The position numbers were made by a program, and so were the translations under genes. Below the pieces are notes generated by a model that ran no database searches, was not told the DNA's origin, and saw only the letters and a list, made by a program, of their open reading frames with translations. A stretch of 55,504 nt of DNA from Leptolyngbya sp. 'hensonii' (GTDB taxonomy: Bacteria; Cyanobacteriota; Cyanobacteriia; GCF-001939115). Positions 1 to 55,504 of this stretch are shown piece after piece (position 1 is the stretch's first letter; each line of letters opens with the position of its first letter). Location: contig NZ_MQTZ01000018.1 in the NCBI RefSeq assembly GCF_001939115.1, forward strand, positions 1-55,504. The letters run 5' to 3'.

Positions 1-25
1 CGCCTTGGCTGCATAACTGGTAGTA

Positions 26-1607
26 GTTTCCGTCCCCTTGCGGGGAAGAGATAAGGAATGACAACTCTGTACTACGCCAAGTCGATTGACGCAGACACAG
101 TTTCCGTCCCCTTGCGGGGAAGAGATAAGGAATGACCCGTAGTCGCAACACGGCGTCCACCCTTCTGGTGGTGTTTCCGTCCCCTTGCGGGGAAGAGATA
201 AGGAATGACACGAATTAGCGCCGACGTTGCAAAATCCAAGCGCCAAGGTTTCCGTCCCCTTGCGGGGAAGAGATAAGGAATGACAGCTCCCGACTGACAA
301 TTCGGGTCGTCTGGAGTGAACTGTTTCCGTCCCCTTGCGGGGAAGAGATAAGGAATGACGCGAATATGCCGTGGATTTTACTCTGCAATCAAAGGTGGTT
401 TCCGTCCCCTTGCGGGGAAGAGATAAGGAATGACTCGCAACTGCATACGCGGCCTTCCGCTCTTTATTGGAGTGTTTCCGTCCCCTTGCGGGGAAGAGAT
501 AAGGAATGACCAAACTCGGCTTTGCTCAATTTCTTGTCTGATTCTGGGGGTTTCCGTCCCCTTGCGGGGAAGAGATAAGGAATGACGGTATTGGCGGGGG
601 CGGAGCCACCATAGGCAGCAATCAAGTTTCCGTCCCCTTGCGGGGAAGAGATAAGGAATGACGAGGTTGCCCCGTAAGCGGTAATGGAGCGGCCAGAATC
701 CAACGTTTCCGTCCCCTTGCGGGGAAGAGATAAGGAATGACTGGTGCTGCAGCCGGGTTTACACCACCCGCTGCTTTCACGTTTCCGTCCCCTTGCGGGG
801 AAGAGATAAGGAATGACCATCTCCTCAGTGGAGAATATTGCGGTTCCGTATCTATTTTGCGTTTCCGTCCCCTTGCGGGGAAGAGATAAGGAATGACCTA
901 GGAACTACAAATAGAATTTCAGTATCTGGTTCAGGAGTAGAGTTTCCGTCCCCTTGCGGGGAAGAGATAAGGAATGACCCGGATTGAAGCCGGGTTCCCT
1001 GCTATTACAACAGTTATCGTAGATCGTTTCCGTCCCCTTGCGGGGAAGAGATAAGGAATGACCTAATTGGACAGGAAGCCTGGACCGGAGTGAAGGCAGC
1101 CTGGAAGTTTCCGTCCCCTTGCGGGGAAGAGATAAGGAATGACCAGCCTTTGACCCAACTGGTTCTGAGCGTAGTTCTTCGCGTTTCCGTCCCCTTGCGG
1201 GGAAGAGATAAGGAATGACACAACACCCCACCGAACGTTGTCCAGCACAGGCCAGTCAAAGTTTCCGTCCCCTTGCGGGGAAGAGATAAGGAATGACGAG
1301 CGATCGCCGGGTGATTCACTACCGGGAGTACAAGGGGTTGGTTTCCGTCCCCTTGCGGGGAAGAGATAAGGAATGACTGGAGAGAAAGCTTATAACCAGA
1401 AACGACGCGATCGGGTTTCCGTCCCCTTGCGGGGAAGAGATAAGGAATGACACTATCGCTATCGTGCCGGTGTGGGCCATACCACGATCGTGTTTCCGTC
1501 CCCTTGCGGGGAAGAGATAAGGAATGACTACATGGTAAGCGCTGCAATGGAGTGTTTACACCACTGCATTGTTTCCGTCCCCTTGCGGGGAAGAGATAAG
1601 GAATGAC
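26..1607 (-). CRISPR. CRISPR array 1 (21 repeats of 37 bp)
   Basis: I count 21 identical 37-bp repeats, starting on the plus strand with GTTTCCGTCCCCTTGCGGGG and ending GAATGAC. The repeat starts are 26, 100, 173, 248, 323, 398, 474, 550, 626, 705, 781, 861, 942, 1026, 1107, 1183, 1261, 1341, 1415, 1492 and 1571. The 20 complete spacers are 36-47 bp, and bases 1-25 are part of another, so the array runs off the window. The AT-rich flank and the cas1-cas2 genes are on the right, so I infer transcription on the minus strand; the repeat then ends in ACGGAAAC, a typical 5' handle for Cas6-processed type III/I-D crRNAs. The internal palindrome CCCC-TTGC-GGGG gives the hairpin. No repeat decay is seen, so the array looks active. 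Confidence 0.97.
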
Positions 1608-1935
1608 CCTACCTTCTAGAAACCTTTCACTATTTTATTTTCAAGGTGCAATTCCACCAAAGTACGGATGTTCGATTTAACAAAAAGATACATCTTAGTA
1701 AGAGCGTGGATAACTTCCCGAAAAAAAAGCTGTTTGAGAAAATAATAGCTTCTCTCTAACCCATCAAGCCTAAAAATATACTTAAACTCCTAATTACTCT
1801 ATTTTACTCACTAAAGCTTGTGCTAACTTGATCCGACAAAATAGCAAGTGTCTTCATATTCTTTTACAATTGCCCAAACCCTGGGCTCACCCATTTCTCC
1901 CCAAACGATGCCCCTGAATTCCCTTCCAAGACAAG
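1608..1935 (-). promoter_or_regulatory. Leader of CRISPR array 1
   Basis: This AT-rich non-coding stretch lies between the last array repeat and the 3' end of cas2. It contains A/T runs (for example eight As near 1723) and no convincing ORF. By position it is the leader that would promote leftward array transcription and spacer integration at 1607. The leader assignment is inferred from the cas1-cas2 side and from base composition. Confidence 0.75.
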
Positions 1936-2220
1936 TTACAAAACTATGTAATCTGGAGGCTCATAGGGAGGCGGACTGCCATAGACCTTAGTCCGATCGC
2001 GGGCGATCGCATCCAGAGGATAAGCCCGCAGGCTATCTTCACTCAACTTTAGTACAGGGAGCCAGGAATTCTCCAGGAGTTGCGCTAGCGTTGGTTCATC
2101 CAGGGGACACTCAAACACCGAATATTGAACCCGCTGACATCGCTGCTCCAGACGCTTAACCAGCCGCTGACGACGTTTATCATCGGTCACATCGTAACAG
2201 ACTAACCAGAGCGCCGTCAT
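1936..2220 (-). CDS. cas2: CRISPR-associated endonuclease Cas2
   Basis: This 94-residue protein opens with the Cas2 signature: beta-strand LWLVCYDVTDD with the conserved Asp near residue 10, then RRQRLVKRLEQRCQRVQYS and VFEC. The length is normal for Cas2. It forms the structural centre of the Cas1-Cas2 integrase that inserts new spacers. Its ATG overlaps the end of cas1 by four bases (ATGA), so the two are translationally coupled. The 3' end faces the leader of array 1. It is intact, unlike the second copy at 18965-19345. Confidence 0.93.
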   Translation of the reverse strand: MTALWLVCYDVTDDKRRQRLVKRLEQRCQRVQYSVFECPLDEPTLAQLLENSWLPVLKLSEDSLRAYPLDAIARDRTKVYGSPPPYEPPDYIVL

Positions 2221-3227
2221 TTTAGAACAAACGCCTCATAATTCAGCCCTCGATCGATCAAACAGCGCCCCAAACAACGAGCCTGCTCCAACAAAATCTG
2301 ACTCAAGCTTAAGCGGCGATTCTGAGGTGGGTAGAGAAGAGGTTGGCGTAACTGCTTTTCCAGTTCACCCAAAAACAGTTTTTTAGCCGTACTGCCCAAC
2401 CAGATCCCAACCCCATCGGGAGAAGGTTCAAAATCAGCCAGATCCAAAACATCCGACTGGACCAGCGTAATCACGGCCTGATCTACCACGATAGGTCTAA
2501 ACTCCTCCATCAAATCCAGAACCAGGTTGGGACGATAGGGCTCGATCGCATGAAAGAACCCCAGATAGGGGTCCAGCCCAGCCTGCACTGAGGCTGAAAA
2601 TACCCTGGCCAGTAGAACGCCATAGCCCCAACTTAAGAGCGCATTGATCGGATCCAGAGGGGGTTGGCGATTGCGGCCCGAAAAACGCCATATAGCCGGA
2701 AAGTAGTGACGCAATGCCTGGTAATAGGTCCGGGCACAAATGCCTTCAATGCCCATCAACTCATCCCGACTGAGGGGCGCTGAACTGTTGTGAAGACGAG
2801 GTAAGTAAGCTGCGATCGTATCGATCGCCTCCACCAGCTCAGAAACCTGCCCCTGGGTTTTCCGATTATGGCGTTGCAGCAAAACTCGCTGATTCCGAAC
2901 CTTGCCCTCTACTAATTTGTGGGCCAGAGCCAGCCCAAAGGTGGTCTCAACCATCCGGTACTGGGCCAAACGAATCGTTGGATTTGTGGCGAAGTGGCCT
3001 TGCAGCCTGCCCCGAAACTGACCATCCTGACGCAGGAAAATGGTTTCAATCCCTCGATCCAGCAATTCTGCAATGACCACACTGGTTAATTGTACCCCTG
3101 GTAACACGACCACCAATGTTAATTCAGCGACGCGCAACGTCCGAGTTTGCCCCTGCTTGCAAATAAGCAGAGCTTCATTTTGAAAGCGAACGACAGTTCC
3201 AGGCTCTGTGAGATAAAGGGTGGTCAT
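2217..3227 (-). CDS. cas1: CRISPR-associated endonuclease Cas1
   Basis: The protein has 336 residues, a full-length Cas1. The metal-binding triad is visible: Glu161 in GIEGI, His226 in GFFHA and Glu241 in DLMEEFRP. The N-terminal beta-domain (1-75) and the helical catalytic domain are both present. It is the integrase subunit that joins prespacers to the leader-repeat junction. It is co-transcribed with cas2 and probably dedicated to array 1. An AT-rich intergenic region (3228-3333) separates it from the divergent csx18-like gene and probably holds both promoters. It is the only intact Cas1 in the window. Confidence 0.94.
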   Translation of the reverse strand: MTTLYLTEPGTVVRFQNEALLICKQGQTRTLRVAELTLVVVLPGVQLTSVVIAELLDRGIETIFLRQDGQFRGRLQGHFATNPTIRLAQYRMVETTFGLALAHKLVEGKVRNQRVLLQRHNRKTQGQVSELVEAIDTIAAYLPRLHNSSAPLSRDELMGIEGICARTYYQALRHYFPAIWRFSGRNRQPPLDPINALLSWGYGVLLARVFSASVQAGLDPYLGFFHAIEPYRPNLVLDLMEEFRPIVVDQAVITLVQSDVLDLADFEPSPDGVGIWLGSTAKKLFLGELEKQLRQPLLYPPQNRRLSLSQILLEQARCLGRCLIDRGLNYEAFVLK

Positions 3228-3333
3228 TCGTATAAATAGATATTACCAGGAGCACAAAGTTGAGTTTTTTATTATGATAGAAAATATTCTTGCTATGCAT
3301 CATTAGAAGTGATTCAAATTGGAGGACAACCGG

Positions 3334-3651
3334 ATGTCTGATCCTTTGGCTCGTCAAGTGATCCGATATCGAACCTGGGTTGTAGCCCTGGCTAATGCAG
3401 GAATCACCTGGGTGATTTTGATTATTGCGCCCCTAGGATTATTTGCCGTGATCACCTGTACGGCTCTGGTATTCCTGAGCAGTTGGTTAGTGGGTAGTTT
3501 GTGCGATCGGGCGCTGCTGGCCTTAATGAATGTAGAAAGTTGGGATGCTTTCCTGAGTAACACCCGGCGATCGGACTTGGGAACCTCAGAACAGAGGTCC
3601 GTGAATCCCCAGGTTTTACCCACGGATCAAAGACGCAACTTGCCCGATTAA
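3334..3651 (+). CDS. Csx18-like small membrane protein
   Basis: About 105 residues from the ATG at 3334, which has the Shine-Dalgarno GGAGGA about ten bases upstream; an upstream TTG in frame is less likely. A hydrophobic core from about residue 15 to 60 holds two transmembrane segments (ANAGITWVILIIAPLGLFAV and the following stretch), followed by a polar C-terminus. The N-terminal half, including the AN-GITWVILIIAPLGL pattern, resembles the small cyanobacterial CRISPR-associated proteins called Csx18. That is recalled from family knowledge, not searched. It is divergent from cas1. The function of Csx18 is unknown; a membrane role in the type III response is inference. Confidence 0.6.
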   Translation: MSDPLARQVIRYRTWVVALANAGITWVILIIAPLGLFAVITCTALVFLSSWLVGSLCDRALLALMNVESWDAFLSNTRRSDLGTSEQRSVNPQVLPTDQRRNLPD

Positions 3652-3673
3652 CGACTGATCTTCCGATTCTAGA

Positions 3674-4618
3674 TCAACAGACAGCGCTGCTTGTTCCCAA
3701 TAACCCAACAATACGGCTCATGAGAAGATCGGGCATTGTTGGGGCCTTTCCATGAACCCAAGGGCCACAGGTCATATCCAGATAGGGTTCCTGTTGATGA
3801 ACTACTGTACAGTCCTCCAGCGTACTCCGTAACACTGCGACAGGCTTCAGATTGCCCCGATCACGGCAGAACTCATGCCAGGGCGCGATCGCCTCCGGCT
3901 TTGAACTGATAATCAGATAATGGGAACAGGCTTCCAGAAGTGGTTGCTTTTCTGGTTGTACCATCCCTCCTACATCCACAATCACCAACCGCTTCTGCCG
4001 TCGCAACCTTAAAATCGCCTGAGCCTGGTAGGGAAAAAAGCGTTCTGTGAACTGGCCCCGGTTGATGGCTTTGAAGACCTCCCGTTCTGGTTCAGTGAGT
4101 TCAGGTCCCAGTTCCAGGATGTAGTTTCCCTCTCCATCCCATTGCGCCCGTTGCAGATACACATCCGGATACTGGGGCAGCAACGCCTGGAACAGGCTAT
4201 GAGAAAATACGGTCTTGCCACTGTCTGGAGGACCCACCACCAACAGGGCCGGACAGAGGGCATGGGGGCGAAGGCGATCGCCCGTGGGTTCAATCGGAAT
4301 GACCTGCCCAATCCGAGCCAGACGAGAATGGGTTGAAACGACCACAGCGCCCAATCGCGGGTCATAGCAGGCGACCCAGGCCGTAGGATGTAGCTCGTGC
4401 ACCAGGTAGCTGTACAGCCAGATGGGGGCACGCCCAGAGATGACGACTCCTCCTGTCGTATCAATCCCTGCGGGTAAGCGCAAGTCTTCCAGAGCCTGTG
4501 GTTCGATGATGCGATCGCTACGAGTCAGCTCAATCTCCAACCATTGATACTGCAGGCCCTGAGCTGTTTGACGTGGTGTTAGGTGGAGCAAAACCCCTGA
4601 CTGATTCTTGTCCATCAT
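3674..4618 (-). CDS. csx3: Csx3-AAA fusion (candidate cyclic-oligoadenylate ring nuclease)
   Basis: I start it at the ATG at 4618 (314 residues); a longer frame to 4837 would overlap the divergent regulator and has no family support. Residues 1-110 are Csx3-like, with the stretch SGRAPIWLYSYLVHELHPTA and the conserved DPRLGAVVVSTHS. Residues 125-300 are a P-loop ATPase with Walker A GPPDSGKT (129-136) and Walker B-like RLVIVDVGG. Csx3 proteins degrade cyclic tetra-adenylate (Crn3), which ends the type III alarm; many cyanobacterial copies carry this AAA domain. The partner Cas10 (14210-16612) has a cyclase motif, so the context fits. The role of the ATPase is unknown to me. Confidence 0.82.
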   Translation of the reverse strand: MMDKNQSGVLLHLTPRQTAQGLQYQWLEIELTRSDRIIEPQALEDLRLPAGIDTTGGVVISGRAPIWLYSYLVHELHPTAWVACYDPRLGAVVVSTHSRLARIGQVIPIEPTGDRLRPHALCPALLVVGPPDSGKTVFSHSLFQALLPQYPDVYLQRAQWDGEGNYILELGPELTEPEREVFKAINRGQFTERFFPYQAQAILRLRRQKRLVIVDVGGMVQPEKQPLLEACSHYLIISSKPEAIAPWHEFCRDRGNLKPVAVLRSTLEDCTVVHQQEPYLDMTCGPWVHGKAPTMPDLLMSRIVGLLGTSSAVC

Positions 4619-4678
4619 ACGTTGGGTCTCGAAAGGTCTTATGGTATTATCGCAGCAGCTTGAATAGGGGACTTCCAA

Positions 4679-6145
4679 TTGGGGCATCCGGGGTTCATTT
4701 ATCCACCCAGTCCACAGGTGTTGCAGTGGTTGAGTGCTGGGCAACTGGGCAATCGGTTGCAACGAACCGTTCGCCTGTGGGTATTGTTGAGCCACCTCTA
4801 CGGGCCAACCTGGAACTGGGCGATACAATTGCCCCAACCCTTTTCCTATCCCGATCTGCGCGATCGTTTATTTGCTCCCACCCATAAGCAGAGTGACAAC
4901 CTGAGTATTGAGGTCATCACTTCGACCTGTACTGATCCGAGCTGTGCCTGTCATCAAACGATGCAAGCATGGCTTTCAGGGACTCATCTCATTCCTTCTG
5001 AACCTCGGTGGTTGGAAGAGATGATCCACCTGACTGGTCTTTCCATGGCAGAACTGCAGGGGCAGTTGCAACTGTATCCCTTTGCCACGGTGCATCGATC
5101 GTTGCGAGAGGATCTCAAACTGCTGGCTAAATTAGGCTGGTTGCAATCCTCAGATCGGGGCAGCTATTTGTGTCAGATCCCTGCTCACTGGCCCGAACCT
5201 CCAACAGAAGTTGAAACAGCTCCTGAATTAGCCCGACTCTCCTCATCCGAAACCTGGGATTTGCTGCGGGCCTTGGAATCTGTCAGTTTCATGCAACCCA
5301 ATCTAGAACCCACAATTCAGGCTCTCTGGGATCAGGCAACAAAGGCAGATCCACCAATGTCTCGACTGGAGCAAGAACCGACACAGCGAATCTTTCTGGA
5401 GCTGGAATACATTCTGTTCCCAGACACTCAAGACCGGGTCGATACCTATCAGGATCAATTAACACAGCTCTGGCGCAAGGGAGAAGGTGGGGTGATCACT
5501 TTTGAATATTTCATGGCGAGAGCACAGAAACAGGTGCAGGTAATTGTGCATCCAGTTTGCATTCACTATGTGCGACGGGCGAAGTACTTGAGTGCCTATG
5601 GGCTGGACCCGGAAGGTCAGATCGGCTGGCACAATTATCGCCTTGATCGAATTGTGTCCGATCGCTTGAGAATCCTCCCCTGGGGTGATCCGCTAGTACC
5701 CAAAGCCCTCAAGGATCTGTGGCATGCAGGCCAGCTCTATACCCCAGACTATGTGCGAGAACAATTACGACAAGCCTGGGGATTTAACTTTTACCTGCGC
5801 CGTGAACTGCTGCTGTTGCGCTTTCCCAGAGCCTTTGCTCACGGGTACGTTGAAGATACGGTGCGGCATGAGACTTTTCGCTCGATCGCCTACAAAAAGA
5901 TTCCCGCTTTACTGCAACGGGAGCATGTGCCAGAGCCAGAACAGCAACAAATTCTGGCACTATTGCAGCAACGATCGGCGAAAGATGCCTATTACCATGC
6001 CTGGGTTCGCATTGGGGATATCAATGTGACCATGCGCCTGCGGGATTGGCGACCAAATGGAGAGGTGTTAGCTCCCTGCTCTCTCCGTCAGCAAATGGCT
6101 GAGGAAGCGACTCAAGAGCTAGCCCACTATCAGGATTTAACTTGA
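4679..6145 (+). CDS. WYL-domain CRISPR regulator, TIGR03985 family
   Basis: This 488-residue protein starts at TTG 4679, the first possible start after an in-frame stop at 4661. It contains a helical DNA-binding-like region (about 85-150) and a WYL-type module near 300-350, seen in YVRRAKYLSAYGL and WHNYRLDRIVSDRLRIL. It matches my memory of the cyanobacterial CRISPR-associated family TIGR03985. WYL proteins sense nucleic-acid or nucleotide ligands and regulate defence loci. It is divergent from csx3, with 60 bp between the starts, so it may control both. The ligand and targets are unknown. Confidence 0.75.
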   Translation: MGHPGFIYPPSPQVLQWLSAGQLGNRLQRTVRLWVLLSHLYGPTWNWAIQLPQPFSYPDLRDRLFAPTHKQSDNLSIEVITSTCTDPSCACHQTMQAWLSGTHLIPSEPRWLEEMIHLTGLSMAELQGQLQLYPFATVHRSLREDLKLLAKLGWLQSSDRGSYLCQIPAHWPEPPTEVETAPELARLSSSETWDLLRALESVSFMQPNLEPTIQALWDQATKADPPMSRLEQEPTQRIFLELEYILFPDTQDRVDTYQDQLTQLWRKGEGGVITFEYFMARAQKQVQVIVHPVCIHYVRRAKYLSAYGLDPEGQIGWHNYRLDRIVSDRLRILPWGDPLVPKALKDLWHAGQLYTPDYVREQLRQAWGFNFYLRRELLLLRFPRAFAHGYVEDTVRHETFRSIAYKKIPALLQREHVPEPEQQQILALLQQRSAKDAYYHAWVRIGDINVTMRLRDWRPNGEVLAPCSLRQQMAEEATQELAHYQDLT

Positions 6146-6212
6146 GGATGTCCCTACCTTAAGATTAAAGGTAACCAGACCGAGAAACACCAATCCTTGT
6201 CAGGCAGCGATT

Positions 6213-6869
6213 ATGGTCGTCCAAATTCCGATTCGGCTGATTCAGGTTCCACCGGGGCAACGAGTCCTGTTGCAAGGCATTGATTGGGAGAAATTTGAGG
6301 CGGTTCTGGAGGAATTGGGGGAACATCGCTCCACGAAGATCGCTTACAGCAATGGAATTTTGGAGATTATGGCTCCGTTACCGGTCCATGAATTTGACAA
6401 GGAAATCATCAGTGACTTGCTGAAAGTGTTTCTGGAAGAGTTGGAGATTGAGTTTTTGACGTTGGGATCAACCACCTTCAAAAACAAAACTATGCGGCAA
6501 GGGATTGAGCCAGATCAATGCTTTTATATTCAAAACGAATTGCCGATACGGGGCAAAAAATGCCTTGATTTAGCGATCGATCCACCTCCTGACTTAGCTC
6601 TCGAAGTTGATATTACCTCTCGCACCCATCCAGATATCTATGCAGCTTTGGGTGTACCCGAATTATGGAGACGGGATGGCGATCTGATTCAAGTCTATGT
6701 TCTCCAGTCAGGTCGCTATATTGAAGTAGAGGATAGCCCGACTGCACCCGGATGGCGACTGCCAGCGGTGATTCCACAATATGTTGAGCAAAGTCGAGCG
6801 ATCGGACGAAATCAGGTCATGCGGGCGTTCCGGACTTGGGTGAGGGAGGAGTTAGAGAGAAAGGGCTAA
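6213..6869 (+). CDS. Uma2 family (DUF820) putative endonuclease
   Basis: This 218-residue protein has the Uma2 layout: WEKFEAVLEELGEHRSTKIAYSNG, then ILEIMAPLPVHEF, EPDQCFYIQNE, and the acidic PPDLALEVDIT. The Glu/Asp-rich core belongs to the PD-(D/E)XK nuclease superfamily. Uma2 genes are very abundant in cyanobacteria and their role is not established. It sits 67 bp after the WYL gene in the same direction. It is one of several Uma2 genes or fragments in the window (see 13643, 23630, 49626), which suggests mobility rather than a CRISPR role. Confidence 0.85.
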   Translation: MVVQIPIRLIQVPPGQRVLLQGIDWEKFEAVLEELGEHRSTKIAYSNGILEIMAPLPVHEFDKEIISDLLKVFLEELEIEFLTLGSTTFKNKTMRQGIEPDQCFYIQNELPIRGKKCLDLAIDPPPDLALEVDITSRTHPDIYAALGVPELWRRDGDLIQVYVLQSGRYIEVEDSPTAPGWRLPAVIPQYVEQSRAIGRNQVMRAFRTWVREELERKG

Positions 6870-6997
6870 GGGTGACGACTGAGTAGTTCCATTGCCCAAT
6901 GACGATCTGCCTCTAAAAGGGGGAGTTGGGGAGGAGGAGTATCGTCGATCGTCAGGTGATACCGATCTCGCCCATCCCAAGTCAGCAGACTCGCGTG

Positions 6998-7098
6998 AAA
7001 TCCCCTCTCGGGAGGGGTGGCCCGCAGGGCCGGGGTGGGTCTAGGAACGGGAGCAGGAGCGTTGAACCCACCTCTACCCCTCTCAAGAGGGGATTATG
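6998..7098. repeat. REP-like palindromic repeat
   Basis: The segment begins CCCCTCTCGGGAGGGG and continues with the palindrome GGCCCGCAGGGCC. It ends near 7098 with a second inverted arm, CCCCTCTCAAGAGGGG. Related sequence recurs in the opposite orientation at 17021-17054 and in short form at 17381-17402. The 6870-7156 interval otherwise shows no gene I can support. It resembles the palindromic interspersed repeats of cyanobacteria; no function can be read from it. Confidence 0.6.
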
Positions 7099-7156
7099 TA
7101 TGCACGGTAGGGGATAGGGCTACACCAGTGGGATGTACTCGATGCTGGTATGCACG

Positions 7157-7294
<138 letters not shown>

Positions 7295-7302
7295 TCAATT
7301 GA

Positions 7303-8550
7303 TTAGTTTAGAGTTCCCTTCGAAAAAATTCGGCGAATTTTTAATTGATAGTTATTGGCTTCTTCAATAGCTTGCTTGAGATTTTCTGTTCTACCTTCTA
7401 AGAGGGCATGAGCAACACCCCTGCGAATGCTGTTTACCTTATTAAACACCTTATAAAGAGATGTTGACTGATTATGTTTGCATAGAAATTCTTTCATTTC
7501 TTCACGGCAATCTTTATTTTTAGGATCCCTTCCCTGAACTTCGCAAACATAGGTAATTACTGCTTCAGCAAGTGTTATATAGCCAGTTGAATAACGTTTA
7601 TTCTGGAAATACCAATCTGCAAGTTCTAGCTGAAATTGACTCTCACTGAGAGAACTCCTTGAAAATCTATTGACAAAATTTTCAAGAATTGATCTTACAT
7701 ATTTAAATGGTCCTTCAGAAACGGTTTCAGAAAGGGTAGATTTTAAATCTGAACTCTTTTGTTTAATATCCGGCACGTAGTTAATTTGAATTGCATCAGA
7801 TAAAGCATGAATACGTTTTGCCAACAATTCCTCATTCTGTTGGCATAACAATTCAGCGATCAACTCACCATTCCCATAATTCTTGAGATTATAAGCACCC
7901 TTTATCCAGGTAGTAATCTCAAAGAGAGGTTTTAAATCTACTATCGGTGTTATATTCTCTAGTTCTCTAGATACCTCAAGCATTCCATAGTAAATACCTG
8001 CAATTTCAATCTTTTTTTCAGACAATAAATCATTAATAAATGTAATTGTTAGAAATTGAAGGATCGGGAGAGAACGAAAGGAGTGTGTGATATCAATGTA
8101 TAATTGATCATTTTCTTCAAGATCACTTAGACTTTGACTAATTCTTTCAAAGTTTATCCATAATTCCTCTTGATTTAATCCATATTTAGTCAATACGCAT
8201 TTAGACTCACCTCCAAGGACCTTATTAAGCTCTGACAAATCCAAAGAATCTAGAGAGCTTTGGTAGTTTAAAGCTTCAATTTTTTCTACAAGTTCCCAGT
8301 AATAATCTTCATCAAAGGGCACTCTTTTTGCCTTACAAAAGAAGCGGTATACTTCTTCCCACATTGATTTTACGGTTCCTATGAAAATGATTCTATCCAG
8401 CTTAAGATTCTGATAAAGAGCAGAAGCGATAAATGTTTCTTCGTAAAGCTCTTCACCTATTTTGTAGGTTGCTTTTCTATACTGTCTGAGTGAATCACCA
8501 TCTTTCGTGACAGACCCAGTGCCCAGAGAAGCAATTAAAATTTTAGCCAT
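7303..8550 (-). CDS. CARF-HEPN type III effector, TIGR02221/Csx2 family
   Basis: This is a 415-residue protein. The N-terminal 1-200 is a CARF domain of the TIGR02221 (Csx2/TM1812) type: strand MAKILIASLGTG, then IIFIGT, then the hallmark DITHSFRSLPIL (153-164). The C-terminal helical domain contains RRGVAH (376-381), an Rx4H HEPN ribonuclease motif. Such proteins bind cyclic oligoadenylates made by Cas10 and then degrade RNA. Its start overlaps the stop of cas6 (8550), so it is the last major gene of the csm operon. Csx3 at 3674 would be the natural off-switch. Confidence 0.85.
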   Translation of the reverse strand: MAKILIASLGTGSVTKDGDSLRQYRKATYKIGEELYEETFIASALYQNLKLDRIIFIGTVKSMWEEVYRFFCKAKRVPFDEDYYWELVEKIEALNYQSSLDSLDLSELNKVLGGESKCVLTKYGLNQEELWINFERISQSLSDLEENDQLYIDITHSFRSLPILQFLTITFINDLLSEKKIEIAGIYYGMLEVSRELENITPIVDLKPLFEITTWIKGAYNLKNYGNGELIAELLCQQNEELLAKRIHALSDAIQINYVPDIKQKSSDLKSTLSETVSEGPFKYVRSILENFVNRFSRSSLSESQFQLELADWYFQNKRYSTGYITLAEAVITYVCEVQGRDPKNKDCREEMKEFLCKHNQSTSLYKVFNKVNSIRRGVAHALLEGRTENLKQAIEEANNYQLKIRRIFSKGTLN

Positions 8551-9320
8551 TATGAATCACCTTTAATTAGTAAAGTTTGTCCCATTCCTAAGCGGGTTTT
8601 AATGCCTGTTCCACTAAACTGAGCATATTGCACCAACAAGTTAGCCACATTTGCTAGCAGCGGATCAATCTGGCCTCGCACCCTCAGCGTCACGTCACCT
8701 TTGAAACCGGTCACCTGCCCTTGGTGAATTTGGGTCGAATAGGTTTGAATTCTATGGTGACTGAGGACGATCGCCTCTCCCAGATACCCGATCAGATCCT
8801 CACTCCCTAGATATACGGGTGCAAAGTGGTTCCAGCGTTCCAACCAACTGCGGAACATTAGAGTTGGAACGGGTAAAGGGAGATAGGTACGGTTCTGGGC
8901 GAATGCGGTGGGGGTGAGAAACTTGAGGTCGAACCGCCGCACAGGTTCTGGTTCGGCAGCGACTAACTGGTGATAAAGACTTTCATAGCTGGTAACCTCA
9001 TCTTCTCGGTTAACAATGGAGAAAGCAGCTCCCAGAAATTCCAGCGTTGAGGAGAGTTGGAGATTAGCGATCGCCTTTGAAGCCGGTTCTTGGAGACCTG
9101 ATAGAGAGAGCTGGTAAAATTCTTCTGGGTGAAAAGTCAGGAAGTCTCTTGAGGCAAACCAGTGACCTAAAATGCCAGAATAAGTTGTGGTTGGAATGGC
9201 TTCATTGCCGAGTTCAAGCCCCATGCGGCGATGCAATTCCTTCACCAGTTCCATGCCATAGGACCGGGGTAAGGCAACAGGCTCAGGCACAGTCAAAGTC
9301 CAGGTCGATCGAATCAGCAT
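8550..9320 (-). CDS. cas6: CRISPR RNA endoribonuclease Cas6 (csm operon copy)
   Basis: The protein has 256 residues in two RAMP/ferredoxin-like halves. The C-terminal glycine-rich loop FSGTGIKTRLGMGQ is diagnostic of Cas6. It cuts the repeat hairpin to leave the 8-nt 5' handle. It sits between csm5 (two bases upstream) and the CARF-HEPN gene (one-base overlap), so it is translated as part of the type III-A operon. A second, longer Cas6 with an HTH tail is at 24393. The two arrays differ in the 3' half of the repeat as written on the plus strand, so each Cas6 may prefer one array; this is inference. Confidence 0.88.
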   Translation of the reverse strand: MLIRSTWTLTVPEPVALPRSYGMELVKELHRRMGLELGNEAIPTTTYSGILGHWFASRDFLTFHPEEFYQLSLSGLQEPASKAIANLQLSSTLEFLGAAFSIVNREDEVTSYESLYHQLVAAEPEPVRRFDLKFLTPTAFAQNRTYLPLPVPTLMFRSWLERWNHFAPVYLGSEDLIGYLGEAIVLSHHRIQTYSTQIHQGQVTGFKGDVTLRVRGQIDPLLANVANLLVQYAQFSGTGIKTRLGMGQTLLIKGDS

Positions 9321-9322
9321 GA

Positions 9323-10600
9323 CTACACTACCTTAAACTTGACCCAGCCTGGGACAAACTTAATTGCGCCACTGGAGCCTACAACTGTGCGGCGAGACTT
9401 GGGAGCCTCAAAACCAGGAGCTTTAAGGCCACAGGTATCTCGGATTTCCATTCTCAAGTTATCGTCCAGTAACAGGTTAACGGTAGTTCCGGCCATGCCA
9501 CTGGCCCAGCCGACCCGTAGGCTAAAAGGACATTGCTCCGGTTCATACAATGTTCGAATGTCGCTGAAATCAAGATTTTTCCCCTGCGCATTGGGATTAT
9601 TCTTCACTTCCTGCCAATAATAGTGCTCGTGATCCCATTGGTCTTGGGCAAATTCCTGGCAAATCTTGAGCAGATCCTCGATCGTCTGAAAGGGCAGGGT
9701 CATCCTCTGACTATGACGAAACCAAGAGAGCATGGTTTCGTCGAGGGTAATCGTAAATTGGGTTTGCGCTAATCGAACCATTTCTGTATAGATCGAGGCT
9801 CTATACTTGGCTTTCCAATCAGGAAAGTGGCTGGAGACAATTACTTCCGTTGTAATGGCTTGATTAATCGCACCCTTTTGGCCTCTTTTGTTGACAATTT
9901 CCTGTTCGATTAAAGGATCTGAGTCAGTCACATGAACTGCCCGCATAAAATCTGTATTCGGACCTTCTCTGGCAGAAACGGGTTTTCCCTGATAGATGAG
10001 ATCAAAGTCAGCAAAGAGCCGGTTCATAAATAAGCTATCGTCTGTAAATTTAGCCCGGTGTCTGAGTTCCCCCATGCTTTTGCGGAGTCGGCTTTCGATG
10101 GCACTGATTTGATTCTGTTGCGGGACGTTAAATCGCTCAGCATGCTTGAGCAGGTAGTAGGCGATCGCTGTTCGTATAGCCCCTTTAAGGGAAGAGCCAG
10201 GAATATAAAGCTGCCCCAAACCATTGCGAATCATCGGACGCAATTCGGTAATCTTCTCTCCTGTCCACTTGGCGCTAATCAAGTGTTCGGGGAAGAGACG
10301 ATCACCCTCACTGGTGAGGGCAGTTTGCCAGCGATCGCCAAAGGTATCTTCCAACAGGGATGTAATGTCTCCCCGGTCTTCAACTCGCTGAATGAAATCA
10401 TCCAAGCGTCCCCGTTCTTTTAATGCCCTGGCCAGGGCATTTTGATCAGGAAGATAAACTCGCCGTCCCGTTTGCACACATTCAAAGGGATTTAACTTCG
10501 ATACGGCTGACCCAATATGCAAAATGGGACTGGTCAGTTGAATTCGACAAGTCTTATAAACATCTGGTTTGGTGAGGACAAAATCAGGGGCTTGGGTCAT
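9323..10600 (-). CDS. csm5: Type III-A RAMP protein Csm5
   Basis: I start it at ATG 10600 (425 residues); an upstream TTG at 10627 is less likely. It has the Csm5 hallmarks: SPILHIGSAVSKLNPFEC near the N-terminus, then YIPGSSLKGAIRTAIAYYLL (RAMP motif), and a C-terminal region with GWASGMAG. Csm5 caps the 3' end of the crRNA in the Csm complex and recruits nucleases for maturation. The first 17 bases overlap the 3' end of a VapC remnant (stop at 10584), so the original csm4-csm5 junction has been replaced. Confidence 0.88.
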   Translation of the reverse strand: MTQAPDFVLTKPDVYKTCRIQLTSPILHIGSAVSKLNPFECVQTGRRVYLPDQNALARALKERGRLDDFIQRVEDRGDITSLLEDTFGDRWQTALTSEGDRLFPEHLISAKWTGEKITELRPMIRNGLGQLYIPGSSLKGAIRTAIAYYLLKHAERFNVPQQNQISAIESRLRKSMGELRHRAKFTDDSLFMNRLFADFDLIYQGKPVSAREGPNTDFMRAVHVTDSDPLIEQEIVNKRGQKGAINQAITTEVIVSSHFPDWKAKYRASIYTEMVRLAQTQFTITLDETMLSWFRHSQRMTLPFQTIEDLLKICQEFAQDQWDHEHYYWQEVKNNPNAQGKNLDFSDIRTLYEPEQCPFSLRVGWASGMAGTTVNLLLDDNLRMEIRDTCGLKAPGFEAPKSRRTVVGSSGAIKFVPGWVKFKVV

Positions 10601-10926
10601 ACCAGTTCTCAACTTGAAGGCCAGCAAAGTTTTGATAATCTGAAACGTTATCTGTTACCAGGACCAACTGATTTGTTTTAGAGATCGCAGCAATTTGCCC
10701 ATCTACAAAGGGAGGTGTTCGTCCCATTGCGAGACCAATCATGCACTCGTACTGCTTCCCAAAGGTTAGGTTTTTTTCTGATCCAGAGATCGTAGTTTTC
10801 AGTAGAAATCAAAACTGCAATTCGCTGACCAAGGTGGGTTAATTCAATTGTATTTCCCAGTTGAATTTCAGTTTGAATTTTGTCAAACTGGCTTTGAAGC
10901 TGGTTAATGGAATATTGATAAGTCAT
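10584..10926 (-). pseudogene. Decayed VapBC-type toxin-antitoxin remnant
   Basis: The 5' part (10926 leftward) encodes a Phd/YefM-type antitoxin N-terminus, MTYQYSINQLQSQFDKIQTE with LGQRIAVLIS; this frame runs out at 10678 in unrelated residues. In another frame, from ATG 10742 to TGA 10584, lies a PIN-domain C-terminus: PPFVDGQIAAISKTNQLVLV, then TDN-SDYQNFAGLQVENWYD. The PIN N-terminus with its first acidic residues is missing, so the toxin cannot be active. It lies inside the csm operon between csm4 and csm5. The antitoxin N-terminus might still be expressed. Confidence 0.8.
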
Positions 10927-10960
10927 ATTTCCCCCCTCGCGAAGTCAATTAGATGTTTTT

Positions 10961-12040
10961 TCACGCTTTAACTGGCAAACTTACAGCAATTCCACTGCGG
11001 TAGATCTTGTGGGTATTGAAATTCTCAGGCGTAACATCAGCGAGTTTGCCCTGGGGTTTGTCTGAGAAAACAGACCCCTCCACAAACATTTGGACAGATT
11101 TTCGTCGTTGTTGCCGACCTGAGAAGGGAGAAGTAATCCATCCGCCTCGCTCCTGCAATTCGTAACTGGCTTCTTGAAACAAACTGCTTTTAGCTGTAAT
11201 TGCATCATCCCAAAAGACACTGAGTAGACTGTGGCGATTCGCTTCAGGAATGGTGATTAGATCATTCCACTGGGAGGGAAGATCCAGCCATTCCGCCTCA
11301 AATCGCCCTGCTCCGCTTGATCGCTCTCCACCTAATCCTTCTTCGCCCAGGAAATTCAGTGTCGTGTGAAGTTCTTCCTCCAGAGCTGAATTTGCTTCAG
11401 GAAGATGGAGGAGAAAATAAAGCCCTGAAAGGCTTTTAACCCTGTTGCCATTTTGTTCTGATTGATAATGGACAAACCCTGTGTGGTAGAAGTTGGTTGC
11501 GCTGGTTGTACGATCGATCGCGACCTTGGGCAGCTTATGTTTTTCAAAAGCTTTGCCATAATCAAATGTTCCAGCCTGGTCTAAGGTCTGGCCCTTAAAT
11601 CCACTATCATTCTTCTTAGTTTTAGCTATCAGTTGGCAACGATCTCTGGCTGTAAAACCCTCACCTTGGTACCATTTTTGCCAAATTTCTAAGGGTAAAA
11701 ACTTCAGACCTTTGAAGGTTTTGGCAAAATCCATATCATCCTCTCCAGCGGGATAGTTTTTGGGCAAAGCCACTGGACGAGGAAGATAGTAAATGGATTG
11801 GTTGTTGACTTCACGATAGATAAAGGTGGAACTGAGGCGAAAGGGAGGTTCTGCTTCAGTCTGGAAGCGATCGAGCAGGTTCTCAACAGGATATCCCAGG
11901 CGAGCATAGATGGTGATCAGGGCACTGAACAGGGTATCCGATCGGACCCGTTCGCTGGTTTCTTCCAGGCCAATCCCTAACTCACCAAAATGAACTGGAT
12001 TTTGCCCAAACTTGAGTTTTACTATTTTCCACCTTTTCAT
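10961..12040 (-). CDS. csm4: Type III-A RAMP protein Csm4
   Basis: This 359-residue protein starts with a RAMP strand (MKRWKIVKLKFGQNPVHFGE) and the conserved ERVRSDTLFSALI near residue 30. It has a glycine-rich loop GLGGERSSGAGRFE around 240-253. Csm4 binds the 5' handle of the crRNA and contacts Cas10. It follows csm3 by eight bases. The downstream gap to csm5 (360 bp) is filled by the VapBC remnant, whereas csm4-csm5 are usually adjacent. Confidence 0.9.
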   Translation of the reverse strand: MKRWKIVKLKFGQNPVHFGELGIGLEETSERVRSDTLFSALITIYARLGYPVENLLDRFQTEAEPPFRLSSTFIYREVNNQSIYYLPRPVALPKNYPAGEDDMDFAKTFKGLKFLPLEIWQKWYQGEGFTARDRCQLIAKTKKNDSGFKGQTLDQAGTFDYGKAFEKHKLPKVAIDRTTSATNFYHTGFVHYQSEQNGNRVKSLSGLYFLLHLPEANSALEEELHTTLNFLGEEGLGGERSSGAGRFEAEWLDLPSQWNDLITIPEANRHSLLSVFWDDAITAKSSLFQEASYELQERGGWITSPFSGRQQRRKSVQMFVEGSVFSDKPQGKLADVTPENFNTHKIYRSGIAVSLPVKA

Positions 12041-12048
12041 CGCCTACC

Positions 12049-13053
12049 TCAAACAGTTGGCAGTAGATCTTGAATTTCATTGAATTTTTCAGGCAATTTA
12101 GAAGTATTCTCAATTGGAGCTTCTAAAGCGTTATGAGAAGGCAAAACTAGTATAGTGTTCTGATTAGAGGATACGAGTCGATAATCTCGATAGTGAAATA
12201 GTAAGTTCTCAAAACTGACTTTACCGTAACCACGAGAACCATGACCACCTAATGCATCATCCTCTAAAATAAAAATTGCTTGCAATAAGTTCTTCAGATC
12301 CGTTCGAGCATCATTTAAAGACTTGGCAACATCTTCCGCTGATTTATTTTCACTTTCAACGGTATAAACCATTTCAAAGTCAAATCTAGCTCCTTTAGGA
12401 ACACGTTCTATTTGTCTTGGATTTGCTGCTGCTGTAATTCGATCCAAACCGTTCTCAAACTTCCATTCAGTCATGTAAAGCCCAGTATCAATTTTCTCAA
12501 GTCTGGAAGCATTCAAGAGATGACAATCCCGAACAATCAAATGAGCAGGTGAATTTCGTCCTTTAGCGTAAGAGAATTCTTCACCACTCTCTTCTAAGTC
12601 AGTACGGGGAAGCTTACGAAGGTCATTAACGCGATCTAAACCCTCTGAATCAATGATAGAAGTTTTAAGCCAGCAGTTATTTCCTGTAGAACCAAAAACT
12701 CTGCTGACAGGGCAATTTCGAGCACCAGTAAATTTAATGGGTGCAGTATTTTGTCCGAGTTCTGTGTAACCATCTTCCAAATCGTCACTCTCGTAGCGGT
12801 AAGTCCCTGAACCTCCTTTGCGATTTATAGGTTTTCCCTCTAATCGCTCCAGGATTGATCTGAGCTTTCCCTTAAGGGAGGAACCAGGAATATACGGCTG
12901 ACGAGTCAAAGGATCTCGAATTACAGGTTTATCTAGTCCACCAATATCAAGGTTTTCACCACCTCCACCAATGTGTAAGCCAGTTTCAACAACTAACTCA
13001 CCTTTGATAAAGAGTTTTCCTAACAGAAATTTTTGTTGCATCATCATAATCAC
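12049..13053 (-). CDS. csm3: Type III-A backbone RNase Csm3
   Basis: This 334-residue RAMP protein has GLHIGGGGENLDIGGLDKPV; Asp41 aligns with the catalytic Asp33 of Streptococcus thermophilus Csm3, so target-RNA cleavage should be intact. The next motif, YIPGSSLKGKLRSIL, and the glycine loop ALGGHGSRGYGKVSF are also present. It is longer than typical Csm3 (about 220 residues), with extra sequence around 75-150. Csm3 forms the helical backbone and cuts RNA at 6-nt intervals. It overlaps csm2 by four bases. Confidence 0.92.
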   Translation of the reverse strand: MIMMMQQKFLLGKLFIKGELVVETGLHIGGGGENLDIGGLDKPVIRDPLTRQPYIPGSSLKGKLRSILERLEGKPINRKGGSGTYRYESDDLEDGYTELGQNTAPIKFTGARNCPVSRVFGSTGNNCWLKTSIIDSEGLDRVNDLRKLPRTDLEESGEEFSYAKGRNSPAHLIVRDCHLLNASRLEKIDTGLYMTEWKFENGLDRITAAANPRQIERVPKGARFDFEMVYTVESENKSAEDVAKSLNDARTDLKNLLQAIFILEDDALGGHGSRGYGKVSFENLLFHYRDYRLVSSNQNTILVLPSHNALEAPIENTSKLPEKFNEIQDLLPTV

Positions 13054-13598
13054 TCTCCACCTGCCTCTTTGTGATAAGCAATAATCGCTTCAACCAATTG
13101 AACTAGCCTCTCAAAATCCTTCGGTGATTTCACTTTCTCTTTAATTGCAACAGTGATAACATCACTAAATTCTTTGGCGGGATTGACCTTATCCTTTTTT
13201 TTCATCTCCTCTCGTTTTCGAGCAGCAGCATAAGCCAGTTGGGGTTGAAGAAAAGCAATATCATTATCTACTATGGAAAACTCATCTCCTCGATTCAATC
13301 GAGCTTCAATTTGTTTCACTGCATCTAGAAATCTTCGCAGATGATTAGTTTTTAACTCATGTTTTTTAAGGTGTATGCCAAATTTTCTGGCTTGTTCAAC
13401 AAGCGTACGGACTTGATATTGATGTAATCCAGACTCTAATTTTTTAATAGTTGTCTGAATTTCACTTGTGATATTTGTAACCTCATCACTTTGCTCAACA
13501 GATTCTGGTTTTTGTTGAACACTTTGATTTGATCCAAGCGACTGTTTCTGATGAATTTGCGGAGAAGATCTTGTAGGTCGGTTGAGTGGTTGTGTCAT
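13050..13598 (-). CDS. csm2: Type III-A small subunit Csm2
   Basis: This 182-residue, lysine- and glutamate-rich helical protein has an extended, polar N-terminus (about 50 residues of Gln/Ser). The C-terminal core, with LKTNHLRRFLDAVKQIEA and FLQPQLAYAAARKRE, is the Csm2 pattern. Csm2 forms the inner filament that lies along the target RNA. It has a four-base overlap with csm3. The long low-complexity N-terminus is unusual, since most Csm2 are 120-150 residues. Confidence 0.87.
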   Translation of the reverse strand: MTQPLNRPTRSSPQIHQKQSLGSNQSVQQKPESVEQSDEVTNITSEIQTTIKKLESGLHQYQVRTLVEQARKFGIHLKKHELKTNHLRRFLDAVKQIEARLNRGDEFSIVDNDIAFLQPQLAYAAARKREEMKKKDKVNPAKEFSDVITVAIKEKVKSPKDFERLVQLVEAIIAYHKEAGGE

Positions 13599-13642
13599 AA
13601 ATGTGATGTCTAAGTGATTAATTCAAGTGGGCGCGTAGAAAA

Positions 13643-14206
13643 TTACACTTGCAAAACCTGATCAAGAGTCAGAGCCAGTTCGGGGAAAATTTGAGACTCA
13701 ATCCGATCGCTGCCCCGATATTCCTGCCCCTCATACAGACCGTCTACCAGTTGAAGAATCGTGATTTTCTGCTCTGCCGGATCGACAATCCAGTATTCAG
13801 GAATGCCAAAGGAGGCATATTCAGCTCGTTTGAAGCGATAGTCTCGCTTGATGGAGTCGGGGCTAACCACTTCCACGGCTAAAAGGACTCCTGATTCAAG
13901 TACCGCTGAAACATTCAGATAGGGCTGCATTTGCTCTAACGGAACAATACAAAGATCGGGCAGTCTGGATCGACGAACAGATGTTCTCACGCCCACCAAT
14001 TGCAGCGGTATCCAGGGAAATTGGAGCCGATTAATTTCATTCAGTAAAATATTGCTGAGAAACGTGAGAATGATTGCATGAAGACCGATAGGTGGATTCA
14101 TCAGAATCAGTGCTCCATCCTCTAGTTCATAGTGATTATCTGTACCGTCGTTGTAGGACAGGTACTCCTCAAAGGTGAGTTTTGGGGTCGTTAGTGTGGA
14201 TGTCAT
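13643..14206 (-). CDS. Uma2 family (DUF820) protein inside the csm operon
   Basis: This 187-residue Uma2 protein has LTFEEYLSYNDGTDNHYELEDG, then the nuclease-like LPDLCIVPLEQ, ESGVLLAVEVVSPDSIKRDY and FGIPEYWIVDP. It is squeezed between cas10 (3 bp upstream) and csm2 (44 bp downstream) and is collinear with them, so it is co-transcribed. Uma2 is not a Csm component, and this looks like an insertion tolerated in the operon. Its last 23 coding bases recur as a scrap at 24293-24315. Confidence 0.88.
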   Translation of the reverse strand: MTSTLTTPKLTFEEYLSYNDGTDNHYELEDGALILMNPPIGLHAIILTFLSNILLNEINRLQFPWIPLQLVGVRTSVRRSRLPDLCIVPLEQMQPYLNVSAVLESGVLLAVEVVSPDSIKRDYRFKRAEYASFGIPEYWIVDPAEQKITILQLVDGLYEGQEYRGSDRIESQIFPELALTLDQVLQV

Positions 14207-14209
14207 AGG

Positions 14210-16612
14210 TTAAGTACTGCGAGTCAGGAGTTCAATCCAGGTGGCGATCGCCCGGAAGTAGGGCGCATTGTAGGGGCTTTTCAGCGAAGTGCGAACAGGT
14301 TGAAAACTCTCGCTATCTCTGATGCGACTAGGCAAACGGGCTAGAGTGTAAGCAATCTTAGGCAAGTGTAAATAGTAGCGAATCTCCTGTTGCTGAGTCT
14401 TTAACTGCTTCAATTTTGGAGCCTCATCCGTTTTGGGAGTCTGCGCTTTCTTAAAGTCATCTATCTCGCGTTGCTTTTCCTTAACGGCGTGTTCTTGCAC
14501 TTCAGCCGTAATGAGAAGATTGCGAACAAAACTGCGAGATTGATTGTCTGATAGCTCATCCGTTTGAAGTTGGCTCACAAATGGAAAGATTCCTAACCAT
14601 TGCGGTTGATCTTTAGCGTCTAAATGCTTCTTAGCATGATCATCTAATTGCTTAATCGCTCGATCTACTTGATCTGGAGTTGTCGCCCCTAACCACTCGT
14701 CCCACTTAAAAGCAGTACCAAATAGCCCTAAACTATCACGCCCGTTTCCCTTCGCCTGGTCTTCTGCTTCCCCAGATTCTTCCGCAGCCTGATATAAGGG
14801 GAATTTTGGGATTTCAAGACTGATGCCACCAGAAAGGGTTATGTCTGGATGATTACCTGTATAGGCTCGGAAAGATTGATAAACATCAAAAGCAAACTCA
14901 ACCACTTCATTCCAGGAGCCAGCCACAAAAAGATCATCGCCTCCAGCATAAATAAATAATAGGTTTCTACGATCGTTTGTGGTTAGCAATTTGAACTTAA
15001 ATGACTCAGATTGGCTTGAAAAATTTTTCCAGCGATCGTCTGCTAGACTATTCAGATAAACCTTGAAGAAATAGCTCATCTGACGGGATAAACCTGCCAA
15101 TTTTGGTAAAGAATAACTTTGTAGCCCTTTCGCAAAAATTTTGCCTAATTTATCCACGTCCATCCGAAGGTAACCAACCCGGTTAATGCCTTCAGCCAGA
15201 TTAGCAAACTCATCCGCTGTCATAATTCCAGGTAAGATTTGCTTTCCATCTTCAACCTCACCTTCCTCCATGAAAGCGCTCTGTTGTGCATAGTTGCCTA
15301 GCAAGAGTGGAATAGCAGTGCTGCCCTGGTCAGTCTGATAATCTTCAATCCTCCAATTATTGACCAGTAAAAAGGATGCAGATGCAACAGTTTGAAGAGC
15401 TTCCTCTCGATTTCTAAACAGGTTATAGTAAACTTCTCGATTCACTAAATGAACATATCTGCGGGCAAGAGGTTTGCCTTCAGTTCGGATAATTGCGTTC
15501 GTTTGTAAGATTTGCTGACCTAAGCGGAACATTCGCCTGCAAGTGCCACAAGCAAGTACATTACTATCTTTTGTTAGAGGCTTTAAATCAGCTTCATCAT
15601 CACGATGACAAACTTTGCAGGGTTCGTAGCTTACTTTCTTTTGGAGGAGAACTGGCAAACTCTCACAAAACCTAACTGTCTTACGTTGATTTACTTTATC
15701 AATCGCCTGTTGCCAGACCTTTTGAAATTCCGGCGTTGCAATTATGTTTAAGTTAAATGTTTCATGGTCTAAAGCGAGAAATACTTTACCCTGAAACTCT
15801 TTTCGCAACCATTGATTGATATCTTGACGAACGCTATCAATTTTTCCTTGAATTCCTTGTATCGGAGCTAGTAGGTATAAGTTACCTCCTCCAGCATAGA
15901 TAACATTGCTACGGGGGAGCTTCAGAGTGATCAAGAGTTGTTGAACGACCTCTTCTGTTACTAACTCTAAATAGAAACTACGGGCACGCAGAGACTTTAA
16001 CGCACCATCGGACGAAATAGTATAGATGAATTTTTGGATGCCCGATAAATCCCCAGCAACCAGACTCAACTGCTCAGTATCGGGATTATCTGCCAAAGCA
16101 GCTGCGATCGCAGCGGTGATTCTCATCTGATCGATCAATGCCACATCGGGCTGCCCAAAGCTGAGAAAGGACCCATATTTCTCCAAGAACACAGTCAGGA
16201 GGGAAAGGTTTTCCCAGTCTGCTTGGGTCAAGCTCTCTAGGGCCGTTTTGATTTTTCCCTTCAGTTCACTTAAATCGGGCAGATCAGTCTGAGGGTAAGG
16301 AATCGGAGGATTGGCATCTTCAATTGCGATCGCAGGGCAATAGTGAATTTTTGCTTTATGCTCTTCTTCGCCTTGCTTCGGCAGTCTGACCTGGTCAAAC
16401 AGTAGACATAAGGCTCCAATTTCTGCATCCTGCCAACCCAGGATTTTCATGGCCCGATCGACGGCTGGTACTAAATTTTCAGGTTGATAGCTAAAACGAG
16501 CCTCTACCCAGATCGCTAGACGAGCGATCGCCTGTTGTGCAACCTGAAGCGCTGCCTGATAGGAAGATAACTTATCCATTCCACTGAATCCAATCAAATC
16601 TTCTCGTTCCAA
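14210..16612 (-). CDS. cas10: Type III-A Cas10/Csm1, HD motif not found
   Basis: This 800-residue protein starts at TTG 16612, with an alternative ATG at 16579 (codon 12). Palm 1 begins at AGDLSGIQKFIY (187); a zinc ribbon follows (C332, C335, C355, C358); palm 2 has MDVDKLG (Asp485/487) and the cyclase motif GGDD at 557-560. The N-terminal 150 residues contain no HD or LHDIGK motif, so ssDNA cleavage is probably absent, while cyclic oligoadenylate synthesis should work. It is the first gene of the csm operon. The C-terminal D4-like helical domain is present. Confidence 0.93.
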   Translation of the reverse strand: MEREDLIGFSGMDKLSSYQAALQVAQQAIARLAIWVEARFSYQPENLVPAVDRAMKILGWQDAEIGALCLLFDQVRLPKQGEEEHKAKIHYCPAIAIEDANPPIPYPQTDLPDLSELKGKIKTALESLTQADWENLSLLTVFLEKYGSFLSFGQPDVALIDQMRITAAIAAALADNPDTEQLSLVAGDLSGIQKFIYTISSDGALKSLRARSFYLELVTEEVVQQLLITLKLPRSNVIYAGGGNLYLLAPIQGIQGKIDSVRQDINQWLRKEFQGKVFLALDHETFNLNIIATPEFQKVWQQAIDKVNQRKTVRFCESLPVLLQKKVSYEPCKVCHRDDEADLKPLTKDSNVLACGTCRRMFRLGQQILQTNAIIRTEGKPLARRYVHLVNREVYYNLFRNREEALQTVASASFLLVNNWRIEDYQTDQGSTAIPLLLGNYAQQSAFMEEGEVEDGKQILPGIMTADEFANLAEGINRVGYLRMDVDKLGKIFAKGLQSYSLPKLAGLSRQMSYFFKVYLNSLADDRWKNFSSQSESFKFKLLTTNDRRNLLFIYAGGDDLFVAGSWNEVVEFAFDVYQSFRAYTGNHPDITLSGGISLEIPKFPLYQAAEESGEAEDQAKGNGRDSLGLFGTAFKWDEWLGATTPDQVDRAIKQLDDHAKKHLDAKDQPQWLGIFPFVSQLQTDELSDNQSRSFVRNLLITAEVQEHAVKEKQREIDDFKKAQTPKTDEAPKLKQLKTQQQEIRYYLHLPKIAYTLARLPSRIRDSESFQPVRTSLKSPYNAPYFRAIATWIELLTRST

Positions 16613-16681
16613 ACTTCTTAATTCTGCCGATCGTAGCCTATGACTTGACGATCGTAGACAGGCACCCCAGGCTCGATCTCC

Positions 16682-16849
16682 CTATCTCCCCATGGCAAAG
16701 CTAAACAGCTTCTGCCACAGAACTGCAATAGGTAGATTATCCCGATCGAGATAGCAAAGTGAATTGTTGTCCAGGATATGGCAATTATCGATATTGGTAG
16801 AAAAACTCAAGATCAATTTCCACTTTTGCCCATATTTGTTAAGGGTTGT
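16682..16849 (-). other. Open 55-codon frame upstream of cas10, possible gene remnant
   Basis: Between a stop at 16850 and TAG at 16682 lies a frame containing KYGQKWKLILSFSTNIDNCH, then LCYLDRDNLPIAVLWQKLFS and FAMGR. It has no ATG but reads like the C-terminus of a real protein and points into the csm operon. I recognise no family. It could be the tail of a lost CRISPR-accessory gene. The rest of 16613-17020 shows no gene I can support and should include the csm operon promoter. Confidence 0.35.
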
Positions 16850-17020
16850 TTACTCATTCCTGGAAAAGAGCATTTTACGGTCATGCCATCGGGCTTTCCC
16901 GGTTGAGCGGTAGATGGTAGGGAACAATCATCTCAGGAAGACCTTAGCCTCTGGCCTGAAGGTACATTTAAACCTTACACCCTTGATTGAATGGGGGTCT
17001 TCCAGAGTTAACCTACCCCG

Positions 17021-17054
17021 GCCCTGCGGGCCACCCCTCCCGAGAGGGGATTTA
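17021..17054. repeat. REP-like palindromic repeat, second copy
   Basis: The plus strand has GGCCCTGCGGGCC followed by CCTCCCGAGAGGGGATTT. This is the reverse complement of the repeat at 6998-7040. A third, shorter version (CCCCTCCCAGGAGGGGATC) is at 17384-17402 beside array 2. Confidence 0.6.
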
Positions 17055-17126
17055 GGTATTGCAATCACGGATTCCTTCGAGGGGAATGGAACAGGGCAGA
17101 ATGCCGACAACTTTCCTGGATGAATG
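17053..17126 (+). promoter_or_regulatory. Duplicate of the cas6 upstream region
   Basis: This stretch matches 24316-24392, directly upstream of the second cas6. The shared blocks are AGGGGATTT, GATTCC, a G-rich GGGGATGGAA/GGGGAATGGAA block, AGGGCAGAAT versus AGGGTAGAAT, ACAACTTT and GCATGAAT/GGATGAAT. After that point the two diverge: here a 21-bp tandem repeat follows instead of a cas6 gene. It may be a leftover promoter of a deleted cas6 for array 2, or a mobile border sequence. Confidence 0.55.
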
Positions 17127-17150
17127 ATCATGTCTTCAACTTTAATGTAA

Positions 17151-17350
17151 GTCACGACAGCTTGTGTGGAGGTCACAACAGCTTGTGTGGAGGTCACAAC
17201 AGCTTGTGTGGAAGTCACGACAGCTTGTGTGGAAGTCATGGCAACTTGTGTGGAGGTCACAACAGCTTGTGTGGAGGTCACGACAGCTTGTGTGGAAGTC
17301 ATGGCAACTTGTGTGGAAGTCACGACAGCTTGTGTGGAAGTCATCCCTCG
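17151..17350. repeat. 21-bp tandem repeat (nine units plus a partial)
   Basis: Nine 21-bp units start at 17151, 17172, 17193, 17214, 17235, 17256, 17277, 17298 and 17319, with consensus GTCACGACAGCTTGTGTGGA plus G or A. Units 5 and 8 share the variant GTCATGGCAACTTGTGTGG, which implies block duplication. All units are open in both directions because 21 is a multiple of three, but no frame has a supported start, so I do not call a gene. It lies between the cas6-like upstream segment and the old end of array 2. Confidence 0.9.
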
Positions 17351-17438
17351 TGCCCAGGCTCTGCCTGAGTGTCCAGGCAGACCCACCCCTCCCAGGAGGG
17401 GATCAATCGCTACCGCTGCGGAACTTGGTAATTAGCCT

Positions 17439-18714
17439 CTATCGGTCCCCTTGCGGGGAATGGGTAATGGAACTCTGGCATTCATGGTGGTGGTGGGTTT
17501 CGCACCCTCAGTCTCTGAGTCGTTCGTCCCAGGTTTCCGTCCCCTTGCGGGGAATGGGTAATGAAACTGTCTCAAGGCTTGTTTGCCGAATTGGTTCGGC
17601 GGAAAGTGTTTCCGTCCCCTTGCGGGGAATGGGTAATGAAACTTTGGTGGGAAAACTCAGGAGTGCCAAAAGCACTCTTGGAGTTTCCGTCCCCTTGCGG
17701 GGAATGGGTAATGAAACTTGAAGATTCCTTCGTTCGACTCAAATCGAAAATTTTGGTTTCCGTCCCCTTGCGGGGAATGGGTAATGAAACCAAGATGACG
17801 GATCCAGACATCTTGATGCGGGACTATAACGCAGCAAGTTTCCGTCCCCTTGCGGGGAATGGGTAATGAAACTCAACGGGAGAGCGATCGTCAGTCCCAT
17901 CGTGCCCGCAAGGTGAGCAGTTTCCGTCCCCTTGCGGGGAATGGGTAATGAAACTGTGCAGCAAAACCCAACGTAGTTGGGAATGGGGCGGTGGAAAGTT
18001 TCCGTCCCCTTGCGGGGAATGGGTAATGAAACTGTTGGTTTTCGCATCCACAATTATGGGATTAACCCCAGTAGCGTTTCCATCCCCTTGCGGGGAATGG
18101 GTAATGAAACAGTTAAGGGATCGCAAGGTTTCTGCTGGTGCCAATGGGTGTTTCCATCCCCTTGCGGGGAATGGGTAATGAAACCTCGTTCGGTTGTCCG
18201 TTCCAGCGATCCAAAAGCGGTTAAGGTTTCCATCCCCTTGCGGGGAATGGGTAATGAAACGCAGCTATGAAAAGCTGCCGATCGAAAAAGCTGAAGAGCT
18301 TTTGTTTCCATCCCCTTGCGGGGAATGGGTAATGAAACATACTTTTGATCCTAATGCGTTTCGCCGCATGACATTTGAAGAAGTTTCCATCCCCTTGCGG
18401 GGAATGGGTAATGAAACTTTACAAAGCGATCGTTTCTCAGAATGTTCTCTTCCAAGTTTCCATCCCCTTGCGGGGAATGGGTAATGAAACGCAATTAGTC
18501 CGCGAGAACCTCGTGTGTCCTCATTGGTTAGTGTTTCCATCCCCTTGCGGGGAATGGGTAATGAAACAGACTGGTCTCTTGCGATATCCAAGACGGTGCC
18601 CTAGTCCAGTTTCCATCCCCTTGCGGGGAATGGGTAATGAAACCTGGATATCAAAATCGTGATAATTTTGGAGATTCTCGTTTCCATCCCCTTGCGGGGA
18701 ATGGGTAATGAAAC
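17439..18714 (-). CRISPR. CRISPR array 2 (17 repeats of 35 bp, first one degenerate)
   Basis: Repeats start at 17439 (degenerate), 17533, 17608, 17683, 17756, 17838, 17920, 17998, 18076, 18150, 18226, 18304, 18383, 18456, 18533, 18609 and 18680. The plus strand begins GTTTCCGTCCCC or GTTTCCATCCCC and ends ATGGGTAATGAAAC. Spacers are 36-47 bp, except 59 bp after the degenerate repeat. The degenerate repeat on the left and the cas1-cas2 remnants on the right put the leader on the right, so transcription is on the minus strand. Repeats 17533-17998 have G and repeats 18076-18680 have A at the seventh base. The first 22 bases are shared with array 1. Confidence 0.97.
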
Positions 18715-18964
18715 CCTTCGTGTAGGAGACTATATCAGGAGAGCCTCCTGGAAGTCAAATCTCCATAGGTCCATTTTAAGGCCCAAAAAGCCCCCTGAAT
18801 TCGCAAAAAACGGCCTGATCGGAGGCCCAAAAGCCTTGCTAGACGCGGCATCTCCATAGGTCAACGAAGTTATGCGGTTTTCAAGGTTTTCGTGACCTAT
18901 GGAGGTCATAATCTTAATTGCTCTTACCATAGCAAAACCTCTATGAAAGTCTAGAGGGGATGCG
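18715..18964 (-). promoter_or_regulatory. Leader region of CRISPR array 2 with repeated AGGTCA-type motifs
   Basis: This non-coding region lies between array 2 and the cas2 remnant. It carries ATCTCCATAGGTC twice (18759 and 18850) and a dyad TGACCT-ATGG-AGGTCA at 18893-18908. By analogy with array 1 it is the leader. Whether it is still active is unknown, because the local adaptation genes are broken. Confidence 0.55.
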
Positions 18965-19345
18965 TTAAATTATGTAAACTTCCGGTGGGGGTTCCAGCGG
19001 CGCACTCCCGATCGTTAATGTCCTGGCCAGGGCATCTACCGGAACCCAATAGAAACGAACATTATCCTCCTCGGCTTTTACCCGTCGTTGGACCTGCTGA
19101 TGGAGCTTCCTCATCTCCTCTAGTGGTCAGTCAATCAATGACTGACTGGCAGCCACAATCCAGGTTGTTGATTGGGGTTAAATTTTGCGGGTCTTCGACC
19201 CGTCAAAATTTTCTTGACGGAACACCAGGCTCAGGAAACACTCAAACACACTTTCCTGTACCCGCCGACCATGCCCTTCCAGAAAGGTCGCCAGCTTGGT
19301 GCGCCGTCGATCGTCCGGGATATCGTAAACCACCAGTACCAGCAT
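18965..19345 (-). pseudogene. cas2: cas2, interrupted by a MITE
   Basis: From ATG 19345 the frame reads MLVLVVYDIPDDRRRTKLAT and onward to VFECFLSL, a clear Cas2 N-terminus. It is then broken by 103 inserted bases with stops. The reading resumes with EEMRKLHQQVQRRV and ends VRFYWVPVDALARTLTIGS, then PPPEVYII. Removing the insert plus the 2-bp target duplication restores a 91-codon Cas2. It differs from the Cas2 at 1936, so it is a second lineage rather than a recent copy. It followed cas1 (19358) with overlapping reading frames. Confidence 0.88.
19123..19225. mobile_element. 103-bp MITE inserted in cas2 (family C)
   Basis: The element starts GTGGTCAGTCAAT and ends (reverse complement) GTGTTCCGTCAAG, imperfect terminal inverted repeats matching at 10 of 13 positions. 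It is flanked by TA on the left and CA (a decayed TA) on the right. A TA target duplication suggests mobilisation by an IS630/Tc1-mariner-type transposase. It contains internal hairpins (GTCAAAATTTTCTTGAC). There is no coding capacity. No other copy is seen in the window. Confidence 0.7.
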
Positions 19346-19357
19346 CCCTGTCTCCCC

Positions 19358-19650
19358 TCAATCAACCCGCCGAAACCCTGCGTAAGGCGTTCCTGATTTG
19401 AGTGTCTGTTTATATCGCTGAATCTGAAGCTGGATTATCCGGTGATAGGACACCAGATCTGAGACATCTGGATGGGAAATCTTTAAGGAAATTCGTTCTT
19501 CAAAATGTTTCAGGAAAACTCTGCGGGCGGGATCATTCAAATAAACCCCTCCCTCTGGGGTGGGCCAGGTAAAATCTGTGGGCTTGAGAATTTTCTGATT
19601 CACTAGTTTCATGACCAGGGTATCGACGATCGGAGAACGGAATTTGCCTG
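19358..19650 (-). pseudogene. cas1: cas1, C-terminal fragment only
   Basis: The frame ends at TGA 19358 and encodes FRSPIVDTLVMKLVNQKI, then TWPTPEGGVYLNDPARRVFL and a C-terminus ending TPYAGFRRVD. This is the last roughly 95 residues of Cas1. The catalytic N-terminal two thirds, including the Glu and His ligands, are gone; homology stops near 19650. An ATG at 19612 would give an 84-residue product that could not integrate spacers. Confidence 0.85.
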
Positions 19651-19814
19651 ACCTAATCCAATAGACTTCTGCATCTCAAACAATATTCAGGATGTATGTA
19701 TCGATGAGAGCCCCAACTTACTACTCAGGCGTTTGTGGTTCTACCCGCCGCTCTGGATATTAAATCAATATCCAGAAGCAAAAAATCTTCGATTCAGGAG
19801 TCAAACTGCCGATT

Positions 19815-20783
19815 ATGACAGAGCCTATTTCTTGTGAAGAATCGATAACACGGATTGATGTTCTGGTTGAAAGTATCCTGGCATCATCTGCGACATCCAC
19901 TACACCACTGATGGCAGAACAGATTCAAGATGAACTCGCTAAAGTGGCAACAACATTGCAGCGGGTGAGACGTTGTTTGGTAGCTGCTCAGCAAAAACAA
20001 AATAAAATTCAGGCGTCTCAACTGGAAAGCATTGCGTCAGGATTAGAAACTGCCATTATGTCCTTTCAGCTAGACTCCTCAAAGATTCTCTTGGTTCGGC
20101 GGATGAGGCGTGATGCAGAGTTCTTTGTGCGGGAATTGACCAATCCAGTGTTCTATTGGTTCATCAATTCATTCAAGTATGTTATTTACGAATCTACGAC
20201 CCCAGTTAAGGTGCTGTTTGGGCTGATCCTTGCCTTACCTATCTATCTATTGGTACCCCAACTTCCTTATCGACAACTTGTCGAAAAAATTCTGGACCCT
20301 GTAATTCAAGAAACTCCAGCCTGTAAACAAGAGTGGTCAGTGACGCAAGTATCGGGCTTAAGTCAAGACACCATACGGTCACCGCAACAGACTCGGATTA
20401 CGGAATGCGATGTGGATCAAACTATTGCGTCCCTGGTTATGGTGGGGATTGCTGGCTCTCTTGGTAGTATTGTCAGTATCCTGACCCGCATTAAGGACTA
20501 TGAGAATGAAAAATATTCCGATACTGTCCTTCCAATCTGGATTGGTGCTCTGAAACCCTTAATTGGCGGAACTTTTGGAATTCTCATATTTACCCTGGCC
20601 AGTGCTGACCTCTTGCCTTTGAGAATCGACAGCATTGAAAAGGGGAGAGTAATTCAGAAGTGGTATGCCCTGTATGCGATTGCGTTCATTGTCGGATTCA
20701 GCGAACGATTAGTCAAAGACATTATCAGTAAAACGGAGGATCAGATTCTACCTGCCCAATCAGAATCAGGGCCGAAAAGATGA
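19815..20783 (+). CDS. Multi-pass membrane protein of unknown function next to CRISPR array 2
   Basis: This 322-residue protein has a helical, soluble N-terminal region (1-95) with coiled-coil character (VATTLQRVRRCLVAAQQKQN). Four hydrophobic segments follow, at about 134-152, 207-226, 246-268 and 283-300. The last ends in VGFSERLVKDIISK, a recurrent pattern near the C-terminus of bacterial membrane proteins with unknown roles. Between TM1 and TM2 is a loop with two cysteines that could be extracytoplasmic. It precedes a TM-CARF-like gene by 69 bp. A role in the CRISPR response is inference from neighbourhood. Confidence 0.6.
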   Translation: MTEPISCEESITRIDVLVESILASSATSTTPLMAEQIQDELAKVATTLQRVRRCLVAAQQKQNKIQASQLESIASGLETAIMSFQLDSSKILLVRRMRRDAEFFVRELTNPVFYWFINSFKYVIYESTTPVKVLFGLILALPIYLLVPQLPYRQLVEKILDPVIQETPACKQEWSVTQVSGLSQDTIRSPQQTRITECDVDQTIASLVMVGIAGSLGSIVSILTRIKDYENEKYSDTVLPIWIGALKPLIGGTFGILIFTLASADLLPLRIDSIEKGRVIQKWYALYAIAFIVGFSERLVKDIISKTEDQILPAQSESGPKR

Positions 20784-20852
20784 GATGATACGCTGATTTG
20801 CTTTGCAAGTCTTTGGATTCAATCCTACGTTAATGCGAACCAGGAAGGAAAT

Positions 20853-21431
20853 ATGGCGAACCGACGCATTAAAGACCTGATAGAGCCAGATAATTTCTGG
20901 GTGTATCTGGTTGTGGTTGTGCTGTTACTGGGGTTAGCGGCTAGTGCTTTCTCTGGGTCAATTCTCGATCTGCTGACCAGCACTGTTAAACCTCAGTGGA
21001 AATGGCTAATCCAACTTGGGGTTGTGTTGGGCGCACTTCTAACCCTATGGCCGATCGCTGGGTTGCTGAACCTGTTTGAGGCTTTGGGGCGTTCCAAAAT
21101 TGCTGTTGTGGGTACCTACCCATTGCAGGAGACCAATCGCGGTCTGATCGTCATTGCCAGTGTGGGAAGAGGAATTTCCTCTGCTAAAAGTGCGATCGAA
21201 TTCCACTGGAACAATGGCCAGGGCAAACTTCAATATTGCTGGATTATTTCGGCTGGGGATGCTTCCCTAGCATCGGCCCGATCGCTGGGGAATAAAGATC
21301 TTCTGAAATTTCCGGCTTTGCTGAATGCAAATATGAATTACCCTCATCCCCAACCCTTCTCCCGCAGGAGAAGGGAGCTAAAACTCTTGTTCCCTCTCCT
21401 TTGGGAGAGGGCTAGGGAGAGGGCTGCATAA
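20853..21431 (+). pseudogene. Two-TM protein with CARF-like domain, 3' end replaced by a MITE
   Basis: Residues 1-153 are native. Two TM helices (about 15-37 and 52-75) are followed by a Rossmann-like start RGLIVIASVGRGISSAKSAI and LQYCWIISAGDASLASA, which resembles CARF domains (strand, S-GRG loop, helix, CWII strand). Residues 155-192 are translated from a MITE starting at 21314. The remaining half of the CARF-like domain is missing and is not found downstream. Membrane CARF proteins (Cam1 type) are effectors that respond to Cas10 signals. The CARF assignment is by eye only. Confidence 0.5.
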
Positions 21432-21470
21432 GGCTCAAGCACGAAAATCATCCTTCTATTCAGCAACGCC
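21314..21470 (+). mobile_element. MITE family A, copy 1 (157 bp)
   Basis: It begins GGCTTTGCTGAAT and ends with the inverse of GGCGTTGCTGAAT. The interior has TTCTCCCGCAGGAGAAG and CCCTCTCCTTTGGGAGAGGG hairpins. It matches 41376-41532 almost base for base and 32646-32790 in reverse. Flanks here do not show a clean target duplication, which fits a deletion next to the insertion. It supplies the C-terminal codons of the TM-CARF-like gene. Confidence 0.85.
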
Positions 21471-21493
21471 TCATTTTCTCAGGATTCTCGCCC

Positions 21494-22747
21494 ATGGAAC
21501 CAACCTTTAAACAACAAAACTCCAATGAGGATCGCTCTTTATCCGAATTGTTTCAGGCCCTCGACTCCCCGGATGCCTCTACTCGAATGAGGGCAATTGA
21601 AGCTCTAGGAAAATTGGACTCTCTCGAAACAATTCCAGGTTTACTCAAAGCTTTGCAAGACGATCGATCCCGTATTCGGAGATTTGCAGCGGAGGCATTG
21701 GAGAGATTAAAGAGTCCCAGATCAATTCCAGGTTTGCTCAATGCGCTCACTCACCCAAATGTTACTGTACGGTGTCAGGCTGCTGAAATATTGGGGAAAC
21801 TGGATAGTGCTGAAGCAATTCCAGGTTTGTTGAACGCTCTGGAAGATCAGAATACCGGAGTGCGTGAACGTGCGGTTCAGGCATTAAGAACACTGGGGCG
21901 GGTTGAAGCTATACCGGGCTTACGGCGTGCTCTCCAAGATCCTGCCTCGAAGGTTCGTGAATATGCCGTTTGGGCCTTAGGAGCATTGGCAACGGCTGAA
22001 GTGGTGCCTGATTTACTCCAGATCCTGGAGGATCAGAATTCCCATCTTTGTAACAGTGCTGCCTCTACATTAGAAAAATTGAATAGTGGTGCAGTAAGTC
22101 CTCTACTACTGCAGGCCATGGAACACCCCAACCCTAGAGTACGGGGGGCTGTAGCTAAGATCTTGGGTAACCTGAGTTGTGTTGAAGCGATCCCTAGTTT
22201 GCTCAAAGCCCTTCAAGATCCCGATCCTAATGTTCGTTTGCATGTCGCTTTAGCGTTGGGGAAATTAGGCCGGGTTGAAGCAGTTCCTCAGTTAGTATCA
22301 GCCCTCGAATCCAAACAGTTTGTGGTTCAGATAGCTCAGGTGTTAGGCAAGTTGGATAGTGCAGAAGCAATTCCCAGCTTGCTCCAGGCCCTTGAAACCC
22401 TGAACCCCTCTGTTGTGGGAACTGTCGGGCAAGCATTAGGGCAATTGGGCTGTATCGAAGCTATTCCCAGGTTGATTCGCATTATTGATCGGTATGATGA
22501 ATGGCCCCATGATGAGGTTGGCGCTGCCGCAGCTTACGCCTTAAGGAGCTTCGATCGTGTTAAAGCAATTCCCAGCTTGCTCCAGGCCCTCAAACTTTCC
22601 AATCATTTGGCTTTAGAGAGCGTTGCGATCGCACTCAGCCAAGTACGGCGTGAAGCAGAATCTGGGTTACTTGAGGCCCTGGAAAGCCCAGATACGAGAG
22701 TGCGTACTGGAGCGGATTTTGTGCTGAAGAAATTAGATCATGATTGA
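21494..22747 (+). CDS. HEAT-repeat protein
   Basis: This 417-residue protein is made of about thirteen HEAT/PBS-lyase-type repeats of around 31 residues, for example AIPGLLKALQDDRSRIRRFA and AIPSLLQALETLNPSVV. There is no signal peptide and no other domain. Such scaffolds mediate protein-protein contacts, and in cyanobacteria the repeat is also used by phycobilin lyases, but I see nothing specific to those. It starts 24 bp after the MITE in the same direction as the membrane genes. The function is unknown. Confidence 0.75.
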   Translation: MEPTFKQQNSNEDRSLSELFQALDSPDASTRMRAIEALGKLDSLETIPGLLKALQDDRSRIRRFAAEALERLKSPRSIPGLLNALTHPNVTVRCQAAEILGKLDSAEAIPGLLNALEDQNTGVRERAVQALRTLGRVEAIPGLRRALQDPASKVREYAVWALGALATAEVVPDLLQILEDQNSHLCNSAASTLEKLNSGAVSPLLLQAMEHPNPRVRGAVAKILGNLSCVEAIPSLLKALQDPDPNVRLHVALALGKLGRVEAVPQLVSALESKQFVVQIAQVLGKLDSAEAIPSLLQALETLNPSVVGTVGQALGQLGCIEAIPRLIRIIDRYDEWPHDEVGAAAAYALRSFDRVKAIPSLLQALKLSNHLALESVAIALSQVRREAESGLLEALESPDTRVRTGADFVLKKLDHD

Positions 22748-22961
22748 TCGATCGCTTCTCGAATGCATGGTATTAGCTGTGATCACCCGTTATGGCATTC
22801 ACCAGCAGATCGTCGATTTTACGCTATATCCGGCTTAGTCGGGTCAGCTCCTTCCTTGCCAGATTTGATCAGGATTGGACCATCGGGAATGATTGACAGT
22901 TCGATCGTGCAGTGATTCACAAGACGCTTGTGCATGGCGGGATTCAAGATAGGAAGGATAA

Positions 22962-23582
22962 TTAAGCTGTTACCAAGCTGTTGAGTTGCAATTCACATCG
23001 ATGAAACACATCATTCACTGCTGCGAACAGCTTATCTAACTCCTGAATGCTATAGAACATGCTGTTCAACGTAAATTGATTGTCATTGAGTTTGCCAAAT
23101 TGCCATAGGGTGCCGTTGGACGTAATTCCAAACACAATGATTTGCGGATTGTTATTGAGGCGTTGAGCCGCGATCATTTCAGCGACACACTGTCCCCAGG
23201 CAGCATCAAAATTGTCCTGTTTGGCTTCTACTAAGATAAAGTAGGGTTTGTCAAACACCACTTTGCCGAGGGGCGATCGTCGTGCCAGAATGTACTCCGG
23301 AAAACCAGACAAATTGGCATCACAGTTGAGATACCGATGACTCCACAGGGTGAATTTGGTGTAGTAACACTTCCAGACCAGTTTCAGAACCGGGTAAATT
23401 AGATTTTCACAAATCGCAAATTCGGAACTATCAACAGCTCCCTCCTGTATCATAAATTGCAAGTCTTCCCGAAATTCATCAGGAACAGTGAAATCCACAC
23501 CTGTAATAAAATTCGCCTGGGTATAGGTAACTTGAAATTCTTTTAATGTGTCACCCAAGCTCTGATAACTGCTAAATGACAT
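22962..23582 (-). CDS. Putative PD-(D/E)XK-like nuclease, unknown role
   Basis: This 206-residue protein has a segment PYFILVEAKQDNFDAAWGQC, in which E-x-K on a strand followed by a Gln-containing helix (GQCVAEMIAAQ) is typical of restriction-like nuclease folds. The upstream acidic residue is probably in DANLSGFPEYI. Related hypothetical proteins are common in cyanobacteria. It is not in an obvious operon. The 22748-22961 gap shows nothing clear. Confidence 0.5.
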   Translation of the reverse strand: MSFSSYQSLGDTLKEFQVTYTQANFITGVDFTVPDEFREDLQFMIQEGAVDSSEFAICENLIYPVLKLVWKCYYTKFTLWSHRYLNCDANLSGFPEYILARRSPLGKVVFDKPYFILVEAKQDNFDAAWGQCVAEMIAAQRLNNNPQIIVFGITSNGTLWQFGKLNDNQFTLNSMFYSIQELDKLFAAVNDVFHRCELQLNSLVTA

Positions 23583-23629
23583 AGTAACCTCACGATTCAG
23601 TGGATGGAACTTTTAGTCAGCTATTTCTA

Positions 23630-24087
23630 TCAGGCATTGTGCGTTATATTTGCAGGTCTATAAGTTTCTCTTAAGTAGGTCGGCACAATTAAATCGAAGA
23701 TAGGTGAAGGGGGCATGCCCCAGACCCCCATTTTTATAATTAATCTCACCCGATTACTTACACTCAAAACCTTTAAGATGTCCTGCTTTTGCTTCATCTC
23801 TGGTTGTTGCCCTGGTTGAAAGATCATGATCAGTCGTTCCTGTGAATCAATCAACCAACCCAACTCTGCGCCATGATTGGGACAGAATAGGATTTTGTCG
23901 ATGATCCGAGTGGGACTTTGTTCAGGAGAAATAATCTCAATCGTCCAGTCAGGAGCAACTTCAGGAGCCAGCAACGTCTGAATCGCAGTTCAACGCCTTT
24001 TATATCTGCAAATAGATTCTGGCTCTCGTTGAGAGTCAGGTTAAAGGCTTCTCGGACTTTAGCCAGGATAAACTCACTATATGGCAT
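23630..24087 (-). pseudogene. Uma2 family gene, frameshifted and MITE-disrupted
   Basis: The 5' frame (ATG 24087) gives MPYSEFILAKVREAFNLTLN and NLFADIKGVEL, then a frameshift near 23980. The second frame continues APDWTIEIISPEQSPTRIID, HGAELGWLIDSQERL and KQDILKVLSV. It is then invaded by a MITE (23672-23760) that supplies the last residues. It is a dead Uma2 gene. No other gene is visible in 24088-24292. Confidence 0.8.
23672..23760. mobile_element. MITE family B, copy 1 (89 bp)
   Basis: It begins TAAGTAGGTCGGCACAATTA and ends CTCACCCGATTACTTA. The ends form imperfect inverted repeats (AGTA, GG/CCGG, ATTAA) flanked by TA, which suggests an IS630/Tc1-type target. It shares both ends with 41696-41836, which is 52 bp longer inside. 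It sits in the Uma2 pseudogene. Confidence 0.75.
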
Positions 24088-24292
24088 ATAATTTACTCTG
24101 CAAATTCCTTTTTAAGGTGAAGAGCAATCCTGTTCGTTTCGGCTGACCTTGGATAGAACGTTCATCCGGCATTCTGTTTCACCAACTTGACAATTTTTGC
24201 TCAGACAAGGGCTAATCTCTCAGTCACCAATCAATGGAGATCGTGATAACCTGCTCCATCACCAGGTCAACTCCTGTTCAGGTCAGGACCGA

Positions 24293-24392
24293 TTACACTT
24301 GCAAAACCTGATCAGGGGATTTCGACATTAGCATCATAGATTCCCCAGAGGGGGATGGAATAGGGTAGAATATCCACAACTTTTCTGCATGA
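24293..24392 (+). promoter_or_regulatory. Upstream region of the second cas6, with Uma2 scrap
   Basis: Bases 24293-24315 are, on the minus strand, identical to the last codons (DQVLQV and stop) of the Uma2 gene at 13643. From 24316 on, the sequence matches 17053-17126 beside array 2. The conserved block GGGGATGGAATAGGGTAGAAT-like sequence just before the ATG at 24393 may contain the cas6 promoter; an extended -10 (TAGAAT) is visible at 24366. Confidence 0.5.
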
Positions 24393-25535
24393 ATGGTGAT
24401 GCCTCGGGTCACTCGTACACCTCGTAAGCAACAACAGGTCAACTCCCCCATTCCGACCTGGCCCGATGACACAGAAATCATAGGGTTAGCCCTGGAATTA
24501 CAGCCCAGGCAAGACTGTAGCCTCTACGCCCAGTACACGATCGGCCTCCATGCCTGGTTCCTGGATCAGGTGCGCCAGACCAATCCAGAGCTTTCGGCTT
24601 ACCTGCATGATGGCGAATCAGAAAAACCCTTCACTATTTCAGGCCTCAGTGATACCTTCTCATCCCAGGGCCATTCTCCCCAATTGCAGGCAGAGCGGAC
24701 CTATCGATGGGTTGTGACTGCCCTCTCCAAACCTGTGGCGGCGTGGATGCGAGGCTGGTTACAAAATCCACCCCTGGAGATTGGCCTGCGAAATGCTCCC
24801 TTGCAGATTCGCAACTGGACGATCGTCCACCCAGCAATGACCTACGCCCAGCTTCCACAAACGCCAGTTTCCGACTCACCCACCCTCACCCTGAGCTTTG
24901 AGTCACCTACCAGCTTTAGGCGTAAAGGCCATCACCTGCCCCTACCCTGGCCCACCAATGTCTTCCACAGTTACCTGCGCCGCTGGAATGACTTTTCGGG
25001 GGAAGAGATCGACCAGGAAGAGTTTCTGAATTGGGTGGATGAGTCTGTGGTGATTGTACGACACCATTTACAGTCGATGAAGGTAGTGGCTGGAAAGAGA
25101 GGCTCTGTGACCGGATTTACCGGAGCGATCGAATTTGGTCTTTCCCGTCAGGGATTGCAAGATCAGGAGTTTGTGCAATTGTTTGTGGCGTTGGGAGAAT
25201 ATGCCCCTTACTGTGGAACGGGACATAAAACCACCTTTGGTTTAGGTCAAACTCGTCTGGGTTGGTCAGCAGTTCCAGATACCCTACCTCTTCCCACCCG
25301 TCATGATTTACTGGCCCAACGAATTGCAGAGTTAACGGAACAATTCACCGCCCAGCGGAAACGAACGGGGGGAAACCGGGCTACTGACATTGCTGAAACC
25401 TGGGCTACTGTTCTGGCGCGGCGAGAACTGGGCGAGTCCTTGCAGGATATTGCTCAAGATTTAGAATTGAACTATGAAACGACGAAAACATATGTAAAAC
25501 TGGCTCGGCGGGCATTGAAAGATCCTTCCCGCTGA
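24393..25535 (+). CDS. cas6: Cas6 endoribonuclease with C-terminal helix-turn-helix
   Basis: This 380-residue protein is Cas6 in residues 1-292, with the diagnostic glycine-rich loop CGTGHKTTFGLGQ at 274-286. The C-terminal extension (about 325-378) reads TDIAETWATVLARRELGESL, then QDIAQDLELNYETTKTYVKLARRA. It looks like a sigma-70 region 4/LuxR-type HTH. The fused HTH may let the protein bind its own promoter or another DNA site. It stands alone and is not in the csm operon. It is a candidate processor of array 2 transcripts. Confidence 0.85.
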   Translation: MVMPRVTRTPRKQQQVNSPIPTWPDDTEIIGLALELQPRQDCSLYAQYTIGLHAWFLDQVRQTNPELSAYLHDGESEKPFTISGLSDTFSSQGHSPQLQAERTYRWVVTALSKPVAAWMRGWLQNPPLEIGLRNAPLQIRNWTIVHPAMTYAQLPQTPVSDSPTLTLSFESPTSFRRKGHHLPLPWPTNVFHSYLRRWNDFSGEEIDQEEFLNWVDESVVIVRHHLQSMKVVAGKRGSVTGFTGAIEFGLSRQGLQDQEFVQLFVALGEYAPYCGTGHKTTFGLGQTRLGWSAVPDTLPLPTRHDLLAQRIAELTEQFTAQRKRTGGNRATDIAETWATVLARRELGESLQDIAQDLELNYETTKTYVKLARRALKDPSR

Positions 25536-25727
25536 GGGATCCCAGCCCCTCTGTCAGCGGGCAAACTATACCAGGAGCCTGCTGTGAAGGGATGCTTCCT
25601 AATATCCACAGTACGAGTGGAAGTGACCAGTAATTAATCGGTTTGGCGCATTATAAAGTTGGCCGCTGGGAAGAACTGTCTAACGCATTGAAATGCGCAT
25701 TCCCAGGCCATCTCAGCGGGGCGTTTT

Positions 25728-26079
25728 CAAGCCTGGATCGCGGCTCAGAACCAAACCCTACACCTGAGCATTCCCCCGGAGGTACCGGCCTTCGGGTCAG
25801 ATCTGTCCAGCCTGACCCGGATTATGTCAGAACTGCTCAACAATGCCTGTAAATACACCCCAGCCGGGGAAATGATTGGAGAAATGATTATGGTGGAGGT
25901 CAGGGTTGAACCGGAGCAGGCAGAGGGACCAGACCATCCAAAATCCACAATCGCGATGATTGTGCACAACTCTGGGGTTGAAGATCACCAAGAAACTGGT
26001 GGAATACCTTGAAGGCAGGATTGAGGTGACCAGCGATCAGAACTGGACAACCCTTACAATTCAATTACCCTTGTGCTAA
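25728..26079 (+). pseudogene. Histidine kinase HATPase domain remnant
   Basis: One frame gives IPPEVPAFGSDLSSLTRIMS, then ELLNNACKYTPAG (N-box) and IAMIVHNSGV (G1 region). Another frame, to TAA 26077, gives KITKKLVEYLEGRIEVTSDQ, then TLTIQLPLC. The G2 box between them has been lost, and the kinase core upstream of 25728 is absent. It is a decayed sensor kinase tail. Confidence 0.75.
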
Positions 26080-26140
26080 TCAGATCCATTTCAGGATCTC
26101 TGGCATTCTGTCGCACAGTCGTTTCAAATTACGATCAACG

Positions 26141-27085
26141 ATGTTGAACCAGGGCTGGATTTATCGGGATCAGGTCGATCGGGCAGCGGTGGGGCTGACC
26201 TTACTGGACTACTACAGTCAACGATACCGACATTCAACCCCGGCAGAATGGCAGACTCGCATCATCGCCGGACAGATCCATCTGGATGGCGTCGTAGTTC
26301 CAGCAGAAACCCCTCTGAAACAGGGACAGACGCTGACCTATCACCGTCCTCCCTGGGAGGAACCGGAGGTTCCCTTGGCTTTTGAGGTCCTGCACGAAGA
26401 TGCAGACGTGCTGGTGGTCGCCAAGCCCTCAGGCTTACCAGTCTTGCCGGGTGGCGGTTTTTTGGAACACACCCTGCTGAGGCAATTACAACGACAGTAT
26501 CCCCAGGAGACCCCCATCCCCATTCACCGTCTGGGGCGGAGCACCTCTGGGCTGTTGCTGCTGGCCCGATCGGCCCTGGCCAAGGCCAGCCTGAGTCAGC
26601 AGATGCGCGATCGGCAGATCCGCAAGGTCTACCACACTTTGGCCCAAGGGACTGGAATCCCCGATCGGCTGGAGATTCATACCCCGATCGGTAAAGTTCC
26701 CCATGCGGTGCTGGGGTATGTGTATGGGGCTGTGGCGGCAGGGCTGCCCGCCTCAAGCCTCTGTCAGGTGCTAGAACGCAGGGGTGACAGCACCCTCCTG
26801 GAAGTTCTGATCCTGACGGGACGCCCCCACCAGATTCGGATTCATCTGGCAGCAGCAGGCTATCCCCTGGTGGGAGATCCGCTATATGAGGTGGGTGGGC
26901 TCCCCCGCCTCGCCCCGGCGATCGCCCCAGCTAAGTTGCCCGTTCCTGGAGATTGTGGCTATTTCCTGCATGCTGTTCACCTCACGTTTACCCACCCCCG
27001 TACTCACCAATCCATGAGTCTGATCTGTCCTCCACCATTGGAGTTAAGACCGATCCGGAAGTTGGATCCTTTGTTTTACCCCTGA
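26141..27085 (+). CDS. RluA family pseudouridine synthase
   Basis: This 314-residue protein has an S4-like N-terminal part (QTRIIAGQIHLDGVVVPAET) and the catalytic RluA motif HRLGRSTSGLLLL with its Asp replaced by Ser at the HRLDxxTSG position. The later motif GRPHQIRIHLAAAGYPLVGD is intact. It modifies uridine in rRNA or tRNA, and the exact site cannot be read from sequence. The HRLGRSTSG variant, lacking the usual catalytic Asp, also occurs in other members I recall as RluA-like, so activity is uncertain. Confidence 0.85.
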   Translation: MLNQGWIYRDQVDRAAVGLTLLDYYSQRYRHSTPAEWQTRIIAGQIHLDGVVVPAETPLKQGQTLTYHRPPWEEPEVPLAFEVLHEDADVLVVAKPSGLPVLPGGGFLEHTLLRQLQRQYPQETPIPIHRLGRSTSGLLLLARSALAKASLSQQMRDRQIRKVYHTLAQGTGIPDRLEIHTPIGKVPHAVLGYVYGAVAAGLPASSLCQVLERRGDSTLLEVLILTGRPHQIRIHLAAAGYPLVGDPLYEVGGLPRLAPAIAPAKLPVPGDCGYFLHAVHLTFTHPRTHQSMSLICPPPLELRPIRKLDPLFYP

Positions 27086-27429
27086 AACGGAGTCGAAGGG
27101 GACAAAACAAACCCACAGGGAGGACCGAATGACTTTTAATAAAACTTTAGTAGAGGCTCAGATCCTGCAAACAATCAACACAATCCGTAAAATTATTCGA
27201 TTGTTCACTTCATAAGCAATTTTACTTGCCCATTCTTTGCTCTCGGAAAAGCTGGATTCAAGCAATCGAATGATTGAGGACATTGCACCGTTTTAGCCTG
27301 CGATCGGTCCGATCGAGGGTTGAAGATTTGGCGCATTGCAGACCTTTTTATGACAGTTTGTTACCCGATCGCCCGGTTCTCAGAAGCTGGAATGACAATA
27401 AAGCCAGACGGGGTTTGGAGGTCAAGATT

Positions 27430-27543
27430 ATGAGATATAAAGCTCTGCTACCTCACGAACTTGTATATTTTCTAGCTGAACTCTTCACTGTAATTCTGGT
27501 AATTATGATTTGGTGGATGATGACAGCCCCGTTTGTTGTTTGA
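27430..27543 (+). CDS. Possible 37-residue single-TM protein
   Basis: It starts at ATG 27430 with GGAGG nine bases upstream. The sequence, MRYKALLPHELVYFLAELFT and onward, holds one hydrophobic helix (LAELFTVILVIMIWWMM). No family is recognised. The preceding 27086-27429 shows no gene I can support, only an inverted repeat AATTATTCGATTGTT (27191) with AGCAATCGAATGATT (27261). Confidence 0.4.
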   Translation: MRYKALLPHELVYFLAELFTVILVIMIWWMMTAPFVV

Positions 27544-27590
27544 GTCCACTGCTCAAGATCGCTATTCAAGATCGCGACAAGGAAAGAAAC

Positions 27591-27818
27591 ATGGCACGAG
27601 ACATGGCACAGAATATTTCTCCCCAAACTGCCTACCACAATCTCAGATTGTTGGAGCAAGTCGATGTCCCAACGGGTGCGTTCTATCGGCAATTAGCCCA
27701 GGAGATCATCGCTGATCCCAAAGTGAGTCTGGTCTGGCGATTGGCGATCGCCAATCGGCTGCATCGAGCCAACCATTTGCTGGAAATGCAAACCGTTGGC
27801 AACAACGACAGTTATTAA
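27591..27818 (+). CDS. Small conserved-looking protein, 75 residues
   Basis: The start at ATG 27591 is preceded by AAGGAAAG. The protein includes NISPQTAYHNLRLLEQVDVP, then LAQEIIADPKVSLVWRLAIA and LHRANHLLEM. It is soluble and helical with no recognised domain. It follows the small TM frame by 48 bp, so the two may be co-transcribed. Confidence 0.5.
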   Translation: MARDMAQNISPQTAYHNLRLLEQVDVPTGAFYRQLAQEIIADPKVSLVWRLAIANRLHRANHLLEMQTVGNNDSY

Positions 27819-27843
27819 GGGCTGATCCCTGGCTCCCCTGGCG

Positions 27844-28410
27844 TTACGGAGTGATCACCGTTAAATATTGCGGTGGAACCTCATCGACCAGCCAAACACT
27901 ATTGTCTGAGCGATAGAAGGTAAATCCGGCCTGGTGCATAGCAGGGCTATCGACCGCAAAGATCACAGGCCGACCGTGGCGCATCCCAACTTTCCGGGCA
28001 GTTTCCATGTCCTGGGACAGATGCACATGGTGCCGGGACATTTTGATCAATCCCGATTGCAGAATCGCTGGCACTGCTTTTTCACCCGTACCGTGATATA
28101 GGACATCAGGGGGAGTTTGGGGTTCCAGTTGCAAATCAACTTCAACGCTGTGTCCCTGATTTGCTCGGATGCGCGTTTTCATCTCATCAAACGAGAATCG
28201 CTGTTTATCGCTGCTGGCAACCACGGCCTCCAATTCTGCGCGCGTCACGGGAAATTGATGTGCCGCACAGGCAGACAGCAACTCATCCACCGCCACCCAA
28301 CCGCCCGCAGCCAGGGTTAATCCAAGGTCCTCTGGAGCATGTCGCAGATGCTTGCTGAGATATTTACTAATTTTGACTAACCTGACGGGTTCCATCTTCC
28401 GTTTCTCCAC
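27844..28410 (-). CDS. kptA: RNA 2'-phosphotransferase (KptA/Tpt1)
   Basis: This 188-residue protein has the Tpt1 hallmarks: KISKYLSKHLRHAPEDLGL (N-terminal winged helix with conserved Arg/His), LYHGTGEKAVPAILQSGL, HHVHLSQDMETARKVGMRHG and FTFYRSDNSVWLVDEVPPQY. It uses NAD+ to remove 2'-phosphates from RNA; its bacterial substrate is not established. A shorter start at Met6 is possible. It is convergent with 27591-27818. Confidence 0.93.
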   Translation of the reverse strand: MEKRKMEPVRLVKISKYLSKHLRHAPEDLGLTLAAGGWVAVDELLSACAAHQFPVTRAELEAVVASSDKQRFSFDEMKTRIRANQGHSVEVDLQLEPQTPPDVLYHGTGEKAVPAILQSGLIKMSRHHVHLSQDMETARKVGMRHGRPVIFAVDSPAMHQAGFTFYRSDNSVWLVDEVPPQYLTVITP

Positions 28411-28450
28411 TCGGCATCCCCATTCCAGTGTCTGTAGGCTCTACAGGTCA

Positions 28451-28496
28451 GGGCATGCAGGATATTAATCTCTCATGGTCACAATCCTGCATGCCC
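28451..28496. repeat. Perfect 13-bp inverted repeat
   Basis: GGGCATGCAGGAT (28451-28463) is repeated inverted at 28484-28496, with a 20-base loop. It lies between the divergent kptA and 28679 genes, so it is not a normal terminator; it could be an operator or an RNA hairpin in a 5' leader. Confidence 0.7.
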
Positions 28497-28678
28497 CGCC
28501 ATGGGAATTGCCAGTCTAGGGTTCAGGATAATGCCGCAAGTATAATACATTGTACTACAGTCGAGGTCAAGTTATTCCCGCCGCTGCCCGACCGGTCGCC
28601 ATGTCGATGGGTGCATCCGGCCTGGATCACCGATTGGACCCTGCTACGAACGACACCGATCGATCTACAATCCAGATC

Positions 28679-28987
28679 ATGACACTGCAAAAAATCCGGC
28701 CTATTCTATTCCCTCTGATTAAAGTCATCTCGATCGGCGCAATCAGCGGCGCGATCGGGTTAGAAATCTGGCATCTGTATGCCTCCTCAATCCAGACGGA
28801 GATTCCAGGAAGCATCTGGCCTTTTTTATGGTTCGCACATTTTGCGATCGTGGCCCATGCCCTAGAGGGGGCGATCGCAATCCGGTATGCAGGTTCCAGA
28901 AACGAATCTCCCCTGCAATACGGGGCCTATACCTTCTGGGTGGGCACCATTGGTTTGATTGAACTGTTTGACCACAGCCATGACTGA
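28679..28987 (+). CDS. Small multi-pass membrane protein (TMEM254-like)
   Basis: I start at ATG 28679 (102 residues) because the upstream extension is unlike a protein and has no ribosome site. It has three hydrophobic segments: ILFPLIKVISIGAISGAIGL, then IWPFLWFAHFAIVAHALEGA, and YGAYTFWVGTIGLIELF. The pattern FAHFAI-AHALEG resembles a widespread small DUF family (TMEM254-like). The function is unknown. The 28988-29239 interval shows no gene. Confidence 0.55.
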   Translation: MTLQKIRPILFPLIKVISIGAISGAIGLEIWHLYASSIQTEIPGSIWPFLWFAHFAIVAHALEGAIAIRYAGSRNESPLQYGAYTFWVGTIGLIELFDHSHD

Positions 28988-29239
28988 TATGGGCTTTTCT
29001 GGCGGACCTCACCGGTCACACCCTGGACCTGTCCTATGGGCAAGAGGTTGGTCTGACCGTTGCGAAAACGGGTCCAACCTGAATCCCCTATGCCATCAGC
29101 AACTGGCATGATTCAGAATTAGAACCTTTCTGATCGCCTGGTATTCCTGGCTACAACGAGAATCCATCAACCCACCCAAGATGGTAGGCAAGGTGTGTGC
29201 GGCTTGGTTTTGACTCTTCACCCTCAGTCGGTGGCAGCT

Positions 29240-30982
29240 ATGAAGCCCCAAATCATTGTCTGTGGACTTGGGCGGACTGGATATCACATTTTTAGCCTGC
29301 TTAAACAGCAGGGGGTTGCCGTCGTCGGCGTCAGCGATCGGCCTGTCCCCAATGAACCCTCCGTCGTTGTGGGTCAGATTCAACAGGCAGACACCCTGCT
29401 CGCAGCAGGGATTATGGCTGCTCAAACCCTGTTGATTGCAACTAATAATGATGCGCTCAACCTGAGTATTTTGATGCAGGCCCGGTTACTCAATCCCCAG
29501 ATTCGAATTATCAACCGCCTGTTTAACGAAAGTTTGGGCGATCGGCTTGACCATACCCTGGTGGAGCATGTGGCCATGAGTGTATCGGCCTTGGCTGCTC
29601 CCACTTTTGTCTTTGCGGCTTTAGGCAACCAGGCGATCGGGCATTTGCGCTTGTTTGATCAGACTTGGCCCATTTTTGAAGAGTACATCGATGCTGGTCA
29701 CCGCTGGCGGGGCCAAAAGCTGAGTGACCTGTGGGACGATCGGAGCCGTATGCTGATCCACTATCTTCCCCGCAGTGATGACCTCACAGAAGATTTGGTG
29801 GCGGGCCTGATGGCGGGCCAGCATTTGCAGGTGGGCGATCGGCTCATTATTGGTACTCGTCCCAATATTCGGACCCAACGTCAATCTGGGCTGCAACGAT
29901 TATGGAAAGTGGGCAGCAGTCTCAAGCAATTCCAACCCCACATCAAGTCCAGCGTCACAGCCTTGATTGTGCTTCTGATCACAATCCTAAGTGCAACATT
30001 TACATACATCAGTTTCACTCTCGGGAAGCTCTCGGTGATTGACGCCCTGTACTTCTCGGTGGGTATTATTACCGGTGCTGGTGGCAATGAGGAAGTGGTT
30101 GCCCGGGCACCCGAAATGGTGAAAGTCTTTACCGCAGTGATGATGCTGGCCGGGGCAGCCATTGTGGGTATTTGTTACGCCATCCTCAACGACTTTGTGC
30201 TGGGATCCCATTTGCGGAATTTCTGGGAAGTAGTACGGGTTCCTCGTCGCGATCACTATATCATTTGCGGTTTGGGTGGCGTGGGGGTGCAAATTGTCCG
30301 TCAGTTGCATACCACCGGGCATGAGGTGGTGGTGATTGAACAGGATCCGAACAACCGCTTCCTCAGTACGGTGCAGTCCTGGCGGGTGCCGGTGATTCAA
30401 GGGCCTGCGAACCAGGCTGTGACCCTTAAAACCGCCAACCTGGATCAGGCCGCAGCCCTGCTGGCGGTGACCAGTAATGATATTGCCAACCTGGAAATTG
30501 CCCTGACGAGCAAGGGATTGGCCCCCAAATTACCTACCATTGTCCGGATTCAAGACCCACAGCATGCCAGTATGGTGAAGCAAGTCTTTGCTTTTGAGTC
30601 GGTGTTGAGTCCTACGGAATTAGCTGCTCCTGCCTTTGCAGCCGCCGCCCTGGGGGGACGCATTCTGGGTAGTGGGATGACGGGCAATCACCTGTGGATT
30701 GCGCTGGCCACCCTGATTACCCCGGCCCATCCCTTCTGCGGCCGATCGGTCAGAGAGGTGGCGATCGCGGTGGATGTGGTCCCCCTATACCTGGAAACCA
30801 GCCATCAAACGGTGCATGGGTGGGCGCTGCTGGATACCTATCTGGATGTGGGGGATATTCTATACCTGACAATGCCTGCAATTCGCTTGGAACACCTCTG
30901 GCGGAACCGGAGCTCCATCAGCCAGGAGAAGGTCTCTCCCCCAGAACCAGCTACTCACAAGCAGCCCGATGCCGCGAAATAA
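29240..30982 (+). CDS. Potassium channel-like protein with two TrkA-N (RCK) domains
   Basis: From ATG 29240 it has 580 residues. The first RCK/NAD-binding domain starts MKPQIIVCGLGRTGYHIF. A central hydrophobic region follows (SSVTALIVLLITILSATFTY, then a pore-like VIDALYFSVGIITGAGG). The second RCK begins DHYIICGLGGVGVQIVRQLH. The arrangement RCK-2TM pore-RCK suggests an ion channel or transporter gated by nucleotide. The pore lacks the classical TVGYGD filter (ITGAGG), so ion selectivity is uncertain. An in-frame ATG at 29195 is less likely. Confidence 0.78.
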   Translation: MKPQIIVCGLGRTGYHIFSLLKQQGVAVVGVSDRPVPNEPSVVVGQIQQADTLLAAGIMAAQTLLIATNNDALNLSILMQARLLNPQIRIINRLFNESLGDRLDHTLVEHVAMSVSALAAPTFVFAALGNQAIGHLRLFDQTWPIFEEYIDAGHRWRGQKLSDLWDDRSRMLIHYLPRSDDLTEDLVAGLMAGQHLQVGDRLIIGTRPNIRTQRQSGLQRLWKVGSSLKQFQPHIKSSVTALIVLLITILSATFTYISFTLGKLSVIDALYFSVGIITGAGGNEEVVARAPEMVKVFTAVMMLAGAAIVGICYAILNDFVLGSHLRNFWEVVRVPRRDHYIICGLGGVGVQIVRQLHTTGHEVVVIEQDPNNRFLSTVQSWRVPVIQGPANQAVTLKTANLDQAAALLAVTSNDIANLEIALTSKGLAPKLPTIVRIQDPQHASMVKQVFAFESVLSPTELAAPAFAAAALGGRILGSGMTGNHLWIALATLITPAHPFCGRSVREVAIAVDVVPLYLETSHQTVHGWALLDTYLDVGDILYLTMPAIRLEHLWRNRSSISQEKVSPPEPATHKQPDAAK

Positions 30983-30989
30983 CCCTTGG

Positions 30990-31562
30990 TCATGGGTTGG
31001 GCGATGGATCGCCTTGACAATTCTCAGCCAGCATGTTGCAAAATAGGGCTCCCTGCTCAATGGCATCATCCAGAGCAATGTGGGTATGGGGAAAGGGGTC
31101 GAACCAGCGCTGGGGCATAGTTCGCTTGGCCGTTTGCCGATATTCCGTTTTCAGCATGGCCATGGCATAGGTTTTGATATCGATCGCAGAGAAGGAAAAT
31201 GGGCTTTCCCCGACAAATTGAATCAGATACCAGTAGACAAACAGGAAATCAAATCCTACCGGATAACCCACAAATACAGGTTTACCCGGTAGGGACTTAA
31301 TCCAGGCCACGTATCGCTGCATGGCAGCCTCTGGTTCCTCCAGGTTTTGCCGACAGGCTGCCCAGGCTTCCGGTTGGCTCTCCCACCAGGCCATTGTTTT
31401 GGGATGCCCAGTTGCCCCAACCAGGGGGTGGAGATTGGCTGAGAAAGTGCTGACCAGCGTTTTATCTTTCTGGTAAGCCGCCGAGGCAAAACTCAGCATC
31501 GAATGGGGACCTGGAATCGGACCATCCGTTTCAATATCGGTACTGATATAAATTTCGCTCAT
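30990..31562 (-). CDS. DEDD-family 3'-5' exonuclease
   Basis: This 190-residue protein has the ExoI motif STDIETDG, the ExoII region [14 protein letters not shown] and the Exo[14 protein letters not shown], giving the four acidic residues of DEDD exonucleases. Its target (RNA or DNA) cannot be told from sequence. It is convergent with the channel gene, with seven bases between the stops. Confidence 0.8.
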
Positions 31563-31828
31563 GGGCTTTGCTGTGAACAGGCAGTTTTAAACATAATACT
31601 ACAATTGTAGTATACTAATATCCAATTGAACTGGTATCTGATGGGTCAAGCTCACCTCCCTGTGCACCACCATAGCCGTAGCCAGACAAAGCTTGGTGGA
31701 GGCGAGGCAGAAAGCTTTCCTAGACTTGGCCATTGACCCGCTGGAATGGTCGTCAGCTTTCTAACCCAAGCTATATAATCAGAGGACGGATGGAGTGCTG
31801 TTTCAGGCGCGCAGGGCGCTGTTAAGGA

Positions 31829-32632
31829 GTGAACCCGATTCATTGCATTACGGACGGTCATCCCGACAGCCCCCCCCTGCTGCTGTTGCATGGCTTCCTG
31901 GGAAGTAGTCGAGAGTTTGAGCCACTGCTGCCCCACCTGACCCCTGAATTTTATTGTATTCGAGTTGATTTACCGGGCCATGGACAGACGTGCTGGTTCG
32001 AGGATTATTCGATGCAGCGGATTGCCCGCGCGATCGTTCAGCTTCTCTGCGATCGTCAGATCAACCAGACTGCGCTGCTAGGCTACTCCATGGGGGGGCG
32101 ATTGGCACTATATCTGGCTCTGAACTTTCCGGAGCAGTTTCCCACCGGAGTGATTGAATCAGCCTCACCAGGGCTGCAAACTGCAGCGGAACAGCAGGCC
32201 AGACTCCAGCAAGATCTCGTCCTGGCGGATTGGCTAGAAGCAGATTTCCCCCAGTTCCTGGCCGAGTGGTATGCTCAGCCCCTGTTTGCCTCATTGAAGC
32301 GCCACCCCAGTTTCCCTCAGGTTCTGGAGCAGCGATTGCAGAATCATCCCTCCGAACTGGCCAAATCTCTGCGGGGGATGAGTCTGGGTAGGCAGCCCAA
32401 TTTGTGGCCCCAGTTGGCTGCACATCCCCATCCCCTGTTACTGGTGGTCGGGGAGTACGATCGTAAGTTTGTCGCCCTCAATCAGGCCATGGCTGATCTT
32501 GCACCAATGACCCAACTGGCGATCGTGCCCCATAGTGGCCATGCCGTTCATGTGGAGCAACCCACCGCCTTTGCCCATTGTGTGGTCCCTTTTCTGCAGC
32601 AGGGCCACCGCGCCTCTCCAGGGGGGCAATGA
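31829..32632 (+). CDS. menH: MenH-type alpha/beta hydrolase (SHCHC synthase)
   Basis: This 267-residue protein starts at GTG 31829 with AAGGAG four bases upstream. The hydrolase signatures are LLLHGFLGSSREFEPLLPHL, nucleophile elbow GYSMGGRLALYLAL (Ser in GYSMGG), late Asp in GEYDRKF and His in PHSGHAVHVEQP. These match MenH, which makes 2-succinyl-6-hydroxy-2,4-cyclohexadiene-1-carboxylate in phylloquinone synthesis. Cyanobacteria need it for photosystem I phylloquinone. No other men gene is in the window. Confidence 0.85.
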   Translation: MNPIHCITDGHPDSPPLLLLHGFLGSSREFEPLLPHLTPEFYCIRVDLPGHGQTCWFEDYSMQRIARAIVQLLCDRQINQTALLGYSMGGRLALYLALNFPEQFPTGVIESASPGLQTAAEQQARLQQDLVLADWLEADFPQFLAEWYAQPLFASLKRHPSFPQVLEQRLQNHPSELAKSLRGMSLGRQPNLWPQLAAHPHPLLLVVGEYDRKFVALNQAMADLAPMTQLAIVPHSGHAVHVEQPTAFAHCVVPFLQQGHRASPGGQ

Positions 32633-32645
32633 CCGTGCTTGAGGT

Positions 32646-32790
32646 GGCGTTGCTGAATAGAAGTATGATTTTCGTGCTTGAGCCTTATGCAGCCCTCACC
32701 CAAAGGAGAGGGAACAAGAGTTTTAGCTCCCTTCTCCTGCGGGAGAAGGGTTGGGGATGAGGGTAATTCATATTTGCATTCAGCAAAGCC
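32646..32790 (-). mobile_element. MITE family A, copy 2 (145 bp, inverted)
   Basis: It starts GGCGTTGCTGAAT and ends with the inverse of GGCTTTGCTGAAT. It is the reverse complement of copies 21314 and 41376, missing about 12 internal bases. CTTGAGGT on the left and CTTGAGGC on the right look like an 8-bp target duplication with one change. It lies between menH and kdpD and has no coding capacity. Confidence 0.85.
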
Positions 32791-32854
32791 CTTGAGGCCA
32801 ATGATTCGCCTCCTGGTCATCCTTGAAATGCACCTTGGTCTCGTTGCATAGACC

Positions 32855-33994
32855 TCATACATTTTTTTCAGTCGCAATGATATGGATGTCTATATGCTTC
32901 AGAGATTTTAGCAGTTGTTGCGTGAGTGATCCTCGCAATAGAATTTTCCAGCGAGATCGCTGGCTTTCCCCAATCACAATTTGAGTAATGTGATATTTTT
33001 CAGCAACTTCTGCGATCGCTTTGGCTTTATTCTGCTCAGAAACCCGTATGAACTGACCATTAAATTCCCGCAGTAACCGTTCACAGGTTTCGATGTGAAG
33101 ACTTTCTTCCTTCGTTAAAAACCGATCGGGGTCATCTACAAATAAACCGTGAAGAGGAGCACGCATGTATCCGGCAATACGAGCACCCCGTCGAATGAGT
33201 TGAAGTGAGTTGGGGTAAGTCGATACACACACTAATACGCGCTCGTGAATATTACAGTAGGGGGCAGAAGAATTGGAATGGTTAGATACTGCTTCCAACG
33301 CATCTTCTTCTACATTATCTGCCACCTCACGAAGGGCTAATTCCCGCAGTGCAATCAGATTTCGGCGTTGAAAGAAGTTTTGTAGGGACTGGTCTACTTT
33401 TTCTAGTGCGTAAATTTTGCCATCTTTCAAGCGATCTTCCAATGTTTCTGGGGTAACATCTACCACTACAACTTGATCGGCTTCATCCAGTAGGCGATCG
33501 GGAACTCGCTCTCTTACCACAACCCCAGTAATTCTTGCGACCAGGTCATTCAAGCTCTCTAAGTGCTGAATATTCACGGTAGAGTAGACATCGATCCCAG
33601 CCTCTAAAACTTTTTCGACATCCTGATAACGCTTGTCCCGTTCAGAGCCAGGGACATTGGTATGGGCCAATTCATCAATTAAGGCAAGCTGCGGTTGGCG
33701 GGCAATGATGGCATCGGGGTCCATTTCTGTCAACGTCACCCCTGAGCAATGGATCTCTTTGCGAGGGACAATCTCTAATCCAACTGCTTTTTGGGCTGTT
33801 TCTTGTCGATTATGGGTTTCTAGCAGCCCAATCACCACATCGATCCCTTCCTGCTTCAGTCGATGCCCTTCCTCCAGCATCTTGTAGGTTTTGCCCACAC
33901 CAGGAGACATGCCAATGAATATCTTATGCTTCCCACGCCGGGCAGCACGAATATAAGCGGTATCAGGGGATGGGTTCGCTGGTGGAGGGTACAT
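32855..33994 (-). CDS. kdpD: KdpD sensor domain protein, kinase half absent
   Basis: This 379-residue protein is only the N-terminal part of KdpD. The KdpD domain (1-215) has GMSPGVGKTYKMLEEG (Walker A-like) and LIDELAHTNVPGSERDKRYQDVE. A universal-stress-type domain (250-375) contains VLVCVSTYPNSLQLIRRGAR and ITQIVIGESQRSRW. The DUF4118 transmembrane domain, histidine and ATPase regions are absent. Short KdpD is known in cyanobacteria (for example Anabaena). It is the last gene of the kdp cluster and may work through the separate kinase at 39559. Confidence 0.9.
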   Translation of the reverse strand: MYPPPANPSPDTAYIRAARRGKHKIFIGMSPGVGKTYKMLEEGHRLKQEGIDVVIGLLETHNRQETAQKAVGLEIVPRKEIHCSGVTLTEMDPDAIIARQPQLALIDELAHTNVPGSERDKRYQDVEKVLEAGIDVYSTVNIQHLESLNDLVARITGVVVRERVPDRLLDEADQVVVVDVTPETLEDRLKDGKIYALEKVDQSLQNFFQRRNLIALRELALREVADNVEEDALEAVSNHSNSSAPYCNIHERVLVCVSTYPNSLQLIRRGARIAGYMRAPLHGLFVDDPDRFLTKEESLHIETCERLLREFNGQFIRVSEQNKAKAIAEVAEKYHITQIVIGESQRSRWKILLRGSLTQQLLKSLKHIDIHIIATEKNV

Positions 33995-34162
33995 AGGAGT
34001 TTCAGGTGTAGAAATAATTTCCTGACTTTAGGGAAGCAATATTATGCGCTCCAGCAAGTGGTTTGGTGGTAAGTGGATTGGCCGCTTTGCAAATCTCCAA
34101 AAGGGTAGTTGTATTCTCTGGTGACTGAGCGATCGTTGCTGATTGACTGACAAAACTTTTCC

Positions 34163-34241
34163 CGTCGGTTGGGTGAAGCAGAGCGAAACCCAACATCGTC
34201 AAGGCTTTTACGTTGGGTTTCGGACCTCAACCCAACCGACG
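34163..34241. repeat. Long nested inverted repeat between kdpD and kdpC
   Basis: CGTCGGTTGGGT at the left end pairs with ACCCAACCGACG at the right, and CGAAACCCAAC pairs with GTTGGGTTTCG inside. The outer flanks also match as TGACTGACAAAAC against GTTTTGTCGGTCA. Palindromic GTTGGGTTTCG elements are frequent in cyanobacterial genomes. No gene is seen in 33995-34317. Confidence 0.8.
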
Positions 34242-34317
34242 AGATTTTCAGGGTTTCAGGGGTTTTGTCGGTCAACCAGGCGATCGTTGACAAATGCCCC
34301 TTTTTAAGAGCTTGTAT

Positions 34318-34959
34318 TTATGCAGGTTTAAGTACATCAAGTGCCAGGTTGAGCTTCAGCACATTGACACCAGGTTCACCAAAGATACCTAGGAAGCGAC
34401 CATCAATATTCTTGTTGATCAGTTCTTCCAACTGGTTCGGTTGCAGCCCCCGCGCTGTAGCGACTCGTGCAATTTGTGCCCTTGCCCCTTCTGGCGTGAT
34501 ATGACGATCAAGGCTGGAGCCAGAAGTATAAACCAGATCAGCCGTTGGTTTTACCCCTGCTTTCTGCAATCTAGGAATATCGCCCTCGATCGCCTTTTCT
34601 GGGTCTGGATCAGCTTTCCCTTGAATGCGATCGATCAACGCTGGGTTGCTGGGAGCGAGGTTGCTTGCCCCCGAAACTCCAGTTTGGAGCACTTTTGCCT
34701 CATCTTTTTTTGGATCAGCCGTACTGTAGCTGGTGGTGCTGGGGCGGCTGTTGAAGTAGCGATCGCTGGTAAAGGGTTGCCCAATCAGGGCTGACCCCAG
34801 AGGCTGCCCTTGAGCATTCACGATGATGCTCCCATTCGCTTGAAAAGGAAAGACAACCTGCCCGATCGCAAGCATGGCAAACGGATAAATAATCGCCGTG
34901 AGTACCCAAAGTACCACAGTGGAACGAACGGCTCTACTGGCTTCCCGTGCAAAACTCAT
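34318..34959 (-). CDS. kdpC: Potassium-transporting ATPase subunit KdpC
   Basis: The natural start is the ATG at 34959 (213 residues), overlapping the previous stop as TAATG; the frame also extends upstream, without family support. An N-terminal TM helix (VVLWVLTAIIYPFAMLAIGQ) is followed by the KdpC core: GQPLGSALIGQPFTSDRYFN, then SSLDRHITPEGARAQIARVA and GEPGVNVLKLNLAL. It is the accessory periplasmic-facing subunit of the Kdp pump. Confidence 0.93.
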   Translation of the reverse strand: MSFAREASRAVRSTVVLWVLTAIIYPFAMLAIGQVVFPFQANGSIIVNAQGQPLGSALIGQPFTSDRYFNSRPSTTSYSTADPKKDEAKVLQTGVSGASNLAPSNPALIDRIQGKADPDPEKAIEGDIPRLQKAGVKPTADLVYTSGSSLDRHITPEGARAQIARVATARGLQPNQLEELINKNIDGRFLGIFGEPGVNVLKLNLALDVLKPA

Positions 34960-35234
34960 TAGAATCTCTCCGGTACAAACATCACGAAAAAGAGATAGAT
35001 GGCAAGGGCAACTGTCACTAGGCCAAGGGCTGCTAGCCAGTAGGATTGAGTTCGTGACAAGTCTCCACCGGTAGCCGCAAAGACGGCTGGTGCCAGAATT
35101 AAGTTGAAACACAATCCCAGAAACAGGTAGAGCGGCAATTTCTGTCTGCGCCATTCAGATCCAATTTCGGCGATCGTTTCAAGCACCTGGGAAGATGACT
35201 GGGGAAGGGTTCGTTGTAAATGAGTCAGTTTCAT
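34959..35234 (-). CDS. KdpG/KdpF-like small membrane protein
   Basis: This 91-residue protein has two hydrophobic segments: LPLYLFLGLCFNLILAPAVF and YWLAALGLVTVALAIYLFFV. The C-terminal segment with FVMFVPERF resembles KdpF, while the longer N-terminus and the position between kdpB and kdpC match KdpG described in Anabaena. It probably stabilises the Kdp complex. Translation is coupled to kdpC through TAATG. Confidence 0.7.
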   Translation of the reverse strand: MKLTHLQRTLPQSSSQVLETIAEIGSEWRRQKLPLYLFLGLCFNLILAPAVFAATGGDLSRTQSYWLAALGLVTVALAIYLFFVMFVPERF

Positions 35235-35324
35235 GATTCAGATTGGATTTAGGGATGGTAGGGGCGAAGCATTCGGGCAAAAGTTTTACGGTGTTTCAAC
35301 GTTCATATACCGAATGCTTTGCCT

Positions 35325-37466
35325 TTAGGAAAATGGCAGAATCACATCAATCAACTTGATAGCAATAAACGGAGCAATCACACCACCCACGCCATAGATC
35401 AAAATATTGCGACGCAGTAGCTGATCAGCCGTCAGCGGTCTAAATTGCACACCTTTCAGGGCCAGGGGAATCAATACTAAGATAATCAAGGCATTGTAAA
35501 TCAAAGCTGAGATGATAGCAGAATTAGCACTTTTCAAGCCCATGATATTGAGTGCGCCAATGCCAGCCGCCGCGAAAATTGTGGGAATGATGGCAAAGTA
35601 TTTGGCGATATCGTTTGCAACTGAGAAGGTGGTGAGTGCGCCACGGGTGATCAGCAACTGTTTGCCGATCGTCACTAAATCGATCAACTTCGTCGGGTCA
35701 GAATCGAGATCAACCATGTTAGCTGCTTCTTTCGCGGCCTGGGTGCCAGAGTTCATCGCTAACCCCACATTTGCCTGTGCCAATGCGGGTGCATCGTTGG
35801 TGCCATCTCCAGTCATTGCAACCAGTTTGCCCTGTGCCTGTTCACTGCGAATGACATCAATTTTGTCTTCGGGAGTGGCTTCGGCGATGAAATCGTCTAC
35901 CCCTGCCTCCTGAGCAATCACGGAGGCAGTAATGCGGTTGTCACCCGTCAGCATAATAGTGCGAACACCCATTCGTCGCAATTGGTCAAATCGTTCCCTC
36001 AAACCGGGCTTCACGGTGTCTTTCAGGTAGATAACCCCGTAAATGTCATCGTTCTGACAAACGGCAAGTGGTGTACCTCCTAGTTTAGACACGCGCTCAT
36101 AGGCTTCATCTAACGCATTGGGAACGTGACCACCTCTTGATCGCACAAAGCCCTTGATCGCATCGACAGCTCCCTTGCGGATCTCTTTGCCATCCAAATC
36201 TGTACCGCTCATGCGGGTTCGGGCAGAAAATTCCACACCTGCAGCCAGATTCAGAGCGAAACTGACCTTTGCCCCCGATTGTTCTGCTAGGGCTACGATC
36301 GAACGACCCTCTGGCGTTTCATCAAAGACGCTGGCATTTAACGCAACCTGAGCCACATCTTGCAAACTGTGTCCATTCACCGGAATGAATTCGGCAGCTA
36401 ACCGATTGCCCAGGGTAATTGTGCCGGTTTTATCCAGTACTAGGGTGTTGATGTCACCACAGGCTTCTACCGCCCGACCGGACGTGGCAATCACGTTGAA
36501 CTGGGCAACCCGATCCATCCCAGCGATGCCGATCGCGCTCAATAGCCCCCCGATCGTGGTGGGAATCAGCGCCACCAATAAGGAGATCATGATGGCAACA
36601 CTGGCTCCATTGCGTAAATCTGCCGCTGCTTGCTCGCTGGTCGCTGTGCTCAGAAAGCTTGCAATATAGCCTGTGATGGGTGGGATGTTGGCCACCACAA
36701 TCAGAAATACCAGCGTTAACACTGCCAGCAGTACCGTTAACGCGATTTCGTTAGGGGTTTTGGTTCGTTCTGCCCCTTCGACCAGGGCAATCATCCGATC
36801 AATGAAGCCCTGCCCTGGATCAGCGGTGATTTTAATGGTCAGTTCGTCTGACAACAGCCTTGTTCCCCCCGTGACGGAACTGGCGATGTCGGTGCCCGGC
36901 TGTTTGAGGACGGGAGCTGATTCCCCGGTAATGGCAGATTCATCCACCGAACCCAGACCTGCAATCACTTCCCCATCTGCCGGAATCATATCCCCTGCAA
37001 TCACTTTCACCTGATCCCCCCGACGCAGTTCGGTTGAACTCACCTCCTGCACTGAACCAGTCGGCAAAATTTTCCGGGCGATCGTATCACTGCGCGTGGC
37101 CCGCAGGGCATCCGCCTGGGCTTTCCCCCGGCCTTCTGCAACGGCTTCCGCAAAATTGGCAAAGACAATTGTGAACAAGAGAATAAACGTGATTAACCCG
37201 TTGAGCAATCGCTGCTGGTTGACATCGGCTTGCAGCGTCCCGAATAAATTCGGATCGATCGTGAGCAGGAGCGTTACCAAGGTACCCACCCAGACCACAA
37301 ACATAACTGGGTTTCTTACCTGAATCCGAGGGTCCAGTTTAACAAATGATTCCTTAATCGCCCGCTGATATAGCCCTTTCATTTCTACCTTGGGCGTATG
37401 GCGACGGGAGTCCCGCGTTCCCGATGGCACGCGATACGGACGAGGAGAATTCTCTGTGGATGTCAT
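35325..37466 (-). CDS. kdpB: Potassium-transporting ATPase catalytic subunit KdpB
   Basis: This 713-residue P-type ATPase carries the phosphorylation motif [12 protein letters not shown], the TGES loop (ITGESAPV), and the P-domain [20 protein letters not shown] and [20 protein letters not shown]. It hydrolyses ATP to drive K+ uptake through KdpA. It is two bases from kdpA, so translation is coupled. The length and motifs are normal. Confidence 0.97.
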
Positions 37467-37468
37467 AG

Positions 37469-39235
37469 CTACCCAATTCCTCTAGCAATTTGAAATGCTT
37501 CTGCGATCGGCCCCAGGGCCAACACCGGGAAAAACTCTAATGCGCCCAAGATCAAAATCACGCCAAAGGTAACTCCCGTAAATAACCCTGTGTCGGTTCG
37601 CAAGGTTCCTGTTGTGATCGGTACAGGCTGTTTACGGGACATGCTGTCAGCAAGCAGCAAGAGCGCACCAATGGGTACATAACGCCCTGCTAAAAGACTG
37701 AAACAGGCACTCAGATTCCACCAGAGGGCAGTTGTACTTGTGGTTGCGCCACCCGCGATCGCAATCGGTGAGGGCTGTGAATCGCCCAGTCCCTCAAAAC
37801 CAGACCCGTTATTGGCAGCCGCCGAAGCATATTCATAAATCACTTGTGCCAGCCCATGAAAACCAGGATTACTGATACCGGAAAGCTGATCGGGAAACGC
37901 CAGGGCGATCGCACCGGGAATCAAAATTGCGATCGGGTGAACCAGTAAAATCAGGAAACTCGCTAACACCACTTCGCGCTTCTCAATCTTGCGTCCCAGA
38001 AATTCGGGGGTGCGCCCCACCATTAATCCCGTCACAAACACGGCCAGAATCAGGTAGGCAAACAGATAGGCGGTTCCCGTTCCCTGTCCGCCAAACACAA
38101 TCTGCAAAAACATGTTGGACAGGGTAGAAAAGCCCCCATTGGGCATGAAAGAATCATGCAAACTGTTGACAGCACCGCACATAGTGGCCGTAGTAATCAC
38201 GGCATACAGGGCAGACTGTGCCCAACCAAACCGGACTTCTTTTCCTTCTAAATTGGGCGCTTGATCAACTCCCAACAGCGCATTCACGGCTGGATTGCCA
38301 TGGTATTCACCGATCGCTGTAATGATGACGAAACCGACCAGAAGTGCAAACGGAATGGAATACACTAGCCACGCTTGCTTGATGTTATTGGCGAAGATGC
38401 CATAGGTATAGATCAACGCAGTCGGAATACTCAGAATCGCCACTAGCTGAATCAGATTGACCAATCCATTTGGGTTTTCAAACGGGTGAGCCGAGTTAAT
38501 CGCAAAGAATCCGCCCCCGTTCTCGCCCAACTCTTTGATGATCTCGAAATGGGCCACTGGACCCCGGGCGATCGCCTGACTGATGGCTGGATCTTCCAGA
38601 GTAGGAACCACCATCGGACCTGCTAAGGTTTCTGGCACACCGGCTGCAATCAAGACGATCGCGCCTACAATGCTAATCGGCAACAAGATCCGGGTAATGG
38701 CTCGAATTAAGTCCACATAAAAATTGCCCAGGGGTCGTCCGGTTAAACCACGAATGAAGGCAATGCCGACTGCCAAACCCGTTGCGGCTGAGGTGAACAT
38801 GTGATAGCCCAAGCCCCACATTTGACTGGCATAGCTGAGATAGGTTTCTCCAGAATAGTGCTGCTGATTGGTATTGGTAATAAACGAAATGCTTGTATGC
38901 AGTGCCGTATCCCAGGTTGGGGCTGGAATCCCAGTTGGGTTCAGCGGTAAAAACTGCTGAAGCATGATGATAGAAAAAATCAGTAATCCCATCACCACAT
39001 TGCTGTACAGAATTGCTCGCGCATACTGCCAGCCTGTCATATCTTCTTTGGCTCGCACACCCACTAGTGAGTAGAGAAATGGCTCAACCGGGTTCAGAAT
39101 TGGATCGAGGATGGTTCCCTGCTCCTGAAACACACGAGCTATGTACCGGCCAAAGAAAGGAGTCATTGCTACTAAAATCAGTAGCGTCAAGGCAATTTGA
39201 ATCCATCCTAGCAACATGGGGTTATTCAACTCCAA
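37469..39235 (-). CDS. kdpA: Potassium-transporting ATPase subunit KdpA
   Basis: This 588-residue polytopic protein is related to K+ channels. Typical KdpA blocks are [53 protein letters not shown] and [19 protein letters not shown]. It forms the K+ selectivity pore of the pump. It is the first gene of the leftward kdp operon; the 304-bp gap to the divergent kinase holds the promoters and a 39-bp dyad (39434). Confidence 0.97.
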
Positions 39236-39433
39236 TAGGGTAAGACTGAAACTTTGTTGAAATTAAATACTCAGTAATTCAACCAAAAAACAGTCTGGGT
39301 TCATCTCTCAAGAACAACAGGTTGATCATGGAAGATTTTGCAGCAGTTCACAAGGTATAGAGAGATATAATTTTGTGTTTAGTAAACCGCATATATCAGA
39401 GAGTTTTAGGGCTCTCTCTCAAGGCATGGCAAC

Positions 39434-39472
39434 GTTTAGCAGCGTTTATGCGTCCTCTAAACACTGCTAAAC
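39434..39472. promoter_or_regulatory. Inverted repeat between kdpA and the histidine kinase
   Basis: GTTTAGCAG-CGTTTA and TAAACA-CTGCTAAAC form a dyad with 15-bp arms and one mismatch around a 9-base centre. The position between divergent kdpA and the kinase gene fits an operator for the adjacent response regulator. No other feature is seen in 39236-39540. Confidence 0.5.
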
Positions 39473-39558
39473 ACCTCTGGATTAAAAATATATTCTTGTG
39501 ATCCAGTACACCCAAGGGCTTTCGGCATAAACTCAAACTATTGCACTTCCTACAGACA

Positions 39559-40659
39559 ATGCTGTTCAAATTGATCAGATTCATTAAAGAATTATGGGAT
39601 GGTAAATTCTGGTTGATTGTCGGATTATTTGCGATCGTTGCCACGTTGGAGTTTTTGACACCTGCCGCTTATGTGTTTGGCTATCTGTATATTGGTCCAA
39701 TTTTGCTGGTCAACACGCGCTTTGGCCGAATTGCAACTTTTCAAGCAACAGCGATCGCCTGTCTGCTGACGATGGCAAATGTATGGATTCCGGGGCATGA
39801 GGTAATCGAGATACCCACGATTGCCAGCCGTGCGATCGCAGTTTTAGCCCTGGTAGTGACTGGTTTTCTCAGCGATCGCAATCGCTCCTATCAACAAACA
39901 GTATTGCAACAAAAGGCGAAGCTCCAAGCGCAAGAAAAGCTCGCTAGCGTTCGAGAAGACTTCGCTTCCACCCTCACCCATGACCTTAAAACACCCATGC
40001 TGGGAGCGATCGAAACCCTGGAAGCCCTTCAGCGAGAGAACTTTGGTCCCATCCTTCCCGCCCAGAGAGTCGTCGTAACAACGATGATTCGGAGTCATCA
40101 AACCAGCTTGCAGCTTGTGGAAACGCTGCTGGATGTTTATCGAAATGATACGGAAGGGCTAAAACTGCAATTTGCTCCAGTTGATCTGGTGGAAGTAGCA
40201 GAGGACGTGGCAACCACCTTGATGGGGTTGGCAGCCAGTCGGCGCATCCACATTTCATTCAACTATGGCCATTCAGATTTTCGTCAGTTTCTCTGGGTGA
40301 ATGGGGATGCCTTTCAGTTGCACCGAGTATTTGTTAATCTGTTAACCAATGCGATTAATCATTCACCCCGTGGCAGCAAAGTGGAGGTGGTTTTAGAACC
40401 AGGGTCTTCCTATCAAGTTGCCAAAGTGATGGATATGGGGGCTGGAATTACGCCTCAGGAATTGCCACACTTGTTTGAACGGTTCTATCAGGGAGAGAGC
40501 GATCGTCAGGCGAAAGGTTCTGGGTTAGGGCTATATCTCACTCGTCAAATTGTGGAAGCCCATGGCGGTAAAATTTGGGCTGAGAATCGTCAACCGAATG
40601 GTGCAGTTTTTGCTTTTCGATTGCCCGTACTCCCCTTCCAACTGTCCTTATCGACTTAA
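39559..40659 (+). CDS. Membrane sensor histidine kinase
   Basis: From ATG 39559 it has 366 residues. Three to four TM helices lie in 1-105 (FWLIVGLFAIVATLEFLTPA, YLYIGPILLVNTRFGR and AIAVLALVVTGFLS), followed by a short linker. The kinase core has H-box SVREDFASTLTHDLKTPMLG, N-box HRVFVNLLTNAINHSPRG, G1 MDMGAGI, and F/G2 FERFYQGESDRQAKGSGLGL. It overlaps nothing and is followed by its response regulator after one base. It is divergent from kdpA and may be the functional replacement for the missing KdpD kinase half. Confidence 0.9.
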   Translation: MLFKLIRFIKELWDGKFWLIVGLFAIVATLEFLTPAAYVFGYLYIGPILLVNTRFGRIATFQATAIACLLTMANVWIPGHEVIEIPTIASRAIAVLALVVTGFLSDRNRSYQQTVLQQKAKLQAQEKLASVREDFASTLTHDLKTPMLGAIETLEALQRENFGPILPAQRVVVTTMIRSHQTSLQLVETLLDVYRNDTEGLKLQFAPVDLVEVAEDVATTLMGLAASRRIHISFNYGHSDFRQFLWVNGDAFQLHRVFVNLLTNAINHSPRGSKVEVVLEPGSSYQVAKVMDMGAGITPQELPHLFERFYQGESDRQAKGSGLGLYLTRQIVEAHGGKIWAENRQPNGAVFAFRLPVLPFQLSLST

Positions 40660-40660
40660 A

Positions 40661-41362
40661 ATGTTAGCAAATCCTCTACGAATCCTCCTGGCAGAAGATG
40701 ATGAACTCTTCCGCCTCGGTTTACGAATGCGGCTCCAGCAGGAGTCAGGCTTTGAGATCGTCGCCGAAGCAGAAGATGGGGAAACGGCAGTAGAAATGGC
40801 CAAGCGGACTCCCATTGATATTGTTGTGCTAGACATTGGGTTACCGGGAATTGGCGGCATTGAAGCGTGCCGTCAGCTTAAGCACCAGCAAGCTAATTTA
40901 CCCATCTTGGTTCTCACCTCACGGACTCAGGCATCCCTCGTCTCTCGTTTGATTGAAGCTGGAGCACAGGGTTACTGCCTGAAAGGAATTGCCGCTGAAA
41001 CGCTCATCTTGGCAATTCGCTCTGTCGCTGCGGGGGCTTCCTGGTGGGATGCGGTAGCCACCCATGAAATTCGGGCAGCCTTTGAAAACCAGTCAACCGA
41101 TATCACGGTCAGTGAAAATTTAGACCCCTATCCAGGGCTGCAGGCCAACCCCTTAACACGGCGTGAACAAGAGATTCTGGCTCTGATTGTAGCAGGCAAG
41201 AGTAACCAGGAAATTGCTGGAGCCCTCTATATCACGGCGGGCACCGTTCGAGTTCATGTGCATGCAATCTTAAATAAATTAAGTGTGAGCGATCGCACCC
41301 AGGCAGCCACTCTGGCCATACAAAAGAAGTTCATTGCCAAGGATTTACTCTCAGATCGGTAA
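40661..41362 (+). CDS. LuxR/NarL-type response regulator
   Basis: From ATG 40661 it has 233 residues. The receiver domain has acidic pocket EDD, phospho-Asp in IVVLDIGLPGI and Lys in YCLKGI. The C-terminal LuxR HTH reads LTRREQEILALIVAGKSNQE, then GTVRVHVHAILNKL. It is translationally close to the kinase. KdpE in other bacteria is OmpR-type, so this would be a different class if it controls kdp. Confidence 0.92.
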   Translation: MLANPLRILLAEDDELFRLGLRMRLQQESGFEIVAEAEDGETAVEMAKRTPIDIVVLDIGLPGIGGIEACRQLKHQQANLPILVLTSRTQASLVSRLIEAGAQGYCLKGIAAETLILAIRSVAAGASWWDAVATHEIRAAFENQSTDITVSENLDPYPGLQANPLTRREQEILALIVAGKSNQEIAGALYITAGTVRVHVHAILNKLSVSDRTQAATLAIQKKFIAKDLLSDR

Positions 41363-41375
41363 GGATAGGAATTCC

Positions 41376-41532
41376 GGCTTTGCTGAATGCAAATATGAAT
41401 TACCCTCATCCCCAACCCTTCTCCCGCAGGAGAAGGGAGCTAAAACTCTTGTTCCCTCTCCTTTGGGAGAGGGCTAGGGAGAGGGCTGCATAAGGCTCAA
41501 GCACGAAAATCATCCTTCTATTCAGCAACGCC
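41376..41532 (+). mobile_element. MITE family A, copy 3 (157 bp) with 8-bp target duplication
   Basis: It runs from GGCTTTGCTGAAT to the inverse of GGCGTTGCTGAAT. GGAATTCC is present at both 41368-41375 and 41533-41540, a perfect 8-bp target duplication, so this insertion is recent. Sequence is near-identical to copy 1. Confidence 0.9.
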
Positions 41533-41695
41533 GGAATTCCCAGGGGTAGGGTAGCGAGCTATGCTGTGTCCTTTGTTAGGACTGCTGGTGACTCCAGATT
41601 CCTCGCCACCCTCACCCGAATCTCACCTCCTGCTGCACGACCTGCACCGTGGCAATATCCGCTGTTGGGTTCTCGGCGGCAAATCCCTGTCCTTT

Positions 41696-41836
41696 TAAGT
41701 AGGTCGGCACAATTAAATCGAGGATAGGTGTAGGGGTGAAGGGGGCATGCCCCCTTCCTGGGGGCGTTCGCGAAGCGTTGCGCCAGCAAAAGCCCCCAGA
41801 CCCCCATTTTTATAATTAATCTCACCCGGTTACTTA
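41696..41836. mobile_element. MITE family B, copy 2 (141 bp)
   Basis: It begins TAAGTAGGTCGGCACAATTA and ends CTCACCCGGTTACTTA, as in the 89-bp copy at 23672. It has an internal GGGGGCATGCCCCC palindrome and a G/C-rich extra block of about 52 bp. TA at both ends suggests an IS630-type target. Confidence 0.75.
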
Positions 41837-41862
41837 TAGGGTCATAGGGATGTTTAGGCCAA

Positions 41863-41985
41863 ATGACCCACGACTCCACGGCAATGCCTGCGGTGCTGGT
41901 GGAAGTGGGCTTTGTGACTGGGCAAGAGGATGCACCTCGACTCAGTGACCCATCAATTTTAGTCGTTAGAGCGGCTAATTTCTGA
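41863..41985 (+). pseudogene. N-acetylmuramoyl-L-alanine amidase, C-terminal fragment
   Basis: The frame from ATG 41863 reads DSTAMPAVLVEVGFVTGQED, then APRLSDPS, before TGA 41985. That is the end of an amidase_3 domain, where the VEVGF strand carries conserved residues; the catalytic zinc residues lie in the missing part. The fragment overlaps the last codons of coaT and is probably a remnant. Confidence 0.65.
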
Positions 41986-43885
41986 GCAATCGTAACCCAC
42001 TCAGAATGACCAGCACGGTTGATCCTTCATGCCCGACAACCCCAAGGGGTAGGGTGACATTACCAGCAAAATTGGCCGCAATCAGCAACATGATGAAGCC
42101 GATCGCAAATCCGATATTCTGTTTCACCACTTGGTGCGATCGCCGCCCCAATTTGACGGCCACGGCGATTTTCTCTAGCCGATCGGACACCAATACAATG
42201 TCAGCCGTTTCTAGCGCCACATCACTGCCGGCAATGCCCATGGCGATACCCACCGATGCCTGAGCCAGTGCGGGCGCATCATTAATGCCATCCCCAACCA
42301 TCGCCACCGTCTTGTATTGCTTTTGCAGGTGTCGAATCAGGCGTAACTTGTGTTCTGGGAGTAGTTCAGCATAAACCTGATCCACTCCGACTGCTTGAGC
42401 AATGCTGTGAGCGGTACGCTGATTATCACCTGTCAGCATTATGATCTGTTCAATGCCCAGCTTTTTGAGTTGGGCGATCGCCCTTGCAGCTTCAGGTCGC
42501 ACTTGATCGGCGATCGCAATCACCCCAATCGCCTGTTGCGCTTGAGCCACCCAGACTACGGTTTTGCCATCTTGTTCTAGCAAATCTGCTGATTGCACCA
42601 GTTCAATGGGGAAATCAGTAATGAATTGATTCACAAAATTGGCCGTGCCCACGCATACAGCCTGCTGCTGCCAACTCCCTGTAATACCTCGACCCGGATA
42701 CGCCTGCACTTCAGTTGCCCGTGACCAGTCTAGATCTTGGGCGGCTTGCACAATTGCGGCTCCAATCGGGTGCTCTGAACTGGATTCCAGAGCGGCGGCA
42801 ACTTGCAAGACTGCTGATGTAGAAAATCCTACTGCCGGAACGATCTGGCAAACCTGTAGCTGTCCAGTGGTGAGCGTGCCCGTTTTATCAAAGGCGATCG
42901 CCCGTACCTTACTAATCTGTTCCAACTGGGCACCGTTTTTGAACAAAATTCCCTGCCTCGCGCCATTGGCGATACCCGATAACAACGTGGGCATAATGGC
43001 TGCCATGAGCGCACAGGGCGACGCAACGACGAGAAAAATCAGCGCCCGATAGATTGTCGTTTCCCAACTCCACTGCAGCAGGAAAGGGGGTAGCACTGCC
43101 AGCAGCAGCCCCACCCCGACAATAACGCGAGCATAGCCATGTTCAAAGCGTTCAATAAATTGCTGGGAGGGGGGTATCTCAGTTTGTGCCTGCTCCACGA
43201 GTCGAATCACGCGCCGCAGTAGACTACTCTCTGGCGGTTGGTGAATTGTGAGTTTTAAAGCGCCATTGCCGTTGAGCGTTCCGGCAAAGACTTCATCCCC
43301 CACCGTCTTCTCAATCGGAATCGATTCTCCAGTAATCGCAGACTGATTCAATGTACTCAGTCCTTCCAATATCAAGCCATCGGTTGGAATCAGTTCTCCA
43401 GGTCTGACCACAATCTGATCACCCAATGCTAATTGGTCAATCGACACTGATACTGCTTTGCCCTGTCGCAACACTTGTGCGGTATCAGACGTTAAGCTCA
43501 TCAGACTGCGAATGCTGCGATCGGTGCGCTGCATGGCATATTTTTCCAAAGCACCACTGATGGCAAAAATCAGAATCAACACTGCCCCATCCACAATCAG
43601 GTAATATTCCTGTCGCCACAAGCCCAGTCCTGCGGCTCCCAGAGCTGCCACAATCATCAGCAGGTCTACATCCAGTTCTTTTTCCTGGATCAGCGTTGCT
43701 AAACCTTCACGGGCACTCTCATACCCGCCCACGACGTAAGCCGCAGGCAGAATCAACAACGCCAGTCCCAGCCATCCGAGGTGGAGGGCAATCCATCCGA
43801 GTAGTAACAGGCAGCCACAGAGGATCGCCGCAGAAGTCTCTGAGTTTTTTGCTACCAATTGAGATAGACGCAATGAGTGAAGCAT
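41975..43885 (-). CDS. coaT: Cobalt-efflux P-type ATPase CoaT (P1B-4)
   Basis: This 636-residue P1B ATPase has no N-terminal metal-binding domain. The TM metal site motif is SPC (VASPCALMAAIMP). Phosphorylation is at FDKTGTLTTG, with MLTGDNQRTAHSIAQAVGVD and [15 protein letters not shown]. The last helix has HEGSTVLVILSGLRLL, the SPC/HEGST signature of the P1B-4 group. The divergent neighbour is CoaR, as in Synechocystis. It exports cobalt across the plasma membrane. Confidence 0.88.
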   Translation of the reverse strand: MLHSLRLSQLVAKNSETSAAILCGCLLLLGWIALHLGWLGLALLILPAAYVVGGYESAREGLATLIQEKELDVDLLMIVAALGAAGLGLWRQEYYLIVDGAVLILIFAISGALEKYAMQRTDRSIRSLMSLTSDTAQVLRQGKAVSVSIDQLALGDQIVVRPGELIPTDGLILEGLSTLNQSAITGESIPIEKTVGDEVFAGTLNGNGALKLTIHQPPESSLLRRVIRLVEQAQTEIPPSQQFIERFEHGYARVIVGVGLLLAVLPPFLLQWSWETTIYRALIFLVVASPCALMAAIMPTLLSGIANGARQGILFKNGAQLEQISKVRAIAFDKTGTLTTGQLQVCQIVPAVGFSTSAVLQVAAALESSSEHPIGAAIVQAAQDLDWSRATEVQAYPGRGITGSWQQQAVCVGTANFVNQFITDFPIELVQSADLLEQDGKTVVWVAQAQQAIGVIAIADQVRPEAARAIAQLKKLGIEQIIMLTGDNQRTAHSIAQAVGVDQVYAELLPEHKLRLIRHLQKQYKTVAMVGDGINDAPALAQASVGIAMGIAGSDVALETADIVLVSDRLEKIAVAVKLGRRSHQVVKQNIGFAIGFIMLLIAANFAGNVTLPLGVVGHEGSTVLVILSGLRLLRN

Positions 43886-43909
43886 GAGCCGTGGGTAGAG
43901 AATTCTCTC

Positions 43910-43941
43910 ACCCTAAACTTTTACATTAGTGTTAATGTCAA
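43910..43941 (-). promoter_or_regulatory. coaT promoter and CoaR operator
   Basis: ACATTA-GTGT-TAATGT (43923-43938) is a perfect dyad. On the minus strand the -35 is TTGACA (43941-43936) and the -10 TAGGGT (43915-43910), separated by 20 bases. That long spacer is the MerR-type arrangement that the regulator must twist to activate. The coaT ATG is 25 bases downstream of the -10. Confidence 0.75.
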
Positions 43942-44033
43942 GCGTTGGTAGCGATGAGACTGCGATAGAATACGGAAAACTCCCCACCCATGAGCCGACT
44001 CCGCGCCGCTGGACTTGAACCAGATCTATAAAC

Positions 44034-45134
44034 ATGAGTACGTTTACCATCAAAGAATTGACGGATGCGGTTGGCAGCGGTATTACTCCCCGGATGGTGC
44101 GGCATTATCACCAGTTGGGATTAATGCCACAACCTGTGCGATCGCCTGCAAACTACCGCCTGTATACTGACCAGGATGTGCAACGCCTGCAACGCATTGT
44201 GGCACTGAAGCAGCAGGGTTTTCAGTTGTCCCACATTCACAAACTATTGGAAGCGGAGCCAGAAGCGGAACAAGCCACGCTGATGGCACAACTTCAGCAG
44301 CAGTACCAAACCATCATTCGCCAAATCACTCAATTGCGGCAGACGGCAACGGCATTAGAAGGGCTGTTGGGGCGCGATCTCCCTTGTCAAACGATGCAAG
44401 CTGAAGTCTTCTCCCAACTGAAATTGCTAGAGGTAGAAACACAGACGGGGGTGGGTGGATTGGAAAAACTTTGGTGCGGTTTAGATGCTCAAGTTCATGC
44501 CCATCCAGAAGCCTTTCAGGAATCGCTTCAGCGGTTATTGCCTGACTTGTCAACTCGATCGGAAATTGAAGTGGATCTGCTCTCCAAGCTGGTGCTAGCA
44601 TGTGGTGATGTCAGTCTGGTGCCCTTCGTAAAATTGGGGAATCGGGCGATCGCAGCGGGTCGAGATGCGCTTAAATCTGGCTGCCCGATTGTGACGGATA
44701 TTCCGGCAGTGACGGCAGCATTCGATCAAACCCGCCTGGCACATCTCAGTTGCGCCATTAAAACGCTGATTGACAATCCGCACATCACAGGTGCCGCAGA
44801 AGCCGAGCAGGAATTTTGGCGGCATCAGGGATGGCGTGAGCGACTAGAACACATTGTGGACGGGAGTGTATTGGTGATTGGCTATGCACCGTCCGTACTG
44901 CTGGCAGTGTGTGAAAATATGGCCAATCAAACGCTGCGACCCGCGCTGGTGATTGGGATGCCGATCGGCTTTAGTCATGCCCCGGCTGCAAAACGACAAC
45001 TGATGCGATCACAAGTGCCTTTTATTACGATCGAAGGGGCCTTGGGTGGCGGGCTACTGGCAGCTACGGCACTGAATTCCCTCACAGAATCTTTAATTGC
45101 GAAACCCGATTGTCACTGTTACCTAGCCACTTAA
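44034..45134 (+). CDS. coaR: Cobalt-sensing MerR regulator CoaR (precorrin isomerase-like domain)
   Basis: This 366-residue protein starts with a MerR HTH (FTIKELTDAVGSGITPRMVR, then HYHQLGLMPQP), then a dimerisation coiled coil. The C-terminal 200 residues resemble precorrin-8X methylmutase, with GCPIVTDIPAV and ALVIGMPIGFSHAPAAKRQL. The last residues contain a Cys-His-Cys motif (DCHCYLAT), the cobalt site known in Synechocystis CoaR. It activates coaT when cobalt or tetrapyrrole state demands. Confidence 0.93.
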   Translation: MSTFTIKELTDAVGSGITPRMVRHYHQLGLMPQPVRSPANYRLYTDQDVQRLQRIVALKQQGFQLSHIHKLLEAEPEAEQATLMAQLQQQYQTIIRQITQLRQTATALEGLLGRDLPCQTMQAEVFSQLKLLEVETQTGVGGLEKLWCGLDAQVHAHPEAFQESLQRLLPDLSTRSEIEVDLLSKLVLACGDVSLVPFVKLGNRAIAAGRDALKSGCPIVTDIPAVTAAFDQTRLAHLSCAIKTLIDNPHITGAAEAEQEFWRHQGWRERLEHIVDGSVLVIGYAPSVLLAVCENMANQTLRPALVIGMPIGFSHAPAAKRQLMRSQVPFITIEGALGGGLLAATALNSLTESLIAKPDCHCYLAT

Positions 45135-45311
45135 CGGACTCGTTCAGCTTCTCTCATTTCTAAATTCTGGAGTACTTCTTGCATCCTTTGAGGCGATACA
45201 TGTTACTCTCTGCTTCACTGAAGTCCAGGATTATAGTTTCACCAGAAACAATGAAGATTACCTAGAAAACGGGGAATTGTCCTTCAAGCTGTCATCTCAA
45301 CCCACAAAATA

Positions 45312-45435
45312 TGGAGTAGTTTCTCCAACCGTGAAGTGCAAGCAAGGACGGCAGGTGTTCTACACCCTACAAGATCATCATGTGCTCGATTTCTATCGAG
45401 CAGTGATTGAACATTTAAGTAAGACAACCGTATAG
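45312..45435 (+). pseudogene. SmtB/ArsR-family regulator, C-terminal fragment
   Basis: The frame to TAG 45435 reads KQGRQVFYTLQDHHVLDFYR, then AVIEHLSKTTV. The wing beta-hairpin (GRQVFY) and the alpha-5 metal site (D-x-H-x10-H) of SmtB-type zinc sensors are visible. The N-terminal HTH is missing. The rest of 45135-45455 shows no gene. Confidence 0.6.
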
Positions 45436-45455
45436 AATGTCCTGCTATGCTCAAG

Positions 45456-46541
45456 CTAACGTTGTCCAAACCCTTGTCCGCGTCCGACTTTCGACCAAAC
45501 CAATAGTTCGCCGTTCTGCCCCCCGGCTGCAAGTTGGTTTCCTTGAGGATGCCAGGATAGACAGGAAAAGCCATTGGGTGCGCCATTGAAAACTTGAGTC
45601 TGGCGTTTCGCCTTTTGCCACAAACAAACCCAACCGTCTGCTGCTGCTGAAGCCAGTAAAAGACTGTTCGGTTGAAATTCAATGGACTGGATTATTTCTT
45701 GATGCCCAGCGAGAACGCGACTGTCCCAGCCCTGGGCTGCGTCTGCTTGCTTTTCCCAGATGACCAGCCCTTCGACACTGGAAGCCGCCAGGAGCGGCGC
45801 ACCCGTTTTGGTCAACATTTTTGACCAAGCAAGTTGACGGATCTTGCCTGGAAAACCACGCATCACCCAAGGCAAAAGCGGTTTCTCCCATTCCAGTACG
45901 GTGATGGTGCGATCGAGATTTCCCGACGCGATGTATTTGCCATCGGGCGACCAGGAGATCGCCAGACTTGCTGAAGGAATCGTGAGCAAATAGGGGTCAT
46001 CATCCCAGTCGTCTGCCGTCCAGATTTTTACCCCCTGATACCCGCCCACACTCAACCGCTTGCCGTCAGGATGCCAGGTGATATCCAGAACTGAAGAAGT
46101 GTCGAAATTCAGGGTGGTAACGACAGCGCCGAGCGTGGCGTCCCAAACTTGCACATACTTTCCCAGGCTGAAGGCAAGGAGATTCTGGGTGGGACTCCAC
46201 GCCAAGTGATCCACCCAGGCGGTCGCATTGCCGAGCGTGGCGATCGGTTCAGGGGCTGCTGGCTGCATATGCCAAAGGTTGACCCGTCCATCTTGTCCGC
46301 CCGTTGCGAGGAATTGCCCATCCCGCGAAAACGCCAGACAGTCCACCGATCGCCCGTTGGCTGGTTGTAAATTGGTCCTTTCTAAACCCCTGCCTTGGAA
46401 CAGCACCACTTCCCCTGCGGCAGAACTAGCCGCTAAGGCATTGCCATCCGGCGTGTACGCGATCGCCGTGACATAATCGGACAGCGTTCCCTGCCAGTGT
46501 CGCTCGAACTCACCCTGGTTCTTTGTCCTTAAACCAAACAT
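45456..46541 (-). CDS. WD40-repeat protein
   Basis: This 361-residue protein forms seven WD40 blades, for example CLAFSRDGQFLATGGQDGRV, LAISWSPDGKYIASGNLDRT and CLSWHPQGNQLAAGGQNGEL. It overlaps the end of the upstream COG0523 GTPase gene by 13 bases, so it is translated with it from a Zur-boxed promoter. It may be a scaffold for metal delivery; that is inference. A fragment of a related gene is at 50354. Confidence 0.85.
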   Translation of the reverse strand: MFGLRTKNQGEFERHWQGTLSDYVTAIAYTPDGNALAASSAAGEVVLFQGRGLERTNLQPANGRSVDCLAFSRDGQFLATGGQDGRVNLWHMQPAAPEPIATLGNATAWVDHLAWSPTQNLLAFSLGKYVQVWDATLGAVVTTLNFDTSSVLDITWHPDGKRLSVGGYQGVKIWTADDWDDDPYLLTIPSASLAISWSPDGKYIASGNLDRTITVLEWEKPLLPWVMRGFPGKIRQLAWSKMLTKTGAPLLAASSVEGLVIWEKQADAAQGWDSRVLAGHQEIIQSIEFQPNSLLLASAAADGWVCLWQKAKRQTQVFNGAPNGFSCLSWHPQGNQLAAGGQNGELLVWSKVGRGQGFGQR

Positions 46542-47500
46542 GCCCGGAAATCCTCTCGCAGTTGAGTTTCATTCAAGTTGCGACCAATGAAAACCAGTTC
46601 ATTTTTGCGGGCTTCTCCTGGCTTCCAGGGGCGGTCGGCTCTGCCGTCGAATAGCATGTGAACGCCCTGAAACACAAAGCGTTGGTCTTCGCCAGCGATC
46701 GTCAAAATCCCTTTCATCCGAAAAATGTCCGGTCCTTGGGTTTGCAGCAACTTACCGAGCCACGCATTGAGCTTGTTGCCGTCTAATTCACCTGCTGCGA
46801 CGATCGCTACCGAACCGACCGTTTCATCATGCTCATGCGCCGTTTCGTTTAAGAATTCTGGGTCAATTTCCAGGGCACGATTCAGGTCAAAGGCACCGAT
46901 GCCCAAGAGCGCCTCCATCTCTAGTTCGGCGTTGCGGGTGCGATAGATTTTGGCAAGGGCATTCATGCTCCGAATCCGGCGTTCCAGTTCGTCTAGCTCC
47001 TCTGGCATGACCAGATCAGTTTTGTTGAGCAGCACCACATCGGCAAAGGCAATTTGTTCCTGCGCTTCTTCCGCTTCCCAGTGCTGCCAAATATGTTTAG
47101 CATCCACCACCGTTACAACTGAATCGAGATTGGTCTTCGCCTGTACGTCTTCATCCATGAAGAAAGTCTGAATCACGGGAGCCGGGTCAGCCAGTCCCGT
47201 TGTTTCAATCACCAGATGGTCAAACTTGTCGCGCCGTTTCATCAAGTTGCCGATAATCCGAATCAGGTCGCCCCGCACGGTACAGCAGATGCAACCGTTG
47301 TTCATCTCAAAAATTTCTTCGTCAGCATCAATCACCAATTGATTGTCAATGCCGACCTCGCCAAATTCGTTGATGATGACGGCAACTTTCTTACCGTGTT
47401 CGTGGGTGAGGATACGGTTGAGAAGTGTCGTCTTCCCGGCACCCAAATAGCCCGTGAGAACGGTTACAGGGACAGAACTTGGAATATCGGCAGCTACCAT
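46529..47500 (-). CDS. COG0523 GTPase, putative zinc metallochaperone
   Basis: This 323-residue protein has P-loop GYLGAGKTTLL, the metal-binding GCICCT (CxCC), VIETTGLADP, and NKTD (LLNKTDLV). The C-terminal domain reads KLNAWLGKLL and MLFDGRADRPWKPG. COG0523 proteins supply zinc to client enzymes in zinc limitation. A Zur-like box (47527-47541) lies 27 bases upstream. A paralog is at 54424. Confidence 0.9.
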   Translation of the reverse strand: MVAADIPSSVPVTVLTGYLGAGKTTLLNRILTHEHGKKVAVIINEFGEVGIDNQLVIDADEEIFEMNNGCICCTVRGDLIRIIGNLMKRRDKFDHLVIETTGLADPAPVIQTFFMDEDVQAKTNLDSVVTVVDAKHIWQHWEAEEAQEQIAFADVVLLNKTDLVMPEELDELERRIRSMNALAKIYRTRNAELEMEALLGIGAFDLNRALEIDPEFLNETAHEHDETVGSVAIVAAGELDGNKLNAWLGKLLQTQGPDIFRMKGILTIAGEDQRFVFQGVHMLFDGRADRPWKPGEARKNELVFIGRNLNETQLREDFRACLV

Positions 47501-47526
47501 CGGTCACGCCTCTTTGTCTAAAGAAC

Positions 47527-47541
47527 GATAATCATTCTCAA
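47527..47541. promoter_or_regulatory. Zur-like box upstream of the COG0523/WD40 operon
   Basis: CGATAATCATTCTCA matches TGATAATCATTATCA at 13 of 15 positions. The 7-1-7 palindrome is the cyanobacterial Zur/Fur-type operator. It sits between the divergent GTPase (start 47500) and the small membrane gene (47680). The assignment to Zur rather than Fur is from neighbouring gene content. Confidence 0.7.
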
Positions 47542-47679
47542 ATTATAGATAAAAGCTGGGATTCAGCAAGTGTTTTGGGTTAAGGCGGAGTTCTGGCAAT
47601 TTAGGGGTGAAGAAACCGAACTTTAGCAGGGAAGAAGGTGTGTCACAATGCCAACAACTCACTGATGCAGTAATTTTCA

Positions 47680-47928
47680 ATGCCACCTACACCATCCGAC
47701 CCACCAGCCAAAAAGTTCACCGATGCAGTGATCCGATTTTTCTGGGGCGCTGTCGTTGGCTGTTTCCTGGCTTTAATCCCCCTCTCCTATAGTTGGTATT
47801 TTCTTTCAGACGTTACGACAACTCAGATCTTTGCCCTCATTGCGTTTGGGGTGCTGGGAGGGATTGTCGGCACATTTAGCAATCTCCAGCAAATGGGTCG
47901 TTTCTTCGACTCCATTCCCTGGTTCTGA
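47680..47928 (+). CDS. Small two-TM membrane protein
   Basis: This 82-residue protein has two hydrophobic helices: IRFFWGAVVGCFLALIPLSY and IFALIAFGVLGGIVGTFSNL. The N-terminus is proline-rich and short. It is divergent from the COG0523 gene and 138 bp from the Zur-like box. It resembles uncharacterised cyanobacterial small membrane proteins. Confidence 0.55.
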   Translation: MPPTPSDPPAKKFTDAVIRFFWGAVVGCFLALIPLSYSWYFLSDVTTTQIFALIAFGVLGGIVGTFSNLQQMGRFFDSIPWF

Positions 47929-47947
47929 GTTTGATGATGGGTACAAA

Positions 47948-48868
47948 TTAAGTCTGTAGGAACGGCAGTACGATCGCTGCCACTTCACTCGCCTCTTCCT
48001 CATGCATACCCAATGTTCCCGACAGCCGAACAGATTGAATGTTGGGTAATGCTGCCAGGGCTGCCATTTCAGCTTTCGATTGCGGGGGTGATTGTTCGCC
48101 GATTACAACCAGAGTAGGCATGGTGAGCGATCGCCCCACGGTCAAAAACTCGTCTCGATTAGCCATCGGGTCCAGGGTTCCCGTCACAAAGGCGGCTGGG
48201 GCAAACCGTGCCCCCGGTTGCTGGGTAATCTGGTGCTTGGCTTCTATAAAGTCTGGGGTAAGCCGTGCTTCATTCACAAACACATGGCGACGATACATGA
48301 ATTTGAGAAAACCGGGAGTCGTATTCAGCCCGTAAAGAAATTGCCCCAGACCGGGCGATCGCACCAGTTCCCGCACCCCATCCCGCACAGGTGTTGGCGC
48401 ACCCATCGCGCATAGTGGACCCTTCCAGGTCGGAGCCACCAATACCAGTTTTGAGACAAGGTTGGGCTGTTGAGCGGCTTGCATCGCGTATCCAGCGGCA
48501 TGTCCGGCAGCGACAACGGCGATCGGTTGCTGAAAGTGGACGCGAACAAAATCCTGAAGGAGTTGACGGTAGAGGGCTGGTCGATAGTCCAATGAGGGGC
48601 GAATGGCTTGCGCCACGCTTCGCGGAACGCTCTGTCCAAATCCTAACCAATCCATTGCCACCACTTGAAAGTGTGGGGCTAACTGTTCGGCAATCCCCTG
48701 CATTTCGCCGCGAGTAGAAACCGTGCTAAAGGCAGGCAGCAGCAGAACTGGAGTGCCACTGCCGCGAGTCTCGTAGGCGATCGCAAAAGTCTGATTCTGC
48801 CATTGCCACTGGAATGTTTGAACCGTTCCACCAATTTGAGCCGCTTTCGGCATCAGTGTAGTCGTCAT
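47948..48868 (-). CDS. Alpha/beta hydrolase-fold protein without catalytic serine
   Basis: This 306-residue protein has the alpha/beta fold: GSGTPVLLLPAFSTVSTRGE, VVAMDWLGFGQS, a nucleophile-elbow position AAGHAAGYAM, VIGEQSPPQ and a final GMHEEEASEVA. The usual GxSxG is GHAAG, with Ala for the nucleophile, and the late His is in GMHEE. It may be a non-catalytic homologue or bind a ligand. It is in the metal island with a CoaR-like dyad 125 bp upstream (48993). Confidence 0.75.
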   Translation of the reverse strand: MTTTLMPKAAQIGGTVQTFQWQWQNQTFAIAYETRGSGTPVLLLPAFSTVSTRGEMQGIAEQLAPHFQVVAMDWLGFGQSVPRSVAQAIRPSLDYRPALYRQLLQDFVRVHFQQPIAVVAAGHAAGYAMQAAQQPNLVSKLVLVAPTWKGPLCAMGAPTPVRDGVRELVRSPGLGQFLYGLNTTPGFLKFMYRRHVFVNEARLTPDFIEAKHQITQQPGARFAPAAFVTGTLDPMANRDEFLTVGRSLTMPTLVVIGEQSPPQSKAEMAALAALPNIQSVRLSGTLGMHEEEASEVAAIVLPFLQT

Positions 48869-48992
48869 AGTGGCACCTTATACATTGCTAAAATAGGTTG
48901 CTACATTGAAACTACCACCAAACATATCCTCCCCAAGCCAGAATTGAGGTAAACACAATCGCAGCGATCGCCTGATTCCCGCACAAATGCAG

Positions 48993-49011
48993 ATGTTAAA
49001 ATTAACGTCAA
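48993..49011. promoter_or_regulatory. CoaR-operator-like dyad
   Basis: ATGTTAA-AA-TTAACGT followed by CAAGC matches the coaT operator (ACATTAGTGTTAATGT and CAAGC) in spacing, central TTAA and the -35 TTGAC on the minus strand. Changes at positions 3 and 14 are symmetric. The -10 20 bases away (TGTGCG) is weak. It could serve the hydrolase (minus) or the gene at 49015 (plus). Confidence 0.4.
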
Positions 49012-49014
49012 GCA

Positions 49015-49536
49015 ATGGCTCAGATTTTTATGGCGAGAAAATCTAAAGGCTTCGGTGAAATTCTCAACCAACAACGGGCGGATAAAACCCATCAAAAAGG
49101 ACTAGAGAAGTTGCAGCAGAAGGTTCAGAAAGGACCTTTGGGCGACAAATTTGCGGGTATGGTGACAAATCCGAAAGGTGAAGCCAAGATGTCTGAGGTT
49201 TTGGAGGAATTTGTTGAACCTTATCTAGACTTCGCTCAGAATCGGAGTCAACAGGAAAAGTTGTTCAGCATTGCCGTGATTGCCTGGAACTTAGCCATTA
49301 TGCCGGAGAATGAGCGGCAACCGATGATTGACCAGTTGATCAAAGTGGGCTTGAAAGGGAATGACCCGTTAGCTCAACAAGATACGCGGGAGATTATTGA
49401 CGAACTCATTGCTCGAAAACAGAAATTCTTTGCCAAGAATAAGCGGTATATTGTTGATTTTCAACTGCAAGATACAGGCAAGCAATTTCACCTTTCTGTT
49501 GCATCCATGTTATCAAATCCCCTCGTTAAGCCATGA
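49015..49536 (+). CDS. Conserved hypothetical protein
   Basis: This 173-residue soluble, helical protein has no recognised domain. The N-terminus is lysine-rich (RKSKGFGEILNQQRADKTHQ). The middle has VEPYLDFAQNRSQQEKLFSI and LAIMPENERQPMIDQLIKVG. It starts at ATG 49015, or at Met6, which has no better ribosome site. I do not know its function. Confidence 0.6.
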   Translation: MAQIFMARKSKGFGEILNQQRADKTHQKGLEKLQQKVQKGPLGDKFAGMVTNPKGEAKMSEVLEEFVEPYLDFAQNRSQQEKLFSIAVIAWNLAIMPENERQPMIDQLIKVGLKGNDPLAQQDTREIIDELIARKQKFFAKNKRYIVDFQLQDTGKQFHLSVASMLSNPLVKP

Positions 49537-49625
49537 CTTATCAAAAAGTGCTAGATGCCTTGAAGTAGCCATCACGCAGCATCTGATTGACAAGCTCATT
49601 CAAGATTGCGAGACCCTTGCGGTAT

Positions 49626-50321
49626 CTACAAAGCAGCACGCTCTGCCAAGAGTTGCACAAACGCTTGATGCATGGGGTCAGCAATTCCAGTTTGCAGCCC
49701 ATTCAGCACCTCCTTCATCCTACCCTCTAATAAGGCTGGTACGTTCAGCCACAATCCGGGAAACACGCTACTGCGAATCATGCCATCGGCATCCGGTTCA
49801 ATGACAACAAATTCCTCTGCTTGCAGCCGAAACCAACTGAAGCGATTCTCAAAGGTTTGCCAGACCAGATACTCCTGTACCCCATTGCGGCGATAGGCAT
49901 TCTGCTTGGCTCCTAAATCGATCGCTGCACTACTGGTGGCAATTTCCGCCACTAATTCCGGTGCCCCTTCAATGTAGCCACCCTCACTAATCGTTGAGCT
50001 ACCGCCAATTTCAATCCGCAGCAAGGCATCCGGTTGGGGTTCGTTATCGAGATCTAAACGTGTCGTTGTGTTGTCGGCAGCACTGACCCCAGGAGTTGCT
50101 GCCCAATAAACTGCTAACCAACCGACTAAGGCAGCGTGAGGTGTACCGTGAAAAACTCTAACTGGGGATGCCACGTAAACCACTCCTTCAATTAATTCCG
50201 CTTTGAATTTTTCCGGGGTCGCCTCATAGCGGCGCTCAAACTCAGCACGAGTCAGGCGATCGCCACTCTCCAGGGGGGGAATCGGCATGGAACGAGGAGG
50301 CTGTTGCAACACCATAATCAA
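49626..50321 (-). CDS. Uma2 family (DUF820) protein
   Basis: This 231-residue Uma2 protein has RLTRAEFERRYEATPEKFKA, LIEGVVYVASPVR, NEPQPDALLRIEIGG, GAPELVAEIATSSAAIDL and GVQEYLVWQ. The Glu/Asp-x-Ala-Glu pattern of the nuclease-like core is present. It is collinear with the CysS and NicO genes but 305 bp downstream. Its role is unknown. Confidence 0.87.
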   Translation of the reverse strand: MIMVLQQPPRSMPIPPLESGDRLTRAEFERRYEATPEKFKAELIEGVVYVASPVRVFHGTPHAALVGWLAVYWAATPGVSAADNTTTRLDLDNEPQPDALLRIEIGGSSTISEGGYIEGAPELVAEIATSSAAIDLGAKQNAYRRNGVQEYLVWQTFENRFSWFRLQAEEFVVIEPDADGMIRSSVFPGLWLNVPALLEGRMKEVLNGLQTGIADPMHQAFVQLLAERAAL

Positions 50322-50353
50322 GCTCTAGAGCGATGAAGGAGATAGCATCTATT

Positions 50354-50587
50354 TTAGTCAATAAGTGCTTGACTTCCCGTAGACCAGACCAACAATTCGC
50401 CTTGTTGTCCGCCTGCGGCTAAATGGTGTCCCGTCGGGTGCCATGCCAGACAGGAAAAGCCTGCTTCTGCTCCTTCCAGGACTTGAGCCGCTTCCAGGGC
50501 GGCTTGCCACAGAATAATCCAGCCATCTTTGGACAGTGAGGCAAGCCATCCCGTTTTGGGTTGTGAAATGCCATGTTTCTTTCGCAC
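50354..50587 (-). pseudogene. WD40 protein C-terminal fragment
   Basis: The frame encodes LASLSKDGWIILWQAALEAA and FSCLAWHPTGHHLAAGGQQG, the last two blades of a protein homologous to the WD40 gene at 45456 (which has FSCLSWHPQGNQLAAGGQNG). The first five blades are missing. It follows cysS by 40 bp, so a duplicate metal-island WD40 gene once lay here. Confidence 0.8.
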
Positions 50588-50627
50588 TTAGCTCCAGAAT
50601 GGATTTTAGGGTCATGGTGATGCCTCT

Positions 50628-52139
50628 TCAAGACCGATGCCAACGGCTTTGTCCATCGGGTTGATCAATTAAAGTAATGCCCATTGCTTGCAACTCATTG
50701 CGAATGCGATCGCTTTCGGCATAGCGTTTTTCCTGCCGTGCCTGTTGCCGTTGTCGCAGCAGAGATTCAACCCAACTGACATCAATGTCTGGTTCAAGGA
50801 TGGAGGCTGGCTGAACGTCTAAACCTAAGATCTGTGCCAGGTGAGTCAGGGTTTGCAAACGCTGTTGTAACTGCCTATCGGTTAGCTCTGACGACCCCTG
50901 ATAGCTGCGTAAATTGAACTCCCGCTTCAGTGCCTTGGCGAGTTCAAACAGCACGGCTAATCCTGCTGCCGTATTCAAATCATCGTCCATTGCCGTTTGA
51001 AAACGATTGATCGATTCAGCGTCCATTGATGGGGAATCAAGGGGAGTAGGGAGTAGGGAGTAGGGAGTAGAACTATCCCATTCCCCATTCCCCACTCTCC
51101 ACTCCCCATTCTCATACTCGTAACTGAACAAAAGCGCCTCTTTCAGCGTTTGCCAGCCATTCTCAGCGGCAACGATCGCGTCTTTCGTAAAGTCCAATGG
51201 TTTGCGGTAATGGGCTTGCAGCACAAATAGCCGAATTGCCATTGGGTCAACGGGTTGGGGATAGTCTGACCACTTGCCATCCAGCAATGCTTGAATGGTG
51301 GTGAAATTGCCCAGAGATTTGGACATCTTCTCACCATTCACTGTTACCATGCCATTGTGTAGCCAGTAGTTTGCCAACGGCTGACCCGTCAACACTTCCG
51401 ACTGAGCAATCTCATTCTCATGATGGGGAAAGACCAGATCGCCTCCACCGCCGTGAATATCGATCGCCTCTCCCAAGCGTGCCCGAATCATGGCAGAGCA
51501 TTCAATGTGCCAGCCCGGTCGCCCTTCGCCCCAGGGAGAATTCCAGGCAGGTTCACCGGGCTTTGCCGCTTTCCACAGCGCAAAGTCAAACGGGTCTTGC
51601 TTATGGCACTCTGGACTATGCAGGTCAACTCGTCCGCCTGCCCCCGCTTGCATCTCTTCCAGTCGCCGTCCAGAGAGTTTTCCGTACTCTACAAACTGCC
51701 TCACACTGTAGTAAACATCGCCATCCACCGCGTAGGCATAGCCTCGATCTGCGAGTGCTTGAATCAATTGATGAATAGCGGGAATATGCTCAGTCACACG
51801 GGGGTATTCATCCGCATCCAGAATGTTCAAGCGACGAATATCTCGAAAGTAGGCAGCAATGTAGCGATCGGCAATGGCTTGCATCGAACTGCCTTCTGCT
51901 TTGGCTCGATTCAGAATCTTGTCGTCAATGTCGGTAAAATTTTGCACATAGCGCACCTGATAGCCACGCCACTTTAAATATCGCCGCACCACATCCCATC
52001 CGATGTATGAGCGAGCATGACCCAAATGGCAATCGTCATAAACCGTTACTCCACAGCAGTACATCGTGACTTTACCCGGTTCGATCGTTGTGAACGGTTC
52101 TTTGCGACGAGTCAACGTGTTGTAAATGGTTAGAGTCAT
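50628..52139 (-). CDS. cysS: Cysteinyl-tRNA synthetase
   Basis: This 503-residue class I synthetase has HLGH in CHLGHARSY, the KMSKS motif (EKMSKSLGNF) and zinc ligands as in E. coli CysRS (Cys29, the Cys of HIECSAM, and His/Glu in PHHENEIAQSE). The C-terminal DALR-like region is present. An in-frame insertion from STRR repeats (about 25-30 residues, near VGNGEWDSSTPYSLLPTP) interrupts the linker before SINRFQTAMDDDLNT. It is 41 bp after nicO. Zinc ligands are retained, so it is not a zinc-free variant. Confidence 0.94.
   Translation of the reverse strand: MTLTIYNTLTRRKEPFTTIEPGKVTMYCCGVTVYDDCHLGHARSYIGWDVVRRYLKWRGYQVRYVQNFTDIDDKILNRAKAEGSSMQAIADRYIAAYFRDIRRLNILDADEYPRVTEHIPAIHQLIQALADRGYAYAVDGDVYYSVRQFVEYGKLSGRRLEEMQAGAGGRVDLHSPECHKQDPFDFALWKAAKPGEPAWNSPWGEGRPGWHIECSAMIRARLGEAIDIHGGGGDLVFPHHENEIAQSEVLTGQPLANYWLHNGMVTVNGEKMSKSLGNFTTIQALLDGKWSDYPQPVDPMAIRLFVLQAHYRKPLDFTKDAIVAAENGWQTLKEALLFSYEYENGEWRVGNGEWDSSTPYSLLPTPLDSPSMDAESINRFQTAMDDDLNTAAGLAVLFELAKALKREFNLRSYQGSSELTDRQLQQRLQTLTHLAQILGLDVQPASILEPDIDVSWVESLLRQRQQARQEKRYAESDRIRNELQAMGITLIDQPDGQSRWHRS
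51040..51115. repeat. STRR heptamer cluster inside cysS
   Basis: GGGAGTA is repeated three to four times from 51041, and inverted, diverged copies (CCATTCCCCATTCCCC) follow to about 51115. It is the same heptamer as at 55404-55504. It stays in frame and adds residues to CysS. Confidence 0.85.
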
Positions 52140-52180
52140 GATGGACGGAGATTGCCAAAATCAAAAAGTGAATATTGTTT

Positions 52181-52951
52181 TTAGACGATTGAGAACATCG
52201 TGAGTCCAATTCCGGCACACATAATCACAATTGCACTGACGATCGAGAGCTGCCGCCCTAACTGCTCAGGTGCAGCAAATTGATCAAGCCACTGTTTGGC
52301 ATAAAGCACCAGTAGCCCGACAAAGACCAGCACCGATGCCATCCCAGCGCTAAAACCGCTGACCAGAAATAATCCGTAAGTGGTTTGGTGGAGCGCGATC
52401 GCACTCAGCAGCAAAACCAACGCCGAGGGGCAAGGCACCATTCCTCCCGCAATGCCCAAGCTAACGAGGGATGCCATAGAAGTATCAGCAGAGGGATCAG
52501 ACGAAGGCTCGTGATGATGGGCTGAACCCACTTCATGATGATGGTGATGAGAGCAATGATCAGCTTCTGAATTCAGGCGGCGCTGAAGCAACCTCACCCC
52601 AACTCCGCAAACCGTTAGCCCACTGATTACACTCAGAACTGGATATAGCTGATCTGGAATCACATACTGTGAAGCGAAAAGTACCCCAAGCCCCAGCAAA
52701 AAGATGGTCAACGTGTGGGTAATAGTCGTCACCAGACCCAAGAGAATAGCGTGTTGAGGAGTGCCTCGCGCACCTACCAAATAGGCGCTAATCATGGTTT
52801 TCCCATGCCCCGGTGCCAAGGCATGAATGGCACCCACGCCAAAGGCGATCGCGATGCCTGCCGATATAGTGCCAAAGGAAGGCGGAGATTCGAGTAAGCC
52901 AGTCAGCCGCGAGGCATGATCCAGATGGGCTAGGATAGGCAGTTGTTGCAT
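52181..52951 (-). CDS. NicO-type metal transporter
   Basis: This 256-residue protein has six TM helices. The first NicO signature is HALAPGHGKTMISAYLVG. A cytoplasmic or periplasmic loop (about 130-155) is rich in histidine (HCSHHHHHEVGSAHHHE). The second signature is GGMVPCPSALVLLL. NicO/RcnA proteins move nickel, cobalt or zinc, and the direction is uncertain. It is divergent from the CcmM-like gene across a perfect Zur-like box and leads into cysS. Confidence 0.82.
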   Translation of the reverse strand: MQQLPILAHLDHASRLTGLLESPPSFGTISAGIAIAFGVGAIHALAPGHGKTMISAYLVGARGTPQHAILLGLVTTITHTLTIFLLGLGVLFASQYVIPDQLYPVLSVISGLTVCGVGVRLLQRRLNSEADHCSHHHHHEVGSAHHHEPSSDPSADTSMASLVSLGIAGGMVPCPSALVLLLSAIALHQTTYGLFLVSGFSAGMASVLVFVGLLVLYAKQWLDQFAAPEQLGRQLSIVSAIVIMCAGIGLTMFSIV

Positions 52952-53048
52952 GTTGATGTCCTCACACCTTCAACATTAAGAGCGGTACAGGCTGACTCAA
53001 TTGAGCCAAGCATACAATTTAAGCACTCCTTTTCAAGTATGATTAAAA

Positions 53049-53063
53049 TGATAATCATTATCA
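53049..53063. promoter_or_regulatory. Perfect Zur-like box
   Basis: TGATAATCATTATCA is a perfect 15-bp palindrome (7-1-7), identical to the cyanobacterial Zur consensus as I recall it. It ends seven bases before the ATG of the CcmM-like gene (53071) and is 98 bp from the NicO start, so it could repress both. Confidence 0.8.
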
Positions 53064-53070
53064 TACTAGC

Positions 53071-54018
53071 ATGGACATCCACAGCATTCCTGCCCCGCCA
53101 ACTCCCTGGTCGCAGCAACTGGTTGAACCGACGATCGATCCCAGTGTTTACATCCATCCATTGACCAATGTGATTGGGGATGTCCGTATTGGCGAACAGG
53201 TGCATATTGCACCAGGGGTCTCGATTCGTGCTGATGAGGGAATGCCGTTTTACATCGGAGCTAATGTCAACATTCAAGATGGGGCAGTCGTTCATGGGTT
53301 AGAGCAAGGGCGCGTCACTGGTGATGATGGCAACCCTTACTCGGTGTGGATGAGTGACAATGCCTCAATCACTCATATGGCGTTGATTCATGGTCCTGCC
53401 TATGTGGGCAAGGGGTGTTTTATTGGATTCCGTTCCACTGTGTTTAATGCCCGTGTCGGGGATGGCTGTATTGTCATGTCCCATGCGTTAATTGAGAATG
53501 TGGAGATTCCAGCGGGCAGGTATGTGGCATCTGGCTCGGTGATTATCCATCAGCAACAAGCCGATCGCTTACCCAATGTCCAGGAAGCCGATTCAACATT
53601 TGCCCGTCATGTCGTCAGCATCAATCAAAAACTACGTCAGGGCTATCTCTGCGCTGAAGATCAGGTCTGCATCGCTACCATTCGCAATGAACCAAACGGA
53701 CACCCAACCGTTCAGCCTGCTTCTCGCAACGGACATCGCCCATCCTTACCTCTAGATGCTCAAGCGATCGCCTGGATTCGAGAGGTATTGAGCCAGAAAT
53801 TTTATATTGGCGTGGAACAGGCGGATACGCGACGGTTTCGGGCAAATTCCTGGTCAGATTGCGGCGTGATTAAAGTGACGCAGGAAGAGGAGGCGATCGC
53901 CGCAGTAGCACAACTTCTACAACGTTATCCACATCAATATGTGCGTCTGTTTAGCATCAATCCTGGAACTCGACAGCGAGGTAGTGGTTTAGTGATTCAA
54001 CAGCCCTTGGAGAAGTGA
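53071..54018 (+). CDS. CcmM-like gamma-carbonic anhydrase with one SSLD
   Basis: This 315-residue protein has an N-terminal left-handed beta-helix (20-200) with His75, His102 and His107, the zinc positions of Thermosynechococcus CcmM. The C-terminal region (about 230-313) is a RuBisCO small-subunit-like domain ([17 protein letters not shown] and [11 protein letters not shown]). Full CcmM normally carries three to five SSLDs; here only one. It may be a paralog expressed when zinc is scarce. The assignment to carboxysome assembly is uncertain. Confidence 0.85.
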
Positions 54019-54043
54019 AGCAGTAAAGCGGTGGAGGAGAGAA

Positions 54044-54072
54044 GGAGGAATAAACAATTACCTGATTCCTCC
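54044..54072. terminator. Candidate bidirectional terminator
   Basis: GGAGGAAT (54044) pairs with ATTCCTCC (54065) across a 13-base loop. It lies between the convergent CcmM-like and hisI genes. There is no long U-tract, so it is only a weak candidate. Confidence 0.4.
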
Positions 54073-54073
54073 A

Positions 54074-54421
54074 TTACTTTGTTGAAAGTGAAACTGAATT
54101 AAAGAAACAACTTCTGGCTCCCGTATGGCAGGCAACATTGCCCACCTGCTCAATTTTTAATAGAAGCGTATCGGCGTCACAGTCGTAATAAAACGCTTTG
54201 ACTTTCTGAATATGTCCAGACGTTGCCCCTTTATGCCACAGTTCTGCACGCGATCGGCTCCAGTAATGGGCTTCTCCTGTTTCTAAGGTTCGATGAATCG
54301 ATTCACGGTTCATCCATGCCATCATCAAGACGGTATTGTCCAGATAATCTTGGGCGATCGCTGGAATCAAGCCCTGTTCGTTAAACTTAAGCTGTTCTAT
54401 CCACAAAAAAGTTTGATTCAT
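54074..54421 (-). CDS. hisI: Phosphoribosyl-AMP cyclohydrolase HisI
   Basis: From ATG 54421 it has 115 residues; an ATG at 54442 would overlap the upstream gene. The motifs are [42 protein letters not shown] (Mg2+ site) and [11 protein letters not shown] (Zn2+ Cys). It opens the ring of phosphoribosyl-AMP in histidine synthesis. It is three bases from the end of COG0523, so the pair is an operon. Cyanobacteria often carry a HisI paralog in their zinc regulon; the zinc ligands here are retained. Confidence 0.9.
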
Positions 54422-54423
54422 CG

Positions 54424-55389
54424 TCACAATCGGGTTAGACAATTATTCAATGTTTGAATCAAAAAGAGAGCATCCAGTTTGCGCCCAATCAGTACCATCT
54501 GGTTTTTTGGAGCAGCCGTCCATTCACTGTCATCAATTGTGAACCGCTTGCCACTGAGTTGAAACAGATGTCGTCTAGGGCTTTCAGCGAACCAGAGTAC
54601 CCCTTTTGCTCGAAACACATTGTCAGGAAGTTGATAATCTAAAAATTGCTGAAATTTCTTCAAGGCAATGGGGCGATCGCTTTGAAAGGATACGGACATG
54701 AATCCATCGTTGTTCAGGTGCTGGGTGTTTAGGTTTAGTTGTGTTCCGGAGTCTAGAGAAGCATCAATTGTAGAAAGATTGATATCAAGAATTAGGGATA
54801 GCGGTACTTTACCGTGCTGCGATCGTAAAATCCGAGCACGCTCTTTCACAGAATGGAGATAATCTTCTAACTCTTTTACTCTTGATTCCGTGACTAAATC
54901 CGTTTTATTCAGCAGAATCATATCCCCATACAAGATCTGATTCATCGCGGCACCACTGTTGTAATGCTCAGAAGGCGTAAAGGTTTCGGCATCAACAACG
55001 GTCACGATCGCATCTAACTGGGTTAAATCCCTCAACTCTGTTCCTAAAAACGTCAGGGCGATCGGCAAGGGATCTGCCACTCCAGTGGTTTCCACAATTA
55101 AATACTCAATCCGATCCTGCCGTTCCAGCACCCGGTAAACTGCATCCGCTAAGTTGTCATTAATGGTGCAACAGATACAGCCATTTGTCAGTTCAATCAT
55201 GTCCTCATCAACGGCAATTAAGAACTGACTGTCGATGTTAATGTCACCAAATTCATTCACTAAGACAGCGACTTTGTAGGCTTCAAAGTTTTGCAGGATG
55301 TAGTTTAACAGCGTTGTTTTACCACTACCTAAGAAGCCGGTGATGATGGTGACAGGGAGCCTGGTGTCGGCTGTTGAGAGATTAGACAT
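54424..55389 (-). CDS. COG0523 GTPase, second paralog
   Basis: This 321-residue protein has [27 protein letters not shown] and LLNKTDLV. The C-terminus reads [20 protein letters not shown]. It is about as long as, but clearly diverged from, the copy at 46529. It is followed at once by hisI, and a zinc chaperone beside a zinc enzyme is the expected pairing. Its promoter should lie in or beyond the heptamer repeats at the window end. Confidence 0.9.
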
Positions 55390-55403
55390 GGAGCGTGGGA
55401 AAG

Positions 55404-55504
55404 GGGAGTAGGGAGTAGGGAGTAGGGAGTAGGGAGTAGGGAGTAGGGAGTAGGGAGTAGGGAGTAGGGAGTAGGGAGTAGGGAGTAGGGAGTAGGGAGT
55501 AGGG
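55404..55504. repeat. STRR heptamer tract (GGGAGTA)n
   Basis: At least 14 tandem GGGAGTA heptamers run from 55404 to the window end without interruption, directly upstream of the COG0523 start codon. This is a cyanobacterial short tandemly repeated repetitive sequence. Copy number may vary between cells. Confidence 0.97.

Follow-up and report, generated by a model that had tools for sequence, protein, structure and literature searches.

A satellite CcmM-type carbonic anhydrase gene under a predicted Zur box in a zinc island of Leptolyngbya sp. 'hensonii'

A single-SSLD ccmM gene outside the carboxysome locus

The window, meaning the whole stretch of 55,504 nucleotides analysed here, represents contig C18 of the 5.94-Mb genome of Leptolyngbya sp. 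'hensonii' and holds at 53071..54018, on the plus strand, a gene that we designate ccmM' (satellite CcmM) and that encodes a protein of 315 aa. Its anatomy can be read directly: a gamma-carbonic anhydrase (gamma-CA) domain (aa 8-193; 53092..53649, plus strand) is followed by one RuBisCO small-subunit-like domain (SSLD, aa 229-312; 53755..54006, plus strand), Pfam detecting the hexapeptide repeats of gamma-CA and, at aa 229-312, one RuBisCO_small domain, and the start codon is common to the orthologues. The NCBIfam CcmM model spans the protein end to end with 481 bits, below its cut-off of 550, while the top structural match of the gamma-CA domain is 3kwc (327 bits), whose record is titled carbon dioxide concentrating mechanism protein and which we take to be the CcmM of Thermosynechococcus elongatus. 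The predicted fold is settled, since the protein matches solved chains of both CcmM and SSUL. The first-pass annotation had described a CcmM-like carbonic anhydrase with one SSLD under a Zur-like box, and the open reading frame, the Pfam domains and a zero-mismatch box (a predicted site) bear this out.

With CcmM sensu stricto the protein shares the N-terminal gamma-CA domain, but it carries one SSLD instead of three to five, lies away from a ccmKLMN locus and scores below the NCBIfam cut-off. It has everything that characterizes the satellite single-SSLD form, namely a gamma-CA domain with one SSLD, a place outside the main locus and a full ccmM in the same genome. That full gene, whose presence the first-pass annotation had proposed to check, was found on contig C46 in the order ccmK-ccmK-ccmL-ccmM-ccmN-ccmO; it encodes a gamma-CA domain with intact metal ligands and four SSLDs, and has no such box. 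Since a full ccmM lies elsewhere, ccmM' is not the sole, zinc-independent ccmM that the same annotation had named as fatal to its reading. The genome also encodes four beta-carbonic anhydrases, one of which, on contig C2, looks to us like CcaA. On contig C67 there is a RubisCO-activase-like protein with a terminal SSLD, a domain thought to recruit the activase to RuBisCO (PMC5853843); it resembles ccmM' in using one SSLD for recruitment to RuBisCO and differs in its partner enzyme and in that no zinc island was seen with it.

Satellite ccmM genes with one SSLD are known in Leptolyngbya, Acaryochloris, Microcoleus and Rubidibacter (Long 2011; PMC5853843), and so far their products have had a suggested role only, either recruitment to RuBisCO or extra CA activity (PMC5853843). 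In architecture, location outside the main carboxysome locus and coexistence with a full ccmM they are the same as ccmM', but a link with zinc is unreported for them, whereas ccmM' is placed here in an island marked by Zur boxes. Of what the first-pass annotation proposed, the Zur link is strongly supported by comparison; the single SSLD in itself is not unexpected, such genes having been described before. We found no paper joining Zur and carboxysomes in a literature that included few subscription texts and no supplements, so that the zinc link of satellite ccmM appears to be new, although it may have been remarked on before, in a regulon database for example. No relative of the full-length protein was found in the viral contigs and phage records searched, and within the taxonomic order of the source organism the search returned its own genome only. 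Two satellite proteins, WP_105218317.1 (L118 15001-15954) and WP_261891833.1 (L119 15001-15936), carry the database name 'ribulose bisphosphate carboxylase small subunit', which derives from the SSLD and is misleading.

A predicted Zur box at the promoter of ccmM'

The predicted Zur box, TGATAATCATTATCA, occupies 53049..53063 and is a perfect palindrome (0 mismatches) ending 7 nt before the ATG of ccmM'. A -10-like hexamer, TATGAT (53038..53043, plus strand), was read from the sequence as a predicted promoter element; it would put the predicted transcription start inside the palindrome, and TATnAT-like hexamers stand at about the same position in the orthologues. With a matrix trained solely on the boxes of other zinc genes, the ccmM' box scores 26.2 bits, whereas none of 3000 random 400-nt pieces drawn from the window exceeds 9.7, and the shuffled window yields on average 2.2 sites even when three mismatches are allowed. 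Among the matches listed for the genome the perfect box occurs twice, once before ccmM', and the five sites listed with at most one mismatch precede ccmM', thrS2, an FTR1 iron permease gene and genes for a SufE-like and an FAD monooxygenase-like protein. With two mismatches allowed, sites are also seen at hemB2 and its divergent zur-like neighbour, at a COG0523 gene and at the gene for a zinc-ABC binding protein; the box before the second COG0523 gene of the window, at 47526..47540, has two mismatches. Among the matches listed there are at this level 24 genome sites, as opposed to 11 when the pattern is reversed, which means that part of the weaker sites are due to chance. This set resembles the Zur regulon of Anabaena PCC 7120, where Zur controls hemB2, thrS2, COG0523 genes and zinc uptake genes, a list without a ccmM paralogue (PMC6103462).

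The genome scan returned twelve relatives among the matches listed. The box was present before all nine scanned satellite genes for which upstream DNA was available, at 7 nt from the ATG except for one at 12 nt; if ccmM' itself and a gene on a Gloeocapsopsis plasmid are counted too, it stands at 7-12 nt in 11 of 11 satellites of the window's type, L008, L009 and L016 belonging to one MAG and hence not being independent. In four close genomes of the Acaryochloris group the box has two mismatches and lies between 62 and about 165 nt upstream, and the plasmid satellite gene of A. marina has a perfect box at 343 nt. Overall the palindrome occurs within 400 nt upstream of 16 of the 18 satellite genes; no box was found upstream of the L126 gene, and in L127 it lies only before a gene 3.5 kb upstream of the satellite gene. 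The satellite boxes score 18.7-26.2 bits with the zinc-gene matrix (maximum of the random 400-nt pieces 9.7, n=3000). By contrast, the 430 nt upstream of the main ccmM, read in the correct orientation, contained the box in none of 36 distinct genes, the best site having four mismatches. A conserved Zur-type palindrome at the promoter, as expected of a member of the Zur regulon, is therefore found for ccmM' as a predicted site.

The zinc island in the window and in relatives

On the minus strand upstream of ccmM' lie cysS2 (50628..52139), a second cysteinyl-tRNA synthetase gene 61% identical to the main copy on contig C49, and a gene for a NicO/RcnA-like Ni/Co transporter (52181..52951), divergent from ccmM' and with the box 98 nt before its start. 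The transporter gene stands between cysS2 and ccmM' in the window only, being absent there in the relatives read; it has its intergenic region in common with the box and may be co-regulated. Downstream, also on the minus strand, follow hisI2 (54074..54442), a second phosphoribosyl-AMP cyclohydrolase gene whose other copy is part of a 220-aa frame on contig C43, and, overlapping it, a gene for a COG0523 (CobW/ZigA-like) GTPase (54424..55389); the second COG0523 GTPase gene lies at 46529..47500, minus strand. Just outside the window, past the COG0523 gene next to hisI2, come hemB2 and a divergent zur-like gene of the Fur family. The genome encodes two Zur-like Fur-family proteins (C19:166645 and C18:56771; L090, L091), of which one is in the island beside hemB2. 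Both have as best PDB match 7ne9, a record named only as a Fur-family regulator, which we take to be the structure of Synechococcus Zur described in PMC9337993.

The order cysS, ccmM', hisI, COG0523, folE, COG0523 recurs in L009, L012 and L014 and partly in L017 and L019, some relatives adding a SufE-like gene and thrS after the second COG0523 gene, and differs on the downstream side of ccmM' in L008, L010 and L016; the place of the box before ccmM' stays fixed across these loci. The islands of relatives also hold folE, thrS, pyrC and znu. Two cultured strains have the island on a plasmid. In Gloeocapsopsis dulcis AAB1 we read cysS, ccmM', hisI, COG0523, folE, COG0523, a TonB receptor gene and thrS; the island on pREC2 of Acaryochloris marina MBIC10699 comprises two folE, pyrC, metH, cysS, a zinc ABC transporter and COG0523, and 31 kb of it hold eight sites with two mismatches or fewer, of which two overlap each other. 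With the class of Zur-regulated zinc isozymes (Haas 2009) ccmM' has in common that it is a second copy of a zinc enzyme gene clustered with COG0523, while its metal ligands are unchanged. A parallel set, zigA, folE2, hisI, gamma-CA, pyrC and thrS, is found on an Acinetobacter haemolyticus plasmid. In Proteobacteria a Zur-linked gamma-CA (Cam) accompanied by other spare zinc enzymes has been described, together with the idea of an iron enzyme (PMC2770081); as in the islands here, the clusters combine gamma-CA with COG0523, HisI, PyrC, ThrRS and CysRS paralogues under Zur boxes, but the proteobacterial gamma-CA is plain, having no SSLD, whereas here a carboxysome-type protein fills that slot.

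Active-site residues and descent

The first-pass annotation stated that all three zinc histidines are kept, and H75 (53293-53295), H102 (53374-53376) and H107 (53389-53391), all plus strand, are indeed present, together with the Cys194 to Cys200 redox pair of active CcmM (53650..53670, plus strand). The alignment with the solved chain 3kwc is free of gaps, so that numbering is common, and all five residues occur in both; ccmM' is thus like this CcmM and main CcmM in gamma-CA fold, the three histidines, the cysteine pair and the SSLD, and unlike them in lacking three to five SSLDs and a ccm operon and in having a predicted Zur box. All three histidines and both cysteines are kept in 13 of 13 aligned satellites, and four more, judged by reading, have identical motifs. 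Among main CcmM proteins the histidines are kept in 37 of 37 and each cysteine in 32 of 37. Histidines alone are no proof of activity, given that the CcmM chains 7d6c and 7o4z, which we take to be those of Synechococcus elongatus, retain them and that the gamma-CA of this species is cited as non-functional. The cysteine pair is the better sign. Through the Cys194-Cys200 disulfide, the CcmM of T. elongatus is inactive under the reducing conditions of the cytoplasm but active inside the carboxysome (PMC13249358). The residues of a catalytically active CcmM, three metal histidines and Cys194/Cys200, are therefore all found in ccmM'. As the metal ligands are identical to those of main CcmM, the sequence gives no hint of a different metal.

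The gamma-CA domain tree separates the satellites from the main genes and places them in two groups, with ten sequences belonging to the window's type and three to that of Acaryochloris; it fits one origin of the satellites as well as two. Between the genome of the window and seven others the satellites are 88-97% identical, versus 66-82% for the main genes of the same pairs, and this higher identity, together with the plasmid locations, points to horizontal transfer of satellite ccmM, although stronger constraint on the satellites could add to it.

A probable backup carbonic anhydrase for zinc starvation

It is very probable, on the sequence evidence, that ccmM' belongs to the zinc-starvation genes, and its regulation by Zur is well supported by comparison. 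With regard to its function, the first-pass annotation had offered a substitute carbonic anhydrase, a zinc store or a RuBisCO-binding factor, and the first of these appears to be the best reading for a gene that sits in a Zur-box island of second-copy zinc genes and has its catalytic residues kept. We consider it likely that ccmM' is a Zur-repressed backup carbonic anhydrase, active and directed by its SSLD to RuBisCO and the carboxysome in zinc starvation. When zinc is sufficient, Zn-Zur would occupy the palindrome, where transcription would start, and so block ccmM'; zinc starvation would release ccmM' along with the rest of the island's spare zinc-enzyme genes. The protein would form the usual gamma-CA trimer, whose three protomers would bring three SSLDs, and we propose that these are enough for docking to RuBisCO and packing into the carboxysome. 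The Cys194/Cys200 pair would let the enzyme work in the carboxysome and silence it in the reducing cytoplasm, and we further propose that this redox gating spares the cell a cytosolic carbonic anhydrase leaking bicarbonate as CO2. Were a plain carbonic anhydrase active in the cytoplasm, it would undermine the CO2-concentrating mechanism, which would explain why a carboxysome-type enzyme occupies the Zur-linked gamma-CA slot in cyanobacteria. Its metal may be Fe or Co, with which the gamma-CA Cam is able to work, or else scarce zinc, held more tightly or supplied by COG0523. It is tempting, if rather speculative, to go further and to suppose that zinc starvation remodels the cargo of the carboxysome, an Fe- or Co-dependent carbonic anhydrase being loaded through its SSLD from a kit that is carried on plasmids among cyanobacteria together with spare zinc-enzyme genes. 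Found among zinc-starvation genes, the satellite CcmM acquires a directly testable function, and carbon fixation is tied to metal supply.

Several points speak against a backup enzyme: besides ccmM' the genome encodes a main CcmM whose ligands are intact, as well as four beta-CAs; the metal ligands of ccmM' do not differ from those of main CcmM; a perfect box also precedes an FTR1-type iron permease; and the box is missing in L126 and distant in L127. One may argue that ccmM' is under zinc control but acts mainly as a RuBisCO or carboxysome assembly factor, catalysis being incidental; every full-length satellite retains its SSLD, and in several cyanobacteria the gamma-CA domain of CcmM is described as inactive and structural (PMC13249358). 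We regard this as unlikely, for the three histidines and the redox cysteines persist in all aligned satellites, and the proteobacterial islands hold a gamma-CA without any SSLD. The RuBisCO-binding factor of the first-pass annotation is probably correct for the SSLD, which would serve in targeting, but not for the main function of the protein. A zinc store or buffer is hardly credible: ccmM' is a predicted metal binder among zinc genes, but each site has three ligands, there is no extra metal-binding or metal-rich stretch, and a store would be made in excess of zinc, so that one placed behind a starvation box makes little sense; we reject this role.

As for regulation, the palindrome might be a Fur box, with ccmM' answering to iron and not to zinc. 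Fur and Zur boxes look alike, near copies precede the SufE-like gene and a FecD-like permease gene, and the second perfect palindrome of the genome (C43:121508-121522; L069) precedes the FTR1-type iron permease, which is either zinc-controlled itself or served by Fur through an identical site, so that the palindrome alone cannot separate Zur from Fur. Control by iron nevertheless seems quite improbable, because the box travels with the zinc genes zur, hemB2, thrS2, COG0523, hisI, folE, pyrC, cysS and znu, and in L012, L014 and L019 the SufE-like gene is itself inside a COG0523 operon. There is very little to be said for a chance palindrome or for a passive hitch-hiker, an ordinary duplicate ccmM devoid of a zinc role: the islands are mosaic and mobile and ccmM' is a second copy, but box scores far above the null and a fixed box position before ccmM', despite varied downstream neighbours, lead us to reject chance. 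We therefore retain a Zur-repressed backup carbonic anhydrase as the preferred reading of ccmM'.

Other features of the islands

A gene for a WD40 beta-propeller protein recurs in the islands (L008, L009, L010, L015, L016, and the window at 45456-46541); it adjoins cysS2 in relatives and overlaps the end of a COG0523 gene in the window, where 50358-50615, beside cysS2, appears to be a truncated WD40 remnant. Two further genes are found repeatedly next to ccmM' in the islands, one for a FeoB_N/Gate GTPase-permease, the other for an FAD (Pyr_redox_3) oxidoreductase (L013 4272-5912, L127 1890-3527, L010 580-2373). The L013 contig (JAAUUT010000021.1) is labelled Candidatus Gracilibacteria; since it bears a cyanobacterial island and its assembly also has a main ccmM, the label or the bin is probably wrong. 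Some 8 kb from ccmM', at 41975-45134, a P-type ATPase gene is divergent from a MerR-CbiC fusion gene, like the CoaT/CoaR cobalt efflux pair, and tandem gggagta repeats occupy 55410-55504 before the COG0523 gene, between that gene and hemB2.
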